DNA from: Lysobacterales bacterium
GTDB lineage: Bacteria; Pseudomonadota; Gammaproteobacteria; Xanthomonadales; SZUA-36
Assembly (NCBI GenBank): GCA_014238945.1
Contig: JABAAB010000115.1
Span: 62,001 to 126,000, forward strand
DNA length: 64,000 bases
Direction: 5' to 3'
Position numbers and translations under genes: made by a program. Under the pieces are notes generated by a model. That model did no database searches, was not told the origin of the DNA, and worked only from the letters and a program-made list of their open reading frames with translations. Positions 1 to 64,000 of this stretch are shown here, piece by piece. Numbering within the stretch: position 1 is the stretch's first letter; each line of letters begins with the position of its first letter.

Positions 1-924
1 ATCTGCACATTTGAGACTTATATCAAGTCTTTCTACAGTCAGTGCAGTCTGCAGTCGGGCTACTTTTTCCTGGTGAATGTCTGTCCATGTACCGATAATC
101 TGGTAGGGCTTTCCTTGTTCATTATTGATTACAGTGCGTGATTCACCAATCCAGCGTAGTCCCCCATCCGGTAATTTAAGACGATATTCAATGTATTCAT
201 GACCATTTCTGCGTAAAGCTTTCAAATCCGGCTTTATGAGATCACGGTCGTCTTCGTGGACTAACTGTGGCCAGAATGCAGCGGTTGTAGTGATGTCGGC
301 TGGGGAGTAACCAAATACTTTTTCAACATTGGGACTCACGTAGGCTACTGGAAGACTGCCTGTGGTCTTGCGTGTATACAAAACGATGGGACTGGTTTGT
401 AGCAGATATTCAATCATTTCCCGGGTTTTCTGTTTTTCCACATCGGCCTGGGAATCTGCACTTTTATCCCGGAACACCCCGATGTAGCCCTTGTTGCCGT
501 AATCATTGATTGGCCGGACGGTCAACTTGATGGGGAATTCACTGCTATCTGCCTTGCGGCCCATAATTTCATAGTTGACACCCATTAAAGTATCGGATTC
601 GGGTGATCCACCCGACATGATTTTCTCATGTTCTTTGCGGATCAACTTTGGAAGCAGGAACAGGAAGCTCTTGCACAGAACATTCTGCTCCTGGTAGCCG
701 AACATGAACTGTGCGGCCATGTTGAAACTGCGAATCTGGCCACTCTGATCCGTGGTGATGATTCCATCGGTAGAGGAGTTCAGAATTCCCCGAATATAGT
801 CATCTGAGTCCTCGTTCAGTTTTTCACGTTCCAGGTGATTGACCCGTTTTGTCCAGGCATACAACAACAGTGAGAGCACTGCGGTAGTGATCGCGAGTAT
901 CCAGTTTAGCAATTCAGCAGTCAA
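1..924 (-). CDS. PAS-domain membrane sensor, partial (C-terminus beyond window)
   Basis: The minus strand is open from a TTG at 924 to the window edge (308 codons, no stop). An AGGA sequence lies about 8 bases before the TTG; the only nearby ATG frame stops after eight codons, so I chose the TTG. The protein begins with one membrane helix (about residues 6-24), then a linker, then a first PAS domain (about 40-160, with the typical start 'ILNSSTDGIITTD') and a second PAS/PAC pair (about 170-300, with 'WTDIHQEKVARLQ' at the end). The output domain is outside the window, so histidine kinase, hybrid kinase or GGDEF cannot be decided. The neighbouring NarL-type regulator and REC-Hpt protein make a (hybrid) kinase the best guess by context. 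Confidence 0.8.
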   Translation of the reverse strand, partial: MTAELLNWILAITTAVLSLLLYAWTKRVNHLEREKLNEDSDDYIRGILNSSTDGIITTDQSGQIRSFNMAAQFMFGYQEQNVLCKSFLFLLPKLIRKEHEKIMSGGSPESDTLMGVNYEIMGRKADSSEFPIKLTVRPINDYGNKGYIGVFRDKSADSQADVEKQKTREMIEYLLQTSPIVLYTRKTTGSLPVAYVSPNVEKVFGYSPADITTTAAFWPQLVHEDDRDLIKPDLKALRRNGHEYIEYRLKLPDGGLRWIGESRTVINNEQGKPYQIIGTWTDIHQEKVARLQTALTVERLDISLKCAD

Positions 925-1424
925 AGTGGTTCATCCTCATTGTGCCTGCACGTGACTCCAGGACAAGAACTCCCGGACCAGTAGAATTGAAGCAATACCG
1001 GAGCGCCAACAAACCATGGGTATGTGTATAGTTTGTCAGCTGATTTCCGTTAGTTTTCATGTTTTCTTCGTATGTCGATGCCGTTGATCATCAGAATTGC
1101 CTGAATGGTTGTGCCTGATGATTTCTGTCGAACCCCTCCGTGATCTGGATTTCCACCCAGGGTGCGGTTGCCTGAAAATTGGCCTCCTGCAGTTACAGAA
1201 CAAATGTGCGCCAAAATCGAGATACGGTCTACTGTAGAAATTGCCAGACTTGTCCTGTAAATATGCATGTTTGCCAGCTATTGCTTCCATTTTCTTGTGT
1301 CAATTGATCGCCTTGGAAGCTGTTGCAAAAATCTGGTTGGGCCAACGTAGTTTGCGATGGGTTGGGAAGGCCGGACAGCCAACTTGAAACCAGGATGTGG
1401 TATAAGTCAAAAAACGACTGAAAA
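925..1424. other. Gene-free stretch
   Basis: About 500 bases between the PAS sensor start and a small zinc-ribbon-like ORF. Two overlapping minus-strand ORFs of 72 and 77 codons occur here, but they lie in different frames, show no recognisable domain and no convincing ribosome binding site. I see no hairpin with a T-run and no RNA gene. It probably holds the sensor's promoter. Confidence 0.5.
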
Positions 1425-1703
1425 TTGCTGTGGCAGCAAATGTCAGTATGTGTTAATTTTTATGGTGGGTGTGGGGGTGCCAGTATATTTCTGAAACTCA
1501 GCCATCTGATTTTGACCGATCCAGAGGACAGAACTATCAAATTTGAATTCTTAAAACAATTAAACTGCAAACACAGTTACAGAAGAGATGCTACCTTTCG
1601 CCAATTAAAGAAGGATGATGACAAGGTTTTGTGGGTGTGCCCCAAATGTAACAAAGTCGTAGAACGTGATCGTTGGAATCCGCCGGACGGAGTAAAAAGG
1701 TAG
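1425..1703 (+). CDS. Small CxxC (zinc-ribbon-like) protein, unknown
   Basis: A 92-codon ORF whose second half looks protein-like: charged residues, then a Cys-x-His about residue 49 and 'VCPKCNKVVERDRW' at about 71-84, which together could bind one zinc. The first 28 residues are less convincing, and a start at an internal TTG (about codon 29) is possible. I do not recognise the family and assign no function. It stands alone between the PAS sensor and the NarL-type regulator, both on the other strand. A chance ORF cannot be excluded. Confidence 0.45.
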   Translation: MLWQQMSVCVNFYGGCGGASIFLKLSHLILTDPEDRTIKFEFLKQLNCKHSYRRDATFRQLKKDDDKVLWVCPKCNKVVERDRWNPPDGVKR

Positions 1704-2036
1704 CGAATTTGGGGTGTTGGATGTGTAAGGCTCGTGTTCGGTCTTGCCGGTACTGGTGATTAAAAGTTATTGATAATTTCCCGGCCTGAAACGACTCAAC
1801 GCCGAGAGTCAAATCCATATGAACTCACGGCGTTGGTTGATTTAGCACGACAGTCAAATCCCTATGAACTCCCTGTGCTGGTTTGGCTAAAATCTTTTTC
1901 CTATCTTACTTTTGGCCCCTATTGCGTTTGCTGTTTTTTGCCACAAGCCCATGTTCAGGTATTTCGATAAGTGGTGTTACTGTTAGAATTAACAGGCTTA
2001 TCAAGTAAAAATACGAGAAATTAACGAGGCGATACG
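1704..2036. other. Gene-free stretch holding two look-alike hairpins
   Basis: About 330 bases after the small zinc-ribbon ORF and before the end of the NarL-type regulator. A TTG-started 66-codon ORF crosses it (1770-1970), with an imperfect repeat 'SNPYEL' spaced 15 codons apart, but the same DNA forms two stem-loops, listed separately. I see no other feature. Confidence 0.5.
1797..1881. repeat. Two tandem hairpins with the same loop and different stems
   Basis: Hairpin 1 pairs CAACGCCG (1797-1804) with CGGCGTTG (1828-1835), extended by GAGT (1806-1809) with ACTC (1823-1826). Hairpin 2, about 45 bases further, pairs AGCAC with GTGCT and AGT with ACT less perfectly. The loops are almost identical: CAAATCCATATGAACT and CAAATCCCTATGAACT. 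A constant loop on unlike stems suggests RNA or protein recognition of the loop. The 45-base period is also 15 codons, so a coding repeat is the alternative. No T-run follows, so a simple terminator is unlikely. Confidence 0.45.
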
Positions 2037-2672
2037 TTAACTGACAAATCCGTGTTTTATGGCATATTTGATCAGATCGGAATTGTTCTTGATATCCAGG
2101 TCTTCCATGATCTGATATTTATGAAATGCTACCGTTCTGGGTGTGATGTTCAGGGTAGAGGCGATCTGCTTCATGGTGTTGCCTTCTGCAAGTAATTGCA
2201 GCACTTCACGCTGTCGAAGGGTCAGCGTGCCGTGAATTTTCTGACCGCCGGGGTTCTTGATAAAGGCGCTGATCATGCCCCGGGCGATCTTTGGGGTTAC
2301 GTAGTTTCCTGAATTGAGTACAACATCAATGGCCTGAAATAATTCGGAGGCGGCAGAACTCTTCAGCAGATACCCATTGGCACCGATTCGGAAAGCCTCG
2401 GTAACCATGTCAGGGTCTTCATTCACTGTGAGGAAAATCAATTTGATATCGGGAAGCTTTTTTTTCAGTTTTTCACCCGCATCAAAACCGTTCAGATTGG
2501 GCATTGCAATATCAAGGACTACCACGTCTGGATTCAGTTTTGTTACTTGCGACAGCATCTCCCTGCCATCAGTTGCAGTACCAACGATATCGTATTTGGA
2601 TTCAAGCAGATTACTGAATGCTTCCAAAAGCAGTGAATGATCGTCGGTAAGAAAAACGCGCGGACGCCGCAT
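2037..2672 (-). CDS. NarL/FixJ-family response regulator
   Basis: A 211-residue two-component regulator. The receiver domain (about 4-120) has the acidic pair D10/D11, the phospho-acceptor D54 in 'VVVLDIAMP', T82 and K104, so phosphorylation chemistry is intact. A LuxR-type helix-turn-helix follows (about 147-205, 'LTLRQREVLQLLAEG', 'IASTLNITPRTVAFHK'). Length and layout are normal for the family. It would bind DNA as a dimer after phosphorylation. It is divergent from the REC-Hpt gene at 2837, with about 160 bases between, and lies on the same strand as the PAS sensor at the left edge. These three are the likely members of one phosphorelay; the partner kinase and target genes are not visible. 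Confidence 0.9.
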   Translation of the reverse strand: MRRPRVFLTDDHSLLLEAFSNLLESKYDIVGTATDGREMLSQVTKLNPDVVVLDIAMPNLNGFDAGEKLKKKLPDIKLIFLTVNEDPDMVTEAFRIGANGYLLKSSAASELFQAIDVVLNSGNYVTPKIARGMISAFIKNPGGQKIHGTLTLRQREVLQLLAEGNTMKQIASTLNITPRTVAFHKYQIMEDLDIKNNSDLIKYAIKHGFVS

Positions 2673-2836
2673 TTGTTACCCCGTTTGCTTCCTCTTAAGC
2701 ATACTATGCCATTAATACGGAATTGCTGCATCATGTTCAGGGCAGGCGTAGAATTTGTTCATGATCAGAATTTACAGATATCACCAGTTTAAATGCGCCA
2801 GGTACTTGTCCGCCAGGTCAGAATGGAATCAGTGAA

Positions 2837-3592
2837 GTGATTGACAGTATTGATGACAAAAATGTGACCCGAGCCCACATTCTGTTGGCCGAAGACGATG
2901 TCATAGGTCAGATTGTCACTGCCAGGGTACTTGAACAGGCGGGATACGGGGTGGATGTGGTAAATGATGGCAGGGAGGCACTTGACGCTTTGAAGAAGGA
3001 CAATTACGACCTCGTTGTCATGGATTGCCTGATGCCTGGAATGGACGGTTTTGCGGCTACCAAGGCCATCCGGGGTTCTGATTCACACATGTTGGATGAA
3101 AACATTCCTGTCATAGCGCTGTCGGCACTTGCCCAGTCCGGGGACCGGGAGAACTGTATCCGCTCAGGTATGAATGAATTTGTGAAGAAACCGGTTGATG
3201 CCGATGTCCTGGTTGCAGCCATAGAGCGTTGCCTTGATCGGAAAAACAGCAGTGCCGAATTGTCAGCCACGGAAACAGCAGATAACCCGGCATCCCAGCG
3301 CATGCTGGACCTTGAGTTTATGGATTCGGTCATTGACAAATTCTTGCGGGGAATACCCGAAGTAATGGCAGGCCTGCAGCAGGCGCTTGCGTCTGGTGAT
3401 CTCATCGAACTTGGAAGCATCAGCCACAAGTTGCGCGGGGCGGCGGATTTGCTGGAGGCTACGAGCCTTTCCCGACATGCAAAGGAACTTGAGCGGGCGG
3501 GCAGGGGTGGAGAACTTGAGCTGGCTGACCAGCTTACACCCCGATTGATTGAAGAATTGAAGAAATTGACGGCTGCCCTGTCGGATGGTTAG
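2837..3592 (+). CDS. Receiver-Hpt phosphorelay protein
   Basis: A 251-residue cytoplasmic protein with no DNA-binding domain. An N-terminal receiver domain (about 13-135) carries E19/D20/D21, phospho-acceptor D63 in 'VVMDCLMPGMDGF' and the lysine K117 or K118. After a linker (135-155) comes a histidine phosphotransfer domain (about 158-245) with the phospho-histidine H197 in 'ISHKLRGAADLL'. The start is GTG at 2837; no better in-frame start is visible and the ribosome site is weak. It pairs naturally with a hybrid kinase and with the divergent NarL-type regulator: kinase to receiver D63, to Hpt H197, to the regulator's D54 is the inferred route. REC-Hpt without kinase is less common than Hpt attached to the kinase itself. 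Confidence 0.85.
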   Translation: MIDSIDDKNVTRAHILLAEDDVIGQIVTARVLEQAGYGVDVVNDGREALDALKKDNYDLVVMDCLMPGMDGFAATKAIRGSDSHMLDENIPVIALSALAQSGDRENCIRSGMNEFVKKPVDADVLVAAIERCLDRKNSSAELSATETADNPASQRMLDLEFMDSVIDKFLRGIPEVMAGLQQALASGDLIELGSISHKLRGAADLLEATSLSRHAKELERAGRGGELELADQLTPRLIEELKKLTAALSDG

Positions 3593-3668
3593 CGGGAATT
3601 CAAATCCCAGGCCGGGTTTTGTACGAGTTAATGGCCATTATTCAGGTTTAGATTTCAATTTTGTATTG

Positions 3669-3685
3669 ACCTGATGCAATCAGGT
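3669..3685. other. Short perfect inverted repeat
   Basis: ACCTGAT, a three-base spacer, then ATCAGGT. It lies in the gap between the REC-Hpt gene and the MerR region. No T-run follows on either strand, so a terminator role is doubtful; a protein-binding site or a transcript-end hairpin are both possible. Confidence 0.3.
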
Positions 3686-3738
3686 TCCGTGGCGGTCGGT
3701 GCAAGTAATCATTCAATAAAAATGAGCAACAATTACCT

Positions 3739-3852
3739 TCATAGCATCAACCCCACAACCAGTATTACCAATCGGCCGACTGGACCTGGCGGGGTCAAAG
3801 TACCCTGTGGGTCAAATTGAAAAACTTTATCCATTGGTTTTCTGATGGTCAT
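3739..3852 (-). CDS. Possible 37-residue microprotein or gene remnant under a MerR-type promoter
   Basis: An ATG at 3852 opens 37 codons ending at a TGA. The first part is polar with a Pro-rich stretch ('DPQGTLTPPGPVGR'), the end is a hydrophobic run ('LVILVVGLML'). It starts about 30 bases downstream of a leftward promoter with MerR-family geometry (listed separately). Only a weak AGAG lies before the ATG. It could be a tiny membrane protein, or the surviving start of a larger membrane-protein gene cut by the stop; I find no continuation in any frame. I do not recognise it with certainty. Confidence 0.3.
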   Translation of the reverse strand: MTIRKPMDKVFQFDPQGTLTPPGPVGRLVILVVGLML

Positions 3853-3885
3853 CTTGATGGGCTCTGAACTACGGGTTAATAATGG

Positions 3886-3916
3886 AGTCTAGTACCTGCA
3901 GTAACTACAGGTTCAA
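3886..3916 (-). promoter_or_regulatory. MerR-family operator inside a 19-bp-spaced leftward promoter
   Basis: Read on the minus strand, a -35 TTGAAC (3916-3911) and a -10 TAGACT (3891-3886) are separated by 19 bases, the long spacing typical of MerR-activated promoters. The spacer holds the near-perfect palindrome ACCTGCAGTAACTACAGGT (3894-3912, eight of nine pairs match). The rightward reading has poorer boxes (TAGTAC and AAGTAA). It lies directly before the merR-like gene, so self-regulation is likely, with the activated promoter pointing left. Confidence 0.6.
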
Positions 3917-3954
3917 GTAAATTTATGAGTAACTTGTCAGGAGATTCATTTCCC

Positions 3955-4344
3955 ATGGGGATGGGACATTTATCCCGTTCGACTCAATGCAGTCCGGAAA
4001 CCATCAGATATTGTGAGCAGCAGGGACTGCTCTGCGTAGCCGAGCGCAGCAAAGGTGTTCACAGAAAATTTAGGGAAACCCATTACAAGATGCTGAAGGG
4101 CATCTTGCATGCCGAACACCTGGATTTCGGACAATATGACGACCGGCGACTGGTGGAAATGGCGGACCCAGCAAAGACAGATTGTGACAATGTTCAGGAC
4201 TTGGCCGCTCAGAAGTTAAGTGAGACTCGTGCCAAAATCAGGGATTTGCGGCAATTGGAAAAGTCACTCGAAACCCTGTTTCGGAATTGTGAAACAGGCA
4301 GAGTATCGGCAGAATGCCCACTGATTGATTCGTTGATGGACTAG
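3955..4344 (+). CDS. MerR-family metal-responsive regulator
   Basis: A winged-helix regulator: the helix-turn-helix is 'LSRSTQCSPETIRYCEQQGLL', then a wing, a dimerisation coiled coil and a C-terminal metal loop ending 'CPLIDSL'. Numbered from the upstream ATG at 3925, cysteines lie at 87, 122 and 131. The spacings of 35 and 9 are the same as the mercury ligands of Tn MerR (82, 117, 126), and the flanking 'TDCD' and 'ECPLI' match too. Hg(II) sensing is therefore plausible, though lead, zinc and cadmium sensors share part of the pattern. I set the start at 3955, which has AGGAG 11 bases upstream and leaves the operator free; 3925 is the alternative and matches MerR's own N-terminal length. No mer, zntA or cadA gene is visible; the next genes are a DUF3108 protein and a protease. 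Confidence 0.75.
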   Translation: MGMGHLSRSTQCSPETIRYCEQQGLLCVAERSKGVHRKFRETHYKMLKGILHAEHLDFGQYDDRRLVEMADPAKTDCDNVQDLAAQKLSETRAKIRDLRQLEKSLETLFRNCETGRVSAECPLIDSLMD

Positions 4345-4350
4345 GGCACT

Positions 4351-5130
4351 ATGCAATTTATGGAATTGTGGAGCAGAGTTTGGCCCAGGTGTCTGTTGAC
4401 CTGCTTTATATGTACATCAACACCCGCTGACGCGCTGCATAAAGATTGTGGCTCAGCACCGTTGCCATACCAGGCAACCTACACGGTTGAGCGAAACGGC
4501 AAGTTGGTTGGATTGATGCAGGTAGTGCTGGAAGAGACAGGGGAGGGTTCCTATAGCTATACAATGGATAGCCGATTGAAGTGGGGAATGTTTCATCCCC
4601 ATATCCAGCAGTCATCAAGGTTTGATTGGGTAAATGAGACCTTCAAACCGGTGAGCTTTCTGTCAACCCAAAGGGCTGCTTTCCTGAGCAGAAAAGAGAC
4701 GGTGGAGTTCGACTGGGTAATCTTGAAGGCCACAGGAAGAAAGAAAATGCGCAGGTTTGAACTGGACATCAAACCGGGAATGCAGGACAAGTTAACCATT
4801 AACCTGGAGCTTGCCCGGGCTTTGTGCAATGGTGAAACTCATTTTGATGAAAATGTGGTCAGCGGTCCGCTGCTTAAGCCATACATTTATAAGTGGCAGG
4901 CGAATGAGTCCCTGCAAACCGAAATGGGTTTATTACAGGTGATCCATGTCAGACGAGGGTCTTCAAAGACGAAAAAACAGACCGACTCCTGGCATGCAAA
5001 AGAGGCGCGGTTTCTGCCGGTTAAAATCGTCTATCGAAACAAGGGTGAAGAATCGGTAGCCAGGATTACCGCAATTTCATTTGATAACACGCAGGAAGTT
5101 GTTTCCGGCGCTACGGCAGCCACCGAGTAA
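4351..5130 (+). CDS. DUF3108-domain exported protein
   Basis: A 259-residue protein with a hydrophobic N-terminal segment (about 8-28, 'WPRCLLTCFICTSTPADA') that reads as a signal peptide. The rest resembles DUF3108: 'YQATYTVERNGKLVG', repeated beta strands, and 'LRYNL'-type core strands with conserved Lys/Arg late in the protein. The family is periplasmic and of unknown biochemical role, often encoded beside envelope genes. It begins 6 bases after the merR stop and is followed 6 bases later by a lipoprotein protease, so these three probably share a transcript. Start ATG at 4351; the second ATG at 4360 is also possible. Confidence 0.75.
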   Translation: MQFMELWSRVWPRCLLTCFICTSTPADALHKDCGSAPLPYQATYTVERNGKLVGLMQVVLEETGEGSYSYTMDSRLKWGMFHPHIQQSSRFDWVNETFKPVSFLSTQRAAFLSRKETVEFDWVILKATGRKKMRRFELDIKPGMQDKLTINLELARALCNGETHFDENVVSGPLLKPYIYKWQANESLQTEMGLLQVIHVRRGSSKTKKQTDSWHAKEARFLPVKIVYRNKGEESVARITAISFDNTQEVVSGATAATE

Positions 5131-5136
5131 AATTGA

Positions 5137-5940
5137 ATGATCCAAAAACTCCTGATTTTATCAAGCTTGTTATTACTGGCTTGCTGCGCAACCAGCCCAA
5201 CCGGTCGTCACCAGTTGCTGTTGGTTTCGGAGGAAACGGCCATTGCAGCATCCAAAGAGGCCTATCTTTCAACCGTTAGTGAAATGGACAAGAACGGTAG
5301 GATTGATAACGGTGCGGCAGTCAATGCGCGAATACGGATGATCACCGGCCGTTTGGTGACCGAAGCCATTAGAATGCGTCCGGATACTGCAGAATGGGAG
5401 TGGAGCATCATCGTGATTGACGACCCCGAAAGTGTCAATGCCTGGAGCATGGCCGGTGGGAGGATGGCCATCTATACGGGACTATTGCAGCAAATAAAAC
5501 CCACCAATGATGAACTTGCACAGATCATGGGGCACGAGATATCCCACGCATTGGCCAGACATACGGCGGAAAAAATGTCCTTGCAAATGGCCACCAGTGT
5601 CGGTGTTGCGGCGGTCGGTGTAGCCACCGACAACGATGAGATTGCACTGACCGGGGCGGCATTGGCCGCCGCACTTGCTGTTTCCCTGCCCAACAGCCGT
5701 TCAGCAGAAAAAGAGGCCGACAGGATGGGCATTGAATTGGCCGCCAAAGCCGGATATGACCCATACGCCGCTGTCAGTCTCTGGGAAAAAATGGGGTCAC
5801 TGCCCGGATCACAGATCCCACAATTTCTGAGCACCCACCCGAATCCTCAAAATCGCCTGCAACGGTTGAACAGGCTGGCGGCGAAAATGATGGATCATTA
5901 CCAACCGGATGAAACACATACTGTTTTCCTGCTGCAGTAA
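5137..5940 (+). CDS. M48-family lipoprotein metalloprotease
   Basis: A 267-residue zinc protease anchored as a lipoprotein: 'LLLLACCATS' is a signal peptide with a lipobox near C16/C17. The peptidase M48 core has the zinc motif HEISH (H133, E134, H137) and the third ligand region 'AEKEADRMG' (E193). 'VNAWSMAGGRMAIYTGLL' before the active site is typical of the Oma1/LoiP-like branch, which degrades misfolded outer-membrane or periplasmic proteins. No TPR tail (as in BepA) is present, which fits LoiP/YcaL size. It directly follows the DUF3108 gene and likely shares its transcript. All catalytic residues are present. Confidence 0.9.
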   Translation: MIQKLLILSSLLLLACCATSPTGRHQLLLVSEETAIAASKEAYLSTVSEMDKNGRIDNGAAVNARIRMITGRLVTEAIRMRPDTAEWEWSIIVIDDPESVNAWSMAGGRMAIYTGLLQQIKPTNDELAQIMGHEISHALARHTAEKMSLQMATSVGVAAVGVATDNDEIALTGAALAAALAVSLPNSRSAEKEADRMGIELAAKAGYDPYAAVSLWEKMGSLPGSQIPQFLSTHPNPQNRLQRLNRLAAKMMDHYQPDETHTVFLLQ

Positions 5941-6173
5941 TAATCTGTCAGTTCTTTATTGAATATCCTACCGCAATAAATCTGCAAAAAATACCGCAAA
6001 AACCCAATTCCGGTCCGTGTTAACTACTAAATACTGGGCTTTGTAAAAATGACACTGGGTCAAATAATCAACACCATTGTGTTAAACACGTTGACAGATA
6101 CCAACTTCCTCGGTGCCCGCTGGTACTTTTATACAGGAGTACTTGAAGAGAAAATCAGGAGGAGTGCTCGAAA

Positions 6174-6689
6174 ATGACCACATTTAGGAATGTCAAACGA
6201 ATCAGAACCAAGCACCACTACAACGGTACGATTTTAGCCCAGCAAGGCAGTATCACCCTCTCAACCCACGACATCGAGCTGAATTCACTGATCACCATCC
6301 TGCCATTTGAGGATTTGAGTGGCGACAGTGATCAGCACGGTTTTTGTGCTGATCTGGAGCGCGGGATTCTGTACTCACTGAGTGGAATTGAAAATCTGAG
6401 TATTACGGCCCGATTTGCCACTGCACCATTGGAAGATACCAGGACAGCAAAATCTGAAATTGGCCAAAAGGCAACCTTGTTCGCTGTACTCAAGGGCAGT
6501 GTTGAAAAAACTGGTGACCAGTGCAAAACCCTGGTCAAACTTGTTTCAGCCAGTGGCGACCACCAATTTTGGGCGGGTCTTTATTATCACGACCCACAGG
6601 GTGTAGATGGAATTCAATAGCAAATAGCAGACGCGGTTGTAACCGCGCTGCAGTGGCAAAATGCCCGGGCCACGCCGGCCGAAGTATAA
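6174..6689 (+). pseudogene. Broken TolB-like/adenylate-cyclase-associated domain gene
   Basis: The first open part (6174-6620, 148 codons) has the motif 'ITILPFEDLSGDSDQHGF', 'FAVLKGSVEKTGDQ' and 'HQFWAGLYYHD', which is the TolB-like (FlgO-related) domain usually found before TPR repeats or after a cyclase. It stops at TAG (6618-6620), but the same frame continues 'QIADAVVTALQW', exactly what the family has next, until TAA at 6687. So one nonsense change hit a codon that was probably Glu or Gln, and the C-terminal part is missing as well. A very good ribosome site (AGGAGGAG, 6160-6167) remains. It is probably a remnant; readthrough would give only about 22 more residues. Confidence 0.7.
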
Positions 6690-6728
6690 TTACTGGTCCC
6701 GATATGTCATCACGTGGATAGAGGGGCG

Positions 6729-8624
6729 CTAGTTACCATAGCTGCGGGCGATGTCCTCAAGCTGATCGTCAAACCAGGCACTGGAATTCCATCTGCCGTC
6801 CAGCATCACCCCCAGGATGTCCTTAATATTATCTACAGATTCAATCGGGTTGCTTCCCAGCAATAGCAGATCTGCACGAGATCCTTCGGTGATGGAGCCA
6901 AATGGTACTTCAAGTGCAAGTGTTCTGCTGATGAAGTCTGCACCATTGAAACTGGCTATTCTAATTGCATCCAACGGCTCAATACCGCTGTTTACCAGTG
7001 CCTGGACTTCATCCGCAGCCGAGAACCCCGGTACGCCCAGAACCGTTGGCGAGTCCGTGCCCATCATGATGGGTGCGCCCCCCTGGTGCAGGGCCAGGGT
7101 GAAGCGTCTGAGAAAATCCCGCGTTGGTGTGTAACCACCGTTAAAGCAACCGTCGGGGTTCCAGCGCCACTTCGCATTGATGCTGCGATCATTCAGTCCA
7201 ACGGTCGTGGGGTGCATATAGCGTGTCTCCGCTCGTGCCCAGTAGTTGCTGACTCCGGCAGTGTCATTACACCAGATACGATCTATGATCTCTTCAATTC
7301 CAACGGTAGCGGTGACACTGGTGCCGTTTTCGACGGTCAATTGAACCGCCTGTGCAATTTGTGAATCGCTGGCGCTGGTGTTGCCACCGAAAAACCTCCA
7401 CAGATAGGCACCGGAATGTGCCACCATATCCATTCCATTTTCCAGTGTTTCCCGGGTGCTCATGGTTTGTGGAAAGTGACCAAGCACCGGCATGCCCAGG
7501 CTGTGTGCTTCATCCAGGATGGCCAGTACCCCGTCCCTTGGTGTGTAGTTGTAGATTTTCATAAAATCATAACCGGAATCATACGACTGGCGCGTAAACC
7601 CACGTGCCTGGCTGGCATCGGTAATTGCCCTGTTGGGGGGACCTCCGTCCGGTGTTGTATTGTCGCCACGAGCATATTGAGCGGCGTAAATGTGGGGCCC
7701 GGTCAGGACGCCTGCTTCAACTTCAGTGGCCCAGCGAGGTAATGGCTCGCCAAAGTCGCCATTGTTCAAAATCGTGGTTACACCCCTGGCGAGGTACAGC
7801 ATTAACTGATTTCGGGCGGATTCCTCGATGGTCTGAGCAGAGGGGTTTCCGCCAAGCAATTCACGAACATTGGTCGCCAGGTGAGTATGCGTATCCACCA
7901 TGCCGGGCAGCAGATACCGTGAGCGGCCATCAATGATCATGGCATGCTCCGGTACCAGGTTCACATTGGCATCAGATATTCTGGTGATTATCCCGTTTTC
8001 CACCACGACCATTTTTCTGGTGCGGGTCTCACCAGCGAAAAAATCCAGGTAACTGATGTCCATGAAAACCGTGGTCTGGTGCCGCTCAAGCTGTTCTGGC
8101 ACCGCTTGCAGCGGGCGCAGGGCGAAACAGGCGTTCTCATTGATGGGTATGGCCCGCTCAAGGAAGATATCACCCTGTTCACCCGAATCATCAAAACGGT
8201 AGGAGATCTCGGCCTGGTTTCATGCCGTGAAGCGGATGGTGGCGCTACCAATCTGACTGGTCTGAATGGGCTGGGGACCTAAGAATGCGCCACCGGTGGT
8301 CTGGTAAATTCCGGCTTGTGTCCCGGTGTTTCCATCTGACCAATTCCCCTGGATCGTGTACCAGCGATGATTGGGATGATCTGATTGAACATCTTCAGAG
8401 TCCCTGGGAAAGACAAACCAGCCAATAAACATGACCCGGGGATTTTCGACGACTTCAATTATGAAACCCTGTCCCGGCATCGAGTTGTTCAGCCAGGCCC
8501 CTTTTAATGCTGGCCCGACTGTCAGGTCACCTTTTTCATCTGCAGACAATCCCGCGGGTAGCATGCAGGCAAGACTGAGTAGCCAGCCTGCCCAGACTGG
8601 AATCATGTTGGATCTGTTTGTCAT
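6729..8624 (-). pseudogene. Exported amidohydrolase with N-terminal module, interrupted by in-frame TGA
   Basis: Two open pieces lie in one frame: 8624-8220 (signal peptide 'WAGWLLSLACMLPAGLSA' plus a module with 'GAWLNNSMPGQGF') and the amidohydrolase part (longest ATG/GTG ORF 8102-6729). They are split only by TGA at 8222-8220; the 39 codons between continue the module. The amidohydrolase has 'THTH' metal ligands, a Lys in 'FMKIYNY', 'LGHF', 'VAHSG' and Asp in 'GTDSP', all needed for a binuclear metal site, so the enzyme part is intact. In the two sister modules of this window the TGA position is a Cys, and its partner Cys is still present here. A recent nonsense change is the simplest reading; recoding or a sequence error are alternatives. 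Without the first part the enzyme would lack its export signal. Confidence 0.75.
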
Positions 8625-8708
8625 TAAAGTTCCTGGATCAATCTAAAGTAGGAATAGTCTTCGTACTTCATTGTATAACAGTTTGTCGTGACCCGGTCGA
8701 GTCAACTG

Positions 8709-9512
8709 CTACGGAGATGATCGTTTTGAAATCATTTTGAAATATCGTTCCGGGAGCCAACGTTTCAGACGCCAGATGGAATAGGTGTTTTTGTGGGTCA
8801 ACAGGAGAAATTGTTTATTGGTTACTGCTCTGGATATATCATCCGCCACCTGTTCGGCAGTTATTCCCGAAGTCTCCATCCAATGCAACACCTTGTCCCG
8901 GGTGTGCGCCCGTGAAGAACGAAACGTATCCAGCAGACGGGTTTTTACAAATGCCGGGCAAACGACCGTAACACCCACGCCATGGGGTTGCATTTCCAAC
9001 CTCAGGGCCTCGGACAAAGCTATGACACCCGCTTTGGCGACACCGTAGGCAGCGATAAATGGTAAACCGGTGAAACCGGCGAAAGAAGAGACGTTCACTA
9101 TATGCCCGCTTTTTTGCCGCTTCATCATGGCGGCGAACTGGTGGCAGCCTCGAACCACACCCATCAGGTCGATGTCTAACACCCACGCCCAGTCTTCCAT
9201 GCTGGTGTCTTCGACATTGCCGGCAACGGCAACACCGGCGTTATTGACCAGTACCGCCAGACCCTGCCAGTGTTGGTTGATGTTTACTTCCAACTGTTTC
9301 CAGTCTTCGGCTTTTGTGGTATCCAGTTTCATGGAGAACCCACCTGCACCGAGTTCCTTTACCTGGGCAAAGACCTGACGGGCACGGTCTTCATCTATAT
9401 CGGTGACTGCAATATTCCACCCATCAACAGCGTACCTGAGCGCCAGCGCGGCACCAAAACCACTACCCGCGCCGGTGATCGCAATGGTGTTTTTCCATGT
9501 GGGTTGAGACAC
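8709..9512 (-). CDS. Short-chain dehydrogenase/reductase
   Basis: A 267-residue SDR enzyme. The nucleotide-binding 'TGAGSGFGAALA' sits at 14-25, 'NNAGVAVAG' in the middle, and the catalytic Ser ('NVSSFAGF') and Y156-x-x-x-K160 ('YGVAKAG') are present. It should oxidise or reduce an alcohol or ketone with NAD(P); the substrate cannot be told. The C-terminus is basic and aromatic ('SIWRLKRWLPERYFK'), seen in many short-chain dehydrogenases of lipid metabolism. It lies 23 bases after the TetR regulator on the same strand, so the two are probably co-transcribed. Confidence 0.88.
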   Translation of the reverse strand: MSQPTWKNTIAITGAGSGFGAALALRYAVDGWNIAVTDIDEDRARQVFAQVKELGAGGFSMKLDTTKAEDWKQLEVNINQHWQGLAVLVNNAGVAVAGNVEDTSMEDWAWVLDIDLMGVVRGCHQFAAMMKRQKSGHIVNVSSFAGFTGLPFIAAYGVAKAGVIALSEALRLEMQPHGVGVTVVCPAFVKTRLLDTFRSSRAHTRDKVLHWMETSGITAEQVADDISRAVTNKQFLLLTHKNTYSIWRLKRWLPERYFKMISKRSSP

Positions 9513-9535
9513 TGGAATTGCCTGGTCCGGTTGAC

Positions 9536-10192
9536 TTAACCGGATTTGAGACCGTCCAGTAGCAGGTGGGTAACCGCAGTTGTCAATGGATGGACATCGA
9601 CCGGTGCAGCCACGGCTTCGTCCAGGCTACCACTGATGAACAGTAGTGACAGCCCATGGATGGAAGACCAGAGGGTCAAAGCCATCAATTCGATTTCTGC
9701 CTTTTTGAAGATGCCCATCGATTGCCCCTCCTCGATGATCATCTTCAGACGATCAAACGCCAGGTCGCCGGATTCACGTAATTCCGGATAGGTATCATCA
9801 CAGGGCAGAATTCCTCCAAACATCAACTGCACACACTGGGGATTTTCAATCACCATTTGTACATAGCGGTGTCCGGCTTCGAGTAACTGGGCCGCCGGGT
9901 CACCGGAGTGCATTTCTACTGCCTGTGCTATCTGCGTGGTCAGTTCCCTGAACCCTATGGCTGCAATGCCGGCCAGGAGACTTTCCTTGTCCTTGAAGTG
10001 ACGGTAGGGCGCGGTATGACTGACACCGATTTTCTTTGCCACTGCTCGCAGACTCAAAGAAGCAATATTATTTTCTTCGAGTAACTGGCGGGCGGCGCAA
10101 AGACACTGATGATGCAGGTCACCGTGGTGATAGGGCTTGGTAGACAAACACCCCGCTGGTTCACTTTTTGTGGTGGCAGTTTGGCTGTTCAT
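9536..10192 (-). CDS. TetR/AcrR-family repressor of the adjacent RND pump
   Basis: The N-terminal helix-turn-helix is seen in 'SLRAVAKKIGVSHTAPYRHFKDKESLL' (about 50-75); the C-terminal ligand domain shows 'ALTLWSSIHGLSLLFISG', a TetR_C pattern. The start is taken at the ATG at 10192 ('MNSQTATTKSE'); an in-frame TTG lies at 10210. The upstream gap to the RND adaptor gene holds two 19-bp operator copies (10213-10252). A leftward promoter TTGTCA, 18 bases, TATGAT (10228-10199) would put the transcript start almost at the ATG, so the message may be leaderless. It very likely represses both itself and the pump and releases DNA on binding a pump substrate. Confidence 0.85.
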   Translation of the reverse strand: MNSQTATTKSEPAGCLSTKPYHHGDLHHQCLCAARQLLEENNIASLSLRAVAKKIGVSHTAPYRHFKDKESLLAGIAAIGFRELTTQIAQAVEMHSGDPAAQLLEAGHRYVQMVIENPQCVQLMFGGILPCDDTYPELRESGDLAFDRLKMIIEEGQSMGIFKKAEIELMALTLWSSIHGLSLLFISGSLDEAVAAPVDVHPLTTAVTHLLLDGLKSG

Positions 10193-10212
10193 GACGCCAT
10201 CATACAACACCT

Positions 10213-10252
10213 ATGTTGACAGTGACAACATTAATGTATACAGTGCAAACAT
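10213..10252. promoter_or_regulatory. Twin TetR operators in divergent promoter
   Basis: ATGTTGACAGTGACAACAT (10213-10231) and ATGTATACAGTGCAAACAT (10234-10252) agree at 15 of 19 bases, share the core ACAGTG and have ATGT...ACAT ends. The first has perfect 6-base arms. Centres are 21 bases apart, two helix turns, so two dimers would bind one face. A TTGACA lies in the first copy and a TATACA in the second (15-base spacer, short), so binding would cover the pump promoter. Confidence 0.7.
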
Positions 10253-10279
10253 TGCAGCTACCATTATCAGAGAATCGCA

Positions 10280-11335
10280 ATGAATTACATGAACACAGCC
10301 ATCAGAACCTGGGCAGTTTCCATACTTTTTCTGGGTCTGTTTGTCACCCACCCTGGAACCGCTTCAGCAGATTCCGCCAACGCCGTGGCCGTTACAGTCA
10401 GTCCTGTCAAACATGAACAGCGTCAGCAACTGATCAGGAACAGCGGGCGTATCAGTCACAAGAACGAAATGCGTCTGTCGTTCAAAACCGGTGGACTTGT
10501 AAAACAAATCAATACGGAAGAGGGGGATGTTGTGCTTGCAGGACAGATTCTTGCGACACTGGATCTTGAAGAGATTGATGCGCGGCAAAAAAAAGCCGAG
10601 TCAAACTATGCAAGGGCTGCGGCAGATCTGCAAAGGTTTGCCACGCTGTATGAAGATTCACTGGTTTCATTACAAACCCGTCAGGACGCACTGACCACCA
10701 GGGACAGCGCCGCGGCGGAGCTTCGGATTGCCAACTTCAACAAGAAACTGTCGGTGATACGCGCACCTGCCGAGGGTCGCATACTGCGGCGATATGTTGA
10801 GTCTCACGAACTGGTGCAGCCAGGTCAACCGGTATTCCTGTTGGCATCAGGCGCGCAGGGCTCCGTGGTCCGTGTCGGTTTGATTGACCAGGAGATTGTC
10901 AGGGTCAGTGTTGGTGATCCCGTTGACATCTTACTGGACGCCTATCCGGGCAGGGAGTTCCGGGGTTCGGTTTCCGAAGTAGCGTTGAGTGCAGACCCGG
11001 AAAACGGGACGTTCGAGGTTGAAATTCTGATCGGTGATCAGGGTTATTCACTGCGTTCCGGACTGATTGCCCGGGTGGAAATCACACCGGTAAACAATGA
11101 TCTGCAGTACTACATCCCGGTCGAATCTGTGTTCAAGGCCGAAAATGGATTCGCAACCGTATTTGTGCTGGATGAGCAGACCAGCCTGGTGCACGAGGTA
11201 AGAGTTGAAGTAGTGGAGATACTGCAACGCGAAGTCGCCGTCAGAGGCAGTCTCAAGTCATCAGACAAGGTCATCAGGCTGGGTGCTCCCTACCTGAGCG
11301 ATGGATCGGCAGTTGCGGTCGTCGATGAAGGCTAG
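10280..11335 (+). CDS. RND efflux periplasmic adaptor subunit
   Basis: A 351-residue membrane-fusion protein. A signal peptide ends near 'HPGTASA' (about residue 32). Barrel-sandwich (lipoyl) halves are at about 63-95 ('LSFKTGGLVKQINTEEGDVVLAGQILATLDL') and 150-190 ('IRAPAEGRILRRYVESHELVQPGQPVFLLA'), with a short alpha-hairpin between, followed by beta-barrel and membrane-proximal domains. It links the inner-membrane pump to an outer-membrane channel; no TolC-like gene is nearby, so a channel from elsewhere is needed. It starts 24 bases before the pump gene's... upstream side and is divergent from the TetR gene, which shares its control region. Confidence 0.9.
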   Translation: MNYMNTAIRTWAVSILFLGLFVTHPGTASADSANAVAVTVSPVKHEQRQQLIRNSGRISHKNEMRLSFKTGGLVKQINTEEGDVVLAGQILATLDLEEIDARQKKAESNYARAAADLQRFATLYEDSLVSLQTRQDALTTRDSAAAELRIANFNKKLSVIRAPAEGRILRRYVESHELVQPGQPVFLLASGAQGSVVRVGLIDQEIVRVSVGDPVDILLDAYPGREFRGSVSEVALSADPENGTFEVEILIGDQGYSLRSGLIARVEITPVNNDLQYYIPVESVFKAENGFATVFVLDEQTSLVHEVRVEVVEILQREVAVRGSLKSSDKVIRLGAPYLSDGSAVAVVDEG

Positions 11336-11359
11336 CCCGCTCAGGCTGCTCACAGAGCC

Positions 11360-14300
11360 ATGAAGTTACCCCAGGTCGCCATAGACAATCACCAGTTCAC
11401 ACTGATCGTTGTTGCGTTGTTGACTCTGCTTGGTTTTTTGTCTTTTCAAACCATGCCACGTTCTGAAGACCCGCAGTTTGATTTCCCATTGATCATCGTC
11501 ACCGTGACCTACCCAGGCACCAGTCCGATCGACATGGAAAAACTGGTGACCGATCCGGTCGAAGAGGAAATCAATGAGCTTGAAGACATCAGGGACATTG
11601 AAACCACCATCATGGACGGTGTCACGATCGTCAAGGTTGAATTCAATTACGGTGTGGATCCGGATGAGAAATATGACGATGTTATTCAGGCGCTTTCCAA
11701 GATTCGCACCGAACTTCCGCAACAGATTCACAGCATCGACATAAAACAGGCTTCTCCCACCGACGTCAACGTGTTGCAGGTAGCCCTGATGTCGGAAACG
11801 GCCAGTTACAGGGAGTTGCGCTACCAGGCCGAGCGGCTTGAAAAAATATTTACCCGGGTGCCCGGTGTCAAAAGGGCAGAGGCCATGGCCTATCCGGATC
11901 AACAGGTGCAGGTGACCGCAGATCTTGCCGTCATGCGTGAACTGGGTTTGGGGTTGACGGTGCTCAGGGATGGTTTGAGCGATGCGGCTGCCAATGTTCC
12001 AGGTGGATTTATAGATGCGGGTGCGAAACGCTTTTCGGTCAAAACCAGTGGTGACTTCCAGTCGCTGGAAGAGATCAGACGCACGGTCCTGTCCCTGCCA
12101 AATGACCAGGTGATTCACGTTGGAGACATTGCCCGGGTCGAACTGGTCGACGCAGAGCCAACTTACCTGGGGATGTTCAACGGCAAACGCAGTGTTTTTA
12201 TCTCCGTGGAGCAACGTGAGAGTACCAACATATTCAAGGTGCTTGAGGGACTGAAAGAGGAGTTGGTCGTGTTCAGCCGAAATCTGCCCGAAGGCTTGCA
12301 CACAGAAATCATCTTTGACCAAAGTGTCAGTGTTGAAAAACAAGTTAATGGATTTTTTAATAATCTAATTCAGGGTCTTGTATTGGTAGGAATTATTATA
12401 CTTTTATCTTTAGGGGTAAGATCTGCCAGCATCGTGCTCCTGGCCATACCGGCCTCCATGTTGATTGGCATCGCCGGTCTGGATTTCTTTGGTTTTGGTC
12501 TGCAACAAATGTCCATTGTGGGTCTGGTGATCGCCCTGGGTCTGCTGGTTGACAACGCCATCGTGGTGACGGAGTCCATAGGCCAGAAGATCAAACTCGG
12601 TCTGGAACCTCAGCGTGCAGCAGCCGATGGTACAAGCCAGGTTGCATGGGCCATTGCCAGTGGCACGGCAACAACCGTGTTGGCCTTTGTTCCCATCCTG
12701 TTGATGGCGAGCAATACCGGCAGCTTTATGCGCTCCATGCCCGTCACGGTGGTGCTGGTATTGACTGCCTCGCTCTTCATAGCGGTCACACTGGCCCCAT
12801 TGATGGCCAGTAAAATGTTTCAGCAACGACAACCGGGGGAAACCGGTAGTGGACGCAACTTTGTTCAACGCAGGCTGGAGCAACTTTCAAGTCGGCATTA
12901 CCGCAGCGCTCTGGACTCAGCGCTCAAACACCCTGTGTGGGTCATTGCAATTTCCTTGGTGCTTTTTACTGGCAGCCTGGCCCTTTTCCCGAAAGTGGGT
13001 GTCAGTCTTTTCCCAAAAGCCGAGAAACCCCAGTTGCTGTTAAACATCGAACTGCCGGAAAGCAGCAGCTTTTATGCGACCTCTGACCTTGTGTCAAAAA
13101 TCGAGGAAAAGGTTCGTGCCCATACCGAAGTCAAAGCGGTGGCCGCCAACATCGGCAGGGAAAACCCCAGTGTCTATTACAATGAATTCCCCGGCGGTGA
13201 AGCTGCCAACAAGGCGCAATTGTTTATCATCCTGAACGAACTGGCCCGTCACAGCTTGCAGCAGTTGGTCGTGAACCTGCGTTCAGAGTTCGCCGCCACG
13301 CCTGGCGCCAGGGTGACCATCAAGGAGTTTCAGCAGGGCCCACCCATCGAAGCACCCATAGCAATTCGGATGGTGGGTGATGATCTTGAACTGCTGCAAG
13401 GCGCGGCTGCAATCGTTGAGCAACTTTTACTGGATACGCCGGGAACCGTGAATGTGGATAATCCCATGGGTCGTCCAAAACTGGACATGGACATCATTAT
13501 CCACCGGGACAAGGCCGCATTGCTGAACGTTTCGATCAACAGCATTGACCAGACCATCCGAACCAGCCTGGTGGGCAGTGAGGTGGGTAACTATCGTGAC
13601 CAGAACGGTGATGACTATGACATCGTCATCCGCCTCGACAGTGCAGAGACACCTGATGTCAATAATATCAATGGCTTATTGGTCATGGCCAACGATGGCA
13701 CATTTGTGCCGATGAAGCAGTTGGTCAGCACCCGGTTGCAAACCGTGCCTTCACAGCTGCAGCATTACTATCTCGAGCGAAGCGCAACCGTCACCGCCGA
13801 CACCAGTGCGGGATTCCTGACCGCCGATGTGACCGGACAGGTCGTGTCCGGACTGCGGGGGCTGAAGCTACCGGCCGGGATCAGCTATCGGATCGCGGGT
13901 GAACAGCAATCCCGCGATGATTCATTTTCGGGTCTGCTCAAGGCCTTGCTGGTTTCCCTGTTGGGAATCTTTGCTGTGCTGGTGCTTCAATTTCGTTCTT
14001 TTGTACAACCCGCCATTGTTTTTGCATCCCTGCCGTTCGCCTTCACCGGTGCAATACTGGCCTTGCTGAGTTTCGGATATTCCTTTTCCGTCATGGCCTT
14101 CGTGGGTCTGACCAGCCTGATGGGTATCGTGGTCAACAATTCAATCATCCTGGTCGACAGCGCCAATCAGTTGCGTCAAAAAGGATCTGATATACGACAA
14201 GCCATTGCAACCGCTGCCCGCACCAGGCTGACTCCCATCGTATTGACCACCCTGACCACCATCGGTGGGCTGCTGCCGTTAACCCTGATGAACAGCAGCA

Positions 14301-14404
14301 TGTGGACCCCGCTGGGTCTGGTCATCATCGGAGGGATGCTGATCTCGACCGTGGTGACGCTTTTTATCGTGCCGGTTTTGTATTTGTTAATCACCCGCAG
14401 ATAA
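11360..14404 (+). CDS. RND-family efflux permease
   Basis: A 1014-residue inner-membrane proton antiporter with the two-fold RND layout: helix 1 at about 12-30, a large periplasmic loop, helices 2-6, a second loop, helices 7-12. 'GLLVDNAIVVTES' in helix 4 holds one of the two usual proton-relay Asp residues, the other being Asn, as in many non-AcrB members. 'MGIVVNNSIILVDSANQL' in helix 10 is conserved. Substrate is unknown; drug, solvent or metal families differ in helix 4, and this form is common in the HAE-type group. It follows the adaptor by 24 bases. Codons 329-355 (12343-12423) are nearly all A/T-ending and include rare ATA, AGA, CTA and TTA, unlike the rest of the gene. Confidence 0.92.
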   Translation: MKLPQVAIDNHQFTLIVVALLTLLGFLSFQTMPRSEDPQFDFPLIIVTVTYPGTSPIDMEKLVTDPVEEEINELEDIRDIETTIMDGVTIVKVEFNYGVDPDEKYDDVIQALSKIRTELPQQIHSIDIKQASPTDVNVLQVALMSETASYRELRYQAERLEKIFTRVPGVKRAEAMAYPDQQVQVTADLAVMRELGLGLTVLRDGLSDAAANVPGGFIDAGAKRFSVKTSGDFQSLEEIRRTVLSLPNDQVIHVGDIARVELVDAEPTYLGMFNGKRSVFISVEQRESTNIFKVLEGLKEELVVFSRNLPEGLHTEIIFDQSVSVEKQVNGFFNNLIQGLVLVGIIILLSLGVRSASIVLLAIPASMLIGIAGLDFFGFGLQQMSIVGLVIALGLLVDNAIVVTESIGQKIKLGLEPQRAAADGTSQVAWAIASGTATTVLAFVPILLMASNTGSFMRSMPVTVVLVLTASLFIAVTLAPLMASKMFQQRQPGETGSGRNFVQRRLEQLSSRHYRSALDSALKHPVWVIAISLVLFTGSLALFPKVGVSLFPKAEKPQLLLNIELPESSSFYATSDLVSKIEEKVRAHTEVKAVAANIGRENPSVYYNEFPGGEAANKAQLFIILNELARHSLQQLVVNLRSEFAATPGARVTIKEFQQGPPIEAPIAIRMVGDDLELLQGAAAIVEQLLLDTPGTVNVDNPMGRPKLDMDIIIHRDKAALLNVSINSIDQTIRTSLVGSEVGNYRDQNGDDYDIVIRLDSAETPDVNNINGLLVMANDGTFVPMKQLVSTRLQTVPSQLQHYYLERSATVTADTSAGFLTADVTGQVVSGLRGLKLPAGISYRIAGEQQSRDDSFSGLLKALLVSLLGIFAVLVLQFRSFVQPAIVFASLPFAFTGAILALLSFGYSFSVMAFVGLTSLMGIVVNNSIILVDSANQLRQKGSDIRQAIATAARTRLTPIVLTTLTTIGGLLPLTLMNSSMWTPLGLVIIGGMLISTVVTLFIVPVLYLLITRR

Positions 14405-14566
14405 CTTTCACTCAAAGTTCCACCAGTGTGCCAGGGCTTTGTCATCAGGCTGAATCGAACTTGGTTTACTTGTCTGATTACCACTGTTCGGTATAGTCTT
14501 TGGTCCAACATTATTCAATGGAAATGCCCAGTTTTATTGGGGCGAGGTGGAATGGGGGTATAGGGA

Positions 14567-16039
14567 GTGTTGGTAAAATTGATGAAATACAAGCAACAAA
14601 CAATCAGGATCCGAGCGAATCTTGCTTGGCTTTTCTTGCTACTGTGCGCGCTCAGCCATGACATCAGTGCACAATGGTCCGGTACAACGGACGACGAAAC
14701 CGTCATCATTGGAGGCTGGTTATTCACCGCCACCACCGATGAACGGATACCCAACCCGGGCATCGTGATCCGCGACGGAAAGATCGATCGGGTTGGACCC
14801 TTGCCTGCGGATTTTGATTCCGATCTGGCCACGGTCCTCGAACTCGACCCTGATGCAACCATTTTGCCCGGTATGATCGATTTACACGCGCATTATAACT
14901 ATGACCTGGTGGATCAGGGCAGGGTCGAGGAGGTCCGCTATACCGGCCTGGTGTTCCTCGCCAATGGTGTAACCTCGACCTGGTCCGCCGGCGAGTTTGT
15001 GCCGCAACGGGTGCTGGAGCAACGCAGGCTGATCGATACCGGTGAAGAAACCGGTCCGCGTCTGTTTGCATCCGGTCCGTACATGGGTGGTTTTCGATGT
15101 GAGTACCAGGTCAAAACGGCTGAGGATGACTGTATCGGATGGCCCAACGACATCTCCGAGGCAGAAATACGCGCCGAGATCGATTACTGGGCGGACCGGG
15201 GGGTTGTCAGCATCAAGATAAAGCAGGCAACACCGGAGGAAACCCGGGTGCTGATCGAACAGGCTCAACTGCGTGGTATGACCACCACCGGTCACCTTTC
15301 CAACTATCACGGTGAATATGATGTTGATCCGCGTGAGGCCATCGCCATGGGTCTGGACCGTCTTGAACACAATATCACCCTTGGCAATGGGGGCCCGCGC
15401 AGCTCGGAGATGGATGAGGTCATCGGGTTGCTGATCGAAAATGAGGTCTACTTCGACGCCAATCTGCAAATGTACGGTGGCATCAACCTGCGCAAGGAGT
15501 TACCGGGACTGGTGTGGACCAATGAATCCCAATACTTCACACCCTATACGCAACACTTGCTGGAAATTCGCGGAGCGCCATCACCGGAGTCCAGTCCGGA
15601 GGAGTTCGGCCAACGTGTGGTGGAGTTGCAAAAACTGTATGGGGCAGGGGGTGCACATTTGCTGATCATCGGCACCGATGAACCCGTGTACACCTCGCTG
15701 CTGGCAGGCTTCGCCTATCATCGAGAGCTGATGGCCATGGTATATGCCGGAATCTCCCCCTCCGATGTATTGAAAGCTGCAACCATCAATGGTGCCAGGG
15801 CGCTTGGTGTTGATGACAGGCTGGGCTCCGTCGAGACGGGAAAACTGGCCGACCTCGTGGTGGTTAACGGAAATCCGCTGGAAGATATCAGGACCAGCCG
15901 GGATATTGAACTGGTTATCAAGAATGGCAAGGCCTACCGGCCGGGTAAATTGCTGGATCAGGCCAGGGGAAAAATTGGTCCTTCGGGACCGGATGACCGG
16001 GCTGACTGGGTCTTGAGGGTACCCGCTTTTCGGGACTAG
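14567..16039 (+). CDS. Exported amidohydrolase-family protein
   Basis: A 490-residue protein with a signal peptide ('LAWLFLLLCALSHDISA', cleavage near 36) and the amidohydrolase fold. Metal ligands: 'DLHAHY' after the first strand, Lys in 'SIKIKQA', His in 'TTGHLSNYHGEYD', His in 'DRLEHNI' and Asp in 'IGTDEPVY'. The C-terminal 'GSVETGKLADLVVVNGNPLEDI' closes the composite beta-sandwich. It would hydrolyse a C-N bond, perhaps a dipeptide, imide or cyclic amide, in the periplasm; substrate unknown. The start is GTG at 14567, after GGGGG; ATG at 14582 is possible. It differs from the interrupted amidohydrolase at 6729 and is not its near-duplicate. Confidence 0.85.
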   Translation: MLVKLMKYKQQTIRIRANLAWLFLLLCALSHDISAQWSGTTDDETVIIGGWLFTATTDERIPNPGIVIRDGKIDRVGPLPADFDSDLATVLELDPDATILPGMIDLHAHYNYDLVDQGRVEEVRYTGLVFLANGVTSTWSAGEFVPQRVLEQRRLIDTGEETGPRLFASGPYMGGFRCEYQVKTAEDDCIGWPNDISEAEIRAEIDYWADRGVVSIKIKQATPEETRVLIEQAQLRGMTTTGHLSNYHGEYDVDPREAIAMGLDRLEHNITLGNGGPRSSEMDEVIGLLIENEVYFDANLQMYGGINLRKELPGLVWTNESQYFTPYTQHLLEIRGAPSPESSPEEFGQRVVELQKLYGAGGAHLLIIGTDEPVYTSLLAGFAYHRELMAMVYAGISPSDVLKAATINGARALGVDDRLGSVETGKLADLVVVNGNPLEDIRTSRDIELVIKNGKAYRPGKLLDQARGKIGPSGPDDRADWVLRVPAFRD

Positions 16040-16080
16040 TCCGGTCATCGAAGAAATCAAAAGGCGGAGAAAGTTTAATA

Positions 16081-16491
16081 ATGACCCATTTTAGTGGTGG
16101 CTGTCTTTGTGGTGCCGTACGTTATGTCGGCAAGGGGAAACCCGAGCTGACATTTTACTGTCATTGCGTGGATTGCCAAAAGGAGTCTGGCGGAGCCTTC
16201 TCGGTTGAAATTTACCTGGAGCGCAACGTGGTGACCATCGAGGGAGACACCGTCGAGTACGACGTCGAGGGGGAGACCGGAAACCGGGTCACGAGGGAGT
16301 TCTGCGCCGTCTGTGGTTGCCCGTTGTTCCTTGTTTCGGACGGATATCCTGAGCACATTTGCATCAAGGCGGGAAGTCTTGATGACGCCTCATGGTTGAC
16401 CCCGGAAATGCATATTTATACGGCGTCAAAATTGCCCTGGTTGCAGATCAATGATGGACTGCCCCAGTTCGAGGGGGATATGGAAGAGTAG
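16081..16491 (+). CDS. GFA-family zinc protein (glutathione-dependent formaldehyde-activating-like)
   Basis: A 136-residue single-domain GFA/CENP-V protein. The metal ligands are all visible: 'GGCLCGAVRY' (6-15), 'CHCVDCQKESGG' (about 27-38) and 'FCAVCGCPLF' (about 79-88). The family includes Gfa, which binds glutathione and formaldehyde, but most members are uncharacterised. The methylamine/one-carbon genes a few kb downstream make formaldehyde handling an attractive but unproven guess. It precedes the MATE gene closely and may share a transcript. Confidence 0.88.
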   Translation: MTHFSGGCLCGAVRYVGKGKPELTFYCHCVDCQKESGGAFSVEIYLERNVVTIEGDTVEYDVEGETGNRVTREFCAVCGCPLFLVSDGYPEHICIKAGSLDDASWLTPEMHIYTASKLPWLQINDGLPQFEGDMEE

Positions 16492-16535
16492 AGCCGGTGG
16501 TTCACCCGGGATGTAAATATCGGGATAATGGCCAC

Positions 16536-17903
16536 ATGAATCCCAATTACAATCCTGTCAGTGGGAAAATATTACCGGTTTTTCTGCACTACGCGGTGCC
16601 TTCCGTCATCGGCATACTGGCAGCCACTTCGGCCGGTGTCATTGACGGAATTTTCGTGGGTAACTACGTGGGTGCAACAGCGCTTGCAGCCATCAACATA
16701 AGTTTGCCGGTATTTGCCCTGTTCGCGGGGGTGGTGTTCATGTTGGCTGTCGGGGGATCGGTCATGTGCGGCAAATACATGGGTGAAAAAAACCCTTCTG
16801 CAGCCTCCGCCATATTCAGCAAGACCCTGTACGCCAGCCTGGCTATGGCCGTGCTGCTTTCAACCGGCTGCCTGTTGTTTCTTGATCAGGTGGTTTTATT
16901 GCTGGGAGCCAATGCCGAACTGCAACCGCTGGTCCATATCTACCTGATGATTATCCTGTTCGCTGCCCCCTTGCTGATACTGGGTCTGACCCTGGACTAC
17001 TTCGTGCGCATCGATGGCCGTCCGTTGCTTGCTTCATTTGCGCTGCTTGCATTTGCAGTCATCAATATCGGTCTGGACTGGTTGTTCATCGTACACTGGC
17101 ATTGGGGTCTTAATGGAGCGGCCTGGGCAACGGCCATTGCCGAGGGCTTAATCTTTTTTATTCTGCTCGGTCACTTTTTCTCTGATCAATGCAGCTTGCG
17201 TCTGGTGCGGGTACGGGATGGCTGGAACGACCTGTTGAAGGCGGCCTGGAATGGTTTCTCGGAATTTGCCAACGAGATGTCCATCGGTTTGCTCACCCTG
17301 CTGTTCAACTGGGTGATGATCAAGCGCCTCGGCGTGGAAGGGGTGGCCGCCTTTACCATTATCGGTTACCTGTTGTTTATCGGTCTTGAACTTTGTTACG
17401 GAATCTCCGAATCCCTGCAACCCCTGGTGAGCAAAAATCTAGGTGCCAGGCAACCCCAGCGGATCGTTGCATTCGCCGTGACCGCCCTGGTATCTGCCCT
17501 GTTCATTGGGCTGTGTGCGTGCGTCCTGTTCGTGTTCTTTCCCCAGACCCTCATCGCCATGTTCCTGCGCGAGGGCGAGGACAAAACCGTTGAAATTGCA
17601 CTCGCGTTCATTTCGGTATTCTGGCCGGCTTTCATATTCAATGGTATGAACATCACCATGGCATCTTATTTTACCGCCCTGCACAAACCGGTTCAGTCCA
17701 CGGTCATTGCACTGTCCCGCAGCCTGGTACTACCCGCCCTGGGTCTGATTTTGTTACCCATCTGGTTTGGCGATATGGGTGTTTATATTGCCATACCCAT
17801 CGCTGAGGCATTGACCTTCCTGTTCGCCTTGTTGTTGCTGTTCATCTACCGGCCGGTAACGATCGTGCAGCAACTGGTCGAAGACAGAACCCGGTATACA
17901 TAA
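16536..17903 (+). CDS. MATE-family efflux transporter
   Basis: A 12-helix inner-membrane antiporter of about 455 residues. Two MatE repeats can be seen, the first with 'IGILAATSAGVIDGIFVGNYVGATALAAINISLP' character at its start and the second from 'FANEMSIGLLTLLFNWVMIKRLG' with 'FTIIGYLLFIGLELCYGISESLQPLVSKN'. It expels cationic compounds in exchange for sodium or protons. I start at the ATG at 16536, directly before the conserved N-terminus; an upstream GTG at 16497 adds 13 unlikely residues. It is convergent with the flavodoxin-like gene at 17915. Confidence 0.88.
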   Translation: MNPNYNPVSGKILPVFLHYAVPSVIGILAATSAGVIDGIFVGNYVGATALAAINISLPVFALFAGVVFMLAVGGSVMCGKYMGEKNPSAASAIFSKTLYASLAMAVLLSTGCLLFLDQVVLLLGANAELQPLVHIYLMIILFAAPLLILGLTLDYFVRIDGRPLLASFALLAFAVINIGLDWLFIVHWHWGLNGAAWATAIAEGLIFFILLGHFFSDQCSLRLVRVRDGWNDLLKAAWNGFSEFANEMSIGLLTLLFNWVMIKRLGVEGVAAFTIIGYLLFIGLELCYGISESLQPLVSKNLGARQPQRIVAFAVTALVSALFIGLCACVLFVFFPQTLIAMFLREGEDKTVEIALAFISVFWPAFIFNGMNITMASYFTALHKPVQSTVIALSRSLVLPALGLILLPIWFGDMGVYIAIPIAEALTFLFALLLLFIYRPVTIVQQLVEDRTRYT

Positions 17904-17914
17904 AACCGGGATGC

Positions 17915-18376
17915 TTAAAAAATTCCGGCCTCAAGACCGGCTGCCATCGTCATGCCGAGTTCCTCACACTGGTCAATAAACTCATCCTGCCAGGTACCAC
18001 AGCAAATGAGGGGTTTTTGCACCGGTTTCCAGGCAAGTCCTTTTGCAATACGCTCGATGCTCGTCCGCGCACCAAGACCATCATTGCCGGCACGGATGAA
18101 CAGGGCGAAGGGCAAGGCCTCGGTATGTTCCAGGCAGGGATAATAGATGCGGTCAAAAAAATCCTTCATCGCACCACTCATATAACCGAAATTCTCGGTG
18201 GTGCCCAGGATGATCCCATCGGCTCTCAGGACTTCATCGGGACCCGTCTGGAGCGGTTGCGTGAACCTGACTTCGATTCCTTCAATTTCGGTATGGGATG
18301 CACCGTCCACAACCGCCGTGGTCATTGCCCGTGTATTGGCTGATGGGATATGCGAAACAATCAGCAAATTTTTCAT
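17915..18376 (-). CDS. Flavodoxin-fold NAD(P)H-dependent FMN protein
   Basis: A 153-residue protein with the flavodoxin fold: 'NLLIVSHIPSANTRAM' forms the phosphate-binding loop (atypical, without the usual S/T-x-T-G-x-T), 'GIILGTTENFGYMSGAMKDFFDRIYYPC' binds the flavin ring, and 'GNDGLGARTSIERIAKGL' follows. It probably binds FMN and transfers electrons or reduces quinones. The stop overlaps an A-run and a CCGG...CCGG repeat that could weakly terminate transcription. It lies beside the large FAD/GcvT gene on the same strand, 73 bases after... downstream of it, and could be co-transcribed. Confidence 0.75.
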   Translation of the reverse strand: MKNLLIVSHIPSANTRAMTTAVVDGASHTEIEGIEVRFTQPLQTGPDEVLRADGIILGTTENFGYMSGAMKDFFDRIYYPCLEHTEALPFALFIRAGNDGLGARTSIERIAKGLAWKPVQKPLICCGTWQDEFIDQCEELGMTMAAGLEAGIF

Positions 18377-18449
18377 TTTGCGTTGATGTCCCCTGACAAC
18401 AAATGGCTACTTGCATCTGCCACAGTTCTATTTGCATATGACACTTTGT

Positions 18450-20885
18450 TCAATCCTTCATACGCAGACCGGTCGGGTCGTAAACAGCTTTGTCAAGCAA
18501 CACTGCAGGGCATTTTCTCCCCAGTATCTCCACCAAAAATTCATTGCCGGGTTGGTGAAACTCCAAGGTAAGAAAACCCAGGGCAAGACTCTTTCCGACA
18601 TGGTAACCGTACCCTCCAGAGGTCACGTACCCGGCAAGCCGGTCGTGATGGTAGATGGGCTCACCACCATAGGCGTCGGTGTCCGTGGTATCGACGACAA
18701 ACGTGCCGATTTTTTCCCTGGGGCCTTTCTCCCATTGATCCATCAGCGCTTCACGACCACAGAATTCAGGCTTGGAGGTGGCGATAAATCGATCCATACC
18801 GCACTCATTGGGATAATAATCCGAGGCGATCTCCAGACCCCAGCTTGGGAAACTCTTTTCCAGTCTCAGGGACATCAGTGCATGTGAACCGGCCAGGTGC
18901 AGTCCAAATTCGGCACCGGCTGTCATCAGTTTATGGAATACATCGACCTGCCGGTCAGCCGGAAAATAGAGCTCATAACCCAGTTCACCGGTGAAGGACA
19001 CCCGCAGGGCAATGGCCTGCGTGGAGCCTGCAAGGTCCAGCAGGCGTCCGGAAAGGAATGGGAAGTGCTCATTGGAGACTACCTCGCCGGTTATTTTCTG
19101 TAATACATCGCGTGCCCTGGGTCCGGCAATATGCAGACCCGAGTAATCACTGGTCAGGTTTTCCAGTTTGACACCCGTGGCGGGAAGCCGGGATGAAAAC
19201 CAGCGCATATGAATACCTGCCATGCCACCGGCACCTACCAGCAGAAACAACTGTTCACCGAGACGTGTCAGTGTAAAGTCGCCGATAACCTGTCCCTTCG
19301 GACTCAGCATGGGCATCAGCGCAGTTTTGCCAATGGCGCTTGGAATGCGGTTCGCAAACAGCTGATCGAGCCAGTATTCGGCAGCTGGACCGCTGATGCG
19401 GTACTTGGCGAAGGTGGAAAACTCGAACAGCCCCACACTTTCGCGGACCGCCAAAGCCTCTTCGCCGACCGCGTCGAACCAGTTGGCCCGTTCATAACGA
19501 TAGCGTGGCGTTTGTTCATCCTCGTTACGGGCAAAATAGACCGGGTCTTCCCAACCGTTGTATTCCGCGAAGACCGCACCCGATTGCTTCAGCAGATCAT
19601 GGATTGGCGTTTTTTGCAGGGGTCTGCCCGCGGCGTAATCCTGGTAGGGATAGACCCGGGCGCTGCGGTGTTCGTACCAGTATTTTGTGCGGGCTTTTGT
19701 ATAGGCCTTGTCGGCCCAGGGTCCAAACCGTGCCACGTCCCAGAAACTGATATCCATACCCGGTTCGCCTTCCAGGATCCATTCGGCCAGGACCTTGCCG
19801 ATACCCGGTCCCTGGTTAAAACCGGTCATCACACCGGTGGCACAGAAGTAATTGGTCAGTGCGGGGTGCGGTCCCAGCAGGGGGCCGAGGTCGGGTGAGA
19901 AAATCATTGGGCCATTGATGATCCTTTTTATACCGGCGCTTTCCAGGCAGGGGACACGCTCCATCGCCAGCAGCAGGTTATCCTCCATCCGACCGAGGTC
20001 GTTGGGCAACAGTTCGTGACCGAAATCCAGCGGTGTACCTTGCTCGGCCCAGTGCACACATTTGGATTCATAAGCACCCACCAGCAGACCGTCCGCTTCG
20101 GGCCGCATATACACATTGGCTTCCGAAAAACTGATGGCCTGCAGCCTGGTCTTCATCGCCTGTATTTCAGGGATCGCCCCGGTCACCATGTAGTGGTGTT
20201 CCACCGGCATCAGAGGCATGGTGATACCCGCCAGGGCCGCCACCTCACGTGCCCACAAACCCGCTGCATTGACCAGATATTCGCAATGCAGGGTCCCCCG
20301 AGTGGTGGTTATATCCCAGCCACCATCACCACGCTGTGTGGTTCCGGTGACCGGTGTAAAACGATGAATGGTGGCTCCGTATTTGCGTGCTGCCTTGGCA
20401 AAGGCCTGGGTTACGCTGGCCGGATCGCAGAATCCGGCATCCGGTTCGTACAGTACTGCCCGTAACCCATCTTCCTTCAGTATCGGCGCCATTTCACAGG
20501 CTTCGCGGGGAGATAAAAACTCTGCCATCAGGTCATGTCTGCGGCCCTGACTGCGGATGATCTTGAGCGATTTTTCCTCTTCTTTACTGCAGGCCAGCCA
20601 CAGTTCACCGGTCCGGTGAAAACCGCAATTCTGATCGCTTTCCTGTTCCAGTGTCGCGTACAGGTCGAGTGCGTATTTCTGCAGCACGGATGCGTTGGAC
20701 GGGCTGGTTAATGAATACAGGCTACCGGCCGCGTGCCAGGAGGATCCGGCGGTCAGTTCATCTCGCTCGAGTAACATAACGTCACGACAGCCCGCCTTTG
20801 CAAGGTGATACGCGATACTGCAACCTACCACGCCGCCACCGATCACGATGACCTGGGCAGTTGTACCGTCAAGTGTCTGGTTCAC
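18450..20885 (-). CDS. FAD-dependent oxidoreductase/GcvT fusion (dimethylglycine dehydrogenase-like)
   Basis: An 811-residue cytoplasmic flavoenzyme. The DAO/FAD domain (about 10-370) begins with 'VIVIGGGVVGCSIAYHLAKAG'; 'HAAGSLYSL' with its His fits the covalent-FAD region of DMGDH and sarcosine dehydrogenase. A linker domain (about 375-430) and a GcvT aminomethyltransferase domain (about 440-800) follow, with 'FTGELGYELYFPAD' near the folate site. The family N-demethylates dimethylglycine or sarcosine and gives methylene-tetrahydrofolate. Divergent from soxBDAG over about 225 bases, so the two units probably serve one pathway. The exact substrate is inferred from context, not proved. Confidence 0.82.
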   Translation of the reverse strand: MNQTLDGTTAQVIVIGGGVVGCSIAYHLAKAGCRDVMLLERDELTAGSSWHAAGSLYSLTSPSNASVLQKYALDLYATLEQESDQNCGFHRTGELWLACSKEEEKSLKIIRSQGRRHDLMAEFLSPREACEMAPILKEDGLRAVLYEPDAGFCDPASVTQAFAKAARKYGATIHRFTPVTGTTQRGDGGWDITTTRGTLHCEYLVNAAGLWAREVAALAGITMPLMPVEHHYMVTGAIPEIQAMKTRLQAISFSEANVYMRPEADGLLVGAYESKCVHWAEQGTPLDFGHELLPNDLGRMEDNLLLAMERVPCLESAGIKRIINGPMIFSPDLGPLLGPHPALTNYFCATGVMTGFNQGPGIGKVLAEWILEGEPGMDISFWDVARFGPWADKAYTKARTKYWYEHRSARVYPYQDYAAGRPLQKTPIHDLLKQSGAVFAEYNGWEDPVYFARNEDEQTPRYRYERANWFDAVGEEALAVRESVGLFEFSTFAKYRISGPAAEYWLDQLFANRIPSAIGKTALMPMLSPKGQVIGDFTLTRLGEQLFLLVGAGGMAGIHMRWFSSRLPATGVKLENLTSDYSGLHIAGPRARDVLQKITGEVVSNEHFPFLSGRLLDLAGSTQAIALRVSFTGELGYELYFPADRQVDVFHKLMTAGAEFGLHLAGSHALMSLRLEKSFPSWGLEIASDYYPNECGMDRFIATSKPEFCGREALMDQWEKGPREKIGTFVVDTTDTDAYGGEPIYHHDRLAGYVTSGGYGYHVGKSLALGFLTLEFHQPGNEFLVEILGRKCPAVLLDKAVYDPTGLRMKD

Positions 20886-21110
20886 CAGTAGTTCCTCGTT
20901 GCAAGCCGGATCCGTCGCGGTACGTTAGCGCCCCCAAAAGGTCGGGTCAACCCAGGAAGACACATGGTCGGTATTGGTGATCCGCTTTCCCGGTAGCTAT
21001 CAGACCGCCCCCGGAAGGAGCCCGATGCCGGTGATTGCCCGGGCTATAGCAGCGTGGCAATATAGCGCATCCCGTGTTGAGATACATTCGCTATTGATGA
21101 ACCAAAGCCC
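20886..21110. other. Divergent control region between DMGDH-like gene and soxB
   Basis: About 225 bases with no gene. It holds a GC-rich hairpin: AGCCCG (21019-21024) pairs with CGGGCT (21040-21045). No T-run follows, so it is not a terminator. I looked for glycine and folate riboswitch cores and saw none. Regulation is probably at this site for both directions, but no operator is clear. Confidence 0.4.
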
Positions 21111-22367
21111 ATGCGAAATTATTCATCCTACGCACTGATCAAAAACGCACTGACCGGCAACACGCGCTGGACACCCGCCTGGCGCAACGCCAGACCCAGG
21201 AAGAATTACGAGGTCATCATCATCGGTGGTGGGGGACATGGTCTCGCCACCGCGTACTATCTGGCAAAAAACCATGGCATCACCGACGTGGCCGTGCTGG
21301 ACAAGGGCTGGATCGGTGGTGGCAATACCGGTCGTAACACCACCATCATCCGTTCCGATTACCTGTTGGAGGAAAATGCCGGTCTCTATGACTTTTCATT
21401 GGGTCTGTGGGCGGGTCTATCCCGGGAACTCAATTTCAACCTGATGTTTTCCGAACGAGGGGCCGTTACTTTGGCGCACAGCGAAGCGCACTTGAACCAG
21501 CTGGCCCGATTGGCCAACGCCATGCTTTTGAGAGGGGTTAATGCGGAACTGCTGACCCGAGAAGAGGTGCTGAAGGAAATACCAGTGCTGGATGGCGGAG
21601 CCGGAACCCGCTGGCCGGTAGAAGGTGCATTTCGACAACCAGAAGCAGGTACCGCCCGTCATGATGCAGTGGTCTGGGGTTATGCACGTGCTGCAGACAG
21701 CCTGGGTGTGGATATTGTGGAGCAGTGCGAAGTGGTCGGGATGAACATGGAAAAGGGCCGCATCAAGGGGGTACAGACCAGCCAGGGCGTGATTGCTGCC
21801 GACAAGGTTGCGATCGTGGTTGCAGGTCATACATCAACGGTGGCTGCACTGGCTGGATTGACGCTGCCGGTCGAGTCCCACCTGCTACAGGCAATGGTGT
21901 CAGAGCCGATCAAGCCGGTGCTGGATACCGTGGTGATGTCGATGGCCTATGACGGTTATGTCAGTCAGACCAACAAGGGTGAAATAGTCATGGGGGCCGA
22001 ACTGGATGGGTATCCGAGTTACAGCCAGCGGGGTAACCTGCCTCGAATCGAAGACTGCGTGCGTTATACCCTCACCATGTTCCCGAGTTTTTCGGGTCTT
22101 CGCCTGATGCGTAGCTGGGCCGGTATCAATGACATGACCATGGATGGCTCACCGCTGATCGGTCCGACACCGGTGGATGGTCTTTATATCAATGGTGGCT
22201 GGTGTTATGGCGGATTCAAGACGATCCCGGGTTCCGGTTGGGCCTTTGCGGACACGCTTGCCCATGATCGCGCTCATCGGCTAGTCGAACCCTACCGACT
22301 GGACCGCTTCAATACAGGTCACACCATCAATGAAAACGGGCACGGGCCTTTGCCCCAGCACCACTAG
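21111..22367 (+). CDS. soxB: Sarcosine oxidase beta subunit
   Basis: A 418-residue FAD/FMN subunit of heterotetrameric sarcosine oxidase. The FAD site is 'VIIIGGGGHGLATAYYLAKNHG' (about 36-57). 'ARHDAVVWGYARAA' carries the His (H184) that covalently binds FMN in the family. The C-terminal 'DGSPLIGPTPVDGLYINGGWCYGGFK' is conserved. The enzyme oxidises sarcosine to glycine, passing the methyl carbon to tetrahydrofolate and electrons to oxygen. It heads the canonical B-D-A-G gene order. The usual companions glyA, folD and purU are not in the window. Confidence 0.95.
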   Translation: MRNYSSYALIKNALTGNTRWTPAWRNARPRKNYEVIIIGGGGHGLATAYYLAKNHGITDVAVLDKGWIGGGNTGRNTTIIRSDYLLEENAGLYDFSLGLWAGLSRELNFNLMFSERGAVTLAHSEAHLNQLARLANAMLLRGVNAELLTREEVLKEIPVLDGGAGTRWPVEGAFRQPEAGTARHDAVVWGYARAADSLGVDIVEQCEVVGMNMEKGRIKGVQTSQGVIAADKVAIVVAGHTSTVAALAGLTLPVESHLLQAMVSEPIKPVLDTVVMSMAYDGYVSQTNKGEIVMGAELDGYPSYSQRGNLPRIEDCVRYTLTMFPSFSGLRLMRSWAGINDMTMDGSPLIGPTPVDGLYINGGWCYGGFKTIPGSGWAFADTLAHDRAHRLVEPYRLDRFNTGHTINENGHGPLPQHH

Positions 22368-22377
22368 GATCAGCGGC

Positions 22378-22671
22378 ATGCAGGAAATCAGATGTCCATG
22401 GTGTGGCCCCCGTGTGCAAACAGAGTTTGAATATTACTGCGACGATAGTTTGCTGACTGAGGTGTGGGGCAGTGAGGCGGTGCAGCAAAATCTGGACAGG
22501 GTGTTCCTGCGCAGCAACCATCTGGGTTACCACCAGGAGATCTGGCAACACACCCATGGTTGCCGGGGTTGGCTCAGAGTCCTGCGTCATAACCTGACCC
22601 ACGAAATCAAGGAAAGTCAGCCATTGGGTTCAAACCCTGTTGTTGACAAAGACGGACGAATGCAATCGTGA
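22378..22671 (+). CDS. soxD: Sarcosine oxidase delta subunit
   Basis: A 97-residue zinc-binding subunit. Ligands are C6 and C9 in 'IRCPWCGPR' and the His/Cys of 'WQHTHGCRGW' further on, as in known SoxD. I start at the ATG at 22378, in the family's usual place 'MQEIRCPWC'; a longer frame reaches upstream to 22330 inside soxB and is not likely. Its TGA overlaps the soxA GTG by three bases, so the two are translationally coupled. Confidence 0.93.
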   Translation: MQEIRCPWCGPRVQTEFEYYCDDSLLTEVWGSEAVQQNLDRVFLRSNHLGYHQEIWQHTHGCRGWLRVLRHNLTHEIKESQPLGSNPVVDKDGRMQS

Positions 22672-25600
22672 GTTTGCAGCCAATGCGGATGTCACAGGGA
22701 GGCCTGATTGATCGTGGGCGCATCCTGAATTTCAGTTTTAATGGTCGGTCCTTACAAGGTCATCCGGGAGATTCACTGGCCTCCGCCCTGATTGCCAATG
22801 GCATCAGGCTGGTGGGTCGCAGTTTCAAGTATCATCGTCCCCGTGGTATTTTTTCTGCCGGGTCCGAGGAACCCAACGCGATGTTGCGGATTGGTCCTGA
22901 AGCCACCGCCGAACCCAACACAAGGGCAACGCAGACTCCATTGTATGAAGGCCTGCAGGCGCGCAGTCAAAACCACTGGCCTTCGCTTGAAGTTGATCTT
23001 CTGAGTATCAACAATCTGCTATCACCTGTTTTTTCCACCGGTTTTTACAACAAGACGTTTATTTCTCCCAGAAAACTCTGGCCCGTCTATGAAAAGATGC
23101 TGCGTCATATTGCCGGTCATGGCCGGGCACCCGGGCAACGGGGCCCGGAGCAATTTGAACAATGCTTTAGCCATTGTGATGTACTGATTATCGGTGCAGG
23201 TCCGGCGGGACTCGCCGCCGCCAGGCGACTGGCCAGCACCGATTTGCGTGTTGTTGTTGTCGATGAGTGTGAGCGGCCAGGTGGATGGTTGTTGAAGGAA
23301 AATACGAGCATCGATGGTAGCAATGGTACCGACTGGTGTGATCGGATTACCCGGCAGTTGAGTGCCGCTGAGAATGTCACGTTGCTCTACCTGACCACGG
23401 CCTTCGGTTTCTACGATCACAACCTGGTTGCACTGGCTGAGCGGCTACCGTCAGGTGCGGCGACTTTTTCCCAGCGTCTGCACCGGGTCCGAGCGAAGCA
23501 GGTTGTCTTTGCGACCGGCTCCATCGAACGACCACTGGTGTTTGCCAACAACGACCTGCCCGGCATCATGCTGGCCGGTGCGGCGAGGGCGTATCTGAAT
23601 CAGTTTGCTGCAAAAGTTGGTCAACGCATGGTGATTTATACCAACAATGACAGTGCTTACCGTAGTGCTGTTGACCTGTCTGATGCGGGTGTAGATGTTG
23701 CCGCGGTCGCGGATCTGCGTGAAGCCCCCCACGCCAGTGCCATTGCCCGGTTGAGTGAGCGTGGCATATCGCTGTACAAGGGTGCCAGGATCGCCGCTCA
23801 TGGACGCAGGCATCTGCGATCTGTAAGACTGTGTCACAGCGGTTCTGAACAGGCATTACAACTGGACTGCGATACGCTGGCTGTATCGGGTGGCTGGACA
23901 CCGACCCTGCATCTGCATTCACAATCCGGTGGTGCAGTTCGTTTTGAACCCCAATTGGATACTTTCGTTCCCGGCACACCGAAACAAGCTACCGTTGCCG
24001 CCGGAGCGGTCAATGGTCTGCATGGGTTGCAGGAATGCCTTGATGACGGTGAGCGGGCAGCGGTGACCATTGCCAAGCGATTTGGTCTGGTAACCGGAGC
24101 CCCGAATGGCAGGTCAATCGATCCTTCCAATGAGTCGGTCGAGAACCAGTTGCTATTTGATACCGACTGCCCAGCCGTGAAAGTGGTGAATCAGCACAAG
24201 GCAAGGCGTCGAGGAATAGGAGCCAGTGGAAAATATTTTGTGGATTTTCAAAACGACGTCACCATCAGTGATGTGCGTCAGGCATACCGGGAAAGCTATG
24301 TGTCGGTTGAGCACCTGAAACGTTACACGACCCTGGGGATGGGAACAGATCAGGGTAAGACTTCAAACCTGAATGGACTCGATCTGCTGGCAGGACTACG
24401 AGAGGAGCCAGTACCCAAGGTGGGTATTACAACCTTCCGGCCACCTTACACACCCGTCACCTTGGGTTTGCTGGCCGGTCAAAGTCAAGGCGCACACCTG
24501 TCGCCCACGCGGAAAACAGTGTTGCATGCAAAGCATGAACAAGCCGGGGCGGTATTTGATTTTAATGGGCTGTGGCTGCGCCCTCGTTGCTATCTGCGTC
24601 ACGGGGAGACCGAGGAAACTGCCATCGGTCGTGAAATCAGGGCTGTGCGTGAGGGCGTGGGTATGACCGATGTATCCACGCTTGGGAAATTCGAGATCCA
24701 GGGTGCTGATTGTGCTGAATTTCTCAATCGAGTTTACATCGGCAACATGGACACACTGGTATCAGGCCGTTGCCGCTATGGTCTGATGTTAAGCGATGAC
24801 GGTATGGTACTCGATGACGGTACGGTCACACGACTGGACCAACAGCATTACTTCATCACCACCTCTACCGGGCATGCAGAGCACGTTCTACAACATTTGG
24901 AGTTCCTGTTGGACGTCCTCTGGCCGGAGCTCGATGTCAATCTGGTGGCGGTCACCGAACAATGGGCCGGGGTTGCAGTGGCGGGCCCTGCCAGCAGAAA
25001 ACTGTTGCGTCAATTAGCCGGTTCCGACACCGAAGTGCTGGAGTCGGTGCCCTACATGGGCTATGCGTCGATTGAACTGGAGGAATCTGGCCAGTGTATC
25101 AAAGCCAGGTTGTTGCGTATCAGTTACTCGGGTGAGATGGCCTATGAAATTTACGTCCCGGCACACTCCGCCACGCATGTGTGGGAATTAATATTGAACC
25201 ACGGACCAGGCTTTGACCTGCAGCCCTATGGTATGGATGCCATGGATGTATTGCGTATCGAAAAAGGCTTTATTGTTGTTGGTGCCGATGCGGACGGGCG
25301 TACAACCCCGATGGATATTGGCATGGGTGCCATGCTGTCAAAAACCAAGCATTTTATCGGCCGGCATGCTCTGACCCGTCCGGCCATGCACGAGTCTGGT
25401 CGTTTTCAACTGGTGGGATTGCAGGCCGTGAATTACCAGGATGGATTGTTTGAAGGTGCGCAGTTAACCAGGCTTGCGGGTGACCGTGGCTATGGCGCGT
25501 CCATCGGCCACATCTCCTCGGCCGGTTTCAGTCCCCTGCTGCAACGTCATGTAGCACTGGCATTGGTCAGGGACGGCCGCAAGCACCTGGGCCAAACCAT

Positions 25601-25700
25601 ATACAGCCAGGACCCGGCCCGTGCTTGTCCCACACCGGTTGGGGTGACGATCGTTGAACCCTGTGCGTACGACCCTGAGGGAGCGCGTCTCAGACGCTGA
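22668..25700 (+). CDS. soxA: Sarcosine oxidase alpha subunit
   Basis: A 1010-residue subunit, normal length. An N-terminal small ferredoxin-like domain ('FSFNGRSLQGHPGDSLASALIANG') is followed by the NAD-binding fold with 'DVLIIGAGPAGLAAARRLAS' (about 168-187) and a C-terminal GcvT-like folate domain (about 600-1000, 'ISYSGEMAYEIYVPA'). It binds NAD and tetrahydrofolate. The start is GTG at 22668, overlapping the soxD stop. It ends 10 bases before soxG. Confidence 0.95.
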   Translation: MSLQPMRMSQGGLIDRGRILNFSFNGRSLQGHPGDSLASALIANGIRLVGRSFKYHRPRGIFSAGSEEPNAMLRIGPEATAEPNTRATQTPLYEGLQARSQNHWPSLEVDLLSINNLLSPVFSTGFYNKTFISPRKLWPVYEKMLRHIAGHGRAPGQRGPEQFEQCFSHCDVLIIGAGPAGLAAARRLASTDLRVVVVDECERPGGWLLKENTSIDGSNGTDWCDRITRQLSAAENVTLLYLTTAFGFYDHNLVALAERLPSGAATFSQRLHRVRAKQVVFATGSIERPLVFANNDLPGIMLAGAARAYLNQFAAKVGQRMVIYTNNDSAYRSAVDLSDAGVDVAAVADLREAPHASAIARLSERGISLYKGARIAAHGRRHLRSVRLCHSGSEQALQLDCDTLAVSGGWTPTLHLHSQSGGAVRFEPQLDTFVPGTPKQATVAAGAVNGLHGLQECLDDGERAAVTIAKRFGLVTGAPNGRSIDPSNESVENQLLFDTDCPAVKVVNQHKARRRGIGASGKYFVDFQNDVTISDVRQAYRESYVSVEHLKRYTTLGMGTDQGKTSNLNGLDLLAGLREEPVPKVGITTFRPPYTPVTLGLLAGQSQGAHLSPTRKTVLHAKHEQAGAVFDFNGLWLRPRCYLRHGETEETAIGREIRAVREGVGMTDVSTLGKFEIQGADCAEFLNRVYIGNMDTLVSGRCRYGLMLSDDGMVLDDGTVTRLDQQHYFITTSTGHAEHVLQHLEFLLDVLWPELDVNLVAVTEQWAGVAVAGPASRKLLRQLAGSDTEVLESVPYMGYASIELEESGQCIKARLLRISYSGEMAYEIYVPAHSATHVWELILNHGPGFDLQPYGMDAMDVLRIEKGFIVVGADADGRTTPMDIGMGAMLSKTKHFIGRHALTRPAMHESGRFQLVGLQAVNYQDGLFEGAQLTRLAGDRGYGASIGHISSAGFSPLLQRHVALALVRDGRKHLGQTIYSQDPARACPTPVGVTIVEPCAYDPEGARLRR

Positions 25701-25710
25701 GTAACAGGAA

Positions 25711-26241
25711 ATGACAAAACTCCAATCATCAATACAAATCCCGGTCCGCAACACCTTGGCTCCAGGGGTTACATTGCGGCAATACACGGGCTATTCGCTG
25801 CTCCACTTCATGACCCGCGGGGATCGAGACAAAGCCACTGAATTACTGGCCAGGCAACTCAATATGAGTATCCCGACCTGTCCCAACACGGCCATCAGCC
25901 ACACCAACGGCATGCGGGTCTTATGTTTCGGCGATAAACGCTGGCTGGTGCATGCACCGGTTCCTGACTGGAAGCTTGAACCCGTAGAGGGTTGTGCTGT
26001 TACCGATTTATCTGACAGCCGTGTGCTCTTTTGCATAAAGGGAGAACCGGTGAGAGAGCAGTTGGCACGCGTTTGCACCCTGGACCTGGCGTCCAGTGCC
26101 TGTGCCCCGGGTGGTTGTGCGCTCACACAATTTGAGCAGATACCGGTTTTGCTGCACGTCAACGACAATTGCAGCTATGATTTGTATGTCGAGAACAGTT
26201 TTTCCGAAGACCTGATGCGGGTGTTGACGGTTAAAAAGTGA
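25711..26241 (+). CDS. soxG: Sarcosine oxidase gamma subunit
   Basis: A 176-residue SoxG-like subunit. The matching parts are 'DLSDSRVLFCIKGEPVREQLARVCTLDL', 'CALTQFEQIPVLLHV' and the last third 'NDNCSYDLYVENSFSEDLMRVL'. It is shorter than some (about 190-200). It closes the soxBDAG operon, and a 7-bp stem (26239-26261) begins at its stop codon. Confidence 0.9.
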   Translation: MTKLQSSIQIPVRNTLAPGVTLRQYTGYSLLHFMTRGDRDKATELLARQLNMSIPTCPNTAISHTNGMRVLCFGDKRWLVHAPVPDWKLEPVEGCAVTDLSDSRVLFCIKGEPVREQLARVCTLDLASSACAPGGCALTQFEQIPVLLHVNDNCSYDLYVENSFSEDLMRVLTVKK

Positions 26242-26261
26242 CAACTCCTTAATTGTTGTCA
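26239..26261 (+). terminator. Hairpin at end of soxBDAG, no T-run
   Basis: TGACAAC (26239-26245) pairs with GTTGTCA (26255-26261) across a nine-base loop; the first arm includes the soxG stop codon. CCCC follows rather than T, so classic Rho-independent termination is doubtful. It may protect the 3' end or stop transcription weakly. Confidence 0.35.
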
Positions 26262-26450
26262 TCCCCGTATGCAACCCTGGTGATCATGGGTCACAAAGGT
26301 CCATTGAGTCTCCAGGCAAGGTCAATATCTGTAGCATTTCAGTGCTGTCCATGTGTTCAAACCGGTCGTAAGCATTCCATAGCCTGAAATTTCCCCATTT
26401 CCCCCGGTCATGGTACTGTGCGGGGACGACAGCCAGCAGGTAGCAGGTAA

Positions 26451-27443
26451 ATGGGTTCGGATTCAAAAGGTCAATCTGAGGTTAAAAAGGCCAAAACGCC
26501 AAGTGAAAAAGGAACAGTGGTCGAAATAAAGCCAGGGGCCGGAAATACCATGATTGAAGATCAATACATGGGCGGTGCCTATTCTTCGGCCATCATCAAG
26601 AAACTGCGCAAGGACCCTTCTGCGATAAGCAAACTGTTCAAGGAAGGCAAGTATCCCTATACCGACCATATTCCCCGGCGCAAGTACGACAAGGAAAAAC
26701 AAAAACTTCAGATCGAACTGTTGAAAGTTCAGAACTGGGTGAAGATGACCGGTCAGAAAATCGTGGTCATTTTCGAAGGCCGTGACGCTGCGGGCAAGGG
26801 CGGCACCATCAAGCGCTTCATGGAGCATTTGAATCCCCGCGCTGCCAAGGTGGTGGCACTGGAAAAGCCCACCAAGCAGGAAAAAGGCCAGTGGTATTTT
26901 CAGCGTTACGTCGTGCACCTTCCCACCCGGGGTGAAATCCTTTTCCTTGACAGGTCCTGGTACAACCGGGCCGGTGTTGAGCGTGTGATGGGGTTTTGTG
27001 ACCGGCATGAGTACCTGGAGTTTATGCGTGAATGTCCGGATTTTGAACGTATGCTGGTTAACTCCGACATCAAGCTGTTCAAGTATTATTTTTCAGTAAC
27101 CAAGAAGGAGCAGCGCAGACGATTTGCAGCCAGGAGCAAGGACCCATTGAAACAGTGGAAAATGAGTCCGGTTGATGAGGCCGCAGTGGGTCTGTGGTCC
27201 GAGTACACCCGTGCCAAGGAATCCATGTTTTTCTACACGGACACCGCATCCTGCCCCTGGACGATCATCAAGTCGGACGACAAGAAACGTGCACGGCTCA
27301 ATGCCATGCAACATTTTTTAAGCAATCTGGACTATCCGAACAAGGACTTGAATGTTGTGACCAATCCTGACCCGTTGATCGTTGGGATGCCCAAGCAGGT
27401 GTTACGGAAAAACGCTCACAAGGATGACTGGCCACACACTTGA
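26451..27443 (+). CDS. ppk2: Polyphosphate kinase 2
   Basis: A 330-residue PPK2-family enzyme. The P-loop-like 'FEGRDAAGKGGTIKRF' (about 107-122), the conserved 'HLNPR', 'WYFQRYVVHLP' and 'FLDRSWYNRAGVERVMGFC' motifs, and 'DDKKRARLNAMQHFLS' near the C-terminus all match. It uses polyphosphate to phosphorylate nucleoside diphosphates (ADP or GDP), the reverse direction to PPK1. About 65 extra N-terminal residues (Lys-rich) precede the core. It follows sox by 210 bases and probably has its own promoter. It is convergent with ribokinase at 27488. Confidence 0.94.
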   Translation: MGSDSKGQSEVKKAKTPSEKGTVVEIKPGAGNTMIEDQYMGGAYSSAIIKKLRKDPSAISKLFKEGKYPYTDHIPRRKYDKEKQKLQIELLKVQNWVKMTGQKIVVIFEGRDAAGKGGTIKRFMEHLNPRAAKVVALEKPTKQEKGQWYFQRYVVHLPTRGEILFLDRSWYNRAGVERVMGFCDRHEYLEFMRECPDFERMLVNSDIKLFKYYFSVTKKEQRRRFAARSKDPLKQWKMSPVDEAAVGLWSEYTRAKESMFFYTDTASCPWTIIKSDDKKRARLNAMQHFLSNLDYPNKDLNVVTNPDPLIVGMPKQVLRKNAHKDDWPHT

Positions 27444-27487
27444 AACACCGGTTTGGCAGGCCCCGAACCGTTGCCCGGGCTCATTGC

Positions 27488-28330
27488 CTACCAACCGATG
27501 TCCGCTGCCGTGGGAGATGACTGTGCACCCGCCCGGGTAGCTGTCAAAGCACCCGCCCTGCAGGCAACTTCCAATGAATCTGCAGGTGACATCCCACCCG
27601 CCATGCATACCGTCAGGGCAGCAGTGAACGCGTCACCGGCACCGGTGGTGTCCACGACTTCTATTTTTGGCGGCAGGGCACTGGCCACGCGTTGACCGTC
27701 CCGGGACAGTACCGCTCCCCGTGAACCATAGGTGGTTGCCAGCAGTCCCTGGAAAGAGGAAAGATCATCACCGAGTACCTGTGCTTCGACCTCGTTGACA
27801 ACCAGCAGGTCAACCCGGTCCAGAATCTCTGAGGAAACGGGTTTCGCCGGTGCCGCATTAAGACAAAAGAATCCCTTGTATTGTCTGGCGGCGCTGGCAA
27901 TGGTGTTCAATGGCACTTCGAGCTGGGCGATGATGGCATCGGTTGCCGGTAGCTTGAGTTGCTGTGCGGAAAATACGGCATTTGCCCCGGGTGCCACCAC
28001 GATCTGATTCTCACCGGCTTCATTGACGACAATCAGGGCCTGGCCGGTGGAGGTGTCCGCCAGGGTGTGACAGTAACTCAGATCAACACCCTCGCTCCTC
28101 AGTGTCTGCAGCGCCTCTTCCGCCGCCGCGTCATCACCTACGCAGGCCACCATGTAGACCTTTGCGCCAAGGCGGTGTGCGGCCAGCGCCTGGTTGGCGC
28201 CCTTGCCACCCCCAAAACGACTGAGACTGGCATTGGTCACGGTCTCACCCGGTACCGGAAACTCGCGCACCCGGGCAACAATATCGAGATTGACAGAACC
28301 GATAACGGCAACCGAAACTTGCTTATCCAT
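27488..28330 (-). CDS. rbsK: Ribokinase (PfkB family)
   Basis: A 280-residue PfkB kinase. 'GSVNLDIVARVREFPVPGET' at the start, 'GGGKGANQALAAHRLG' (about 40-55) and the anion-hole/catalytic 'DTTGAGDAFTAAL' (about 227-239) match ribokinase. It phosphorylates ribose at O5 to ribose-5-phosphate in the cytoplasm. It is slightly shorter than E. coli RbsK (309). It overlaps the upstream nucleoside hydrolase by eight bases, so the base-free ribose released there is its likely substrate. Confidence 0.88.
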   Translation of the reverse strand: MDKQVSVAVIGSVNLDIVARVREFPVPGETVTNASLSRFGGGKGANQALAAHRLGAKVYMVACVGDDAAAEEALQTLRSEGVDLSYCHTLADTSTGQALIVVNEAGENQIVVAPGANAVFSAQQLKLPATDAIIAQLEVPLNTIASAARQYKGFFCLNAAPAKPVSSEILDRVDLLVVNEVEAQVLGDDLSSFQGLLATTYGSRGAVLSRDGQRVASALPPKIEVVDTTGAGDAFTAALTVCMAGGMSPADSLEVACRAGALTATRAGAQSSPTAADIGW

Positions 28331-29267
28331 AGCGGCAAAGTCGCTGGATCAACAAATCAAAAAAACCATCTGCATCCACTTCGTATAACCAGCGGGCGTT
28401 ACAGGGACGGTCGGTCACCTGCCAGAAATCTACCGCGGTATGGCCCATGGTCAATTCGGACTGTGTTTCCACCTCCACATTGCATCGTTTCCCCTTGAAC
28501 AAGCCGGGACTCAAAAGATAGGCAATGGTACAAGGATCATGCAACGGTGCACCTGCGCTGTCATATTTCTCACTGTCAAAGCGGTTGAAAAACTCCAGCA
28601 AACCAACCACAGCATCACCGACCGGGGAGTCCAGTTCACGAAATTGTTGCAGCCGTGCCCGAGACACCAATGCCTGGTGGGTGACGTCAAGCGGTGCGAT
28701 GGTCAACGGTCGTCCACAATGCATGACAATCTGTGCGGCATCCGGGTCTACATAGATATTGAACTCGGCACAGGGTGTTGTATTACCGCCCTCACGCATG
28801 GCGCCACCCATCAGGACAATTTCCCTGATTCGCGGCAGGATCGCGGGTTCCTTGATGATGGTTGCTGCAATATTGGTCAGCGGTCCGGTAGGGACCAGTG
28901 TCACTGAGTCATCCTGTGCACCCATCAGGCACTCCACCATGAAGTCCACCGCATGTTGAGGCTGCAGACGGATTGTGGGCTGATAAATGTCAATACCATC
29001 GATACCGGTCTTGCCATGTACATTTTCGGCCGTGATGAGTTTTCTGCGCATCGGCCGGTCATGTCCTGCGTAGATGGGTACATCGGGTCTTCCGGCAATC
29101 TCGCACATGATGCGTGTATTACGTTCGGTCAGGTGCAGTGGTACGTTACCGGCGACGGTGGTAATCCCGAGGATATCGAACTCGTCCGGTGATGCCAGTG
29201 CCAATAACAGCATGATGGCATCATCCTGCCCGGGGTCGCAGTCAATAATAATTTTTTTGCTGGCCAT
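28323..29267 (-). CDS. Inosine/uridine-preferring nucleoside hydrolase
   Basis: A 314-residue nucleoside hydrolase. The calcium-binding 'DCDPGQDD' is at 9-16, and the later 'EFNIYVDPDAAQIV' and 'VTLVPTGPLTNIA' are family hallmarks. It splits ribonucleosides into base and ribose. It is the first gene of a two-gene operon with ribokinase. It could be RihA/B/C-like; the preference for purine or pyrimidine cannot be judged from the sequence. Confidence 0.92.
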   Translation of the reverse strand: MASKKIIIDCDPGQDDAIMLLLALASPDEFDILGITTVAGNVPLHLTERNTRIMCEIAGRPDVPIYAGHDRPMRRKLITAENVHGKTGIDGIDIYQPTIRLQPQHAVDFMVECLMGAQDDSVTLVPTGPLTNIAATIIKEPAILPRIREIVLMGGAMREGGNTTPCAEFNIYVDPDAAQIVMHCGRPLTIAPLDVTHQALVSRARLQQFRELDSPVGDAVVGLLEFFNRFDSEKYDSAGAPLHDPCTIAYLLSPGLFKGKRCNVEVETQSELTMGHTAVDFWQVTDRPCNARWLYEVDADGFFDLLIQRLCRYG

Positions 29268-29369
29268 TATGCTGATCTTGAATTCAGTGGTTCAGGGGAT
29301 TCTACGCAAAGTTCGAGATTATTTCCGAATTGGGTTGAGGAATGGCACGACTGGTTTAAAATGGTTGGC

Positions 29370-29534
29370 ATGAACTCACAGATGCACACACTGTTGTTCC
29401 TGCTCCTGGCCATTGTTTTTTACATTGCCGGCCTGACATTGGCCGCCACTGCGTTCCTGGTGTTGGGTATGCTGGCCGAAGCTGTGTTCTGGGTTCGCTT
29501 GTTTCGGGGCGGTGACGGTAAACCTCGACAGTAA
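29370..29534 (+). CDS. Small membrane protein, unknown
   Basis: A 54-codon ORF with two hydrophobic segments ('LLFLLLAIVFYIAGLTLAATAFLVLG' region and 'MLAEAVFWVRLF') and a basic tail. ATGs at 29361 and 29382 in the same frame are alternative starts; no strong ribosome site is seen. The composition is that of a real membrane microprotein and not a random shadow. It stands between the nucleoside hydrolase start and the end of an exported protein, both on the other strand. No function is assigned. Confidence 0.5.
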   Translation: MNSQMHTLLFLLLAIVFYIAGLTLAATAFLVLGMLAEAVFWVRLFRGGDGKPRQ

Positions 29535-29577
29535 CAAATAACGGGTCAATAGCCACGGGGTTTATGGTCTGTGTGGG

Positions 29578-30006
29578 TCAGTCCGTCTTATCGGACAATC
29601 GGGTTTCCTGGCTCAGTTCCTTTGCCTTTTCAACACGGTATGCATTTTCTATTTCAATGGCCCGGTCCTGAAGTGCATCGCGTGAATGCCTCGTTTTAAA
29701 CATCCCATTTTTACGTGTCAGTGATTCTGCCCAGAGTTCCCTGGCTTCACGTGCGGTTAACTGGGGCAGCCATTCGGGATTGTCCGGTAAGGCGTGGATG
29801 GCATCATAGAGTTCCCGTGCTTCACGCATGGACTTTTCCATGATCAGCATCCTGTAGTCCGATTTGTGTTTGTAGGGGGGGCCAAAAGGGCCACTGTAAC
29901 CTTTGTGAATCTCTACCGGTAGCCCGGTTGCCTTGGGGGGTGCGGCCTGCGCCATTAACTGGGCTGGTATGGTGACTGCCAGCAGGATGGCAAACAGATG
30001 TTTCAT
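29578..30006 (-). CDS. Exported small protein, unknown
   Basis: A 142-residue protein with a clear signal peptide ('MKHLFAILLAVTIPAQLMAQA', cleavage near 20). The mature part is rich in charged helices with a Pro/Gly-rich start ('HKGYSGPFGPPYKHKSDY') and Arg/Glu-rich heptads near 'SMREARELYDAIHA' and 'REARELWAES'. It has no cysteines that I see and no recognised domain. It is probably periplasmic. It is divergent from the POT transporter gene. Confidence 0.65.
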   Translation of the reverse strand: MKHLFAILLAVTIPAQLMAQAAPPKATGLPVEIHKGYSGPFGPPYKHKSDYRMLIMEKSMREARELYDAIHALPDNPEWLPQLTAREARELWAESLTRKNGMFKTRHSRDALQDRAIEIENAYRVEKAKELSQETRLSDKTD

Positions 30007-30158
30007 TTGATGCCTCGGTATTGCTGTTCAACATTTGACCAGAATCACGATCTACGGTATCGAATCACAACGATGCTGAACAGAACCTGAACATACTTGC
30101 GGAATTTCATGTGAAACCGCCGATCACTTCTCCGTCATTGAGGCGAACGCGACTACCC

Positions 30159-30200
30159 CGAATTGAGTGTACTCAACTCGACCGGCTTTTTACTTTTTTT
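30159..30200 (+). terminator. Terminator-like hairpin with T-run upstream of POT gene
   Basis: CGA-A-TTGAG (30159-30167) pairs with CTCAA-C-TCG (30172-30180) around a TGTA loop, followed by T-runs at 30187-30191 and 30194-30200. It lies in the plus direction 80 bases before the POT transporter start. No plus-strand gene precedes it closely, so it could be an attenuator in the transporter's leader or the end of a short RNA. Confidence 0.4.
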
Positions 30201-30280
30201 AGGACAAAGCATTTGACTCCGGCAGCAATTCACTGGATTCTTGACCACCTCCTCGCAAACTCAAACATGAAAACCAAAAT

Positions 30281-32014
30281 ATGAATGCACTGGACGAAAG
30301 CAAAACACTGCGCCCGGACGATCAGTTCTGGGGACAGCCCAAAGGTCTTTATATCTGTTTTTTTACAGAAATGTGGGAGCGGTTTTCATTCTATGGAATG
30401 AAGGCCCTGTTATTTCTTTACCTGATCAAGTACCACCTGTTCGGTGATACCCCCAGCTACCAGTTACTGGGAGCATACGGTGGCATGGTGTACGCAATGC
30501 CGGTCATCGGCGGAATGCTGGCCGACCGTTGGCTGGGTATGCGCAAGGCGGTCGTTGCCGGCGGTGTGCTGCTCTGTCTGGGGCACTTTGGTATGGCCTT
30601 TGAGGGTGACCAGGCACGTCTGGTTGACGGTGTGGTGCAACGAGATGAAGGCGCATTACAGATCTTTTATTTTTCGTTGGCATTGATCATAGGCGGAGTC
30701 GGTTTCCTGAAACCGAATATCTCCACCATCGTTGGAAAACTCTATCCACAAAACGATCCCCGCAGGGATTCGGGTTTCACCATTTTCTATGCCGGTATCA
30801 ATGTGGGTGCACTGTTTGCGAGCCTGATCTGCGGTTACCTGGGTGAGACCTTTGGCTGGAAGTACGGCTTTGGTGCAGCGGGTATCGGGATGTTACTGGG
30901 GCTGACCGTTTTCCTGAGTGGGCAAAAATATCTTTATGGTCATGCCGAACCCTCGAACCCGGCATTGCTGAAAGAAAAAGTCTGGGGGTCAATCAACCGC
31001 GAGTGGGTTATTTATGCGGGTTCACTGGCCGGTGTCGCTGTGATATGGCAATTGATGCAGCATACCTGGACCGTTACCGGTGCCATGCACATCATGTCGG
31101 CAGTCCTGGTGATCTGGTTCAGTTGGTTTATTACCAAACAATGCAACCGGGTTGAACGGCAACAGATGCTCAGCCTGGTCATGTTGATATTGTTTGTACT
31201 GGTGTTTTTTACCCTGTATGAGCAGACTTATGGTTCCTGGGTTGCTTTCACCGACCGGTTGTTGACGAAGGATCTTTTCAGTGTTGCCGACGCAGGTGGT
31301 GAGCCGGTTTTGCCGTGGACAATTGTGCCACTTGCAATCAGTCCGTTGGCGATGTTGCTGGCCCTCAAAATGGCTGGAAAAGGTTCCCTGCGTAAAGGTG
31401 AATTGCTACTGGGTTCGGTAGCCTTGTTGATGGTTGCCGCATTCATTCGGGATATGTCATTCGTCCAGCAAACGGCTGGATCCCTGACCTTCCTGGGTGC
31501 GTTTTTCATCGTTGCGTTTACACCCCTTTTTACCTGGCTGTGGCCGTGGCTGGACAAACGCGGACTCAACCCAAGTAAACCGGCCAAGAGTGCGATTGGT
31601 CTGCTGTTGGCCGGACTGGCCTTTTTGCCAATGGCTTACGCGGCACACCTAGCCGGCGTCAATGGCGTGGCCAGTGTCTGGTGGCTGGTGCTGGCCTATG
31701 CGGTGCTAGAACTGGGTGAACTCAGCATTTCCCCAATCGGATTGAGTGCCGTCACCCAGTTGTCGGTACCCCGTGTCGTGAGTGTCATGATGGGGGCGTG
31801 GTTTCTGGCCACCGCGTATTCAGAGGTGCTGGCGGCCAAATTTGGTGCGATGACGGCCATGGATGTGCCCGAAGGTGAAACATTGGATGTGACTGTGGCA
31901 GCCGCCTTGTACGGAGATCTGTTCATGATGATGTTCTGGATCGGTATTGTAGCTTCGGTGATCGCGATAATACTGATACCCGTGGTCAGACGGGGTATGC
32001 ACGGGGTTAAATAA
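30281..32014 (+). CDS. POT-family proton-dependent peptide transporter
   Basis: A 577-residue inner-membrane symporter, longer than the usual 500. Helix 1 has 'FTEMWERFSFYGMKALL' with the ExxER proton-coupling motif. 'GAYGGMVYAMPVIGGMLADRWLGMRKAV' and 'GFLKPNISTIVGKLY' are PTR2 signatures, and 'FTIFYAGINVGALFASLICGYLGE' follows. It imports di- and tripeptides with protons. About 14 helices are expected. Three genes around it encode an exported protease or peptidase function, which fits peptide use. Confidence 0.92.
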   Translation: MNALDESKTLRPDDQFWGQPKGLYICFFTEMWERFSFYGMKALLFLYLIKYHLFGDTPSYQLLGAYGGMVYAMPVIGGMLADRWLGMRKAVVAGGVLLCLGHFGMAFEGDQARLVDGVVQRDEGALQIFYFSLALIIGGVGFLKPNISTIVGKLYPQNDPRRDSGFTIFYAGINVGALFASLICGYLGETFGWKYGFGAAGIGMLLGLTVFLSGQKYLYGHAEPSNPALLKEKVWGSINREWVIYAGSLAGVAVIWQLMQHTWTVTGAMHIMSAVLVIWFSWFITKQCNRVERQQMLSLVMLILFVLVFFTLYEQTYGSWVAFTDRLLTKDLFSVADAGGEPVLPWTIVPLAISPLAMLLALKMAGKGSLRKGELLLGSVALLMVAAFIRDMSFVQQTAGSLTFLGAFFIVAFTPLFTWLWPWLDKRGLNPSKPAKSAIGLLLAGLAFLPMAYAAHLAGVNGVASVWWLVLAYAVLELGELSISPIGLSAVTQLSVPRVVSVMMGAWFLATAYSEVLAAKFGAMTAMDVPEGETLDVTVAAALYGDLFMMMFWIGIVASVIAIILIPVVRRGMHGVK

Positions 32015-32020
32015 AGTAAA

Positions 32021-33326
32021 TCAGTCGCTTTCCAGGTCGAGTTTTTCACACAGGGCGATATTGTCGTGTGCAATGCGCTGGATCGGTACCGTGCCTTCTC
32101 GTCCGATTGAGGGGATCAGGTAATTAATGCTGCCGTTGTTACAATCCTCGAAAACCAGGGTGATCGTGCCGTCATTACGACGATTGATCTGGGTTGTGGT
32201 GTCAAACAATCCACCGGAAGCGATACTGATGGTCATGTCTGCACGATTGTCAGTAAAAGAGCCCAGCGCAGTCAGCCAGCGATGCCCTGGGTCACCCAGA
32301 TTGGATGGTGCATCGTCAGTCGGCGGGGCCGTGTCATAGGTAAACCAGGCCAGCGAAACCAGTCCAAGATCGGGAAACACCGTGATAAAAAAGCCCTGGC
32401 CATCGGTCAGGGGGTTGAACCAGGCATCGTTCAGACCGGCGTTGATCTGGAAACCCGGGCAGTTGTCTGAAAAAACACAGGCAGCCCATTTTGGATGGTC
32501 TATAAAGGGATTGCGATTGCCCTGAAATGTGGCCACCGTCTCATGGTGCTGAATTTCAAAACTGTCTACCGGATCTTCCTCGTGCCATAGCAACAGGTCT
32601 GTCAACATTCCCATATGGGCAACGGTCTCGTTGTTGCCAGTATTGCCGTCGTCGATCAGATCCACGTCATCGGTAAGGATCAGGTCGGGTTCGCTGGCAC
32701 CGGTGACCCCGTGGGTGCCGCCAGCATAGCGAAGATCCATGTACATCATGGCCCGGGCCATGTCACCGCGTCGCTCTTTCCAGACCCCCCCAGCGGCCAT
32801 CGGTTAAATCACCATCCGTCCAGTTTGAGTCACCGGGGTATTCTCCCCCATTGCCGCCCCTGCCATTGTTGTTGTCCGTTATGTGTTCACTACAACCCGC
32901 ATCACAGTATGCATAGGGTTTGTTGGACCGGAAAAAATTGTAGTCAGCATCGGCGAGGAACAGGTGGTGCATATCGGTAAAAGGGTAATTCAGATTGCCA
33001 TCGTTGTCCGGGAAACCGTAAGAACGGGGCCAGGTATGCTCTCGGTTGTAGAAATCGTTTCCACCACCGCGTTTCAAGAAACTTGCATTGCGGTACACGG
33101 TGATGATGTGGTTACTGTTGTCGATGTCTTCATCAGCGCTCTCGAGTACATCCCAGGTATCTGTATCTAAAGACGTATAGGGGTAACGCTGGTGATCATC
33201 GATGATGGCATGCAGCGACTCCCGAAGTGTTGCCGCTGATGACCGGTCCACCCCGGTGTAATAACTCTCTTCGGCTATTACAGGCAGGGAAAGCATGATT
33301 CCGGCCAGCAGTGTGGCCCATTTCAC
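32021..33326 (-). pseudogene. Endonuclease I with C-terminal secreted module, frameshifted at a G7 run
   Basis: Two frames make one gene. The first (33326-32763) has a signal peptide ('MKWATLLAGIMLSLPVIA') and endonuclease I motifs 'NREHTWPRSYGF' (catalytic His) and 'YPFTDMHHLFLADADYNFFRSN', and ends 'TDGRWGGLERATR'. The second (32800-32021) continues 'VWKERRGDMARAMMYMDLRY', which is the family's next motif. Removing one G from the seven-G run (32785-32791) joins them. A module with 'GLNDAWFNPLTDGQGFFITVF' ends the protein. A homopolymer slip (mutation, phase variation or read error) is the likely cause. The nuclease would be exported and degrade DNA. Confidence 0.8.
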
Positions 33327-33505
33327 GGGGACACCGGGGCAGGGTATGTTGAGCGATTATTGCATATCTCAGTCGGGCATTATAAATCAATCGGGGCTGG
33401 CCAAATGCAAGCAATATCAGGGTCAACTAACTGTCCTCGAAGGTCAAGCACGGGGCGGGTCATACACATAAAGTAGATCCAGTCATTTGACCTGGAGGAC
33501 GCCAT

Positions 33506-33691
33506 ATGAAAACCGATGCAGTTTTAATATTTCTGGCCGTACTGGCCCTGACACTTGCCGTGCTCGAAGGGTTGTTGGAATTTGTTCCACCTTTGTTGGT
33601 ACAGTTCAACGGCTTGATTGTCATTCTTGCCACACTGGCCATAATCCTGGTGACACTGAAGCTGCAGTTGCCCGCGTTCAATGAAAAATGA
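33506..33691 (+). CDS. Small two-helix membrane protein, unknown
   Basis: A 61-residue protein with two membrane helices (about 5-30 and 33-55, 'LTLAVLEGLLEFVPPLLVQFNGLIVILATLAIILVTL'-type composition) and short charged tails. GGAGG at 33495 precedes the ATG by about 10 bases, which strongly supports translation. I do not recognise a family. It is divergent from nothing obvious and convergent with oligopeptidase B. Confidence 0.65.
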   Translation: MKTDAVLIFLAVLALTLAVLEGLLEFVPPLLVQFNGLIVILATLAIILVTLKLQLPAFNEK

Positions 33692-33697
33692 CCCGTT

Positions 33698-35737
33698 TTA
33701 AAACGCGAGGTCCAACAGGAAGGCATATTCCCTGGCGATATCCCTGAACCGTTTATAGCGCCCTGATGCGCCTCCGTGGCCGGCGTCCATATCTGTGTAC
33801 ATGATCAGGATATTGTTATTGGTTCTGAATTCGCGTAATTTTGCAACCCACTTGGCCGGTTCCCAGTACTGTACCTGTGAATCATGTAAACCGGTGGTGA
33901 CCATCAGGTTTGGATAGTCCTGTTCCCTGACCTGATCGTAAGGAGAGTAAGACAGCATATTGTCGTAGTGTGCCTTTTCGGCCGGGTTGCCCCATTCGTC
34001 AAACTCCCCGGTGGTCAATGGTATGGATTCATCCAGCATGGTGGTCACGATATCGACAAACGGTACCGCAGCTATCACACCATGATACAGTTGTGGCGCC
34101 AAATTGATTATGGCACCCATCAACAGACCACCGGCACTACCCCCCATGGCATAGGTTCGTTCAGGGTCTATAATCATGTGTCTCTGTAGATAAAGTGAAA
34201 TATCAATAAAATCGTAGAACGTATTGTATTTATTTAATAATTTACCATTTTCATACCACTGACGCCCCATATCCTGTCCTCCTCGGACATGGGCAATCAC
34301 ATAAACAAATCCCCGCTCCAACAGACTGATTACGGAACTGCTGAAACAGGGATCAACAGAGTATCCGTAGGCACCATAAGCGTAAATCAATGCGGGTGCA
34401 GTACCGTCAATTGGCGTGTCCCTGTGATGCACCAGGGACACAGGTACCGGTGTGTTGTCTCTTGTGATGACCTGTCGGCGCTGGCTTAGATAGTTGCAAC
34501 TGTCATAACCGGCGACTTTTTCTGCCTTGAGCAGACAGCTGTCTCCTGAAAGGAGGTCAATTTCCCGGGTCTCGGTGGGTGTGACAAGGCTGGTATAAAC
34601 ATACCTGACCACGTTGCTGTGGGTAGTGACATTAAAACCTGGCCACATTGCAAATACCGGTTCATCTGACTTTATGTGCTGGTCCATCCCACCGTTGTGT
34701 GCAATGACCCGCATCTGGCGCAGACCGTTTTCGCGTTCACCCAGCACCAGCCAATCATCAAATGCCTGGATACTGTCAACCAAAACATCGTCTCGAGCCT
34801 CGATAATTTCCAGCCAACGGGTCTTGTCCGTCGAAGTGACCAGTGATGCGGACATTACTCGAAAATTTATTGCTTCCCAATTGCTGCGAATGTAAAACAC
34901 AGCACCGGCATGGTCAATGTCGTAGTCATGGCCCTGTTCCCGGGCCAGAAAAGGTCTGAACGTGCCTGTTGGCTTATTGGCCTCAAGCAATTGCACCTCC
35001 GAGGTTTCGGTGCTGTGGTGAAACATGAAAATGTACTCGCCCGACCTGCTGCGTGCCAGGGACGTATAAAAGCTGTTGTCGGTTTCCTCATATACCAGCA
35101 CATCCAAATCGGACCCGGTACCCCGTTGGTGACGCATCAGTTGGTACGCCAGCAGGGTTTCAGGGTGCTTTTTGAGGTAAAAAAGATAGTGTCCGTCCTG
35201 CGACCAGGCCATGGCGGCAGATGCGCCTGTGATCAGGACTTCCGCGAATACACCACGGTCAATGTCGTAGATCCGTAATTCAAATTTCCTGCGTCCGACT
35301 GTGTCTTCGGCAATGGCCAGGAAACGATGGTCGTCGCTGACCTCGATACCACCCAGGGCATAGTATTCATGCCCCGTGGCGCGTTCGTTGGCGTTCAGCA
35401 GCAGCTCCTCATCACCATCCATGTCACCCTTGCGGCGGGCATGAATCGGGAATTCAGTACCTGCTTCAAAACGACTGTAGTACCAATAATCGTCTACGGG
35501 GTAAGGGACGCTGGAATCATCCGGATCCAGCCTGCGGGTCATCTCTTCATACAGACTGGTCTGGAGTTCCCTGGTATGCGCCATGGTGGCCTCAAAATGC
35601 CTGTTCTCGTCACCAAGTTGATCCAATACTTCGGGATTCTGGCGAGTGTCATCCCGTAACCAGTAATACGGGTCATTGCGGGTGTGGCCGTGGATGGTAA
35701 TCAGGTGATCGTGTTTTTGGGTCATGGGTTGAGGCAT
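33698..35737 (-). CDS. ptrB: Oligopeptidase B (S9 family)
   Basis: A 679-residue cytoplasmic serine peptidase. The N-terminal beta-propeller (about 20-400) is followed by the alpha/beta-hydrolase domain with the nucleophile S534 in 'AMGGSAGGLLMG', 'GHGGASGRYKRFRDIA' (His) and Asp near 'VTTGLHDSQVQYWEPAKW'. It cleaves after Arg/Lys in short peptides. Length is normal (about 686 in E. coli). Codons at 34185-34262 ('YENGKLLNKYNTFYDF...') are unusually A/T-rich, unlike the rest. It shares a 22-base divergent region with the FemAB-like gene. Confidence 0.93.
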   Translation of the reverse strand: MPQPMTQKHDHLITIHGHTRNDPYYWLRDDTRQNPEVLDQLGDENRHFEATMAHTRELQTSLYEEMTRRLDPDDSSVPYPVDDYWYYSRFEAGTEFPIHARRKGDMDGDEELLLNANERATGHEYYALGGIEVSDDHRFLAIAEDTVGRRKFELRIYDIDRGVFAEVLITGASAAMAWSQDGHYLFYLKKHPETLLAYQLMRHQRGTGSDLDVLVYEETDNSFYTSLARSRSGEYIFMFHHSTETSEVQLLEANKPTGTFRPFLAREQGHDYDIDHAGAVFYIRSNWEAINFRVMSASLVTSTDKTRWLEIIEARDDVLVDSIQAFDDWLVLGERENGLRQMRVIAHNGGMDQHIKSDEPVFAMWPGFNVTTHSNVVRYVYTSLVTPTETREIDLLSGDSCLLKAEKVAGYDSCNYLSQRRQVITRDNTPVPVSLVHHRDTPIDGTAPALIYAYGAYGYSVDPCFSSSVISLLERGFVYVIAHVRGGQDMGRQWYENGKLLNKYNTFYDFIDISLYLQRHMIIDPERTYAMGGSAGGLLMGAIINLAPQLYHGVIAAVPFVDIVTTMLDESIPLTTGEFDEWGNPAEKAHYDNMLSYSPYDQVREQDYPNLMVTTGLHDSQVQYWEPAKWVAKLREFRTNNNILIMYTDMDAGHGGASGRYKRFRDIAREYAFLLDLAF

Positions 35738-35759
35738 CGTTTCGTATTAAACTTGTTCG

Positions 35760-36917
35760 ATGTTGTATTGTAAATCCTATTCCTCCATGGCCGATATCCC
35801 CACAAAGGACTGGGATGGAATTTTCAACTCGGATAATCCGTTTATCAGGCACGCATTTCTGCTGGCCCTTGAGGAAAGTGCCTGTGTGGGGGAGGGTACG
35901 GGTTGGCAACCGCTGCACCTGCTGTTGTTTGACAATGAGCGCCCGGTTGCAGCCATGCCGCTCTATGCCAAGATGCATTCCTACGGAGAATTTGTGTTTG
36001 ACTGGGGCTGGGCCCAGGCCTACGCACGTCACGAGCTGGATTACTACCCCAAACTGGTCAGCGCTGTACCATTCAGTCCGGTCACCGGGCCACGCATCGG
36101 TGTGGCGACAGGAACCGACGCAGTGGAGGCTTTCCGGTGTCTGCTGGGCGCGGTAAGAAAACTGGCGGACGGGGGTGCATACTCGAGTTGGCATTTGCTT
36201 TTCCCCGACCGGGGCGGTATTCAAGTGGTGGAGGAGTCAAAGGAAGGTTCTGAATTGCTACATCGAGAGGCGGTACAGTTCCACTGGTTCAATCGCAATT
36301 ACAATAGCTTTGAAGATTTTCTCGCTGGCCTGCGCTCCTCTCGCAGGAAAAATCTGAAACGGGAACGACGAAAGGTCAGCGAACAGGGAGTGCGTGTACA
36401 GCGAAAAACCGGTGCTCAAATCAGCGACGAGGAATGGTTGGGTTTTTATCACTGCTATATCAATACCTACCGTAAACGCAGTGGTCACGACGGTTATCTT
36501 AACCTTGATTTTTTCGACCGGCTCAGGGATTGCCTGGCCGATAACCTGATGCTGGCGGTTGCCAGCAAAGGAGACGAAATAGTCGCCAGTTCCCTGTTCA
36601 TGTATGACAGCACAAGTCTCTATGGCCGCTATTGGGGCGCCCTGGAAGATGTCTCCTGCCTGCACTTTGAGACCTGTTTTTACCAGGGCATCGAATTTTG
36701 TATTGAACACGGATTGCAGCAGTTTGACCCCGGCACACAAGGTGAACACAAGTTGATGCGTGGTTTTGAACCACTGCGTACCGTTTCATGCCATTGGATC
36801 GCAGATGCCCGTTTCCGTTCAGCTATAGAAGATTTCCTCAAGCTGGAGCATCAAGATCTGGAAAATTATCAACGACAGGCAGAGGACTTTTTACCTTATC
36901 GGAAAGATGGTTTATAA
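35760..36917 (+). CDS. FemAB-like (GNAT-fold) acyltransferase family protein
   Basis: A 385-residue protein of the FemAB/peptidoglycan-crosslink-like group (PF04339), with 'LRSSRRKNLKRERRKVSEQG' (about 195-214), 'YINTYRKRSGHDGYLN' and 'FDPGTQGEHKLMRGFEP' (about 320-336), the pattern of the family's core. It has the GNAT-type fold. The family's exact substrate is unknown; a lipid- or amino-acid-acyl transfer has been proposed. Its 3' end overlaps the DUF3025 gene by six bases on the other strand. Confidence 0.8.
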   Translation: MLYCKSYSSMADIPTKDWDGIFNSDNPFIRHAFLLALEESACVGEGTGWQPLHLLLFDNERPVAAMPLYAKMHSYGEFVFDWGWAQAYARHELDYYPKLVSAVPFSPVTGPRIGVATGTDAVEAFRCLLGAVRKLADGGAYSSWHLLFPDRGGIQVVEESKEGSELLHREAVQFHWFNRNYNSFEDFLAGLRSSRRKNLKRERRKVSEQGVRVQRKTGAQISDEEWLGFYHCYINTYRKRSGHDGYLNLDFFDRLRDCLADNLMLAVASKGDEIVASSLFMYDSTSLYGRYWGALEDVSCLHFETCFYQGIEFCIEHGLQQFDPGTQGEHKLMRGFEPLRTVSCHWIADARFRSAIEDFLKLEHQDLENYQRQAEDFLPYRKDGL

Positions 36918-37748
36918 ACGCAACAGAGGTGTGGCGACCAGGTCCGCCGGCGGCAACCTGAATACCTGCAGATCTGCATAGAAGTTCTCATCGATTTTCT
37001 TTTCAGGCCACCATCCTGGAATACCCGCCAGTGGCAATGGTGACAGACATCGGGTACCTGATTGTAAACGCCCTGCGAGCAGGGCTTTGGCAATCCCTTT
37101 GTCGAGTTTGTCTATTTGCACCTTCCTGGGCAGATTCATCAACTCCGTGTCGACGCAAATCAGCAAAGCCTGGGCGGTCATGGATTTGTAGGGTTTTAAG
37201 TATTTTTCGAGTAGGGCATGGCCCGTGACAGCCAGCTGTATTTCACTCGCCCAACAGGTCCGGTCACGATGCGGCTGTTGCGTTTGAAAGGCCTCGTCCC
37301 AACGGCGCGCGGCAATGCTCCGCAGCAACTCGGGACGACTCGAATAAACCAGCACCCCACTCTCATCCAACAGGGTCAAGGCGTCACGCAGCTTACCCCG
37401 GTTGCCACCCGAATGGCTGCGTGCCGCTTCAAAATGCAATGTGTTCATGGCTGATTTGATGTGCGGAAAGCGAAACCAGACCAGCGCATTGAACAGGTCA
37501 TGCCAATTCTCCGGGCGAGTACTGACCAGGCCTGTGGTGTGGACCCGTTCCTCATAGCCACCCTCTGGTAAACCCGTGCTTGGGACAAACCGGATGAGGT
37601 GTCCGCTTCCGGAGCACAATTCTTCGCTCAATAAATCATTGAGCTGGTCACAGCCCGGGAAATCATTGCCCCGGAGCAAATCAAAAGCGGGGAGATAGTC
37701 CTGCCAGCAGGGCAATGAAGGATCAAAGTGTATGTTTGATAGCCTCAC
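36912..37748 (-). CDS. DUF3025-domain protein
   Basis: A DUF3025 protein: 'RPENWHDLFNALVWFRFPHIKSAMN', 'RDALTLLDESGVLVYSSRPELL', 'GHALLEKYLKPYKSMTAQALL' and 'LSPLPLAGIPGW' are hallmarks of the family, which is found in Gammaproteobacteria and Betaproteobacteria; function unknown. I start at GTG 37748 ('VRLSNIHFDPSLP'), where the family's conserved N-terminus begins; longer ORF starts lie inside fabH. It overlaps the 3' end of fabH by about 26 bases. Confidence 0.8.
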   Translation of the reverse strand: MRLSNIHFDPSLPCWQDYLPAFDLLRGNDFPGCDQLNDLLSEELCSGSGHLIRFVPSTGLPEGGYEERVHTTGLVSTRPENWHDLFNALVWFRFPHIKSAMNTLHFEAARSHSGGNRGKLRDALTLLDESGVLVYSSRPELLRSIAARRWDEAFQTQQPHRDRTCWASEIQLAVTGHALLEKYLKPYKSMTAQALLICVDTELMNLPRKVQIDKLDKGIAKALLAGRLQSGTRCLSPLPLAGIPGWWPEKKIDENFYADLQVFRLPPADLVATPLLRL

Positions 37749-38793
37749 CAAGAATTTCCAGCGCGGTCTGATCACAGGGTGGTAACTCAGCATCACTTTC
37801 AGACAAAGGTGTGGTTCTCTTCCCCCAACGGAGCAGACCTGCTGCACGGGTCAGTCCCGCGCCAAATGCTGCCAGTAAAATGCGGTCACCTGCCCGAACG
37901 CGCCCACCCTCCAGCGCTTCCGTCAGGGCGACCGGAATGGTTGCCGAGGAGGTATTGCCGTACATCTGAATATTCATCACGACTTTGGACATATCAACCG
38001 ACAGGTATTTTGCCAATGATTCAATGATGCGCCGATTCGCCTGGTGCGGGATGATCAGGTCGATATCATCGTTAACCAGACCCAGTTCACCCAATACAAT
38101 TCTGGTCTCTTTGGCCATACCCTTGACCGCCCGTCGAAAAATTTCGCGGCCATCAAACTGTATATCCAATACCCCATAGTTGTCCGCAAATCGATTTCCC
38201 GAGGTGCCAAATTCCGGAACCTGCAAGGCATCTGCCGCATCACCCTCACAACCCAGATGGGAGAACAATAGGCCGGATTCCTTGTCACTGGGTTCCAACA
38301 CAACTGCTCCCGCGCCGTCGCCAAACAGTACGGCGGAATCACGAAAGGACCAGTTGATAAACCAGGTCACGCGTTCGGAACCGATCACCAGGGCCTTTTT
38401 ATATGAACCTGAGCGGATCATGGCTGTTGCGACACTCAGGCTGTACACAAAACCACTGCAGCCGGCGTTGAGATCAAATACCGCAGCATTTACCGCGGCA
38501 ATCTTCCGTTGTACATGTGCGGCCGTACTGGGTATCACGGTGTCAGGGGTGCAGGTGGCCAGGATCAGCAGGTCAATTTCTTCGGGGCCGATATCGGCGG
38601 CTGCCATGGCACGTTGTGCGGCTACCGTCGCAAGGTCACTGCAGGGGACATGTGAAACGCGTCGTTCCCTGATGCCACTGCGGGTTCTGATCCATTCATC
38701 GGAGGTATCGACTACGCTGGATATCTGCTCATTGGTCAGGATCGCCGGGGGTACACATTTACCCCATCCCGTGATTGCAGCAAATTCAGACAT
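37723..38793 (-). CDS. fabH: Beta-ketoacyl-ACP synthase III-like enzyme
   Basis: A 356-residue KAS III condensing enzyme. The catalytic C112 is in 'DLNAGCSGFVYSL', the His in 'IPHQANRRI' and the Asn in 'NTSSATIPVAL'. It joins an acyl-CoA to malonyl-ACP. A C-terminal tail of about 30 residues after 'GAGLTRAAGLLRWGKR' is not in FabH of E. coli (317), and the genes around are not fatty-acid genes, so this may be a paralogue for a special acyl product. It overlaps DUF3025 downstream. Confidence 0.85.
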   Translation of the reverse strand: MSEFAAITGWGKCVPPAILTNEQISSVVDTSDEWIRTRSGIRERRVSHVPCSDLATVAAQRAMAAADIGPEEIDLLILATCTPDTVIPSTAAHVQRKIAAVNAAVFDLNAGCSGFVYSLSVATAMIRSGSYKKALVIGSERVTWFINWSFRDSAVLFGDGAGAVVLEPSDKESGLLFSHLGCEGDAADALQVPEFGTSGNRFADNYGVLDIQFDGREIFRRAVKGMAKETRIVLGELGLVNDDIDLIIPHQANRRIIESLAKYLSVDMSKVVMNIQMYGNTSSATIPVALTEALEGGRVRAGDRILLAAFGAGLTRAAGLLRWGKRTTPLSESDAELPPCDQTALEILGEAIKHTL

Positions 38794-38957
38794 GTACTGG
38801 TTTGTCCCTGGTGAATGTGTTGAGCAGACTATCAGTGATATTTGTAAAACTCAAACCCCTCCGACTCACTTTGACCAATGAAATTTGTTTCCGGGACTTG
38901 CCCAATTCAGTTGCTTGCTGCACTCTGCAATTCTGTAAGTAAATTGCGACCAGACAG

Positions 38958-40190
38958 ATGACCACGCAACTCCCACTGGAAGTCAGATTCCTGAAACGGT
39001 ACGCCCGGCAACTGCATGCGGCGGGTGTTCCCGCACACCAGTTTGAACTGATGATGCTGGCACTGGCTGACAGGCTTTGTTTCAGTTGCCAGGTGCTTTC
39101 CAGTCCGACGGCGATCTTTCTGTCCTTTCAGTACCGCGATGACGAGGAAGATCAACACCCGATACCGATGCAATTAATTCGTGTCAGTCCGCCCGGTATC
39201 AATATTGGAAATTCCTCCGGGTTGTATCGTCTTGGAAACGACCTGGTCGATGGCGTGCTCAAGCTCGAAGACGCTTATGCCAGGATGCGGGTCTGGAATC
39301 CAACACCCTTGTATCCGCCCTGGTTGCAGGTTCTTTGCTGGGGCCTTTCCGGGGGAGCAGTGGCTGTCATGTTGAGCAGTAGCTGGATCGGAATCCTGGC
39401 AGCAGCATTGACCGGTGCGATGCTGGGTGTATTGGTGACCCATTCGGGGCAAGTGCTGCGGGAGGGCGGTCTGGAAGCGCTGGCCGCATTGTTCAGTACC
39501 TTCATGGTATTTGCTTTGAACAGTCTGGTTCCGGGAATCAATGTCTACGTGGTCATCATGTCCAGTCTGATCGTGCTGATCCCTGGTCTGGGATTGGCGA
39601 TGGCGGTCACTGAACTTTCAACTGACCACCTGGCATCAGGATCCGCACGTCTGGCCGGCGCCCTTGTGACCCTGCTTAAGCTGGGTCTCGGTGTGCTCAT
39701 TGGAACCATCGCTGTACGTTGGGTAGGTTGGTCGGAAGAAACGGCAGCAGTGGGTAACCTGGCCTTGCCACCGGAATGGTTTCGCTGGTTTGCTCTGGTG
39801 ATCGCGGCTTTCAGCTTTGCGGTGCTGTTTTCCGTGAGGTTGAAGGATTTTCATATCGCCATGGCCGCAGCCATCATCAGCTATACGGTCTCACGCGTGG
39901 GCGTGGCTGCAGGGGGTCTGGAGTTTGGAGTTCTGCTTGCATCCATGACACTGGCGGTGCTGGCCAACGGATACGGCCGACTATACAAGCTTCCGGGGGC
40001 ATTGATCAGAGTGCCAGGTATCATATTACTGGTTCCCGGCACGGTCGGTTACAGTGGTGCAACGGCCTTGTTTTTGGAGGCAGGAGCAGGGCTCGGCGAT
40101 GCGGTTTTGATGGTCCTGAGACTGGTTATTTCCATGGTTGGTGGTCTGTTGTTTGGCAACACGCTGCTGTCACCGAGACGCGGACATTGA
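38958..40190 (+). CDS. Threonine/serine exporter (ThrE family)
   Basis: A 410-residue membrane protein. An N-terminal soluble domain (about 1-125, 'RYARQLHAAGVPAHQFELMMLALADRL') precedes about ten helices. It matches the ThrE/DUF1212 plus DUF3815 fusion, in which both halves export threonine and serine. 'VFALNSLVPGINVYVVIMSSLIVLIPGLGLAMAVTELS' and 'RVPGIILLVPGTVGYSG' are strongly conserved. It stands alone, divergent from fabH. Confidence 0.85.
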   Translation: MTTQLPLEVRFLKRYARQLHAAGVPAHQFELMMLALADRLCFSCQVLSSPTAIFLSFQYRDDEEDQHPIPMQLIRVSPPGINIGNSSGLYRLGNDLVDGVLKLEDAYARMRVWNPTPLYPPWLQVLCWGLSGGAVAVMLSSSWIGILAAALTGAMLGVLVTHSGQVLREGGLEALAALFSTFMVFALNSLVPGINVYVVIMSSLIVLIPGLGLAMAVTELSTDHLASGSARLAGALVTLLKLGLGVLIGTIAVRWVGWSEETAAVGNLALPPEWFRWFALVIAAFSFAVLFSVRLKDFHIAMAAAIISYTVSRVGVAAGGLEFGVLLASMTLAVLANGYGRLYKLPGALIRVPGIILLVPGTVGYSGATALFLEAGAGLGDAVLMVLRLVISMVGGLLFGNTLLSPRRGH

Positions 40191-40331
40191 CGGCCAGGAT
40201 CAGATCATCGTGACTTTCTCAACAAGGCAGTCGCGATCACGACAGCCCTGACCGATGGCGCTAAACTGTTGCTTGCCAGGTATTTGGGCCTATCGGATCT
40301 GCTGGGAAGGAACATCGGGGAGTACTAATTT

Positions 40332-41915
40332 ATGACTGCCAGGCAGGGTTTTGTTGTCATCAGTATTGGAATGCTGGGATTGATCGGCGTATGGATGAGC
40401 CACTGGTCATCGGCAGTATGGTTTCTATTACCCTGGTTGTGTCTTGTAGCGCTGGGCGTGTATGACATGACACAGCGTCAGCATACCATCCTGCGTCTTT
40501 ACCCGGTCAGCGGCCATTTCCGCTTCCTGTTTGAGTCTTTTCGCAAGGAGATTCAGCAATATTTTGTTGAATCAGATACCGATGGCAGACCCATCAACCG
40601 GGAGTTCAGGTCGCTGGTCTATCAGCGAGCAAAGGGGGTCCGGGATACACGTCCTTTTGGCACGGTGTTCGATGTCTATCGTGACGGTTGTGAATGGATC
40701 AATCATTCGTTGTCGCCCAGCCAGATTACAGATCATGATCCAAGAATCATCTTTGGCGAGCACAATTGTTCAAAGCCCTATGCAGCCTCGCCCCTGAATA
40801 TTTCTGCCATGAGCTACGGCGCGTTGAGTAAAAATGCCATCATGGCGTTGAACAAGGGTGCGAAGCTGGGTGGCTTTGCACACAATACCGGAGAGGGTGG
40901 TCTGAGCCCCTATCATCTGAAATATTCGGCAGACATCATCTGGCAGATTGGTACGGGTTATTTTGGTTGTAGAAATTCCGATGGTGAATTCGATGCCGAG
41001 TTGTTTGCTCAATCGGCCGGTCTGGATAGCGTCAGGATGATCGAAATAAAATTATCCCAGGGTGCCAAACCCGGTCATGGCGGGATCCTGCCGGCGGCCA
41101 AGCTGAGCGAGGAGATTGCGGCCATCCGCCAGGTACCACTGGGTGAGGACGTGGTATCGCCATCGGCACACACGGCCTTCAGTTCTCCACTTGGTCTGTT
41201 GCAGTTTGTGCTTCGTCTGCGTGATTTGTCCGATGGAAAACCGATCGGATTCAAATTGTGTATTGGCCGGAAAACCGAATTTCTTGCGATCTGCAAAGCC
41301 ATGATCGAATCCGGGATTACACCAGATTTCATCACAATTGATGGCTCGGAGGGCGGCACCGGTGCGGCACCTGTTGAATTGACCAACTCGGTAGGCACAC
41401 CGCTACGCGATGGACTGGTTTTTGTGCACCGGGCGCTGTTGGGTAGCGGTCTGCGGCTGCGGATCCGGTTGATTGCGGCCGGCAAGGTGATTTCGGCATT
41501 TCATGTGATCAGATTACTGGCATTGGGTGCTGATACCATCAACGCAGCCCGAGCCATGATGTTCGCATTGGGCTGCATCCAATCCCGAAGTTGTAATACG
41601 GACAAATGCCCCACCGGTGTGGCGACCCAGAACCCGGCGCGATACAAAGCCCTCGATATTGACCTCAAGGGTCAACGTGTTTACAACTATCACAAGGCGA
41701 TGATCGAAAACCTGGTGGAAGTATTGGCCGCCGCCGGACTGGAACGGCTCGAGGACCTGAGGCCACATCATATCCACCATCGAGTAGGTGGTACGATGGT
41801 AAAACATTACGATCAAATGTACCCGCCCATACCCGAGGGGTGTCTGTTGAATGATTCTTCTGTACCGGATGATTGGAAGGATGACTGGTCCAATGCCCGC
41901 TCAGATTGCTGGTAA
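40332..41915 (+). CDS. FMN-binding glutamate-synthase-family protein
   Basis: A 527-residue protein. Two N-terminal helices (about 8-52) precede a glutamate-synthase-like FMN barrel: 'ISAMSYGALSKNAIMALNKGAKLGGF', 'ISDF'-type strand ends, 'IEIKLSQGAKPGHGGILPA', 'TIDGSEGGTGAAPVELTNSVG' and 'ARAMMFALGCIQSRSCNTDKCPTGVATQNP', where the cysteines hold the 3Fe-4S cluster. No glutaminase domain is present. The family's partner and substrate are unknown; it may use ammonia or another amine. It precedes a short exported protein. Confidence 0.9.
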   Translation: MTARQGFVVISIGMLGLIGVWMSHWSSAVWFLLPWLCLVALGVYDMTQRQHTILRLYPVSGHFRFLFESFRKEIQQYFVESDTDGRPINREFRSLVYQRAKGVRDTRPFGTVFDVYRDGCEWINHSLSPSQITDHDPRIIFGEHNCSKPYAASPLNISAMSYGALSKNAIMALNKGAKLGGFAHNTGEGGLSPYHLKYSADIIWQIGTGYFGCRNSDGEFDAELFAQSAGLDSVRMIEIKLSQGAKPGHGGILPAAKLSEEIAAIRQVPLGEDVVSPSAHTAFSSPLGLLQFVLRLRDLSDGKPIGFKLCIGRKTEFLAICKAMIESGITPDFITIDGSEGGTGAAPVELTNSVGTPLRDGLVFVHRALLGSGLRLRIRLIAAGKVISAFHVIRLLALGADTINAARAMMFALGCIQSRSCNTDKCPTGVATQNPARYKALDIDLKGQRVYNYHKAMIENLVEVLAAAGLERLEDLRPHHIHHRVGGTMVKHYDQMYPPIPEGCLLNDSSVPDDWKDDWSNARSDCW

Positions 41916-41969
41916 TAACGGATGACTTTTGGCAGATTTAGAACTGAAACATTCATTTATACTGTGGCC

Positions 41970-42719
41970 ATGAACAAAAAATCGATATCTTTGTTTATTG
42001 CGCTGACATGCATTTTTCCGATAAATTCTCCGGCTGCCGACGAACCTGAGACCGCGGAAAGTGCGTTCATCACCGATGCACCAACAGCCGAAGAACTCGA
42101 GGGAGCAGAGCGGTCACCGTTGGTACTGGACACGGTCAGTGTTACCGGCCAGGCGATGGAATTCAAACAGGAAGTTGCAATGCGTATTGTGCGCCAGGCT
42201 TACAATTCACCACGCAGCGACCGGCATGAAGACATCGACAAGTGGGTGTGCTGGCTGGAAAAACCCACCGGGTCGAATTTTAACCGTCTCGGTTGTGCCC
42301 GCAATGGTGATATCTGGGCATTGCGGCCCGATCCTGGTGGTAATTTTGCCCGCTCCTTTGGTAAGGCGGGTTATGGTTCGATCATGGTCACTGAGCGACC
42401 GGTCAACCGGGCAAAACTGGAACGCGCACTACGGTCCCTTCCGGGGTCAGGCGATTTTGACCAGGAATTTTTGTCCATGGTGATGGCTGGCGGGCAGCCT
42501 CCGAGGGATATTCCCGATGACGATGAAATGGATCAGTTTGCACAGGCATGGCTCACCGTCGACAAACTGTTCAAGGCGGGTAAGTCCGAAGAACGGCAAA
42601 TTGCAGCTATTGATAATGAAGGCCTGACACTGAAACGATACAACCGCATAGCAGAGTTGGTTGAAATCTATCAAAGCATCGAAAATGAAATTGACCAGCG
42701 ACTGAAGAAATTTCGCTAG
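41970..42719 (+). CDS. Exported protein, unknown
   Basis: A protein of about 249 residues with a signal peptide ('KKSISLFIALTCIFPINSPAA'). The mature part is acidic and has two cysteines ('WVCWLEKPTG' and 'RLGCARNGD') that could form a disulfide. The C-terminal 60 residues look helical and charged. The start is taken at the ATG at 41970, whose signal peptide is good; an upstream ATG at 41922 adds 16 residues. No domain recognised. It starts 54 bases after the glutamate-synthase-like gene and could share its transcript. Confidence 0.6.
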   Translation: MNKKSISLFIALTCIFPINSPAADEPETAESAFITDAPTAEELEGAERSPLVLDTVSVTGQAMEFKQEVAMRIVRQAYNSPRSDRHEDIDKWVCWLEKPTGSNFNRLGCARNGDIWALRPDPGGNFARSFGKAGYGSIMVTERPVNRAKLERALRSLPGSGDFDQEFLSMVMAGGQPPRDIPDDDEMDQFAQAWLTVDKLFKAGKSEERQIAAIDNEGLTLKRYNRIAELVEIYQSIENEIDQRLKKFR

Positions 42720-42762
42720 AAATCATTGAATGGTTTGATGCTGGGGGTTTGTCAGCAACCGG

Positions 42763-43389
42763 TTAATAACCATAGTCAAATAATTCTATATCGCGGGCCC
42801 AGTGGGTGTTCACCAGTGCCTTGCTGTCATTGTCGTAGTAATCACGGTATGGTTTTCGCTGACCGACCTTTCTGAATGGCAGGGCCTGGTGGGGAATTTC
42901 AATGTGATCACACACCTTTTTCCAGTCATCATCCAGGTTTTCCATCTTACCCACAAAATTTGTCAGCAACCGACCCCTGCGGTCAGACAACATATTGACC
43001 TGGTATGCATCATGACGCGGAATTTGCATCTTGATAAACGCATGAAAGTCTTTCAGCCTGCTGACCCTGCCATGACGGCCGTGTTGGGGTCTGCTGAGTA
43101 AAAACTCATATTCTGAAACCAGTCTTTCCCATGGATTTCGTACAAAGGCAAATTTGAAATAATCGTCAAATTTTTCTACTGGCATCAGTGACCTTGCGGC
43201 CAGCAGCTTGTCGTGGGCGCGAAATACGTTTTTGCGATAATTTCGTTCAACATGCAAACGGCTTTTGAAATGTGCCAGTCGACTCGCCGGAACCGGGATA
43301 CAGTATGGACGCAGGCTGTCCCTCATGCTGGTACTGGCTACCTTGCGTATGCGCACAAATATGAATTGATGGCTATCAGAAATCAACAT
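42763..43389 (-). CDS. Sulfotransferase-family protein
   Basis: A 208-residue protein of the sulfotransferase family 2 (PF03567) type. 'FIFVRIRKVASTSMRDSL' holds the PAPS 5'-phosphate loop (about 9-26) and 'FAFVRNPWERLVSEYEFLL' the 3'-phosphate site (about 79-97). It probably sulfates a carbohydrate or related acceptor. Cytoplasmic; no membrane helix at the N-terminus, unlike animal Golgi relatives. Isolated from other polysaccharide genes. Confidence 0.85.
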   Translation of the reverse strand: MLISDSHQFIFVRIRKVASTSMRDSLRPYCIPVPASRLAHFKSRLHVERNYRKNVFRAHDKLLAARSLMPVEKFDDYFKFAFVRNPWERLVSEYEFLLSRPQHGRHGRVSRLKDFHAFIKMQIPRHDAYQVNMLSDRRGRLLTNFVGKMENLDDDWKKVCDHIEIPHQALPFRKVGQRKPYRDYYDNDSKALVNTHWARDIELFDYGY

Positions 43390-43589
43390 GGGCGCAGACT
43401 TTGGTTAGTCAGATCCTCGGTGGGAAGCGGTTTTATTATGCACCCTATCTGTGCCTGATGTGTACCCCTGGAACAGGCGGGTAGCGGCGGTATCCAGAAT
43501 GTCTGCAGCCGCTGCCCGGTTTCAGACTGCCTCTTGCCTGTGCCACCCCAACTGCCTGTACAGCCCATTTTTCAATCGATTTAAAGGAA

Positions 43590-44192
43590 CTATTTTCCTG
43601 TTGGAAGTTGGGTCACACCACGCACATCTGTTGACCTGATGCCACCGCTGCCGTCTTTGAGTACACGAAAATCACCACCAATGTTCTTTGCCCTGATGTC
43701 ACCGGAGGAATCCCGCTCCACTACGAAATCACCGTCAACGCGGGTGCCGTAAATATCACCGGAACTGTCCATAATTTCAAGCGCCAGGTGCTGTGGTACA
43801 TCAAGTTGCAAATCCAGCCAGGCGTAATTGCCGCCAAACAGACTGAAACCCGAATCGGTGTCCGGTAGTTTAACTTTGATTGTGGCTTGCTCACCTGTGC
43901 TGGTTAGCACTTCCGATGCGGCCAACCAGCTCTCTTTTGACGCACAGGCTTTGGCATAAATGACGGCCTCCTCAGAACCTGCTACGCCAGTGACCGTGAG
44001 ATCTCCCGCTGCGGCCAATATTTCCAGAGAATCACTATCGCTCAAATCCAGTGTCAGGTTGGTGTCTTTCTCGTACTTGCACCAATCGGCAGCGCTGTTG
44101 CCCGCAAGCATCCAGAGCAGAACACTGGCTGTAAGAAAGGCAAGCAACCGTGTGGGGATCCTGAAAAATTGTGTCATGGGGTTTCTCCTCAT
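43590..44192 (-). CDS. Exported DUF4097-like beta-strand-repeat protein
   Basis: A 200-residue protein with a signal peptide ('LLAFLTASVLLWMLAGNSAA'), then a parallel beta-repeat series: 'LEIMDSSGDIYGTRVDGDFVVERDSSGDIRAKNIGGDFRVLKDGSGGIRSTDVRG' pattern elements (quoted in pieces as SSGDI and DGSGGI), typical of the DUF4097 'putative adhesin' family. Two Cys in the first half. It ends directly after the repeats, shorter than many relatives. Periplasmic or outer-membrane location is inferred; function unknown. Confidence 0.7.
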   Translation of the reverse strand: MRRNPMTQFFRIPTRLLAFLTASVLLWMLAGNSAADWCKYEKDTNLTLDLSDSDSLEILAAAGDLTVTGVAGSEEAVIYAKACASKESWLAASEVLTSTGEQATIKVKLPDTDSGFSLFGGNYAWLDLQLDVPQHLALEIMDSSGDIYGTRVDGDFVVERDSSGDIRAKNIGGDFRVLKDGSGGIRSTDVRGVTQLPTGK

Positions 44193-44488
44193 TCCTGATT
44201 GTGTTCCAAGCGGTTAATGCAATAATGAGGCCAGATACCGGGGTGTTCCCGATTTCCCCTCCACTCACGCCAAACTGCTATATAATCTGTGGAATAAGTT
44301 GCTATCCGCCTGGCAATCATTATCTTCGCTAACGCTTGCAGCTTGATGGATGTTGGTGGTTTTCGCCAAAATACGGATTTTTACCAAAAGAATTCAACCA
44401 GAGTTACAAACTTCCGATGCTTTGGGTAATATCCATCGGATGCGTATGTCCGCCAACAGTAACGGGAACTCTTGATTCAAGGTCGTCA
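44193..44488. other. Gene-free stretch before SGNH hydrolase
   Basis: About 300 bases between the DUF4097-like protein start and the SGNH hydrolase start at 44489. A longer in-frame start at 44336 adds 51 residues that do not look like a signal peptide or a domain. I see no other gene. It should hold both promoters. Confidence 0.4.
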
Positions 44489-45703
44489 ATGTCTAAAACA
44501 TCAAAAATTTCGTGGTTCAGGTACTTGAACGTCATCGCAATTTACGCTTTATTGGTTATCATCACTGTGCCGGTGCACGCGGCTCGAATACTGGTTGTTG
44601 GTGATAGCTGGGGGGTAGCCGCAGGTCCGGCACTGCAGGCGGTGTTGATAGACGCGGGCAGTACTGAGACGGTGGCCAGTATTGCCGTCGGGGGTGAGAC
44701 CGCAGCCAACATCAACACCCCAGCGTGGCTGGCAACCATCAGCACCGCACTGGAGGATAATCCCGACGCCACCCACCTGCACCTGAGTCTGGGTGGTAAT
44801 GATTTTCTCGGACACTGGAGGGCTTCCAACAGTATGGAGCAAGAGGATCAGCTGGTGGCCGATATACTCGAAGATATAACTGCCATAGTTGATCACATCC
44901 TGGCACAGCGCCCGGAAATACGTATCTACTGGTCCAGCTATGATTTTCCCCGGCCATTGATCATCGGCAACCCTGTTGATGTCAATAATGCGTCCTTGCG
45001 CTTTTCCGTTCATGCCCAGACGCTGGCAGATTCAATGGGTGACGCGCTCAGCTACGGTGATTTCAACGGCATGACCCAGGTGGTTTATGGATTTGACGGA
45101 GTACAGACCTCCGGTCATGACCCTGATTTCGTCATTCCTCCCGGTGATCCGTCGTTACCCGACCCACAGTATCCGGGACCGGCTCCCGCCTATTTTGATT
45201 CAATCCACCTGACACCTGAAGCCTACCAGGTGCTGGCTCAGAAGCAGTACGAACATTTCTATCAATCCGAGTTAAGCTTCCAGATCAATGCAGGACTGAA
45301 TGATGCGTGGTTCAACCCGGTCACCGATGGTCAGGGATTTTTCATTACCGTGTTCCCGGATCTGGGTGTACTGGTTATAGCCTGGTTCACCTATGACACC
45401 GAGCTTCCGGATGAGGGCGCAATGGCAAAATTGGGGGACCCCGGTCACCGCTGGCTTACGGCAGTGGGTCCTTACGCCGATAACCAGGCCGTCCTGGACA
45501 TAACCATTGCATCCGGCGGTTTGTTTGATACCGCCACGGAAATTGATCGCGTGACCGATGGCACCTTGCTGGTGACCTTCAGTGACTGTAACAGCGGTAC
45601 GGTGGAATACAGCATCCCTTCAATTGATCGCGAGGGCACAGTACCCATTCAGAGAATTGCCAATGACAATATTTCCTTGTGCGATGAATTGAGTCAAGAG
45701 TAA
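44489..45703 (+). CDS. Exported SGNH-type hydrolase with C-terminal secreted module
   Basis: A protein of about 404 residues with a signal peptide ('YLNVIAIYALLVIITVPVHAA'). The SGNH catalytic blocks are 'VVGDSWG' (nucleophile Ser), 'LSLGGNDFLG' (Gly and Asn) and 'DSIHLTPEAYQ' (Asp and His). A C-terminal module begins near 'SFQINAGLNDAWFNPVTDGQGF' and ends with two Cys ('FSDCN' and 'LCDEL'), near-identical to the module at 32021. The start is the ATG at 44489, with AAGG nearby. It should be an exported esterase or lipase-like enzyme acting outside or in the periplasm. An AT-rich stretch follows. Confidence 0.85.
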   Translation: MSKTSKISWFRYLNVIAIYALLVIITVPVHAARILVVGDSWGVAAGPALQAVLIDAGSTETVASIAVGGETAANINTPAWLATISTALEDNPDATHLHLSLGGNDFLGHWRASNSMEQEDQLVADILEDITAIVDHILAQRPEIRIYWSSYDFPRPLIIGNPVDVNNASLRFSVHAQTLADSMGDALSYGDFNGMTQVVYGFDGVQTSGHDPDFVIPPGDPSLPDPQYPGPAPAYFDSIHLTPEAYQVLAQKQYEHFYQSELSFQINAGLNDAWFNPVTDGQGFFITVFPDLGVLVIAWFTYDTELPDEGAMAKLGDPGHRWLTAVGPYADNQAVLDITIASGGLFDTATEIDRVTDGTLLVTFSDCNSGTVEYSIPSIDREGTVPIQRIANDNISLCDELSQE

Positions 45704-45835
45704 AAATATTTGATATAATGTTAGTAATAATTATTATATATTAATAAGTTAAATATTATTTATAATAAAATACATTAATTATAAATGTTATAAAGTCAAG
45801 TCCACCAAGCTCGAAGTCTAATTATAAGCTTTGGA
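45704..45835. other. Extremely AT-rich intergenic island
   Basis: About 100 bases (45706-45795) are almost only A and T with repeated TTAATAA, AATTATT and AAATATT units and several short palindromes. It separates the end of the SGNH hydrolase from the end of the lipid kinase on the other strand. It may serve as a bidirectional transcription end or a nucleoid-protein (H-NS-like) site; I see no gene. Confidence 0.5.
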
Positions 45836-46777
45836 TCATTTGTCACAAAAGATCTGCAGATCCTGTTGCAGACAACTGATGCGTGCCGGTGTTTTTCCCC
45901 GAAATTCACCATCGGGCGCCATCAGCATGTCCGTCGGTGACCGGATGAAGACAGATGAAACCCTGTGTGTTGAAATTTCCTTGTGTTCCACATGGCGGCC
46001 GTCGTAGATGGTTGGAAAGAGTTTCAGCAACCTGTGACGGGGCAGGGCTTCCAGCAATACTACATCCAGCAATCCGTCATCAATGACGGCATCCGGCGCA
46101 ATGAGGAAATGTGTGCCGGTGTATCGTGTATTTGAAATGGTGACAAAGATATTTTCCTGCTGCAGTTCCCGTCCATCGAGTTCAATAACAAGTGGGTAGC
46201 TTTGCATGGTCAGGGCCCGCCACAGGGTTGCAACGGTGTAAGCTGCATTTCCGATGAATTTTAATTTTTTCGCCGTCTGGCCTGCGTCCACGGTGAATCC
46301 CGTTCCCAGAATATTCAGAAAATAGTAATCATCACCGGCCGATTGCACGTGGCCAACGTCCACCCAGCGAGTATGGCCATGGCGCAGCAGCTCAATTGCA
46401 TCCTGCCACGCGGCCGGTGCCAAGCCCAGATCCCGTGCAAAGGCGTTACCTGTGCCAATGGGCAACAGACCCAACGGGATCCTGGCCGATTTTTGCAGCC
46501 TGTACAAACCATTGAGAACCTCGAACACGGTACCGTCACCACCTGCGGCAACCACCCCGTCGTAGCCTGAAAGATCTGTATTTGCAACCAGTTCGCTGCC
46601 GTGGCCCGCGTGCTCCGTCGGAATAAAGTCAGCTTTGAGGCCGGCACGCTTAAAATGTGAGCTGATGGCCGACATTTTACTGACAGACCGGCCAAATGCC
46701 GCCTTTGGATTAAAAATGATCAGCAGGTTCAATGGCTTGTAATCCTTGTTTGGGGTTATACTCGCAGGATCAGGCAT
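45836..46777 (-). CDS. Diacylglycerol/sphingosine-kinase-like lipid kinase
   Basis: A 313-residue DAGK-catalytic family enzyme. 'NPKAAFGRS' (about 22-30), the nucleotide-binding 'VAAGGDGTVFEVLNGL' (about 75-90) and 'LGLLPIGTGNAFARDLGL' (about 100-117) match YegS/DgkB-like kinases, and 'DGELVDVVLLEA'-like strands appear later. It would phosphorylate a lipid with ATP. It is divergent from the histidine kinase at 46853. Confidence 0.87.
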   Translation of the reverse strand: MPDPASITPNKDYKPLNLLIIFNPKAAFGRSVSKMSAISSHFKRAGLKADFIPTEHAGHGSELVANTDLSGYDGVVAAGGDGTVFEVLNGLYRLQKSARIPLGLLPIGTGNAFARDLGLAPAAWQDAIELLRHGHTRWVDVGHVQSAGDDYYFLNILGTGFTVDAGQTAKKLKFIGNAAYTVATLWRALTMQSYPLVIELDGRELQQENIFVTISNTRYTGTHFLIAPDAVIDDGLLDVVLLEALPRHRLLKLFPTIYDGRHVEHKEISTHRVSSVFIRSPTDMLMAPDGEFRGKTPARISCLQQDLQIFCDK

Positions 46778-46852
46778 ATTCTAGGATAGATGAAATGTGT
46801 TTGGTATGCTTAAGCTTAGTGCACTGGACGGAACCAGGAGTCAGAGACCACG

Positions 46853-48454
46853 ATGGCAGCATTAAAGACGCATTTCAGCCAGAAACTACACATGGCGTTC
46901 GCTGTGATGCTGGCCATTACACTGGTGTTGTCATGGTATTTTTTTAACAGTGTTCAATGGTTTGAGCACGACATCAAACGCATTACGATAGCCAACACGG
47001 TACTGAACGGATATCGGGCTGTGTCCATGCAAACCGTAAGAAAAATCCGTCTGATCGAAGACAGTGTCACCAGGGGCAGCATCAGCGACCTGCCTCAGTG
47101 GCACGACAACGTCCGCAATATAAGGGTTGTTGTCGGTGGAATCCGACAGGCACTTGCGGATGAAAACGCCTTGGGAATGTTGGATAACGGAAATGTCGAA
47201 CTGGAAGTCCTGGACGAGTTGGAAGGACTGATTGAAACCATTATTGCTTCGGGAGAGTTGATCAGAATTGCGCTGGAAGATCAGAATATAGAGGAAGTTA
47301 CGACTGAATTCAGCAGTCTCAATTACAATGGCACGGCCGAGAACTTCAATGACTTGATGGGCGCAATTCTGACCGCACGCGCACGTAAACTGGTTGAAGC
47401 AAATACCGAGAGTATCTCTCTGGCACAATATATTACCGGTGTACTTCCCTTATTCATGTTGACCCTGGTGGGGTTCACTGCACTGATTGCCTGGCTTTTT
47501 TCCAACAGCCTGACACGCTCTGTCAATGTTTTGCACCACGGTGCCCAGGCATTTACCGGTGGCGATCTCAATCACCGGATACCGGAATTGGTTGAAAAAG
47601 AATTTTCACGGCTGGGAGAAGCCTTTAACCAGATGGCACGAAATCTTGCCGAGCACCGGACCGGTTTGCGTGATTCAAACGTTCGCCTTGAGGCTATCGT
47701 TGAGGAACGTACCCGCGCTTTGAAAAGCAGCAACGAAACACTGGCTATTGTTGATGAAAATCGTCGCAAACTGTTGGCGGATATCAGCCATGAGTTCCGC
47801 ACCCCGTTGACCGTTATCCGTGGTGAGGCTGAAATAGCCCTGAGGGGCAAGGTGAAGAGCAGGGCTGAATACCAGGAAACCCTTACACGGATCATGGACC
47901 AATCTGACCAGACCACGCGTCTCGTTGATGACCTGTTGTTTATCGCACGTGCTGATGCCGGGGAGCCAAGACTGAAAGTTCGCCCGGTATCTGTTGGTAG
48001 TCTGCTGGATCCGGTCTGTCTGGATTTCAAAGCCCGGGCAAAACAGAAAAAAGTGGGCATAGAGCAGGCTTTTGAAGATGAAAATGCCGTGGTTATGGGT
48101 GATGCGGGTCGGCTGCGCCAGGTGTTCTCGATTCTGATCGACAATGCCTTGCGCTATTCCAATGAAGGGGGCAAGGTGGAGGTTGGTATGGAACGACGTG
48201 ACAAGGTCATCATAGTAACGATCCGGGATTATGGGATTGGTTTAACCAAGGAGGAAACCCGGCAGGCTTTCAAACGGTTCTTCCGTGGCGGACAGGCCCA
48301 GGGCCACGCACGGGGCACCGGTCTGGGGTTACCGGTGGCCAAGGCCATCGTAGAAGCACACAAGGGCAGTATCACTCTCGAAGGCAAGTCGGGTGAAGGC
48401 GCCTGGGCCAGGGTAGTTCTGCCGGCTGAAGACCGGCTCAAGGCCGTAGCATGA
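46853..48454 (+). CDS. Membrane sensor histidine kinase
   Basis: A 533-residue kinase. Helices at about 14-34 and 192-216 flank a periplasmic, helical sensor domain of about 155 residues without recognised family. HAMP is at about 217-270, then a short coiled coil, the dimerisation domain with the phospho-His H313 in 'DISHEFRTPLT', and the ATPase domain with N ('LIDNALRYS'), G1 ('DYGIGLTKEE') and G2 ('GTGLGLPVAKAIV'). The OmpR-type regulator starts 10 bases after its stop, so the two are one two-component pair. The signal is unknown; a four-helix bundle sensor such as TarH-like is one possibility. Confidence 0.93.
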   Translation: MAALKTHFSQKLHMAFAVMLAITLVLSWYFFNSVQWFEHDIKRITIANTVLNGYRAVSMQTVRKIRLIEDSVTRGSISDLPQWHDNVRNIRVVVGGIRQALADENALGMLDNGNVELEVLDELEGLIETIIASGELIRIALEDQNIEEVTTEFSSLNYNGTAENFNDLMGAILTARARKLVEANTESISLAQYITGVLPLFMLTLVGFTALIAWLFSNSLTRSVNVLHHGAQAFTGGDLNHRIPELVEKEFSRLGEAFNQMARNLAEHRTGLRDSNVRLEAIVEERTRALKSSNETLAIVDENRRKLLADISHEFRTPLTVIRGEAEIALRGKVKSRAEYQETLTRIMDQSDQTTRLVDDLLFIARADAGEPRLKVRPVSVGSLLDPVCLDFKARAKQKKVGIEQAFEDENAVVMGDAGRLRQVFSILIDNALRYSNEGGKVEVGMERRDKVIIVTIRDYGIGLTKEETRQAFKRFFRGGQAQGHARGTGLGLPVAKAIVEAHKGSITLEGKSGEGAWARVVLPAEDRLKAVA

Positions 48455-48464
48455 GAACCATTGT

Positions 48465-49163
48465 ATGAGAATACTGATCGTTGAAGACGAGGTGCGCATT
48501 GCCGATTTTCTGCAACGTGGACTGCGGGCGGAAGGTCACTTTTGTGTCGTGGCGAATGATGGCGAGCAAGGTCTTTCACTGGCACTTGACGGGGACTTTG
48601 ACCTGCTCTTGCTCGATTTGATGTTACCGGGGATACACGGACACGAGGTGTGCCAGCAATTACGTATTAACAAGATCAACACGCCCTTAATCATTTTGTC
48701 TGCGATGGACAGCCTCGATGATGTTGTGGCCGGTTTGCGTATGGGCGCAGATGACTACATGACCAAGCCGTTTTCTTTTGAGGAATTGCTGGCCAGAATT
48801 GAAACCGTGATGCGCAGGAGTTCGGCGACCGCAATTCAGGAGCAAATACTCAAAATCGGGCCATTGGCTTTTGATCGTCAGTCGTTGCGATTTTCCGTGG
48901 GTGGGAGAAACATCAAAATGACGGCCAAGGAACTGGCCATCATTGAGTTATTGATGAGCCACCCGGGCACACTATTCAGCCGCGAGCGCATACTCAGCAA
49001 TGTGTGGGGTCTTAACATGGATCCCCTGACCAACGTGGTGGATGTTTACATTGGTAAACTGCGCAAGAAAATTGACGGGGAGTTTGATAACTCCCTGATA
49101 GAAACGGTCCGCGGACTTGGATATCGTCTGCATATTGAATCGCAAACTGACGAGAGTTGTTGA
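48465..49163 (+). CDS. OmpR/PhoB-family response regulator
   Basis: A 232-residue regulator. Receiver: E7/D8, phospho-acceptor D51 in 'LLLLDLMLPGIHG', T/S in 'ILSAMD', K in 'MTKPF'. DNA-binding winged helix at about 130-228 with 'LTAKE'-like 'MTAKELAIIELLMSHPGTLFSRERIL' and 'VVDVYIGKLRKKID...ETVRGLGYRL'. It is co-transcribed with the histidine kinase. A strong terminator lies 300 bases downstream. Confidence 0.94.
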   Translation: MRILIVEDEVRIADFLQRGLRAEGHFCVVANDGEQGLSLALDGDFDLLLLDLMLPGIHGHEVCQQLRINKINTPLIILSAMDSLDDVVAGLRMGADDYMTKPFSFEELLARIETVMRRSSATAIQEQILKIGPLAFDRQSLRFSVGGRNIKMTAKELAIIELLMSHPGTLFSRERILSNVWGLNMDPLTNVVDVYIGKLRKKIDGEFDNSLIETVRGLGYRLHIESQTDESC

Positions 49164-49324
49164 TTTGGGCTTCACATAAACTTTAATTTCCGTTCATCTT
49201 CCTTTCAGTACCCATTCAGACACTCCCGCTACCATGATTATGCGGTCTTTGATTTACCAAGTTCAGTTTAACCCTTGCTGACTTCCCACGTAGACCATTG
49301 ACCGCACAAGGTCCCGACTGCCGG

Positions 49325-49503
49325 CAGTACGTTTTCATCGGGTGGCGATGAAAACAGATGGCAGAAAGGTGACTGGTTACCCGGCTAGAACCGGATGCAA
49401 GTGTTCGCAAGGATGCGTATATGTAGCTTCCCCGGGGTCAGGACAATCGGTCGGAGAGAAACATTGGCACCGCTTCAAATGGACTTTGCAGCGGTGTTTT
49501 TTT
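49325..49503 (+). ncRNA. Candidate small RNA or structured 3' untranslated region
   Basis: Three stem-loops and a T7-tailed terminator line up in about 180 bases without a coding signal. The AGGA-loop hairpin at 49406-49417 and another AGGA at 49439 are like the loops bound by CsrA/RsmA, so a Csr-type sponge is possible. No clear promoter was seen directly upstream, and the region could be the 3' end of the two-component operon transcript. Confidence 0.35.
49468..49503 (+). terminator. Strong intrinsic terminator
   Basis: CACCGCT (49468-49474) pairs perfectly with AGCGGTG (49490-49496) across a 15-base loop, followed directly by seven T's (49497-49503). It should stop transcripts of the kinase/regulator operon or of the candidate small RNA. 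Confidence 0.8.
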
Positions 49504-49537
49504 GAGCGCCTGATTGTTAACAGGTTTCCAGCAGGTT

Positions 49538-51796
49538 TTATTCCCGGATGTCATAACGCAGATGCTGATCTGACAGTCTGGCTTCAGCCTGGAACAATTT
49601 GCCGCCAATTACCACTGTTGCAGGTGCCAGCAGAATGCGGGCGGGTTGTGGCTGGATTTCAAGCTGTAACTGGCCCGCAAAAAACGCGGCATCAGCACCG
49701 CTGAGCGCCTGTTCAACCTGGTCGATTTTCAGGCCGATGCCACAAGTGGCAAGCAAATGCGGGTTTTCTGCGAACATGGATGCCAATGGGGTTGGGTCGA
49801 CGGTCAGAGGAAGTACAAACCCGGACCAACTGGCGGTCAGTGCGTTGTTGCCAGTTGTCATGGTGGCCAGCATGCTGTTAACGGTTGTGGACGGAGTGGC
49901 CCGGCTAAAGAAAGGGGCGCTCCAGTCGCTGATACATTCGAGCAGCAACTGTGGCACATCACCCTGACTGAATTCCAGGTCGCCACCGAGTTCGAGATTC
50001 GACTTGAGTGCCACATCCAGTTGCATACGTGCGAAATCACCCTCAATTTTGAAGTTTGAGAACACGATGCCCAGCTTGCCCAGAATCTTTGTGTCGGCAT
50101 TTGCGTGGGCCAGCGTTACCCCCGGTTCCAGCTCAGAAATACTGAATTTGACAAATTCACAGGCAGATTTTTCGAATCCTGAGTCTATTTCGCAACTCCG
50201 GGAGAGTTGTTCTTCCAATTGTTCACAGGTACTTCGGCGACTCTCCATATTTGCGATGCACCTGGCGCGGTCGGCATCGTATTTTGTGTTCTGACGGCTC
50301 CTGGCCGCATCGCATATAGGATCTATGGCCTGACTTACACAGCGGTTGTTCAATGGGTTTCGAAACAGACACGAAGAGCAGTCACGTGTGTCCCTGATGC
50401 GTTTGCATTGACCCGGTGAAACAGTGCATAGGTGAGGTGGTGGGCAATTACTGTGTTCGCAAACAATATCCTTGTCATCAAACAATGCGAGTTTGGTTGA
50501 AAAATTTAAAGACGGCTGGGTGTCCTGGGCGAATTCGGTCTCTATGTATAAATCGGTGAGTGATGACGTGAGTACGTCCCGTAAAAACGGGCGTTTTGTC
50601 TCAATCAGTGCCACATCCGGGGATTGGGAGGATATCGGGAAATCCGAAGACCTGGTATTGAACGCATTGCGTAAATCATTGAATGTGACAGTCGAAGTAG
50701 CGGGATCGTCCGCATTTTCAGAACGCTCCGACTCCAGTGTCCGGATCGATTTGGAATGCATGATACAACCCGATTCCTTTTCAACCACCAGCACTTCCCA
50801 ATGCGTCACACCCGGTCGCTGGCGGCCTTTTGCCGACCATGTCCTCCAGCGTGTACTCGGTCCAACAGGTAATTCCTCGACCACCACCGGTTGCCCGTTT
50901 GCAAACCAGTAGTGAATGATGTTCATGGGACGTTGTACGCCTGATATTTCTGAATAGAAATACTTGAGGTTTTTGGAGCTATCCAGGCTGCGGGCCAGGC
51001 GTACCGGCTCCCTGGATACAATATCGCTGGCAAATACCGAGCGGGTAACCCGGATTTCTGCCGGGCATACGGATAAATCCGGGATGAATTCCAGATCCAG
51101 TGCCACCGAGGTAACTTTGGACTCAATCAAGATTGCACTTCCCGCTACGATGAACACCCCGTTGAGCGTCTTTGAATTCTGTGCGGACAATCCACCAAAA
51201 TCCGGCAGGGTTGCACCGACCTCTACCTCTCCCAGGGGGGTGGCGTGCAGGGGGATGACGTTCTTGTCATTGACCATCAAGGTGTTGGTAATTTCAGTAT
51301 TCAGTCGATCCAACAACGCCTGGTCCAGTTCAGGCACCGACAATGGGTAACGCTCACCATCGAATTCGAATTCGACAGAGTTGACCTGTAATTGATTAAA
51401 ACGTGGGAACCATTCCAGTTGGTTGCTGCTGACATCCAACAGAATGTCACCGTTGGTTGTGGCTGAAATCACGTTACCTGTGTTGTCGGCAATATCAACC
51501 TGTGCCTCAAGTGTGATCAATTGTTTATCAAAGTCAATTTTCAGCTTGCGAAAATAATGATTACCGGAAGCCGAGGCCTGTGCTTCGAGAGTTGATGAAA
51601 TTTGGTCTGCCAGGTGATTGTTATCCAGCTTGATAAGGGTGTCGATTTCATCCAGCTGTTGCAATGCCAGCACGGCACCGGTGGCACGCTGATTTTGAAT
51701 CAATTCCTTTTCAGTCACCGGAAGGGTCGGTTGCAGCACACCACAGGAAAACACCAATTGCGTGACGATTATCAGTAGTATCAGCCGTTTCAACAC
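49538..51796 (-). CDS. Large DUF2914-containing lipoprotein with Cys-rich segment
   Basis: A protein of about 752 residues. I start at GTG 51796, with AAGGA seven bases upstream; it gives a lipoprotein signal 'RLILLIIVTQLVFSC' with Cys as lipid site. Longer starts add 45 residues that spoil the signal. Around residues 255-355, 'SREPVRLARSLDSSKNLKYFYSEISGV' and 'HYWFANGQPVVVEELPVGPSTRWRTWS' fit DUF2914. A Cys-rich segment (about 445-555, with 'CPPPHLC', 'CSSCLF', repeated 'RARCI', 'TCEQLEEQL') suggests disulfides. The two ends are beta-rich. I do not know a relative with all these parts; the role may be at the outer membrane. Confidence 0.65.
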   Translation of the reverse strand: MLKRLILLIIVTQLVFSCGVLQPTLPVTEKELIQNQRATGAVLALQQLDEIDTLIKLDNNHLADQISSTLEAQASASGNHYFRKLKIDFDKQLITLEAQVDIADNTGNVISATTNGDILLDVSSNQLEWFPRFNQLQVNSVEFEFDGERYPLSVPELDQALLDRLNTEITNTLMVNDKNVIPLHATPLGEVEVGATLPDFGGLSAQNSKTLNGVFIVAGSAILIESKVTSVALDLEFIPDLSVCPAEIRVTRSVFASDIVSREPVRLARSLDSSKNLKYFYSEISGVQRPMNIIHYWFANGQPVVVEELPVGPSTRWRTWSAKGRQRPGVTHWEVLVVEKESGCIMHSKSIRTLESERSENADDPATSTVTFNDLRNAFNTRSSDFPISSQSPDVALIETKRPFLRDVLTSSLTDLYIETEFAQDTQPSLNFSTKLALFDDKDIVCEHSNCPPPHLCTVSPGQCKRIRDTRDCSSCLFRNPLNNRCVSQAIDPICDAARSRQNTKYDADRARCIANMESRRSTCEQLEEQLSRSCEIDSGFEKSACEFVKFSISELEPGVTLAHANADTKILGKLGIVFSNFKIEGDFARMQLDVALKSNLELGGDLEFSQGDVPQLLLECISDWSAPFFSRATPSTTVNSMLATMTTGNNALTASWSGFVLPLTVDPTPLASMFAENPHLLATCGIGLKIDQVEQALSGADAAFFAGQLQLEIQPQPARILLAPATVVIGGKLFQAEARLSDQHLRYDIRE

Positions 51797-52287
51797 CTTA
51801 TTCCTTGCAAAACCTGACGAATTACAATGTTGTAGTGGACTGGGTGGAAGCCGCAATACAGCAACGTTGGTTACCCCTGTGATTTTTAGTTCTGTCACAA
51901 TCATTGTGATCAGTGACCGGCATAAAATCAATGTGGGGTTTTGAACTGCCCCTCAGTTGGCTCGCACTCAAGTCCGTATCGATTGAACCTGATTTACCGT
52001 GTGGGGGCTCTCTGGTACTTTTTATTGTTCGATCGCCGCTCCCAAAAACGTCAACAAGATGATACCGCTCTATTGAAGAATTGTAGCAAATCGGGTCTCA
52101 TCGCACTCGTCAAACAGTGTATTGTTCCAGTGGTTCAGGAGTAGGGTAACTGTAAATAGCAGACCCGGTCGGAACCTGTCAGGAAGACAAAGCCAGGAGC
52201 GGGGCAGAATTCGGTTAGGCGATCTTCATTTCTGTTGAAATGTGGATGGGCACAGAAACCGGCATGAACGCAAAGACAGGATTAAAG
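51797..52287. other. Gene-free stretch
   Basis: About 490 bases between the start of the DUF2914 lipoprotein and the end of the TonB-like gene, both on the minus strand. A plus-strand ORF of 67 codons (51941-52144) has no recognised domain and no ribosome site. I see no hairpin with T-run. It should hold the lipoprotein promoter. Confidence 0.45.
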
Positions 52288-53025
52288 TCAGGGAGACTGT
52301 TTCCAGCCGCAGCCGGCCATCACCAGCATCCAGACACATTTGACCTCGGTTCCCCTGTCGGTGGTCCATCCAAATTCCGGGGTGATAACATCCCAGAATC
52401 TTTGCAGTTCACCCTTTAGTCCTGGATCGTAAGCGAAGTAAATCAATCCTGGAGTATATTCAAAAGGCAGGTCCGGCATGGACTTTTCAAGGTAAGAAAT
52501 CATGTTTTCCTTTCCCGGGTAATGAAAGGACTTGCCATGGACAGGTTCGGGTCTTTCGATCGATGGACCGAATATCTGTTGGGTCACGGATTCTTCGGAG
52601 ATAAATTGCCTGAGCAGCAATGAGTTTCTCAGACTGGCCAATTCTGCCTTGTCCATTTCGCGCGGACCCCTGAATTCAGCCGTCAAAAGCTCCCCGTCAG
52701 ATGGCGGAGGTTTATCCGTGGCCTGTGTCATGGCTTTGGATGGCCGGGTAGTCTCAGGTGTGTCGGGCGGGTCCCGCAACTCGGCAGGGTATTCGGGTGG
52801 TACTTCTGAAGCCGGTTCAGTTGAGATTGGCGGATCGGGGTTCACCCACAGCATTTCCACGGTCAGGCGGGTGTTACGCTCAGTGGGGGATTGCGGCCAT
52901 TTGAGCAGGCCCAATACGATGGCGTGCAGGGCCAGTGCGATGAACAGACTGACCCGGATAGCGTATCTGGCAGGGGAATAATGCCATCTGCCGCTACCGA
53001 TATTTATGTCCGCTGTTGTGTGCAC
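52288..53025 (-). CDS. TonB-like membrane protein without a recognisable TonB C-terminus
   Basis: A 245-residue protein. An N-terminal membrane helix (about 24-43, 'VSLFIALALHAIVLGLLKWP', with the Ser/His pair spacing of TonB) is followed by a proline-rich, acidic stretch (60-110, 'PPEYPAELRDPPDTPETTRP') as in TonB. The C-terminal half (about 140-245, 'HYPGKENMISYLEKSMPDLPFEYTPGLIYFAYDPG', 'KCVWMLVMAGCGWKQ') is not a TonB fold that I know. It may be a TonB-like energy transducer with a new tip, or a membrane-tethered periplasmic protein. Two Cys near the end could be linked. Confidence 0.6.
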   Translation of the reverse strand: MHTTADINIGSGRWHYSPARYAIRVSLFIALALHAIVLGLLKWPQSPTERNTRLTVEMLWVNPDPPISTEPASEVPPEYPAELRDPPDTPETTRPSKAMTQATDKPPPSDGELLTAEFRGPREMDKAELASLRNSLLLRQFISEESVTQQIFGPSIERPEPVHGKSFHYPGKENMISYLEKSMPDLPFEYTPGLIYFAYDPGLKGELQRFWDVITPEFGWTTDRGTEVKCVWMLVMAGCGWKQSP

Positions 53026-53189
53026 CCACTTATATTACTTGTCACGCGTTAAGCTGACGTTAACCATCAAAATACGTCGTGACTTATGTTAGCCTCTGCT
53101 ACGGTGTTGTGCGTAAGGGTAGAAAAATTGGGTGTTTTCGTCCAACCCGCCTGGCAATTTTGATAGGACCTGATGGGAGACTAGATGAC

Positions 53190-54194
53190 ATGTTGAAGAA
53201 TGGGCTGTTGCCGTTATTCATAGGGTTGATGTTAATAAATAACATACTGGCCTGCGAAGTCGCACCTGCTGTTCAAGGCGAGGATGTCAGTCTGACAATG
53301 ATGCATGATGGTGTTGAGCGAAGTTACGTGCTGCACCTGCCCTCAGGCTACGACTGTGAAACACCACTTCCCCTGGTTTTCGGAGTACATGGTTACACGG
53401 GTTCAGGGTCGATTTTTGAGAACAGGTGGGCGCAGATCTTTGATCATGTAAACCGGCACAACTACGTGGGTGTGTTTCCGGATGGCATGACTGCCTCGGC
53501 CGACGCTCCGTGGGCAAAAGGGTTCAATGACCTGGGTTCGCGCAATGACAGCGGTCCGGACGGACTGACTTGTATACCGCCACCTTATGCCTATCCGTTT
53601 TTTGAAAACTGTCCCGAGGCCGAGCGTGAAAGACAGTGTTACTGGGGCAACAGTTGTGCCGATGACCTGGGGTTCTTCCGTGCCATCATTGAGCATCTTC
53701 TGAGCAATTACCAGATTGATCCGCGACGGGTTTACATGGTGGGTTACAGCCAGGGTGGATCGACGGTGAACGGATTGGCCGCTGACATGGCGGACCTGCT
53801 GGCCGCGGTGGCACCCCTGCATGGCTTCCAGTCCAATGGATATGCACGTGGTGCCGAAGTCCCGTTGCCATTTATGCAGGTCTGGGGCAGAGCAGACACC
53901 ACCGTACCGGGAACCGGTCTGCCCGCATCCGATCAGCTGATTTATGAATCAGCGGATGAAACCGCTGCCATCTGGGCACAGGCCCAGGGTTGTTCCGCGG
54001 ATGGCCAGACACCCTATCCCACATCCGCCGATGGCAAGCTGGGCTGGCAGTGCACCCAGCATGCCGGCTGCAACGGGGAATCCGAAGTCGTTTCCTGTGC
54101 CTGGGATGGTGAGCATGTCATGCCCCGTGAGGGGGAAGATAATTTTGGCTGGGACGTGGTCTGGTCCTTCTTTGAATCTCACACCAAGCACTGA
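53190..54194 (+). CDS. Exported PHB-depolymerase/esterase-family protein
   Basis: A protein of about 334 residues with a signal peptide ('LLPLFIGLMLINNILA'). The alpha/beta-hydrolase core has 'LVFGVHGYTGSG' (oxyanion), 'VYMVGYSQGGSTVNG' (nucleophile in GYSQGG), Asp in 'QVWGRADTTVP' and His in 'DGEHVMP', as in feruloyl esterase and poly(3-hydroxybutyrate) depolymerase (LpqC) families. Many Cys in the C-terminal part (about ten in all) suit an exported, disulfide-bonded enzyme. The start at 53190 follows GGGAG; an upstream ATG at 53079 adds 37 unlikely residues. Confidence 0.85.
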   Translation: MLKNGLLPLFIGLMLINNILACEVAPAVQGEDVSLTMMHDGVERSYVLHLPSGYDCETPLPLVFGVHGYTGSGSIFENRWAQIFDHVNRHNYVGVFPDGMTASADAPWAKGFNDLGSRNDSGPDGLTCIPPPYAYPFFENCPEAERERQCYWGNSCADDLGFFRAIIEHLLSNYQIDPRRVYMVGYSQGGSTVNGLAADMADLLAAVAPLHGFQSNGYARGAEVPLPFMQVWGRADTTVPGTGLPASDQLIYESADETAAIWAQAQGCSADGQTPYPTSADGKLGWQCTQHAGCNGESEVVSCAWDGEHVMPREGEDNFGWDVVWSFFESHTKH

Positions 54195-54225
54195 CATCCG
54201 GCACCGGACCCGGCGCCTGGCAGCC

Positions 54226-55314
54226 GTGAGGAAAGACACAGGAGCAATCAGGAAACGCGAACCCTGGGGACGTGTTGACGGCCGGCGGGTTGAACGGGTC
54301 AGCCTGACCAATGTGCATGGTATGCAGGTGAAGGTCATTAATTTTGGTGCCAGAGTGACAGAAATCCAGGTACCGGATCGTGTTGGCAACCTGGCAGACG
54401 TGGTGCTTGGTTTCGACCACCTGCATGACTACATCGAGGACCGGGCCTATCTTGGTGGACTTATCGGACGGGTTGCCAACCGCATCAACACCGGTGAGTT
54501 CATGATCGGTGGTGAGACCTACAAATTGACCAGGAACCATGGTCGTCATCACCTCCATGGAGGTGCGTGTGGCTTTGACAGAAAGGTCTGGGATATTGTG
54601 GCAAATGGAGTTTCATGCCCATGGGACACACAGCAAACCCTGACCCTTGAACTGATTTCACCTGACGGTGAGGAAGGGTATCCGGGCAGGGTTCAGGTGC
54701 GCGTTTGTTTTATTCTGACGGATGATAACGAGTTGCGTCTCGAAGTGACGGCGCGTGCTGACAGGCCAACACCCATCAACCTCGCACACCATGGTTACTG
54801 GAATCTCAGCGGGCAGGATGGCAACGACATCCTCAAGCACGTATTGCTGCTGAACTGTTCCGGCTACACAGTTGTCGACGATGAAGGAATACCCAGCGGT
54901 GCCATTGCATCTGTCCGGGACACGGCGCTCGATTTCCGCCATGCGCACCCCATTGGAAGAGACGTGGGTTCATCCCCACCACGCGGTAGGGTCAGCGTTC
55001 GCAACGGCTTTGACCACAACCTGGTCATCGATGGCGTGCCTGGGTCGTTGCGTGGCGTGGGGAGCCTGTATGATCCGGAGAGTGGCCGGTTGATGGAGGT
55101 TGAGACAACACAGCCCGGTCTACAATTGTATAGTGGCAATTTTCTGGACGGTTTGACCGGCGGAAAAGGAGTTCTGCACCGCCAACATTCGGGTGTCTGT
55201 CTGGAAACCCAGCATTACCCGGACAGCGTCAATCATCCAGGGTTTCCTGAAAGCATGATCGCACCCGGCAAGGATTATCATGAAGTGACGGTTTTCCGGT
55301 TTTCGAATCGATAG
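54226..55314 (+). CDS. galM: Aldose 1-epimerase
   Basis: An enzyme of about 362 residues. 'LTNVHGMQVKVINFGARVTEIQVPDR', 'LGGLIGRVANRI' with Arg, 'HHLHGGACGFDRKVWD' (His), 'INLAHHGYWNLSG' (catalytic His), and the catalytic Glu in 'GVCLETQHYPDSVNHPGFP' are all present. It converts alpha to beta anomers of galactose or glucose. Start GTG at 54226, 31 bases after the esterase stop; the same frame is open upstream, inside the esterase, but the family's N-terminus begins here. No signal peptide, so cytoplasmic. Confidence 0.9.
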   Translation: MRKDTGAIRKREPWGRVDGRRVERVSLTNVHGMQVKVINFGARVTEIQVPDRVGNLADVVLGFDHLHDYIEDRAYLGGLIGRVANRINTGEFMIGGETYKLTRNHGRHHLHGGACGFDRKVWDIVANGVSCPWDTQQTLTLELISPDGEEGYPGRVQVRVCFILTDDNELRLEVTARADRPTPINLAHHGYWNLSGQDGNDILKHVLLLNCSGYTVVDDEGIPSGAIASVRDTALDFRHAHPIGRDVGSSPPRGRVSVRNGFDHNLVIDGVPGSLRGVGSLYDPESGRLMEVETTQPGLQLYSGNFLDGLTGGKGVLHRQHSGVCLETQHYPDSVNHPGFPESMIAPGKDYHEVTVFRFSNR

Positions 55315-55350
55315 GCATACAGGTAATGCAACATAGACAAGGACCAAATC

Positions 55351-56661
55351 ATGAATAGATTGCCCCTGCTTCTTTTATTGACCTCGATGATGCTGGTGAC
55401 CTTGCCAACTGCAGCAGAGCCCGTTCCATTTGTATCGGCCTCCGGGGTCGATGAAACCCGTCACCAGATCGAGTCATTACCCAGGGACGACATCTGGTGG
55501 ACGGTCAATGGCAAGAATATGGGTTGGAATTTCAGAAACCTGCACCGGTTCATGCCCACGGTCAATGTGTACCGTGACGGACCGGTTCGTGAGCTAACAA
55601 ATTAATCGATGACCGAGATTTCGGGATTTGAAGTGGAAACACCGAAAGGCCCCATGCGATACCTTGATTTTCTGGACAGTGACCAGTCCACCACCATGGG
55701 CATGGTGATACTGCACAAGGGCAATATCGTGTTCGAACACTACCCACGTCAGCAAGCCTATGAGTAGCCCATTTACTGGTCGGTCACGAAGGCGGTTGTA
55801 TCATCCATAGTCGCGATATTGGAGGACCGCGGACTGGTCGATGTTGACCAGGCCATCAGTGTCTATATTCCGGAAATGGCGCAGTCTTCCTTTGCCCCGA
55901 TCACCGTTCGCAATATCCTGGATATGGCCACAGGTCAGAAATGCAGCGAGGAATACGTGGACAAGAATTCCTGTTACTACCAGTATTCCATGACCGTGGG
56001 AGACGGTTTCTGGGATGCGGAATCCCCGGATAATCCTTATACCTTTGCCGCAGCCCTCAAAGTGGACAAATTTGCAGAACAGGCTACCTCGTTCAGTTAC
56101 TCGGGGTTCAATACCTTCCTGTTGGGATGGCTGGTGGAAAAATTGACTGGTATGCCGTTCCAGGATGTCCTGAGCAGGGAGATCTGGCGCAGGATCGGGG
56201 CCGAAAGTGACGCGGCCATGTTGGCACCACGTTTTGGTGTGCCCAACGTGCATGGTGGGCTGATGGCGCGTATTCGGGATGTCGCGCGGTTCGGATTGTT
56301 GTTTACCCCGAGTTACATGGTGGTCAGTGATGAGAAGATCATGTCGGATCGCTACATCAGGCTGATCCTCGATGGTGGTAAACCAGGTCTCTTGGAGAAT
56401 TCCCTGTATGGAAATGTGCGTGGCGATGATGTGAAGCACAACGTATACCAGTGGGACCGGGTATACACCAACAACGATATATTAAAGGGCGGATGGGCCG
56501 GGCAGGGTCTTTTGATCAACCCGGACCGGGACCTGGTTGCGGTGTGGACCGGTTATTTCAAGGACGACGATGGCAGTGAGGTCAAGCCACTGCCGGTACT
56601 GCGCAAGGTGCTCGAGGGTGTGTTCGGTGGTGCTGCAGGACAGGCAAATACCGGGCGGTAA
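55351..56661 (+). pseudogene. Exported serine hydrolase (beta-lactamase family), two nonsense codons
   Basis: One frame runs from ATG 55351 to the stop at 56661 except for TAA (55603-55605) and TAG (55765-55767). The protein has a signal peptide ('LLLLLTSMMLVTLPTAAA'-type), 'EHYPRQQAYE' before the second stop, then the SxxK motif 'SVTK', the Y-x-N-like 'YSGFNTF' and the glycine-rich end 'GGWAGQG'. Both stops sit where a Lys codon (AAA/AAG to TAA/TAG) would read sensibly. It resembles 6-aminohexanoate-dimer hydrolase/esterase class C beta-lactamases. The longest open piece (55819-56661) lacks the SxxK Ser, so it cannot be active. Confidence 0.8.
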
Positions 56662-56664
56662 AGA

Positions 56665-57749
56665 TCACTCCAGGAAAATATCTGTAAGCTGGTCAGAGAC
56701 CGCCACCGGATTGTATTCAGCACGGTTGGACAGGATTATCACGGTTAGTTTCAGTCCGGGATAACGGGAGATCGCGGTATTAAAACCAACCCACGAAGCA
56801 CCATGGGCGATACGGTCGTGACCCTTGTAGCTGTCCAGTCGCCAGCCGAATCCGTAGTCAATTTCTTTCCCGTTGTTCAGTCGTGCACGGCTAAATACCC
56901 GTTTCAGGGTCTCTTCACTTACCAGCTTGTCCGTGTACAGGGTCTGATCCCAGTGATAAAAATCCTCAAGGGTGGAGTACTGGCCACCGGAACCGGTGAT
57001 ACCATTTAGCGGATCATCGTCATTGAGTTCATAGCCTCCATTAACTTGTGAATAACCCATAACCCGCCGCTCAATCGAGGGACGATTGTGATCATGGATG
57101 AGTGAATCCTGCATACCAATCGGCTCAAACAATTGTGATTTCATGAAGTCTGCAAATCCCAGTCCGGACACCGATTCGACAATCAGCGGCAGGGCCTCGT
57201 AGGCCGGGTTGCTGTATTCATATTTTTCCCCGGGCGGAAACAGGGATCTTTTTATCCTTCCTTCATAGGTCATCACGTCCTGATTGTTCGGTAGCGTACC
57301 TTTTGCGACCCAGTCGGTGCTGTCAAACTCGTCGTAGTAATCGGGCAGACCGCTGGTATGTGTCAGCAGATGGCGGATGGTCCTTTCTTTTACGGTGACA
57401 GGGCGGGCACATGTTTGCCGGTACGATCCGAATAATTCAATTTGCCCTGGTCGGCCAGCATGGCGAGGGCCATTGCGGTGAATTGCTTGGATATTGATCC
57501 CAATCGGAACGTAGAGGTGGCTGTGATGGGTGTTTTCTCTTCGAGGTTTGCATAGCCGTAACCCCGTGAATGTACGACTTGTCCATTGCTGATAACCATG
57601 ACTGCGTTGCCCGGTTGCACTCCAACAGTAAACGCCGAAAAAAGTGCATCAACCTGGTCAGACCTCTCAACTGTGACCGTGGAGCCTGAGGCCTGAACTG
57701 CAAATGGATTTATTTAAAACAATATGATCAAAGGAATCGCCAGTGGCAT
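56665..57749 (-). pseudogene. Exported serine hydrolase (beta-lactamase family), nonsense codon and frameshift
   Basis: Three pieces: ATG 57749 with a signal peptide start 'MPLAIPLIILF', cut by TAA (57716-57714); the same frame continues 'INPFAVQASGST' to 'SISKQFTAMA' (SxxK) and stops at 57390; and a second frame from about 57430 to 56665 reading 'RTIRHLLTHTSGLPDYYDEF', 'YEYSNPAYE' (YxN) and 'IAHGASWVGF'. The frame switch lies near 57390-57430. All active-site motifs are present, so the gene decayed recently. It is convergent with the other broken serine hydrolase and stops 4 bases from it. Confidence 0.75.
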
Positions 57750-57805
57750 TACGGTCCTTTCACGGGTGAAAAACGAATTCATCCTGTTCACATTCGATTT
57801 CCAGA

Positions 57806-59113
57806 TTAGATGCCTTTAGCGTCGTCGTTGCTGGTCTGCCTCCGGGCAGACAGCCAGTAAAACACCGTGCCCAGTGCGAAGAAACCGGCAGTGGTCATCC
57901 AGTGTGCTGCTGATGCGTGTGTAATCAACCACAGGCACAGTACCAGGGCAACGCCGGGCACCAGTAGCCCACCCCGCAGCCTGAACTGGTCTTCATTGAC
58001 TTCCATCCTTTTTTCCAACACCGGCAATGCCGCAATGCTGAGCATGTAGCTGAGCAGACGGGCCAGGGTGCTGACCACCGCCAACCAGATGAAACTTCCA
58101 CTGAGTGCCAGAACCAGGGCAACGGCGGAATAGAAAATTATTGAATTAACCGGTGTATGAAACCTGGGGTGCACCCTTCCAAACCAGGCAGGCATGGTAC
58201 CGAGCTGGGCCAGTGCATAGGTCATACGGGGAGCCGACAGCATGGATGCCGAACAGTTTCCACCAATGGAAAAAACGGCGCCCAATGCCAGCAACGAGGC
58301 CCCGGCAGCGCCCATCAGGACCCCCGCGACATCGCTCAACGGAGTCTTGCTGGTGCTGAGTTCAGGTAGTACGGATATGGATACAAACTGAATGAGAAAA
58401 TAAAATCCGGTAACGGTCAATACCGTCAGGGTCAAGGCGGTCGGAATATCCCGGCGCGGGTTGCGGCCCTCACCAGCGGGTACCACTGCGCTTTCAAAAC
58501 CGACAAAAGCGTAGAGCAAAATCAATATGGTCTCTCCGAATGATGACATCACCGGCAGGTCGGCCTCCAGCAGAATTTCAGGGCGAAGATGGGACAGACC
58601 CAGTAGCATCAGAAGGAACAGCGGGACCAGTTTCAAGGCCGAGAAAACGTACACCACGGCCATGGAATGACGCACACCAATCACGTTAAAAACGGTCAGC
58701 ATGATGAAAATGGTGATCACAGCGAACTGGTGAATCGGCCCGGATTCCAATGGTGCCCAGAACCAGCCTGCATAGGTGACCATCAGCAGGATATTGGCAC
58801 CCAGGGCTGAGATTCTGCCAACATAGGTGAGCCAGCCGGTCTGGTAGCCGACGAATGGACCAAAGGCCTGTCCCGCATACTGGATCGGACCACCGGTGTC
58901 ACGGAAGAAACTCGCGGCACGGGCAAAACTGAGCACCACGGTCATGATCAGGACGGAGCAGAACAGGAACAGCCAGGGGCTGAGGTTTCCGCCGCGCTCG
59001 GCAGCAACTGCCGGCAGCGCGAAAATGCCTGCCCCGATGACACCATTGAGTGTAATGGCGGCAAATCCCAACTTGCCTATGTCGCGCTTTAATGAAACTT
59101 TGTTGTTGCTCAT
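57806..59113 (-). CDS. APC-superfamily amino-acid permease
   Basis: A 435-residue, 12-helix permease. 'LNGVIGAGIFALPA' in helix 1 holds the substrate-binding 'GxG' loop. 'FVGFESAVVPAGEGRNPRRDIPTAL' in helix 6 and the following loop, the APC signature, is conserved. It imports or exchanges amino acids or amines; substrate unknown. Its 5' end is 62 bases from the membrane operon at 59176, on the same strand, but with its own start. Confidence 0.87.
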   Translation of the reverse strand: MSNNKVSLKRDIGKLGFAAITLNGVIGAGIFALPAVAAERGGNLSPWLFLFCSVLIMTVVLSFARAASFFRDTGGPIQYAGQAFGPFVGYQTGWLTYVGRISALGANILLMVTYAGWFWAPLESGPIHQFAVITIFIMLTVFNVIGVRHSMAVVYVFSALKLVPLFLLMLLGLSHLRPEILLEADLPVMSSFGETILILLYAFVGFESAVVPAGEGRNPRRDIPTALTLTVLTVTGFYFLIQFVSISVLPELSTSKTPLSDVAGVLMGAAGASLLALGAVFSIGGNCSASMLSAPRMTYALAQLGTMPAWFGRVHPRFHTPVNSIIFYSAVALVLALSGSFIWLAVVSTLARLLSYMLSIAALPVLEKRMEVNEDQFRLRGGLLVPGVALVLCLWLITHASAAHWMTTAGFFALGTVFYWLSARRQTSNDDAKGI

Positions 59114-59175
59114 ATTATCGTCCCGCCGCTAGCAGTGATGTCATCTTATCTTCATACAGGGGTTCACCTGTCTGT

Positions 59176-61059
59176 TCAGTCCAGGTGAAATTTGCGCTCA
59201 ATCCAGAGCAGGGTGGACGATAGCACCAAAATCAGCCATAACCAAAACGTATCAATGGGCACAGAGACCCACTTTTTATCCGTGTTTGTGGATTTCGGTA
59301 CTTTTTGGCTGCGTGTGCGTGTGGCCGTTGCGCGCTCTGCGCGTTTCTGGGCCCGCCATTGGTCATCACTGAAAATGTGGATGGCTTGCTGATCCAGAAC
59401 CGAATCGTTACCCGTCCGCAGCAGCCTGAGCCCGTGCCAACCAGAATGTTGTGGCCAAAAGAATGCACATTGGCGAGGCGAACCGAGCAGGTCGGTCTCG
59501 AGTTCCACCCTGAAAACAGCGGGTATGATGTTTGCACCCGGAGGGGTGATTTCCACGCTGAGATGCTCACCCATGGACATGACGCATACCGGTACTCTTT
59601 GGTGCGTACTAAAAAATTCACTGCTGTCCGGTGGCAGCAGGTAACTGGTCCGTTTCTGCCTGCCCAACCGGGCAATTATCCCTGACCAGTAACTGCTCCA
59701 GATATCTTTTCCCTGTGAGGTCAACCATTCGTGGCTGTGGCTCAAAAGGCTGACTGCGATGTGGCCCAGTCCGACCTTTCGACGTGCAAGCAGCGGTTGA
59801 TCGAGGCCATCGTCGATCAGTACATCAGCATCAATCGCCAGCATTTCCATTGCCGGCAAGGTCAGTGGTTCCCGCCATTCAGCCGCAACATCGGTCAGCA
59901 GACGGGGTGCGGCTTCCCCGTCGATGCGGGTAGACGCGGTCAGCCTGAAGTCCTTCAACAGACCGGATTGGGTATTTGCCGGGTCTTCCAGCAAACTGGA
60001 GTCCGCCAGTACCAGCAATCCCAGGCCTTGACCAAGTGCCCCATCCAGCCATTGTCTGCGGTCTGCATCGAGACCGGCCAGTGACCTGCCATCCATGATC
60101 AGCAAGTCCTGTGACTGCAGTAGTGATGGTGACATTGCGGTTGGAGAATTGTCCGGCAGATTAACGAGCTGGCTTATGGTTCTGTCCTTGCTGAGTGTTG
60201 TATTGACCAGCACATGGTGGCCAAGACTCGCGGCATAATTCTTGAGGTGGCGGGTTTCAAATGAAGGAGCGGATTGAACCACCATGATATTGAGCAGGCC
60301 GGCCTGAGTAACTGCAACCGGTACGGTCTGTTCGGATATCAGTTGATCACCGTCCCAGCTTTGCAGGATGTATTCGAGATTTCCCCGGGATCTGGGTCGT
60401 GCGCGAAGACTGAAACCGCTGTTGCTTTTGATTCGGGTTTCATCCACCCGGTTGCCCGCAGGGTCCAGTAACAACAACTTGAAAATCGTATCGGTGATCC
60501 CCCTGCCAAAGTGACCTTCCACCTGTAACACCGCACCCGCTGACAGGCTACGGTCCCAGTTCATATCAGTAAAGCCGGTGACCGACGGTGGAGCGAAGCT
60601 GACCTGCAGGTCGTCTGGGAAACCTGACCATTGTTCAGCATTCAACCCAAACCCTCTTACCTCGATTTTTGTCAGTGCCGGCTCCCTGTAGATCAATTGT
60701 GCGCTATCGAGTAACTGGTTTGATCTTGCTTGGTCCAGGACTTCTACATCCACACCAGGCGCAGAATAGATCTTGTCGTGGGTTGGCAAATTTCCGGCTT
60801 GAGCCACGAAACCTTCTGTGAGGAGTACCACTTCGCTTTCCATGAAGTGCTCAATTTGCGGGTCACCCAGCAAGGCCAGGATCACGCAGCAGGATACGAT
60901 GTTTAAGGTCACCACACCCAGCACACGAGCGGGCTTACTATGGCTCAAACGCCGTCGGGCTGCGCGAAGGGTCAGCACCAGTGATATCAAAACCAGCACC
61001 GACACTGCCGCCACCAGAGGTTGACTGAAATCAAACTGCCAGTTACCGGCGGTCATCAT
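59176..61059 (-). CDS. Membrane protein of BatA/DUF4175 operon (VWA-less, GATase-like region)
   Basis: A 627-residue protein with membrane helices at the N-terminus (about 12-30, 42-64) and C-terminus (about 604-622), and a large periplasmic or cytoplasmic part between. The region 'LIMDGRSLAGLDADRRQWLDGALGQGLGLLVLADSSLL' (about 315-352) is a glutamine-amidotransferase-like fold seen in the third gene of similar operons. It overlaps the next gene by four bases, so it is translated with it. Its role is unknown; relatives sit in aerotolerance (Bat) operons. Confidence 0.6.
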   Translation of the reverse strand: MMTAGNWQFDFSQPLVAAVSVLVLISLVLTLRAARRRLSHSKPARVLGVVTLNIVSCCVILALLGDPQIEHFMESEVVLLTEGFVAQAGNLPTHDKIYSAPGVDVEVLDQARSNQLLDSAQLIYREPALTKIEVRGFGLNAEQWSGFPDDLQVSFAPPSVTGFTDMNWDRSLSAGAVLQVEGHFGRGITDTIFKLLLLDPAGNRVDETRIKSNSGFSLRARPRSRGNLEYILQSWDGDQLISEQTVPVAVTQAGLLNIMVVQSAPSFETRHLKNYAASLGHHVLVNTTLSKDRTISQLVNLPDNSPTAMSPSLLQSQDLLIMDGRSLAGLDADRRQWLDGALGQGLGLLVLADSSLLEDPANTQSGLLKDFRLTASTRIDGEAAPRLLTDVAAEWREPLTLPAMEMLAIDADVLIDDGLDQPLLARRKVGLGHIAVSLLSHSHEWLTSQGKDIWSSYWSGIIARLGRQKRTSYLLPPDSSEFFSTHQRVPVCVMSMGEHLSVEITPPGANIIPAVFRVELETDLLGSPRQCAFFWPQHSGWHGLRLLRTGNDSVLDQQAIHIFSDDQWRAQKRAERATATRTRSQKVPKSTNTDKKWVSVPIDTFWLWLILVLSSTLLWIERKFHLD

Positions 61060-63353
61060 GGATTATCCGCCCGTGAGTCTTCAGTTGCACTGGCGGCCGG
61101 GTCCGCCGTTGGGCGATATTCCTGGTAACCACTGATCATTGGGTCCCCGGGATACCAGGCTGCATTCGGGTGACGAAGCAGGGTGTTGCCTTCATCCATC
61201 AGATTCCATACGGTATGGGCGAGTTCGATGGTGCACCGTTCGCAATCTTCCAGATGCAATCTGCCGGCCCTGCGCAGCTTCTCGCTCGTTGCCGCCTGTT
61301 TTATCAAGCCGGGATGTTGTTGGGACAGAGCGGTCAACTCACGACTCAGGTGACCCAGTATTTCGTTTTGTGACGGCGACAACGTCACTGCGGGATCCAG
61401 TGTATTCAGAAGCAGAAATGCCCTTCTGTACAAGGTTTGTGACGAAGCCGGTCCCTGTTCTTCACCGGCTTCATTGTAGGTTTGCACGCGGTGGGTCGGG
61501 ATCTCATCGAGTTCTCCGCTGAGGCGTCGCTCTTCGGTCACCGGCGGGGGTTCGAATCCGAGTCGCTTGACATAGATACGATCAGCCTGGCGTGCCAGTT
61601 TGAGATACTTGTAGGCTTCATACTCGAAGGGCAGGGCCTGCTGCGGCTCGGCCTGTTGCAGGTGCTTTTCCGCTTGCCACATTTCGCTGACCGCCCGCTT
61701 CATCAGCGCGACAGGGTTACGCTGGGTGATGGGGCCAATATCCGGATTTCCGTGGTCATGGCCAAAACGTTGAAGAAGGTCGGTGGTGTTCCGGATTTCC
61801 CTGATCGATCCGATTTCCTGACCCTCACCCGGTAATGCACCATTTTCTTCATCGGGATGATCCTCTTCGGTCAGATGTCCTCCACCCGTATCGTGCGCAG
61901 CAGACAGCTGCTCTCCCGGACCCTCACCGAACTCATCACCCAGGAATTGGCCATACTTCAGTTTCAGATCGGCCTGTGCCTGGCCAATTGCATAGGCGGT
62001 ATCTTTGAATTCCTGCGTGGGCAGACTGTCTTCATCAGCAATCAATTGTTCAGTATCAATAATGATCTGTCGCTGGCTCTTGAAAAACTCGGGTATAAAG
62101 TCGATGGCAAGCCCTTCTGCTGCCAGCCCACCACGGTCTTCTTCAAGCCAGCGAACAATGGTCGTGGCCGATCGACCGGTGTTGGCTGCCGGTTTTTTGT
62201 TGTCAATCGCGATAACGGTAAAATAGACCTCGTCGCCGGGCTCCATGCCCAGTGCGGTCAAATCCCATTCACGCTGATAAAGCGTTCCGTTGGGGGTTTC
62301 ACTGCTGCTGTCAAAGTCGAGTTGCTGATCACGGAATTTGACGGCCTCACCGGAACCCTTTGCAACTGAAGCCAGGATCACTACCGATTCAATACCAAAG
62401 TCATCACGAACCAAAGCAGAAGATTTGAAATGGGCAGGGCCGTTGGGGGGAATTTCAAGACTGCTGACGAGGGGCTCAATGATACGTATGTCCGGTACCT
62501 TGTCCAGGGTGACAGTGAGCGAGTAAATATCGCCCACGGCCAGCGCCTGCTCGCCCCTGGTTTGAACAATGTGGTACAGACCGGTCCGGTTAACCACGGT
62601 ATCGGCTTGCCATTTGTGGTCGTCGGCCATTGTCATGCCGAGACGGGGACTATCCGTTATGACCAATTCGAAGCCAGCGGCAGCGGAACCCATTCCAAGA
62701 CTCCAATAAACGTGGCTGCCTTCGATCAGTTCAAGATTGAGCTGGTCGCTGTTGCTGGCGGCAAGACCCGTGTACGACGGCGGCTCTATATGGACAGATA
62801 CCTGTCCAATCCGTAGCTCGCCCGGTGATGTATCCAACGCTGAAATCAGTGGTGAAGAACTTTCCAACAGACGTTCGCCAACAGAGCGCAAAGGTTCGGC
62901 GACCAGGTTCAGTAATACGCCGCTAATCAGCAGGCCGAGCGCTAACCGGTAATGCATTGCTGGTCGCCAACGGTGGGTCTGTGCCAGGTTTTCATCATAT
63001 ACCCTGCTTGCACGTTCACGTTGTAACTGCTGCATACGGGTAAATCCGGAATGGTCGCCAACAAGCAACTGTGCACTTTCTTCAAATGCCGGGAAACGGC
63101 GGTTCAGGTGCTGAACAAAATTATCGGGGGTCAGGCGTTGCCAACCGTTGCTGAAGAGCAACTGGACAAGAGACAGGACCACCAGTGTGATCAGCCATTT
63201 CAGACCGGTGCCTGGCGGTATCGCCAGCAGCGAACCTGCTCCTGCCAGCAGTACCGATGCCGCCAGCAAATTCATCGCTCGTTGCCACAGCAGACGGTGA
63301 CGCCAGTGACCGAGACGGGAGATGATATCCCTGTGAATATCTGCGCTGCTCAT
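61056..63353 (-). CDS. DUF4175-family membrane protein
   Basis: A 765-residue protein. Two N-terminal helices (about 24-70) and another at about 135-155, then long soluble parts including 'EPLRSVGERLLESSSPLISAL' and 'AHFKSSALVRDDFGIESVVI', typical of DUF4175, and an acidic, Gly-rich region (about 490-530). It lies between the BatA-like gene (overlap of four bases) and the gene at 59176 (overlap of four bases), so the three are one operon. Function unknown. Confidence 0.7.
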   Translation of the reverse strand: MSSADIHRDIISRLGHWRHRLLWQRAMNLLAASVLLAGAGSLLAIPPGTGLKWLITLVVLSLVQLLFSNGWQRLTPDNFVQHLNRRFPAFEESAQLLVGDHSGFTRMQQLQRERASRVYDENLAQTHRWRPAMHYRLALGLLISGVLLNLVAEPLRSVGERLLESSSPLISALDTSPGELRIGQVSVHIEPPSYTGLAASNSDQLNLELIEGSHVYWSLGMGSAAAGFELVITDSPRLGMTMADDHKWQADTVVNRTGLYHIVQTRGEQALAVGDIYSLTVTLDKVPDIRIIEPLVSSLEIPPNGPAHFKSSALVRDDFGIESVVILASVAKGSGEAVKFRDQQLDFDSSSETPNGTLYQREWDLTALGMEPGDEVYFTVIAIDNKKPAANTGRSATTIVRWLEEDRGGLAAEGLAIDFIPEFFKSQRQIIIDTEQLIADEDSLPTQEFKDTAYAIGQAQADLKLKYGQFLGDEFGEGPGEQLSAAHDTGGGHLTEEDHPDEENGALPGEGQEIGSIREIRNTTDLLQRFGHDHGNPDIGPITQRNPVALMKRAVSEMWQAEKHLQQAEPQQALPFEYEAYKYLKLARQADRIYVKRLGFEPPPVTEERRLSGELDEIPTHRVQTYNEAGEEQGPASSQTLYRRAFLLLNTLDPAVTLSPSQNEILGHLSRELTALSQQHPGLIKQAATSEKLRRAGRLHLEDCERCTIELAHTVWNLMDEGNTLLRHPNAAWYPGDPMISGYQEYRPTADPAASATEDSRADNP

Positions 63354-64000
63354 GCGGCGTCCAGGCTATGGTCCTGTCGTTGCCCGGAACGTGTCCGGGC
63401 CCGCTCGCTTAACCATCGTTCCAGTACCCACAAAAGGGCCAGCAACAGGGTCAACACTGTTTGCAAAGACCGGTGGGTCAGAGGCTGCCCGGCCAGCGGG
63501 TCTTCATCACTCCGGTCGAGTCTCCCGGGTTCTATCCTGGCATCGGGAAACCGTGAAATTTGCTGGCTGGCTGGAAGCAGCAATTGTAAAAGCAATTCGG
63601 GAAATTCGGCCTGTTCGGTTAATGTACTCCAGTCCGGGTTGAAACGACTGTTGAACTGTAACCATCGTGCCGTTCCCGTCATCGTAAGCTGTAAAACGGG
63701 CAGGCCAGCGGAACTGCGAATCAACATCTGATCTTTGGCCTGTTTGTCTGTGACGAGCGCACCAAGCCGGTTCAAACGAAAGGATGTAAAGGGGAAAAAC
63801 GGGAATTTGACCGGCAGCGTGTCACCGCCATGCGCACCATCGCCAGCGTCTGTAAGAATCACTGTAGGTGCATTGATCCCTGCCAGAATATTTTCATCGA
63901 CAGGCCTGGCAGACAAAAGAATCAGCCAGTCAGCATCAACTTGAGCAATGTCGAACTGATCAGTATTCACCAGTTCCCAAACCAGTCCCGGGAGACGGTG
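63350..64000 (-). CDS. BatA-like membrane protein, partial (N-terminus beyond window)
   Basis: The frame is open to the window edge (about 216 codons), so the start is outside. A GTG inside at 63970 is not needed. The visible part has 'WLILLSARPVDENILAGINAPTVILTD' and one helix near the end ('LQTVLTLLLALLWVLERWLSE', about residue 175-195), as in the C-terminal parts of BatA/DUF4159-type proteins. It overlaps the DUF4175 gene by four bases. MoxR and DUF58 genes normally precede such operons and may lie beyond the edge. Confidence 0.6.
   Translation of the reverse strand, partial: HRLPGLVWELVNTDQFDIAQVDADWLILLSARPVDENILAGINAPTVILTDAGDGAHGGDTLPVKFPFFPFTSFRLNRLGALVTDKQAKDQMLIRSSAGLPVLQLTMTGTARWLQFNSRFNPDWSTLTEQAEFPELLLQLLLPASQQISRFPDARIEPGRLDRSDEDPLAGQPLTHRSLQTVLTLLLALLWVLERWLSERARTRSGQRQDHSLDAA

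Follow-up and report, generated by a model that had tools for sequence, protein, structure and literature searches.

Does a TGA codon that falls on a conserved cysteine, inside a frame that is otherwise open, signal a selenoprotein or an ordinary gene that has been broken? This question is raised by a minus-strand frame in the window, by which we mean the whole stretch of 64,000 nucleotides of Lysobacterales DNA that was analysed. The initial annotation had described this frame as continuous for 632 codons across the TGA at 8222-8220, and its translation, whose final codon is TAG, agrees. The TGA, at codon 135, is the lone internal stop, and apart from it the frame carries none of the additional decay that would be seen in a gene dead for a long time. 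The following features are considered here:

6729..8624, minus strand: whole frame, from ATG 8624 to TAG 6731-6729, with one internal TGA (translation)
8541..8624, minus strand: putative Sec signal peptide, residues 1-28 (read by eye)
8121..8516, minus strand: accessory module with a beta-barrel fold, cut by the TGA (G000:C64:70121-70516 matches the profile with 115.8 bits; sister-module model, mean pLDDT 85.7)
8220..8222, minus strand: in-frame TGA replacing a Cys codon that is otherwise invariant (orthologue TGT; aligned modules)
6729..8102, minus strand: frame open from the earliest potential restart, GTG 8102 (next start ATG 8063; no clear ribosome-binding site by eye)
6789..7916, minus strand: amidohydrolase domain PF01979, residues 237-612 (E 4.5e-20, 72.6 bits, cut-off 25)

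The putative signal peptide and most of the beta-barrel module are located upstream of the TGA, while the end of the module and then the PF01979 (Amidohydro_1) domain lie downstream. This domain passes the curated cut-off of its family with a wide score (72.6 bits vs 25) and displays its motifs, HxH (DTHTHLA) and GTDSP. The product of the intact gene is probably an exported metal-dependent amidohydrolase with an N-terminal accessory barrel.

The cysteine position and the orthologue

Alignment with sister modules had led the initial annotation to place the TGA on the Cys of a 'DCN' motif. This placement holds, with FEDCNNG at the corresponding position of the gene at 32021-33326 and FSDCNSG in the sister module at 45284-45682, which lies within ORF 44336-45703. 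The second Cys of the interrupted module, which was said to be retained, is indeed present (NENACFAL). The TGA observation, as made from the sequence, is confirmed. The alignment is not due to chance: the column of the TGA holds Cys in all 36 modules aligned from the genus and in all 47 further matches from GTDB contigs that cover the site, and no TGA is found at this column in any of these modules or in the orthologue, which has TGT. It is worth noting that 138 of the 630 sense codons of the amidohydrolase gene are one base away from a stop, and 47 of them one base away from TGA, so that a chance stop on an invariant Cys is unremarkable.

The sole orthologue found, which belongs to the same genus and shares 64% identity, has TGT at the position of the TGA and a frame without any stop. 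The inspection of homologues for TGC/TGT or TGA, as had been suggested, thus returns a cysteine codon, and the natural stop with a separate start that would have pointed to two genes is absent, the orthologue being one frame. An intact orthologue whose sense codon is one base from TGA is also what is expected for a nonsense-interrupted gene. Compared with this orthologue, residues 1-134 give a pN of 0.30 and a pS of 0.84 and the hydrolase part a pN of 0.20 and a pS of 0.68, synonymous sites being near saturation so that only the contrast between these values is meaningful. Similarity is kept on both sides of the TGA and runs through the stop, which argues that the stop is recent or is not real and stems from an assembly error.

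The amidohydrolase gene is rare, being present in 2 of 39 family genomes. Several species of the genus keep the adjoining short-chain dehydrogenase gene, which, in the genome that bears the orthologue, sits on a different contig. This rarity and the location of the dehydrogenase gene on another contig point to an accessory gene. No further orthologue was retrieved from the GTDB contigs by peptide pattern, and a plasmid search for orthologues yielded distant amidohydrolases only.

Possible ways of reading past the stop

One explanation is that SelB and tRNA-Sec, helped by a SECIS hairpin just downstream, recode the UGA as selenocysteine, which would make this protein a selenoprotein form of the module. 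The TGA stands at an invariant Cys, where selenocysteine would be expected, and both the frame and the similarity carry on past it. The factors required for selenocysteine are SelA, SelB, SelD and tRNA-Sec, with SelB as the signature of the trait (PMC5029168). However, no SelA turns up in this genome, which is 98% complete, or in any of the 39 family genomes searched, whereas the positive controls E. coli and M. jannaschii both gave a match. No match to SelB or SelD in the genome exceeds the cut-off: the best SelB-like match reads as IF-2 and the best SelD-like match as ThiL, in view of its sequence and of the neighbouring ribH-nusB genes. Likewise, all eight tRNA-Sec (selC) matches are below the cut-off and are read by ARAGORN as ordinary tRNAs. 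This answers the search for selA, selB, selC and selD that had been recommended. The initial annotation had also seen no convincing SECIS hairpin after the TGA, and folding and Rfam are both in line with this, since the 63-nt RNA taken from the TGA onwards folds less well than 192 of 200 shuffled sequences (z +1.5) and Rfam gives no match of note. Moreover, TGA occupies the site in no relative, and neither the partner Cys nor the absence of a redox domain suggests a catalytic selenocysteine. Selenocysteine, to which we assign a negligible probability, is effectively excluded as far as a 98% complete draft allows. With no machinery to read TGA as selenocysteine, the locus represents either a gene broken in an ordinary way or a mistake in the assembly, rather than a new selenoprotein. 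The preference for a nonsense change over selenocysteine, expressed from the outset, is therefore upheld by the missing Sec machinery, the TGT of the orthologue and the lack of any hairpin signal.

The stop could also be passed independently of selenocysteine if a near-cognate tRNA read UGA at a useful rate, in which case some full-length enzyme would be made and the stop would act as a damper. The similarity maintained after the stop is compatible with such a scheme, as is a survey reporting that in-frame stops are widespread in bacterial genes and can keep dN/dS below 1, but the survey finds these stops to be mostly short-lived (PMC7918605), and a young stop gives the same low pN without any readthrough. 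Furthermore, full-length RF2 is present in the genome, no UCA anticodon occurs among the tRNAs typed (part of 37 tRNA places), the anticodon stems of tRNA-Trp and tRNA-Cys are ordinary and 5 bp long, and the stop is common to no relative. TGA is also the commonest terminator, ending 103 of 236 long frames, and a reassignment of TGA or a suppressor tRNA was rejected on the basis of this usage, of RF2 and of the tRNA features just described. While weak readthrough of UGA is conceivable, we consider readthrough at a useful rate to be highly unlikely, and there is an even slimmer chance that the TGA is real and kept in the population, with Sec-independent readthrough tuning the amount of exported hydrolase. 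In a different arrangement, the TGA would simply end a free-standing module and the hydrolase would be translated separately from GTG 8102 or ATG 8063. These start codons are indeed available 40 and 53 codons after the TGA, but neither is preceded by a clear ribosome-binding site by eye, and the restarted product would be devoid of a signal peptide. Between the TGA and these starts lies conserved module sequence that contains the second Cys, and the orthologue is encoded as a single frame, which makes two genes exceedingly improbable.

The barrel module and other lesions in the genome

The module is about 137 residues long, contains two conserved Cys and is found in the window at 8121-8516, 32036-32449 and 45284-45682 and at about 30 places in the genome. 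It is joined to unrelated secreted enzymes, among them the amidohydrolase, endonuclease I, an SGNH/GDSL hydrolase and others, and its relatives belong mostly to uncultured Gammaproteobacteria. A Pfam search of the module returns no convincing family. In the structure modelled for a sister copy (mean pLDDT 85.7), eight strands form a barrel, for which lipocalin-like and avidin-like matches are obtained, although these are weak (best E 6e-3). The module is possibly a domain for targeting or binding that has so far gone undescribed.

Small frameshifts disrupt two further module genes of this genome. The endonuclease I gene (PF04231), which has a C-terminal barrel module (32763-33326 and 32021-32800, minus strand), contains a frameshift in a run of seven G; its orthologues in two genomes of the genus (L120 and L121) are unbroken, and the sister comparator at 32021 is the C-terminal part of this frameshifted gene. 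In the third module gene (L123, G000:C22:88879-89311, on contig C22), the frame changes inside the module near an ACACAC tract. At a different place (L056 1400-2420, G000:C28), one open frame passes from NHL-repeat-like sequence into the second half of a module, which looks like a junction in mid-domain made by recombination or by a chimaeric assembly. The recurrent lesions in module genes may reflect genuine decay or mistakes in the assembly. The draft genome consists of 126 contigs, and its named GTDB relatives are nearly all metagenome-assembled.

To gauge the base rate, 464 kb of the genome were scanned for further coding frames interrupted by one stop. No other convincing case emerged, with only the most suspicious candidate, a TAA at L113 7680, read closely; it turned out to be two adjacent genes. 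The remaining candidates, judged from the scan table, resemble ordinary neighbouring genes or shadow frames.

Origin of the stop and comparison with known systems

We propose that this locus is almost certainly an ordinary gene, probably for an exported metal-dependent amidohydrolase with a barrel module, in which one Cys codon has become TGA by a recent nonsense mutation or by an error in the draft consensus. In this scheme, an ancestral Cys codon (TGT or TGC) would have been converted into TGA, either by a recent nonsense mutation in this strain or by a single-base error in the draft consensus. Translation would then stop after codon 134, releasing a truncated module and no enzyme. On the barrel model, the last two strands and the C-terminal helix would be missing from this product. 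The finding is ordinary. If the mutation is real, it illustrates on a small scale how an accessory secreted enzyme is lost. The main lesson is one of caution: where SelA and SelB are missing from a genome and from its whole family, a single TGA on a conserved Cys does not constitute evidence for a selenoprotein, and selenoprotein calls that depend on such a TGA should first be screened for these two factors.

The gene resembles the amidohydrolase superfamily PF01979 through its domain match and through significant matches to solved prolidase-like and molinate hydrolase-like enzymes, and differs from it by the addition of an N-terminal beta-barrel module without a convincing Pfam family. With bacterial selenoproteins that have a Cys homologue it shares a TGA aligned with a conserved Cys, whereas here there is no Sec machinery in the genome or family, no SECIS signal and no relative with TGA. 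A further parallel is provided by nonsense-interrupted bacterial genes (PMC7918605), in which, as here, one base change places a stop in an otherwise conserved frame in a single species; there is no difference in principle, but in the present case an error in the draft genome is equally possible.
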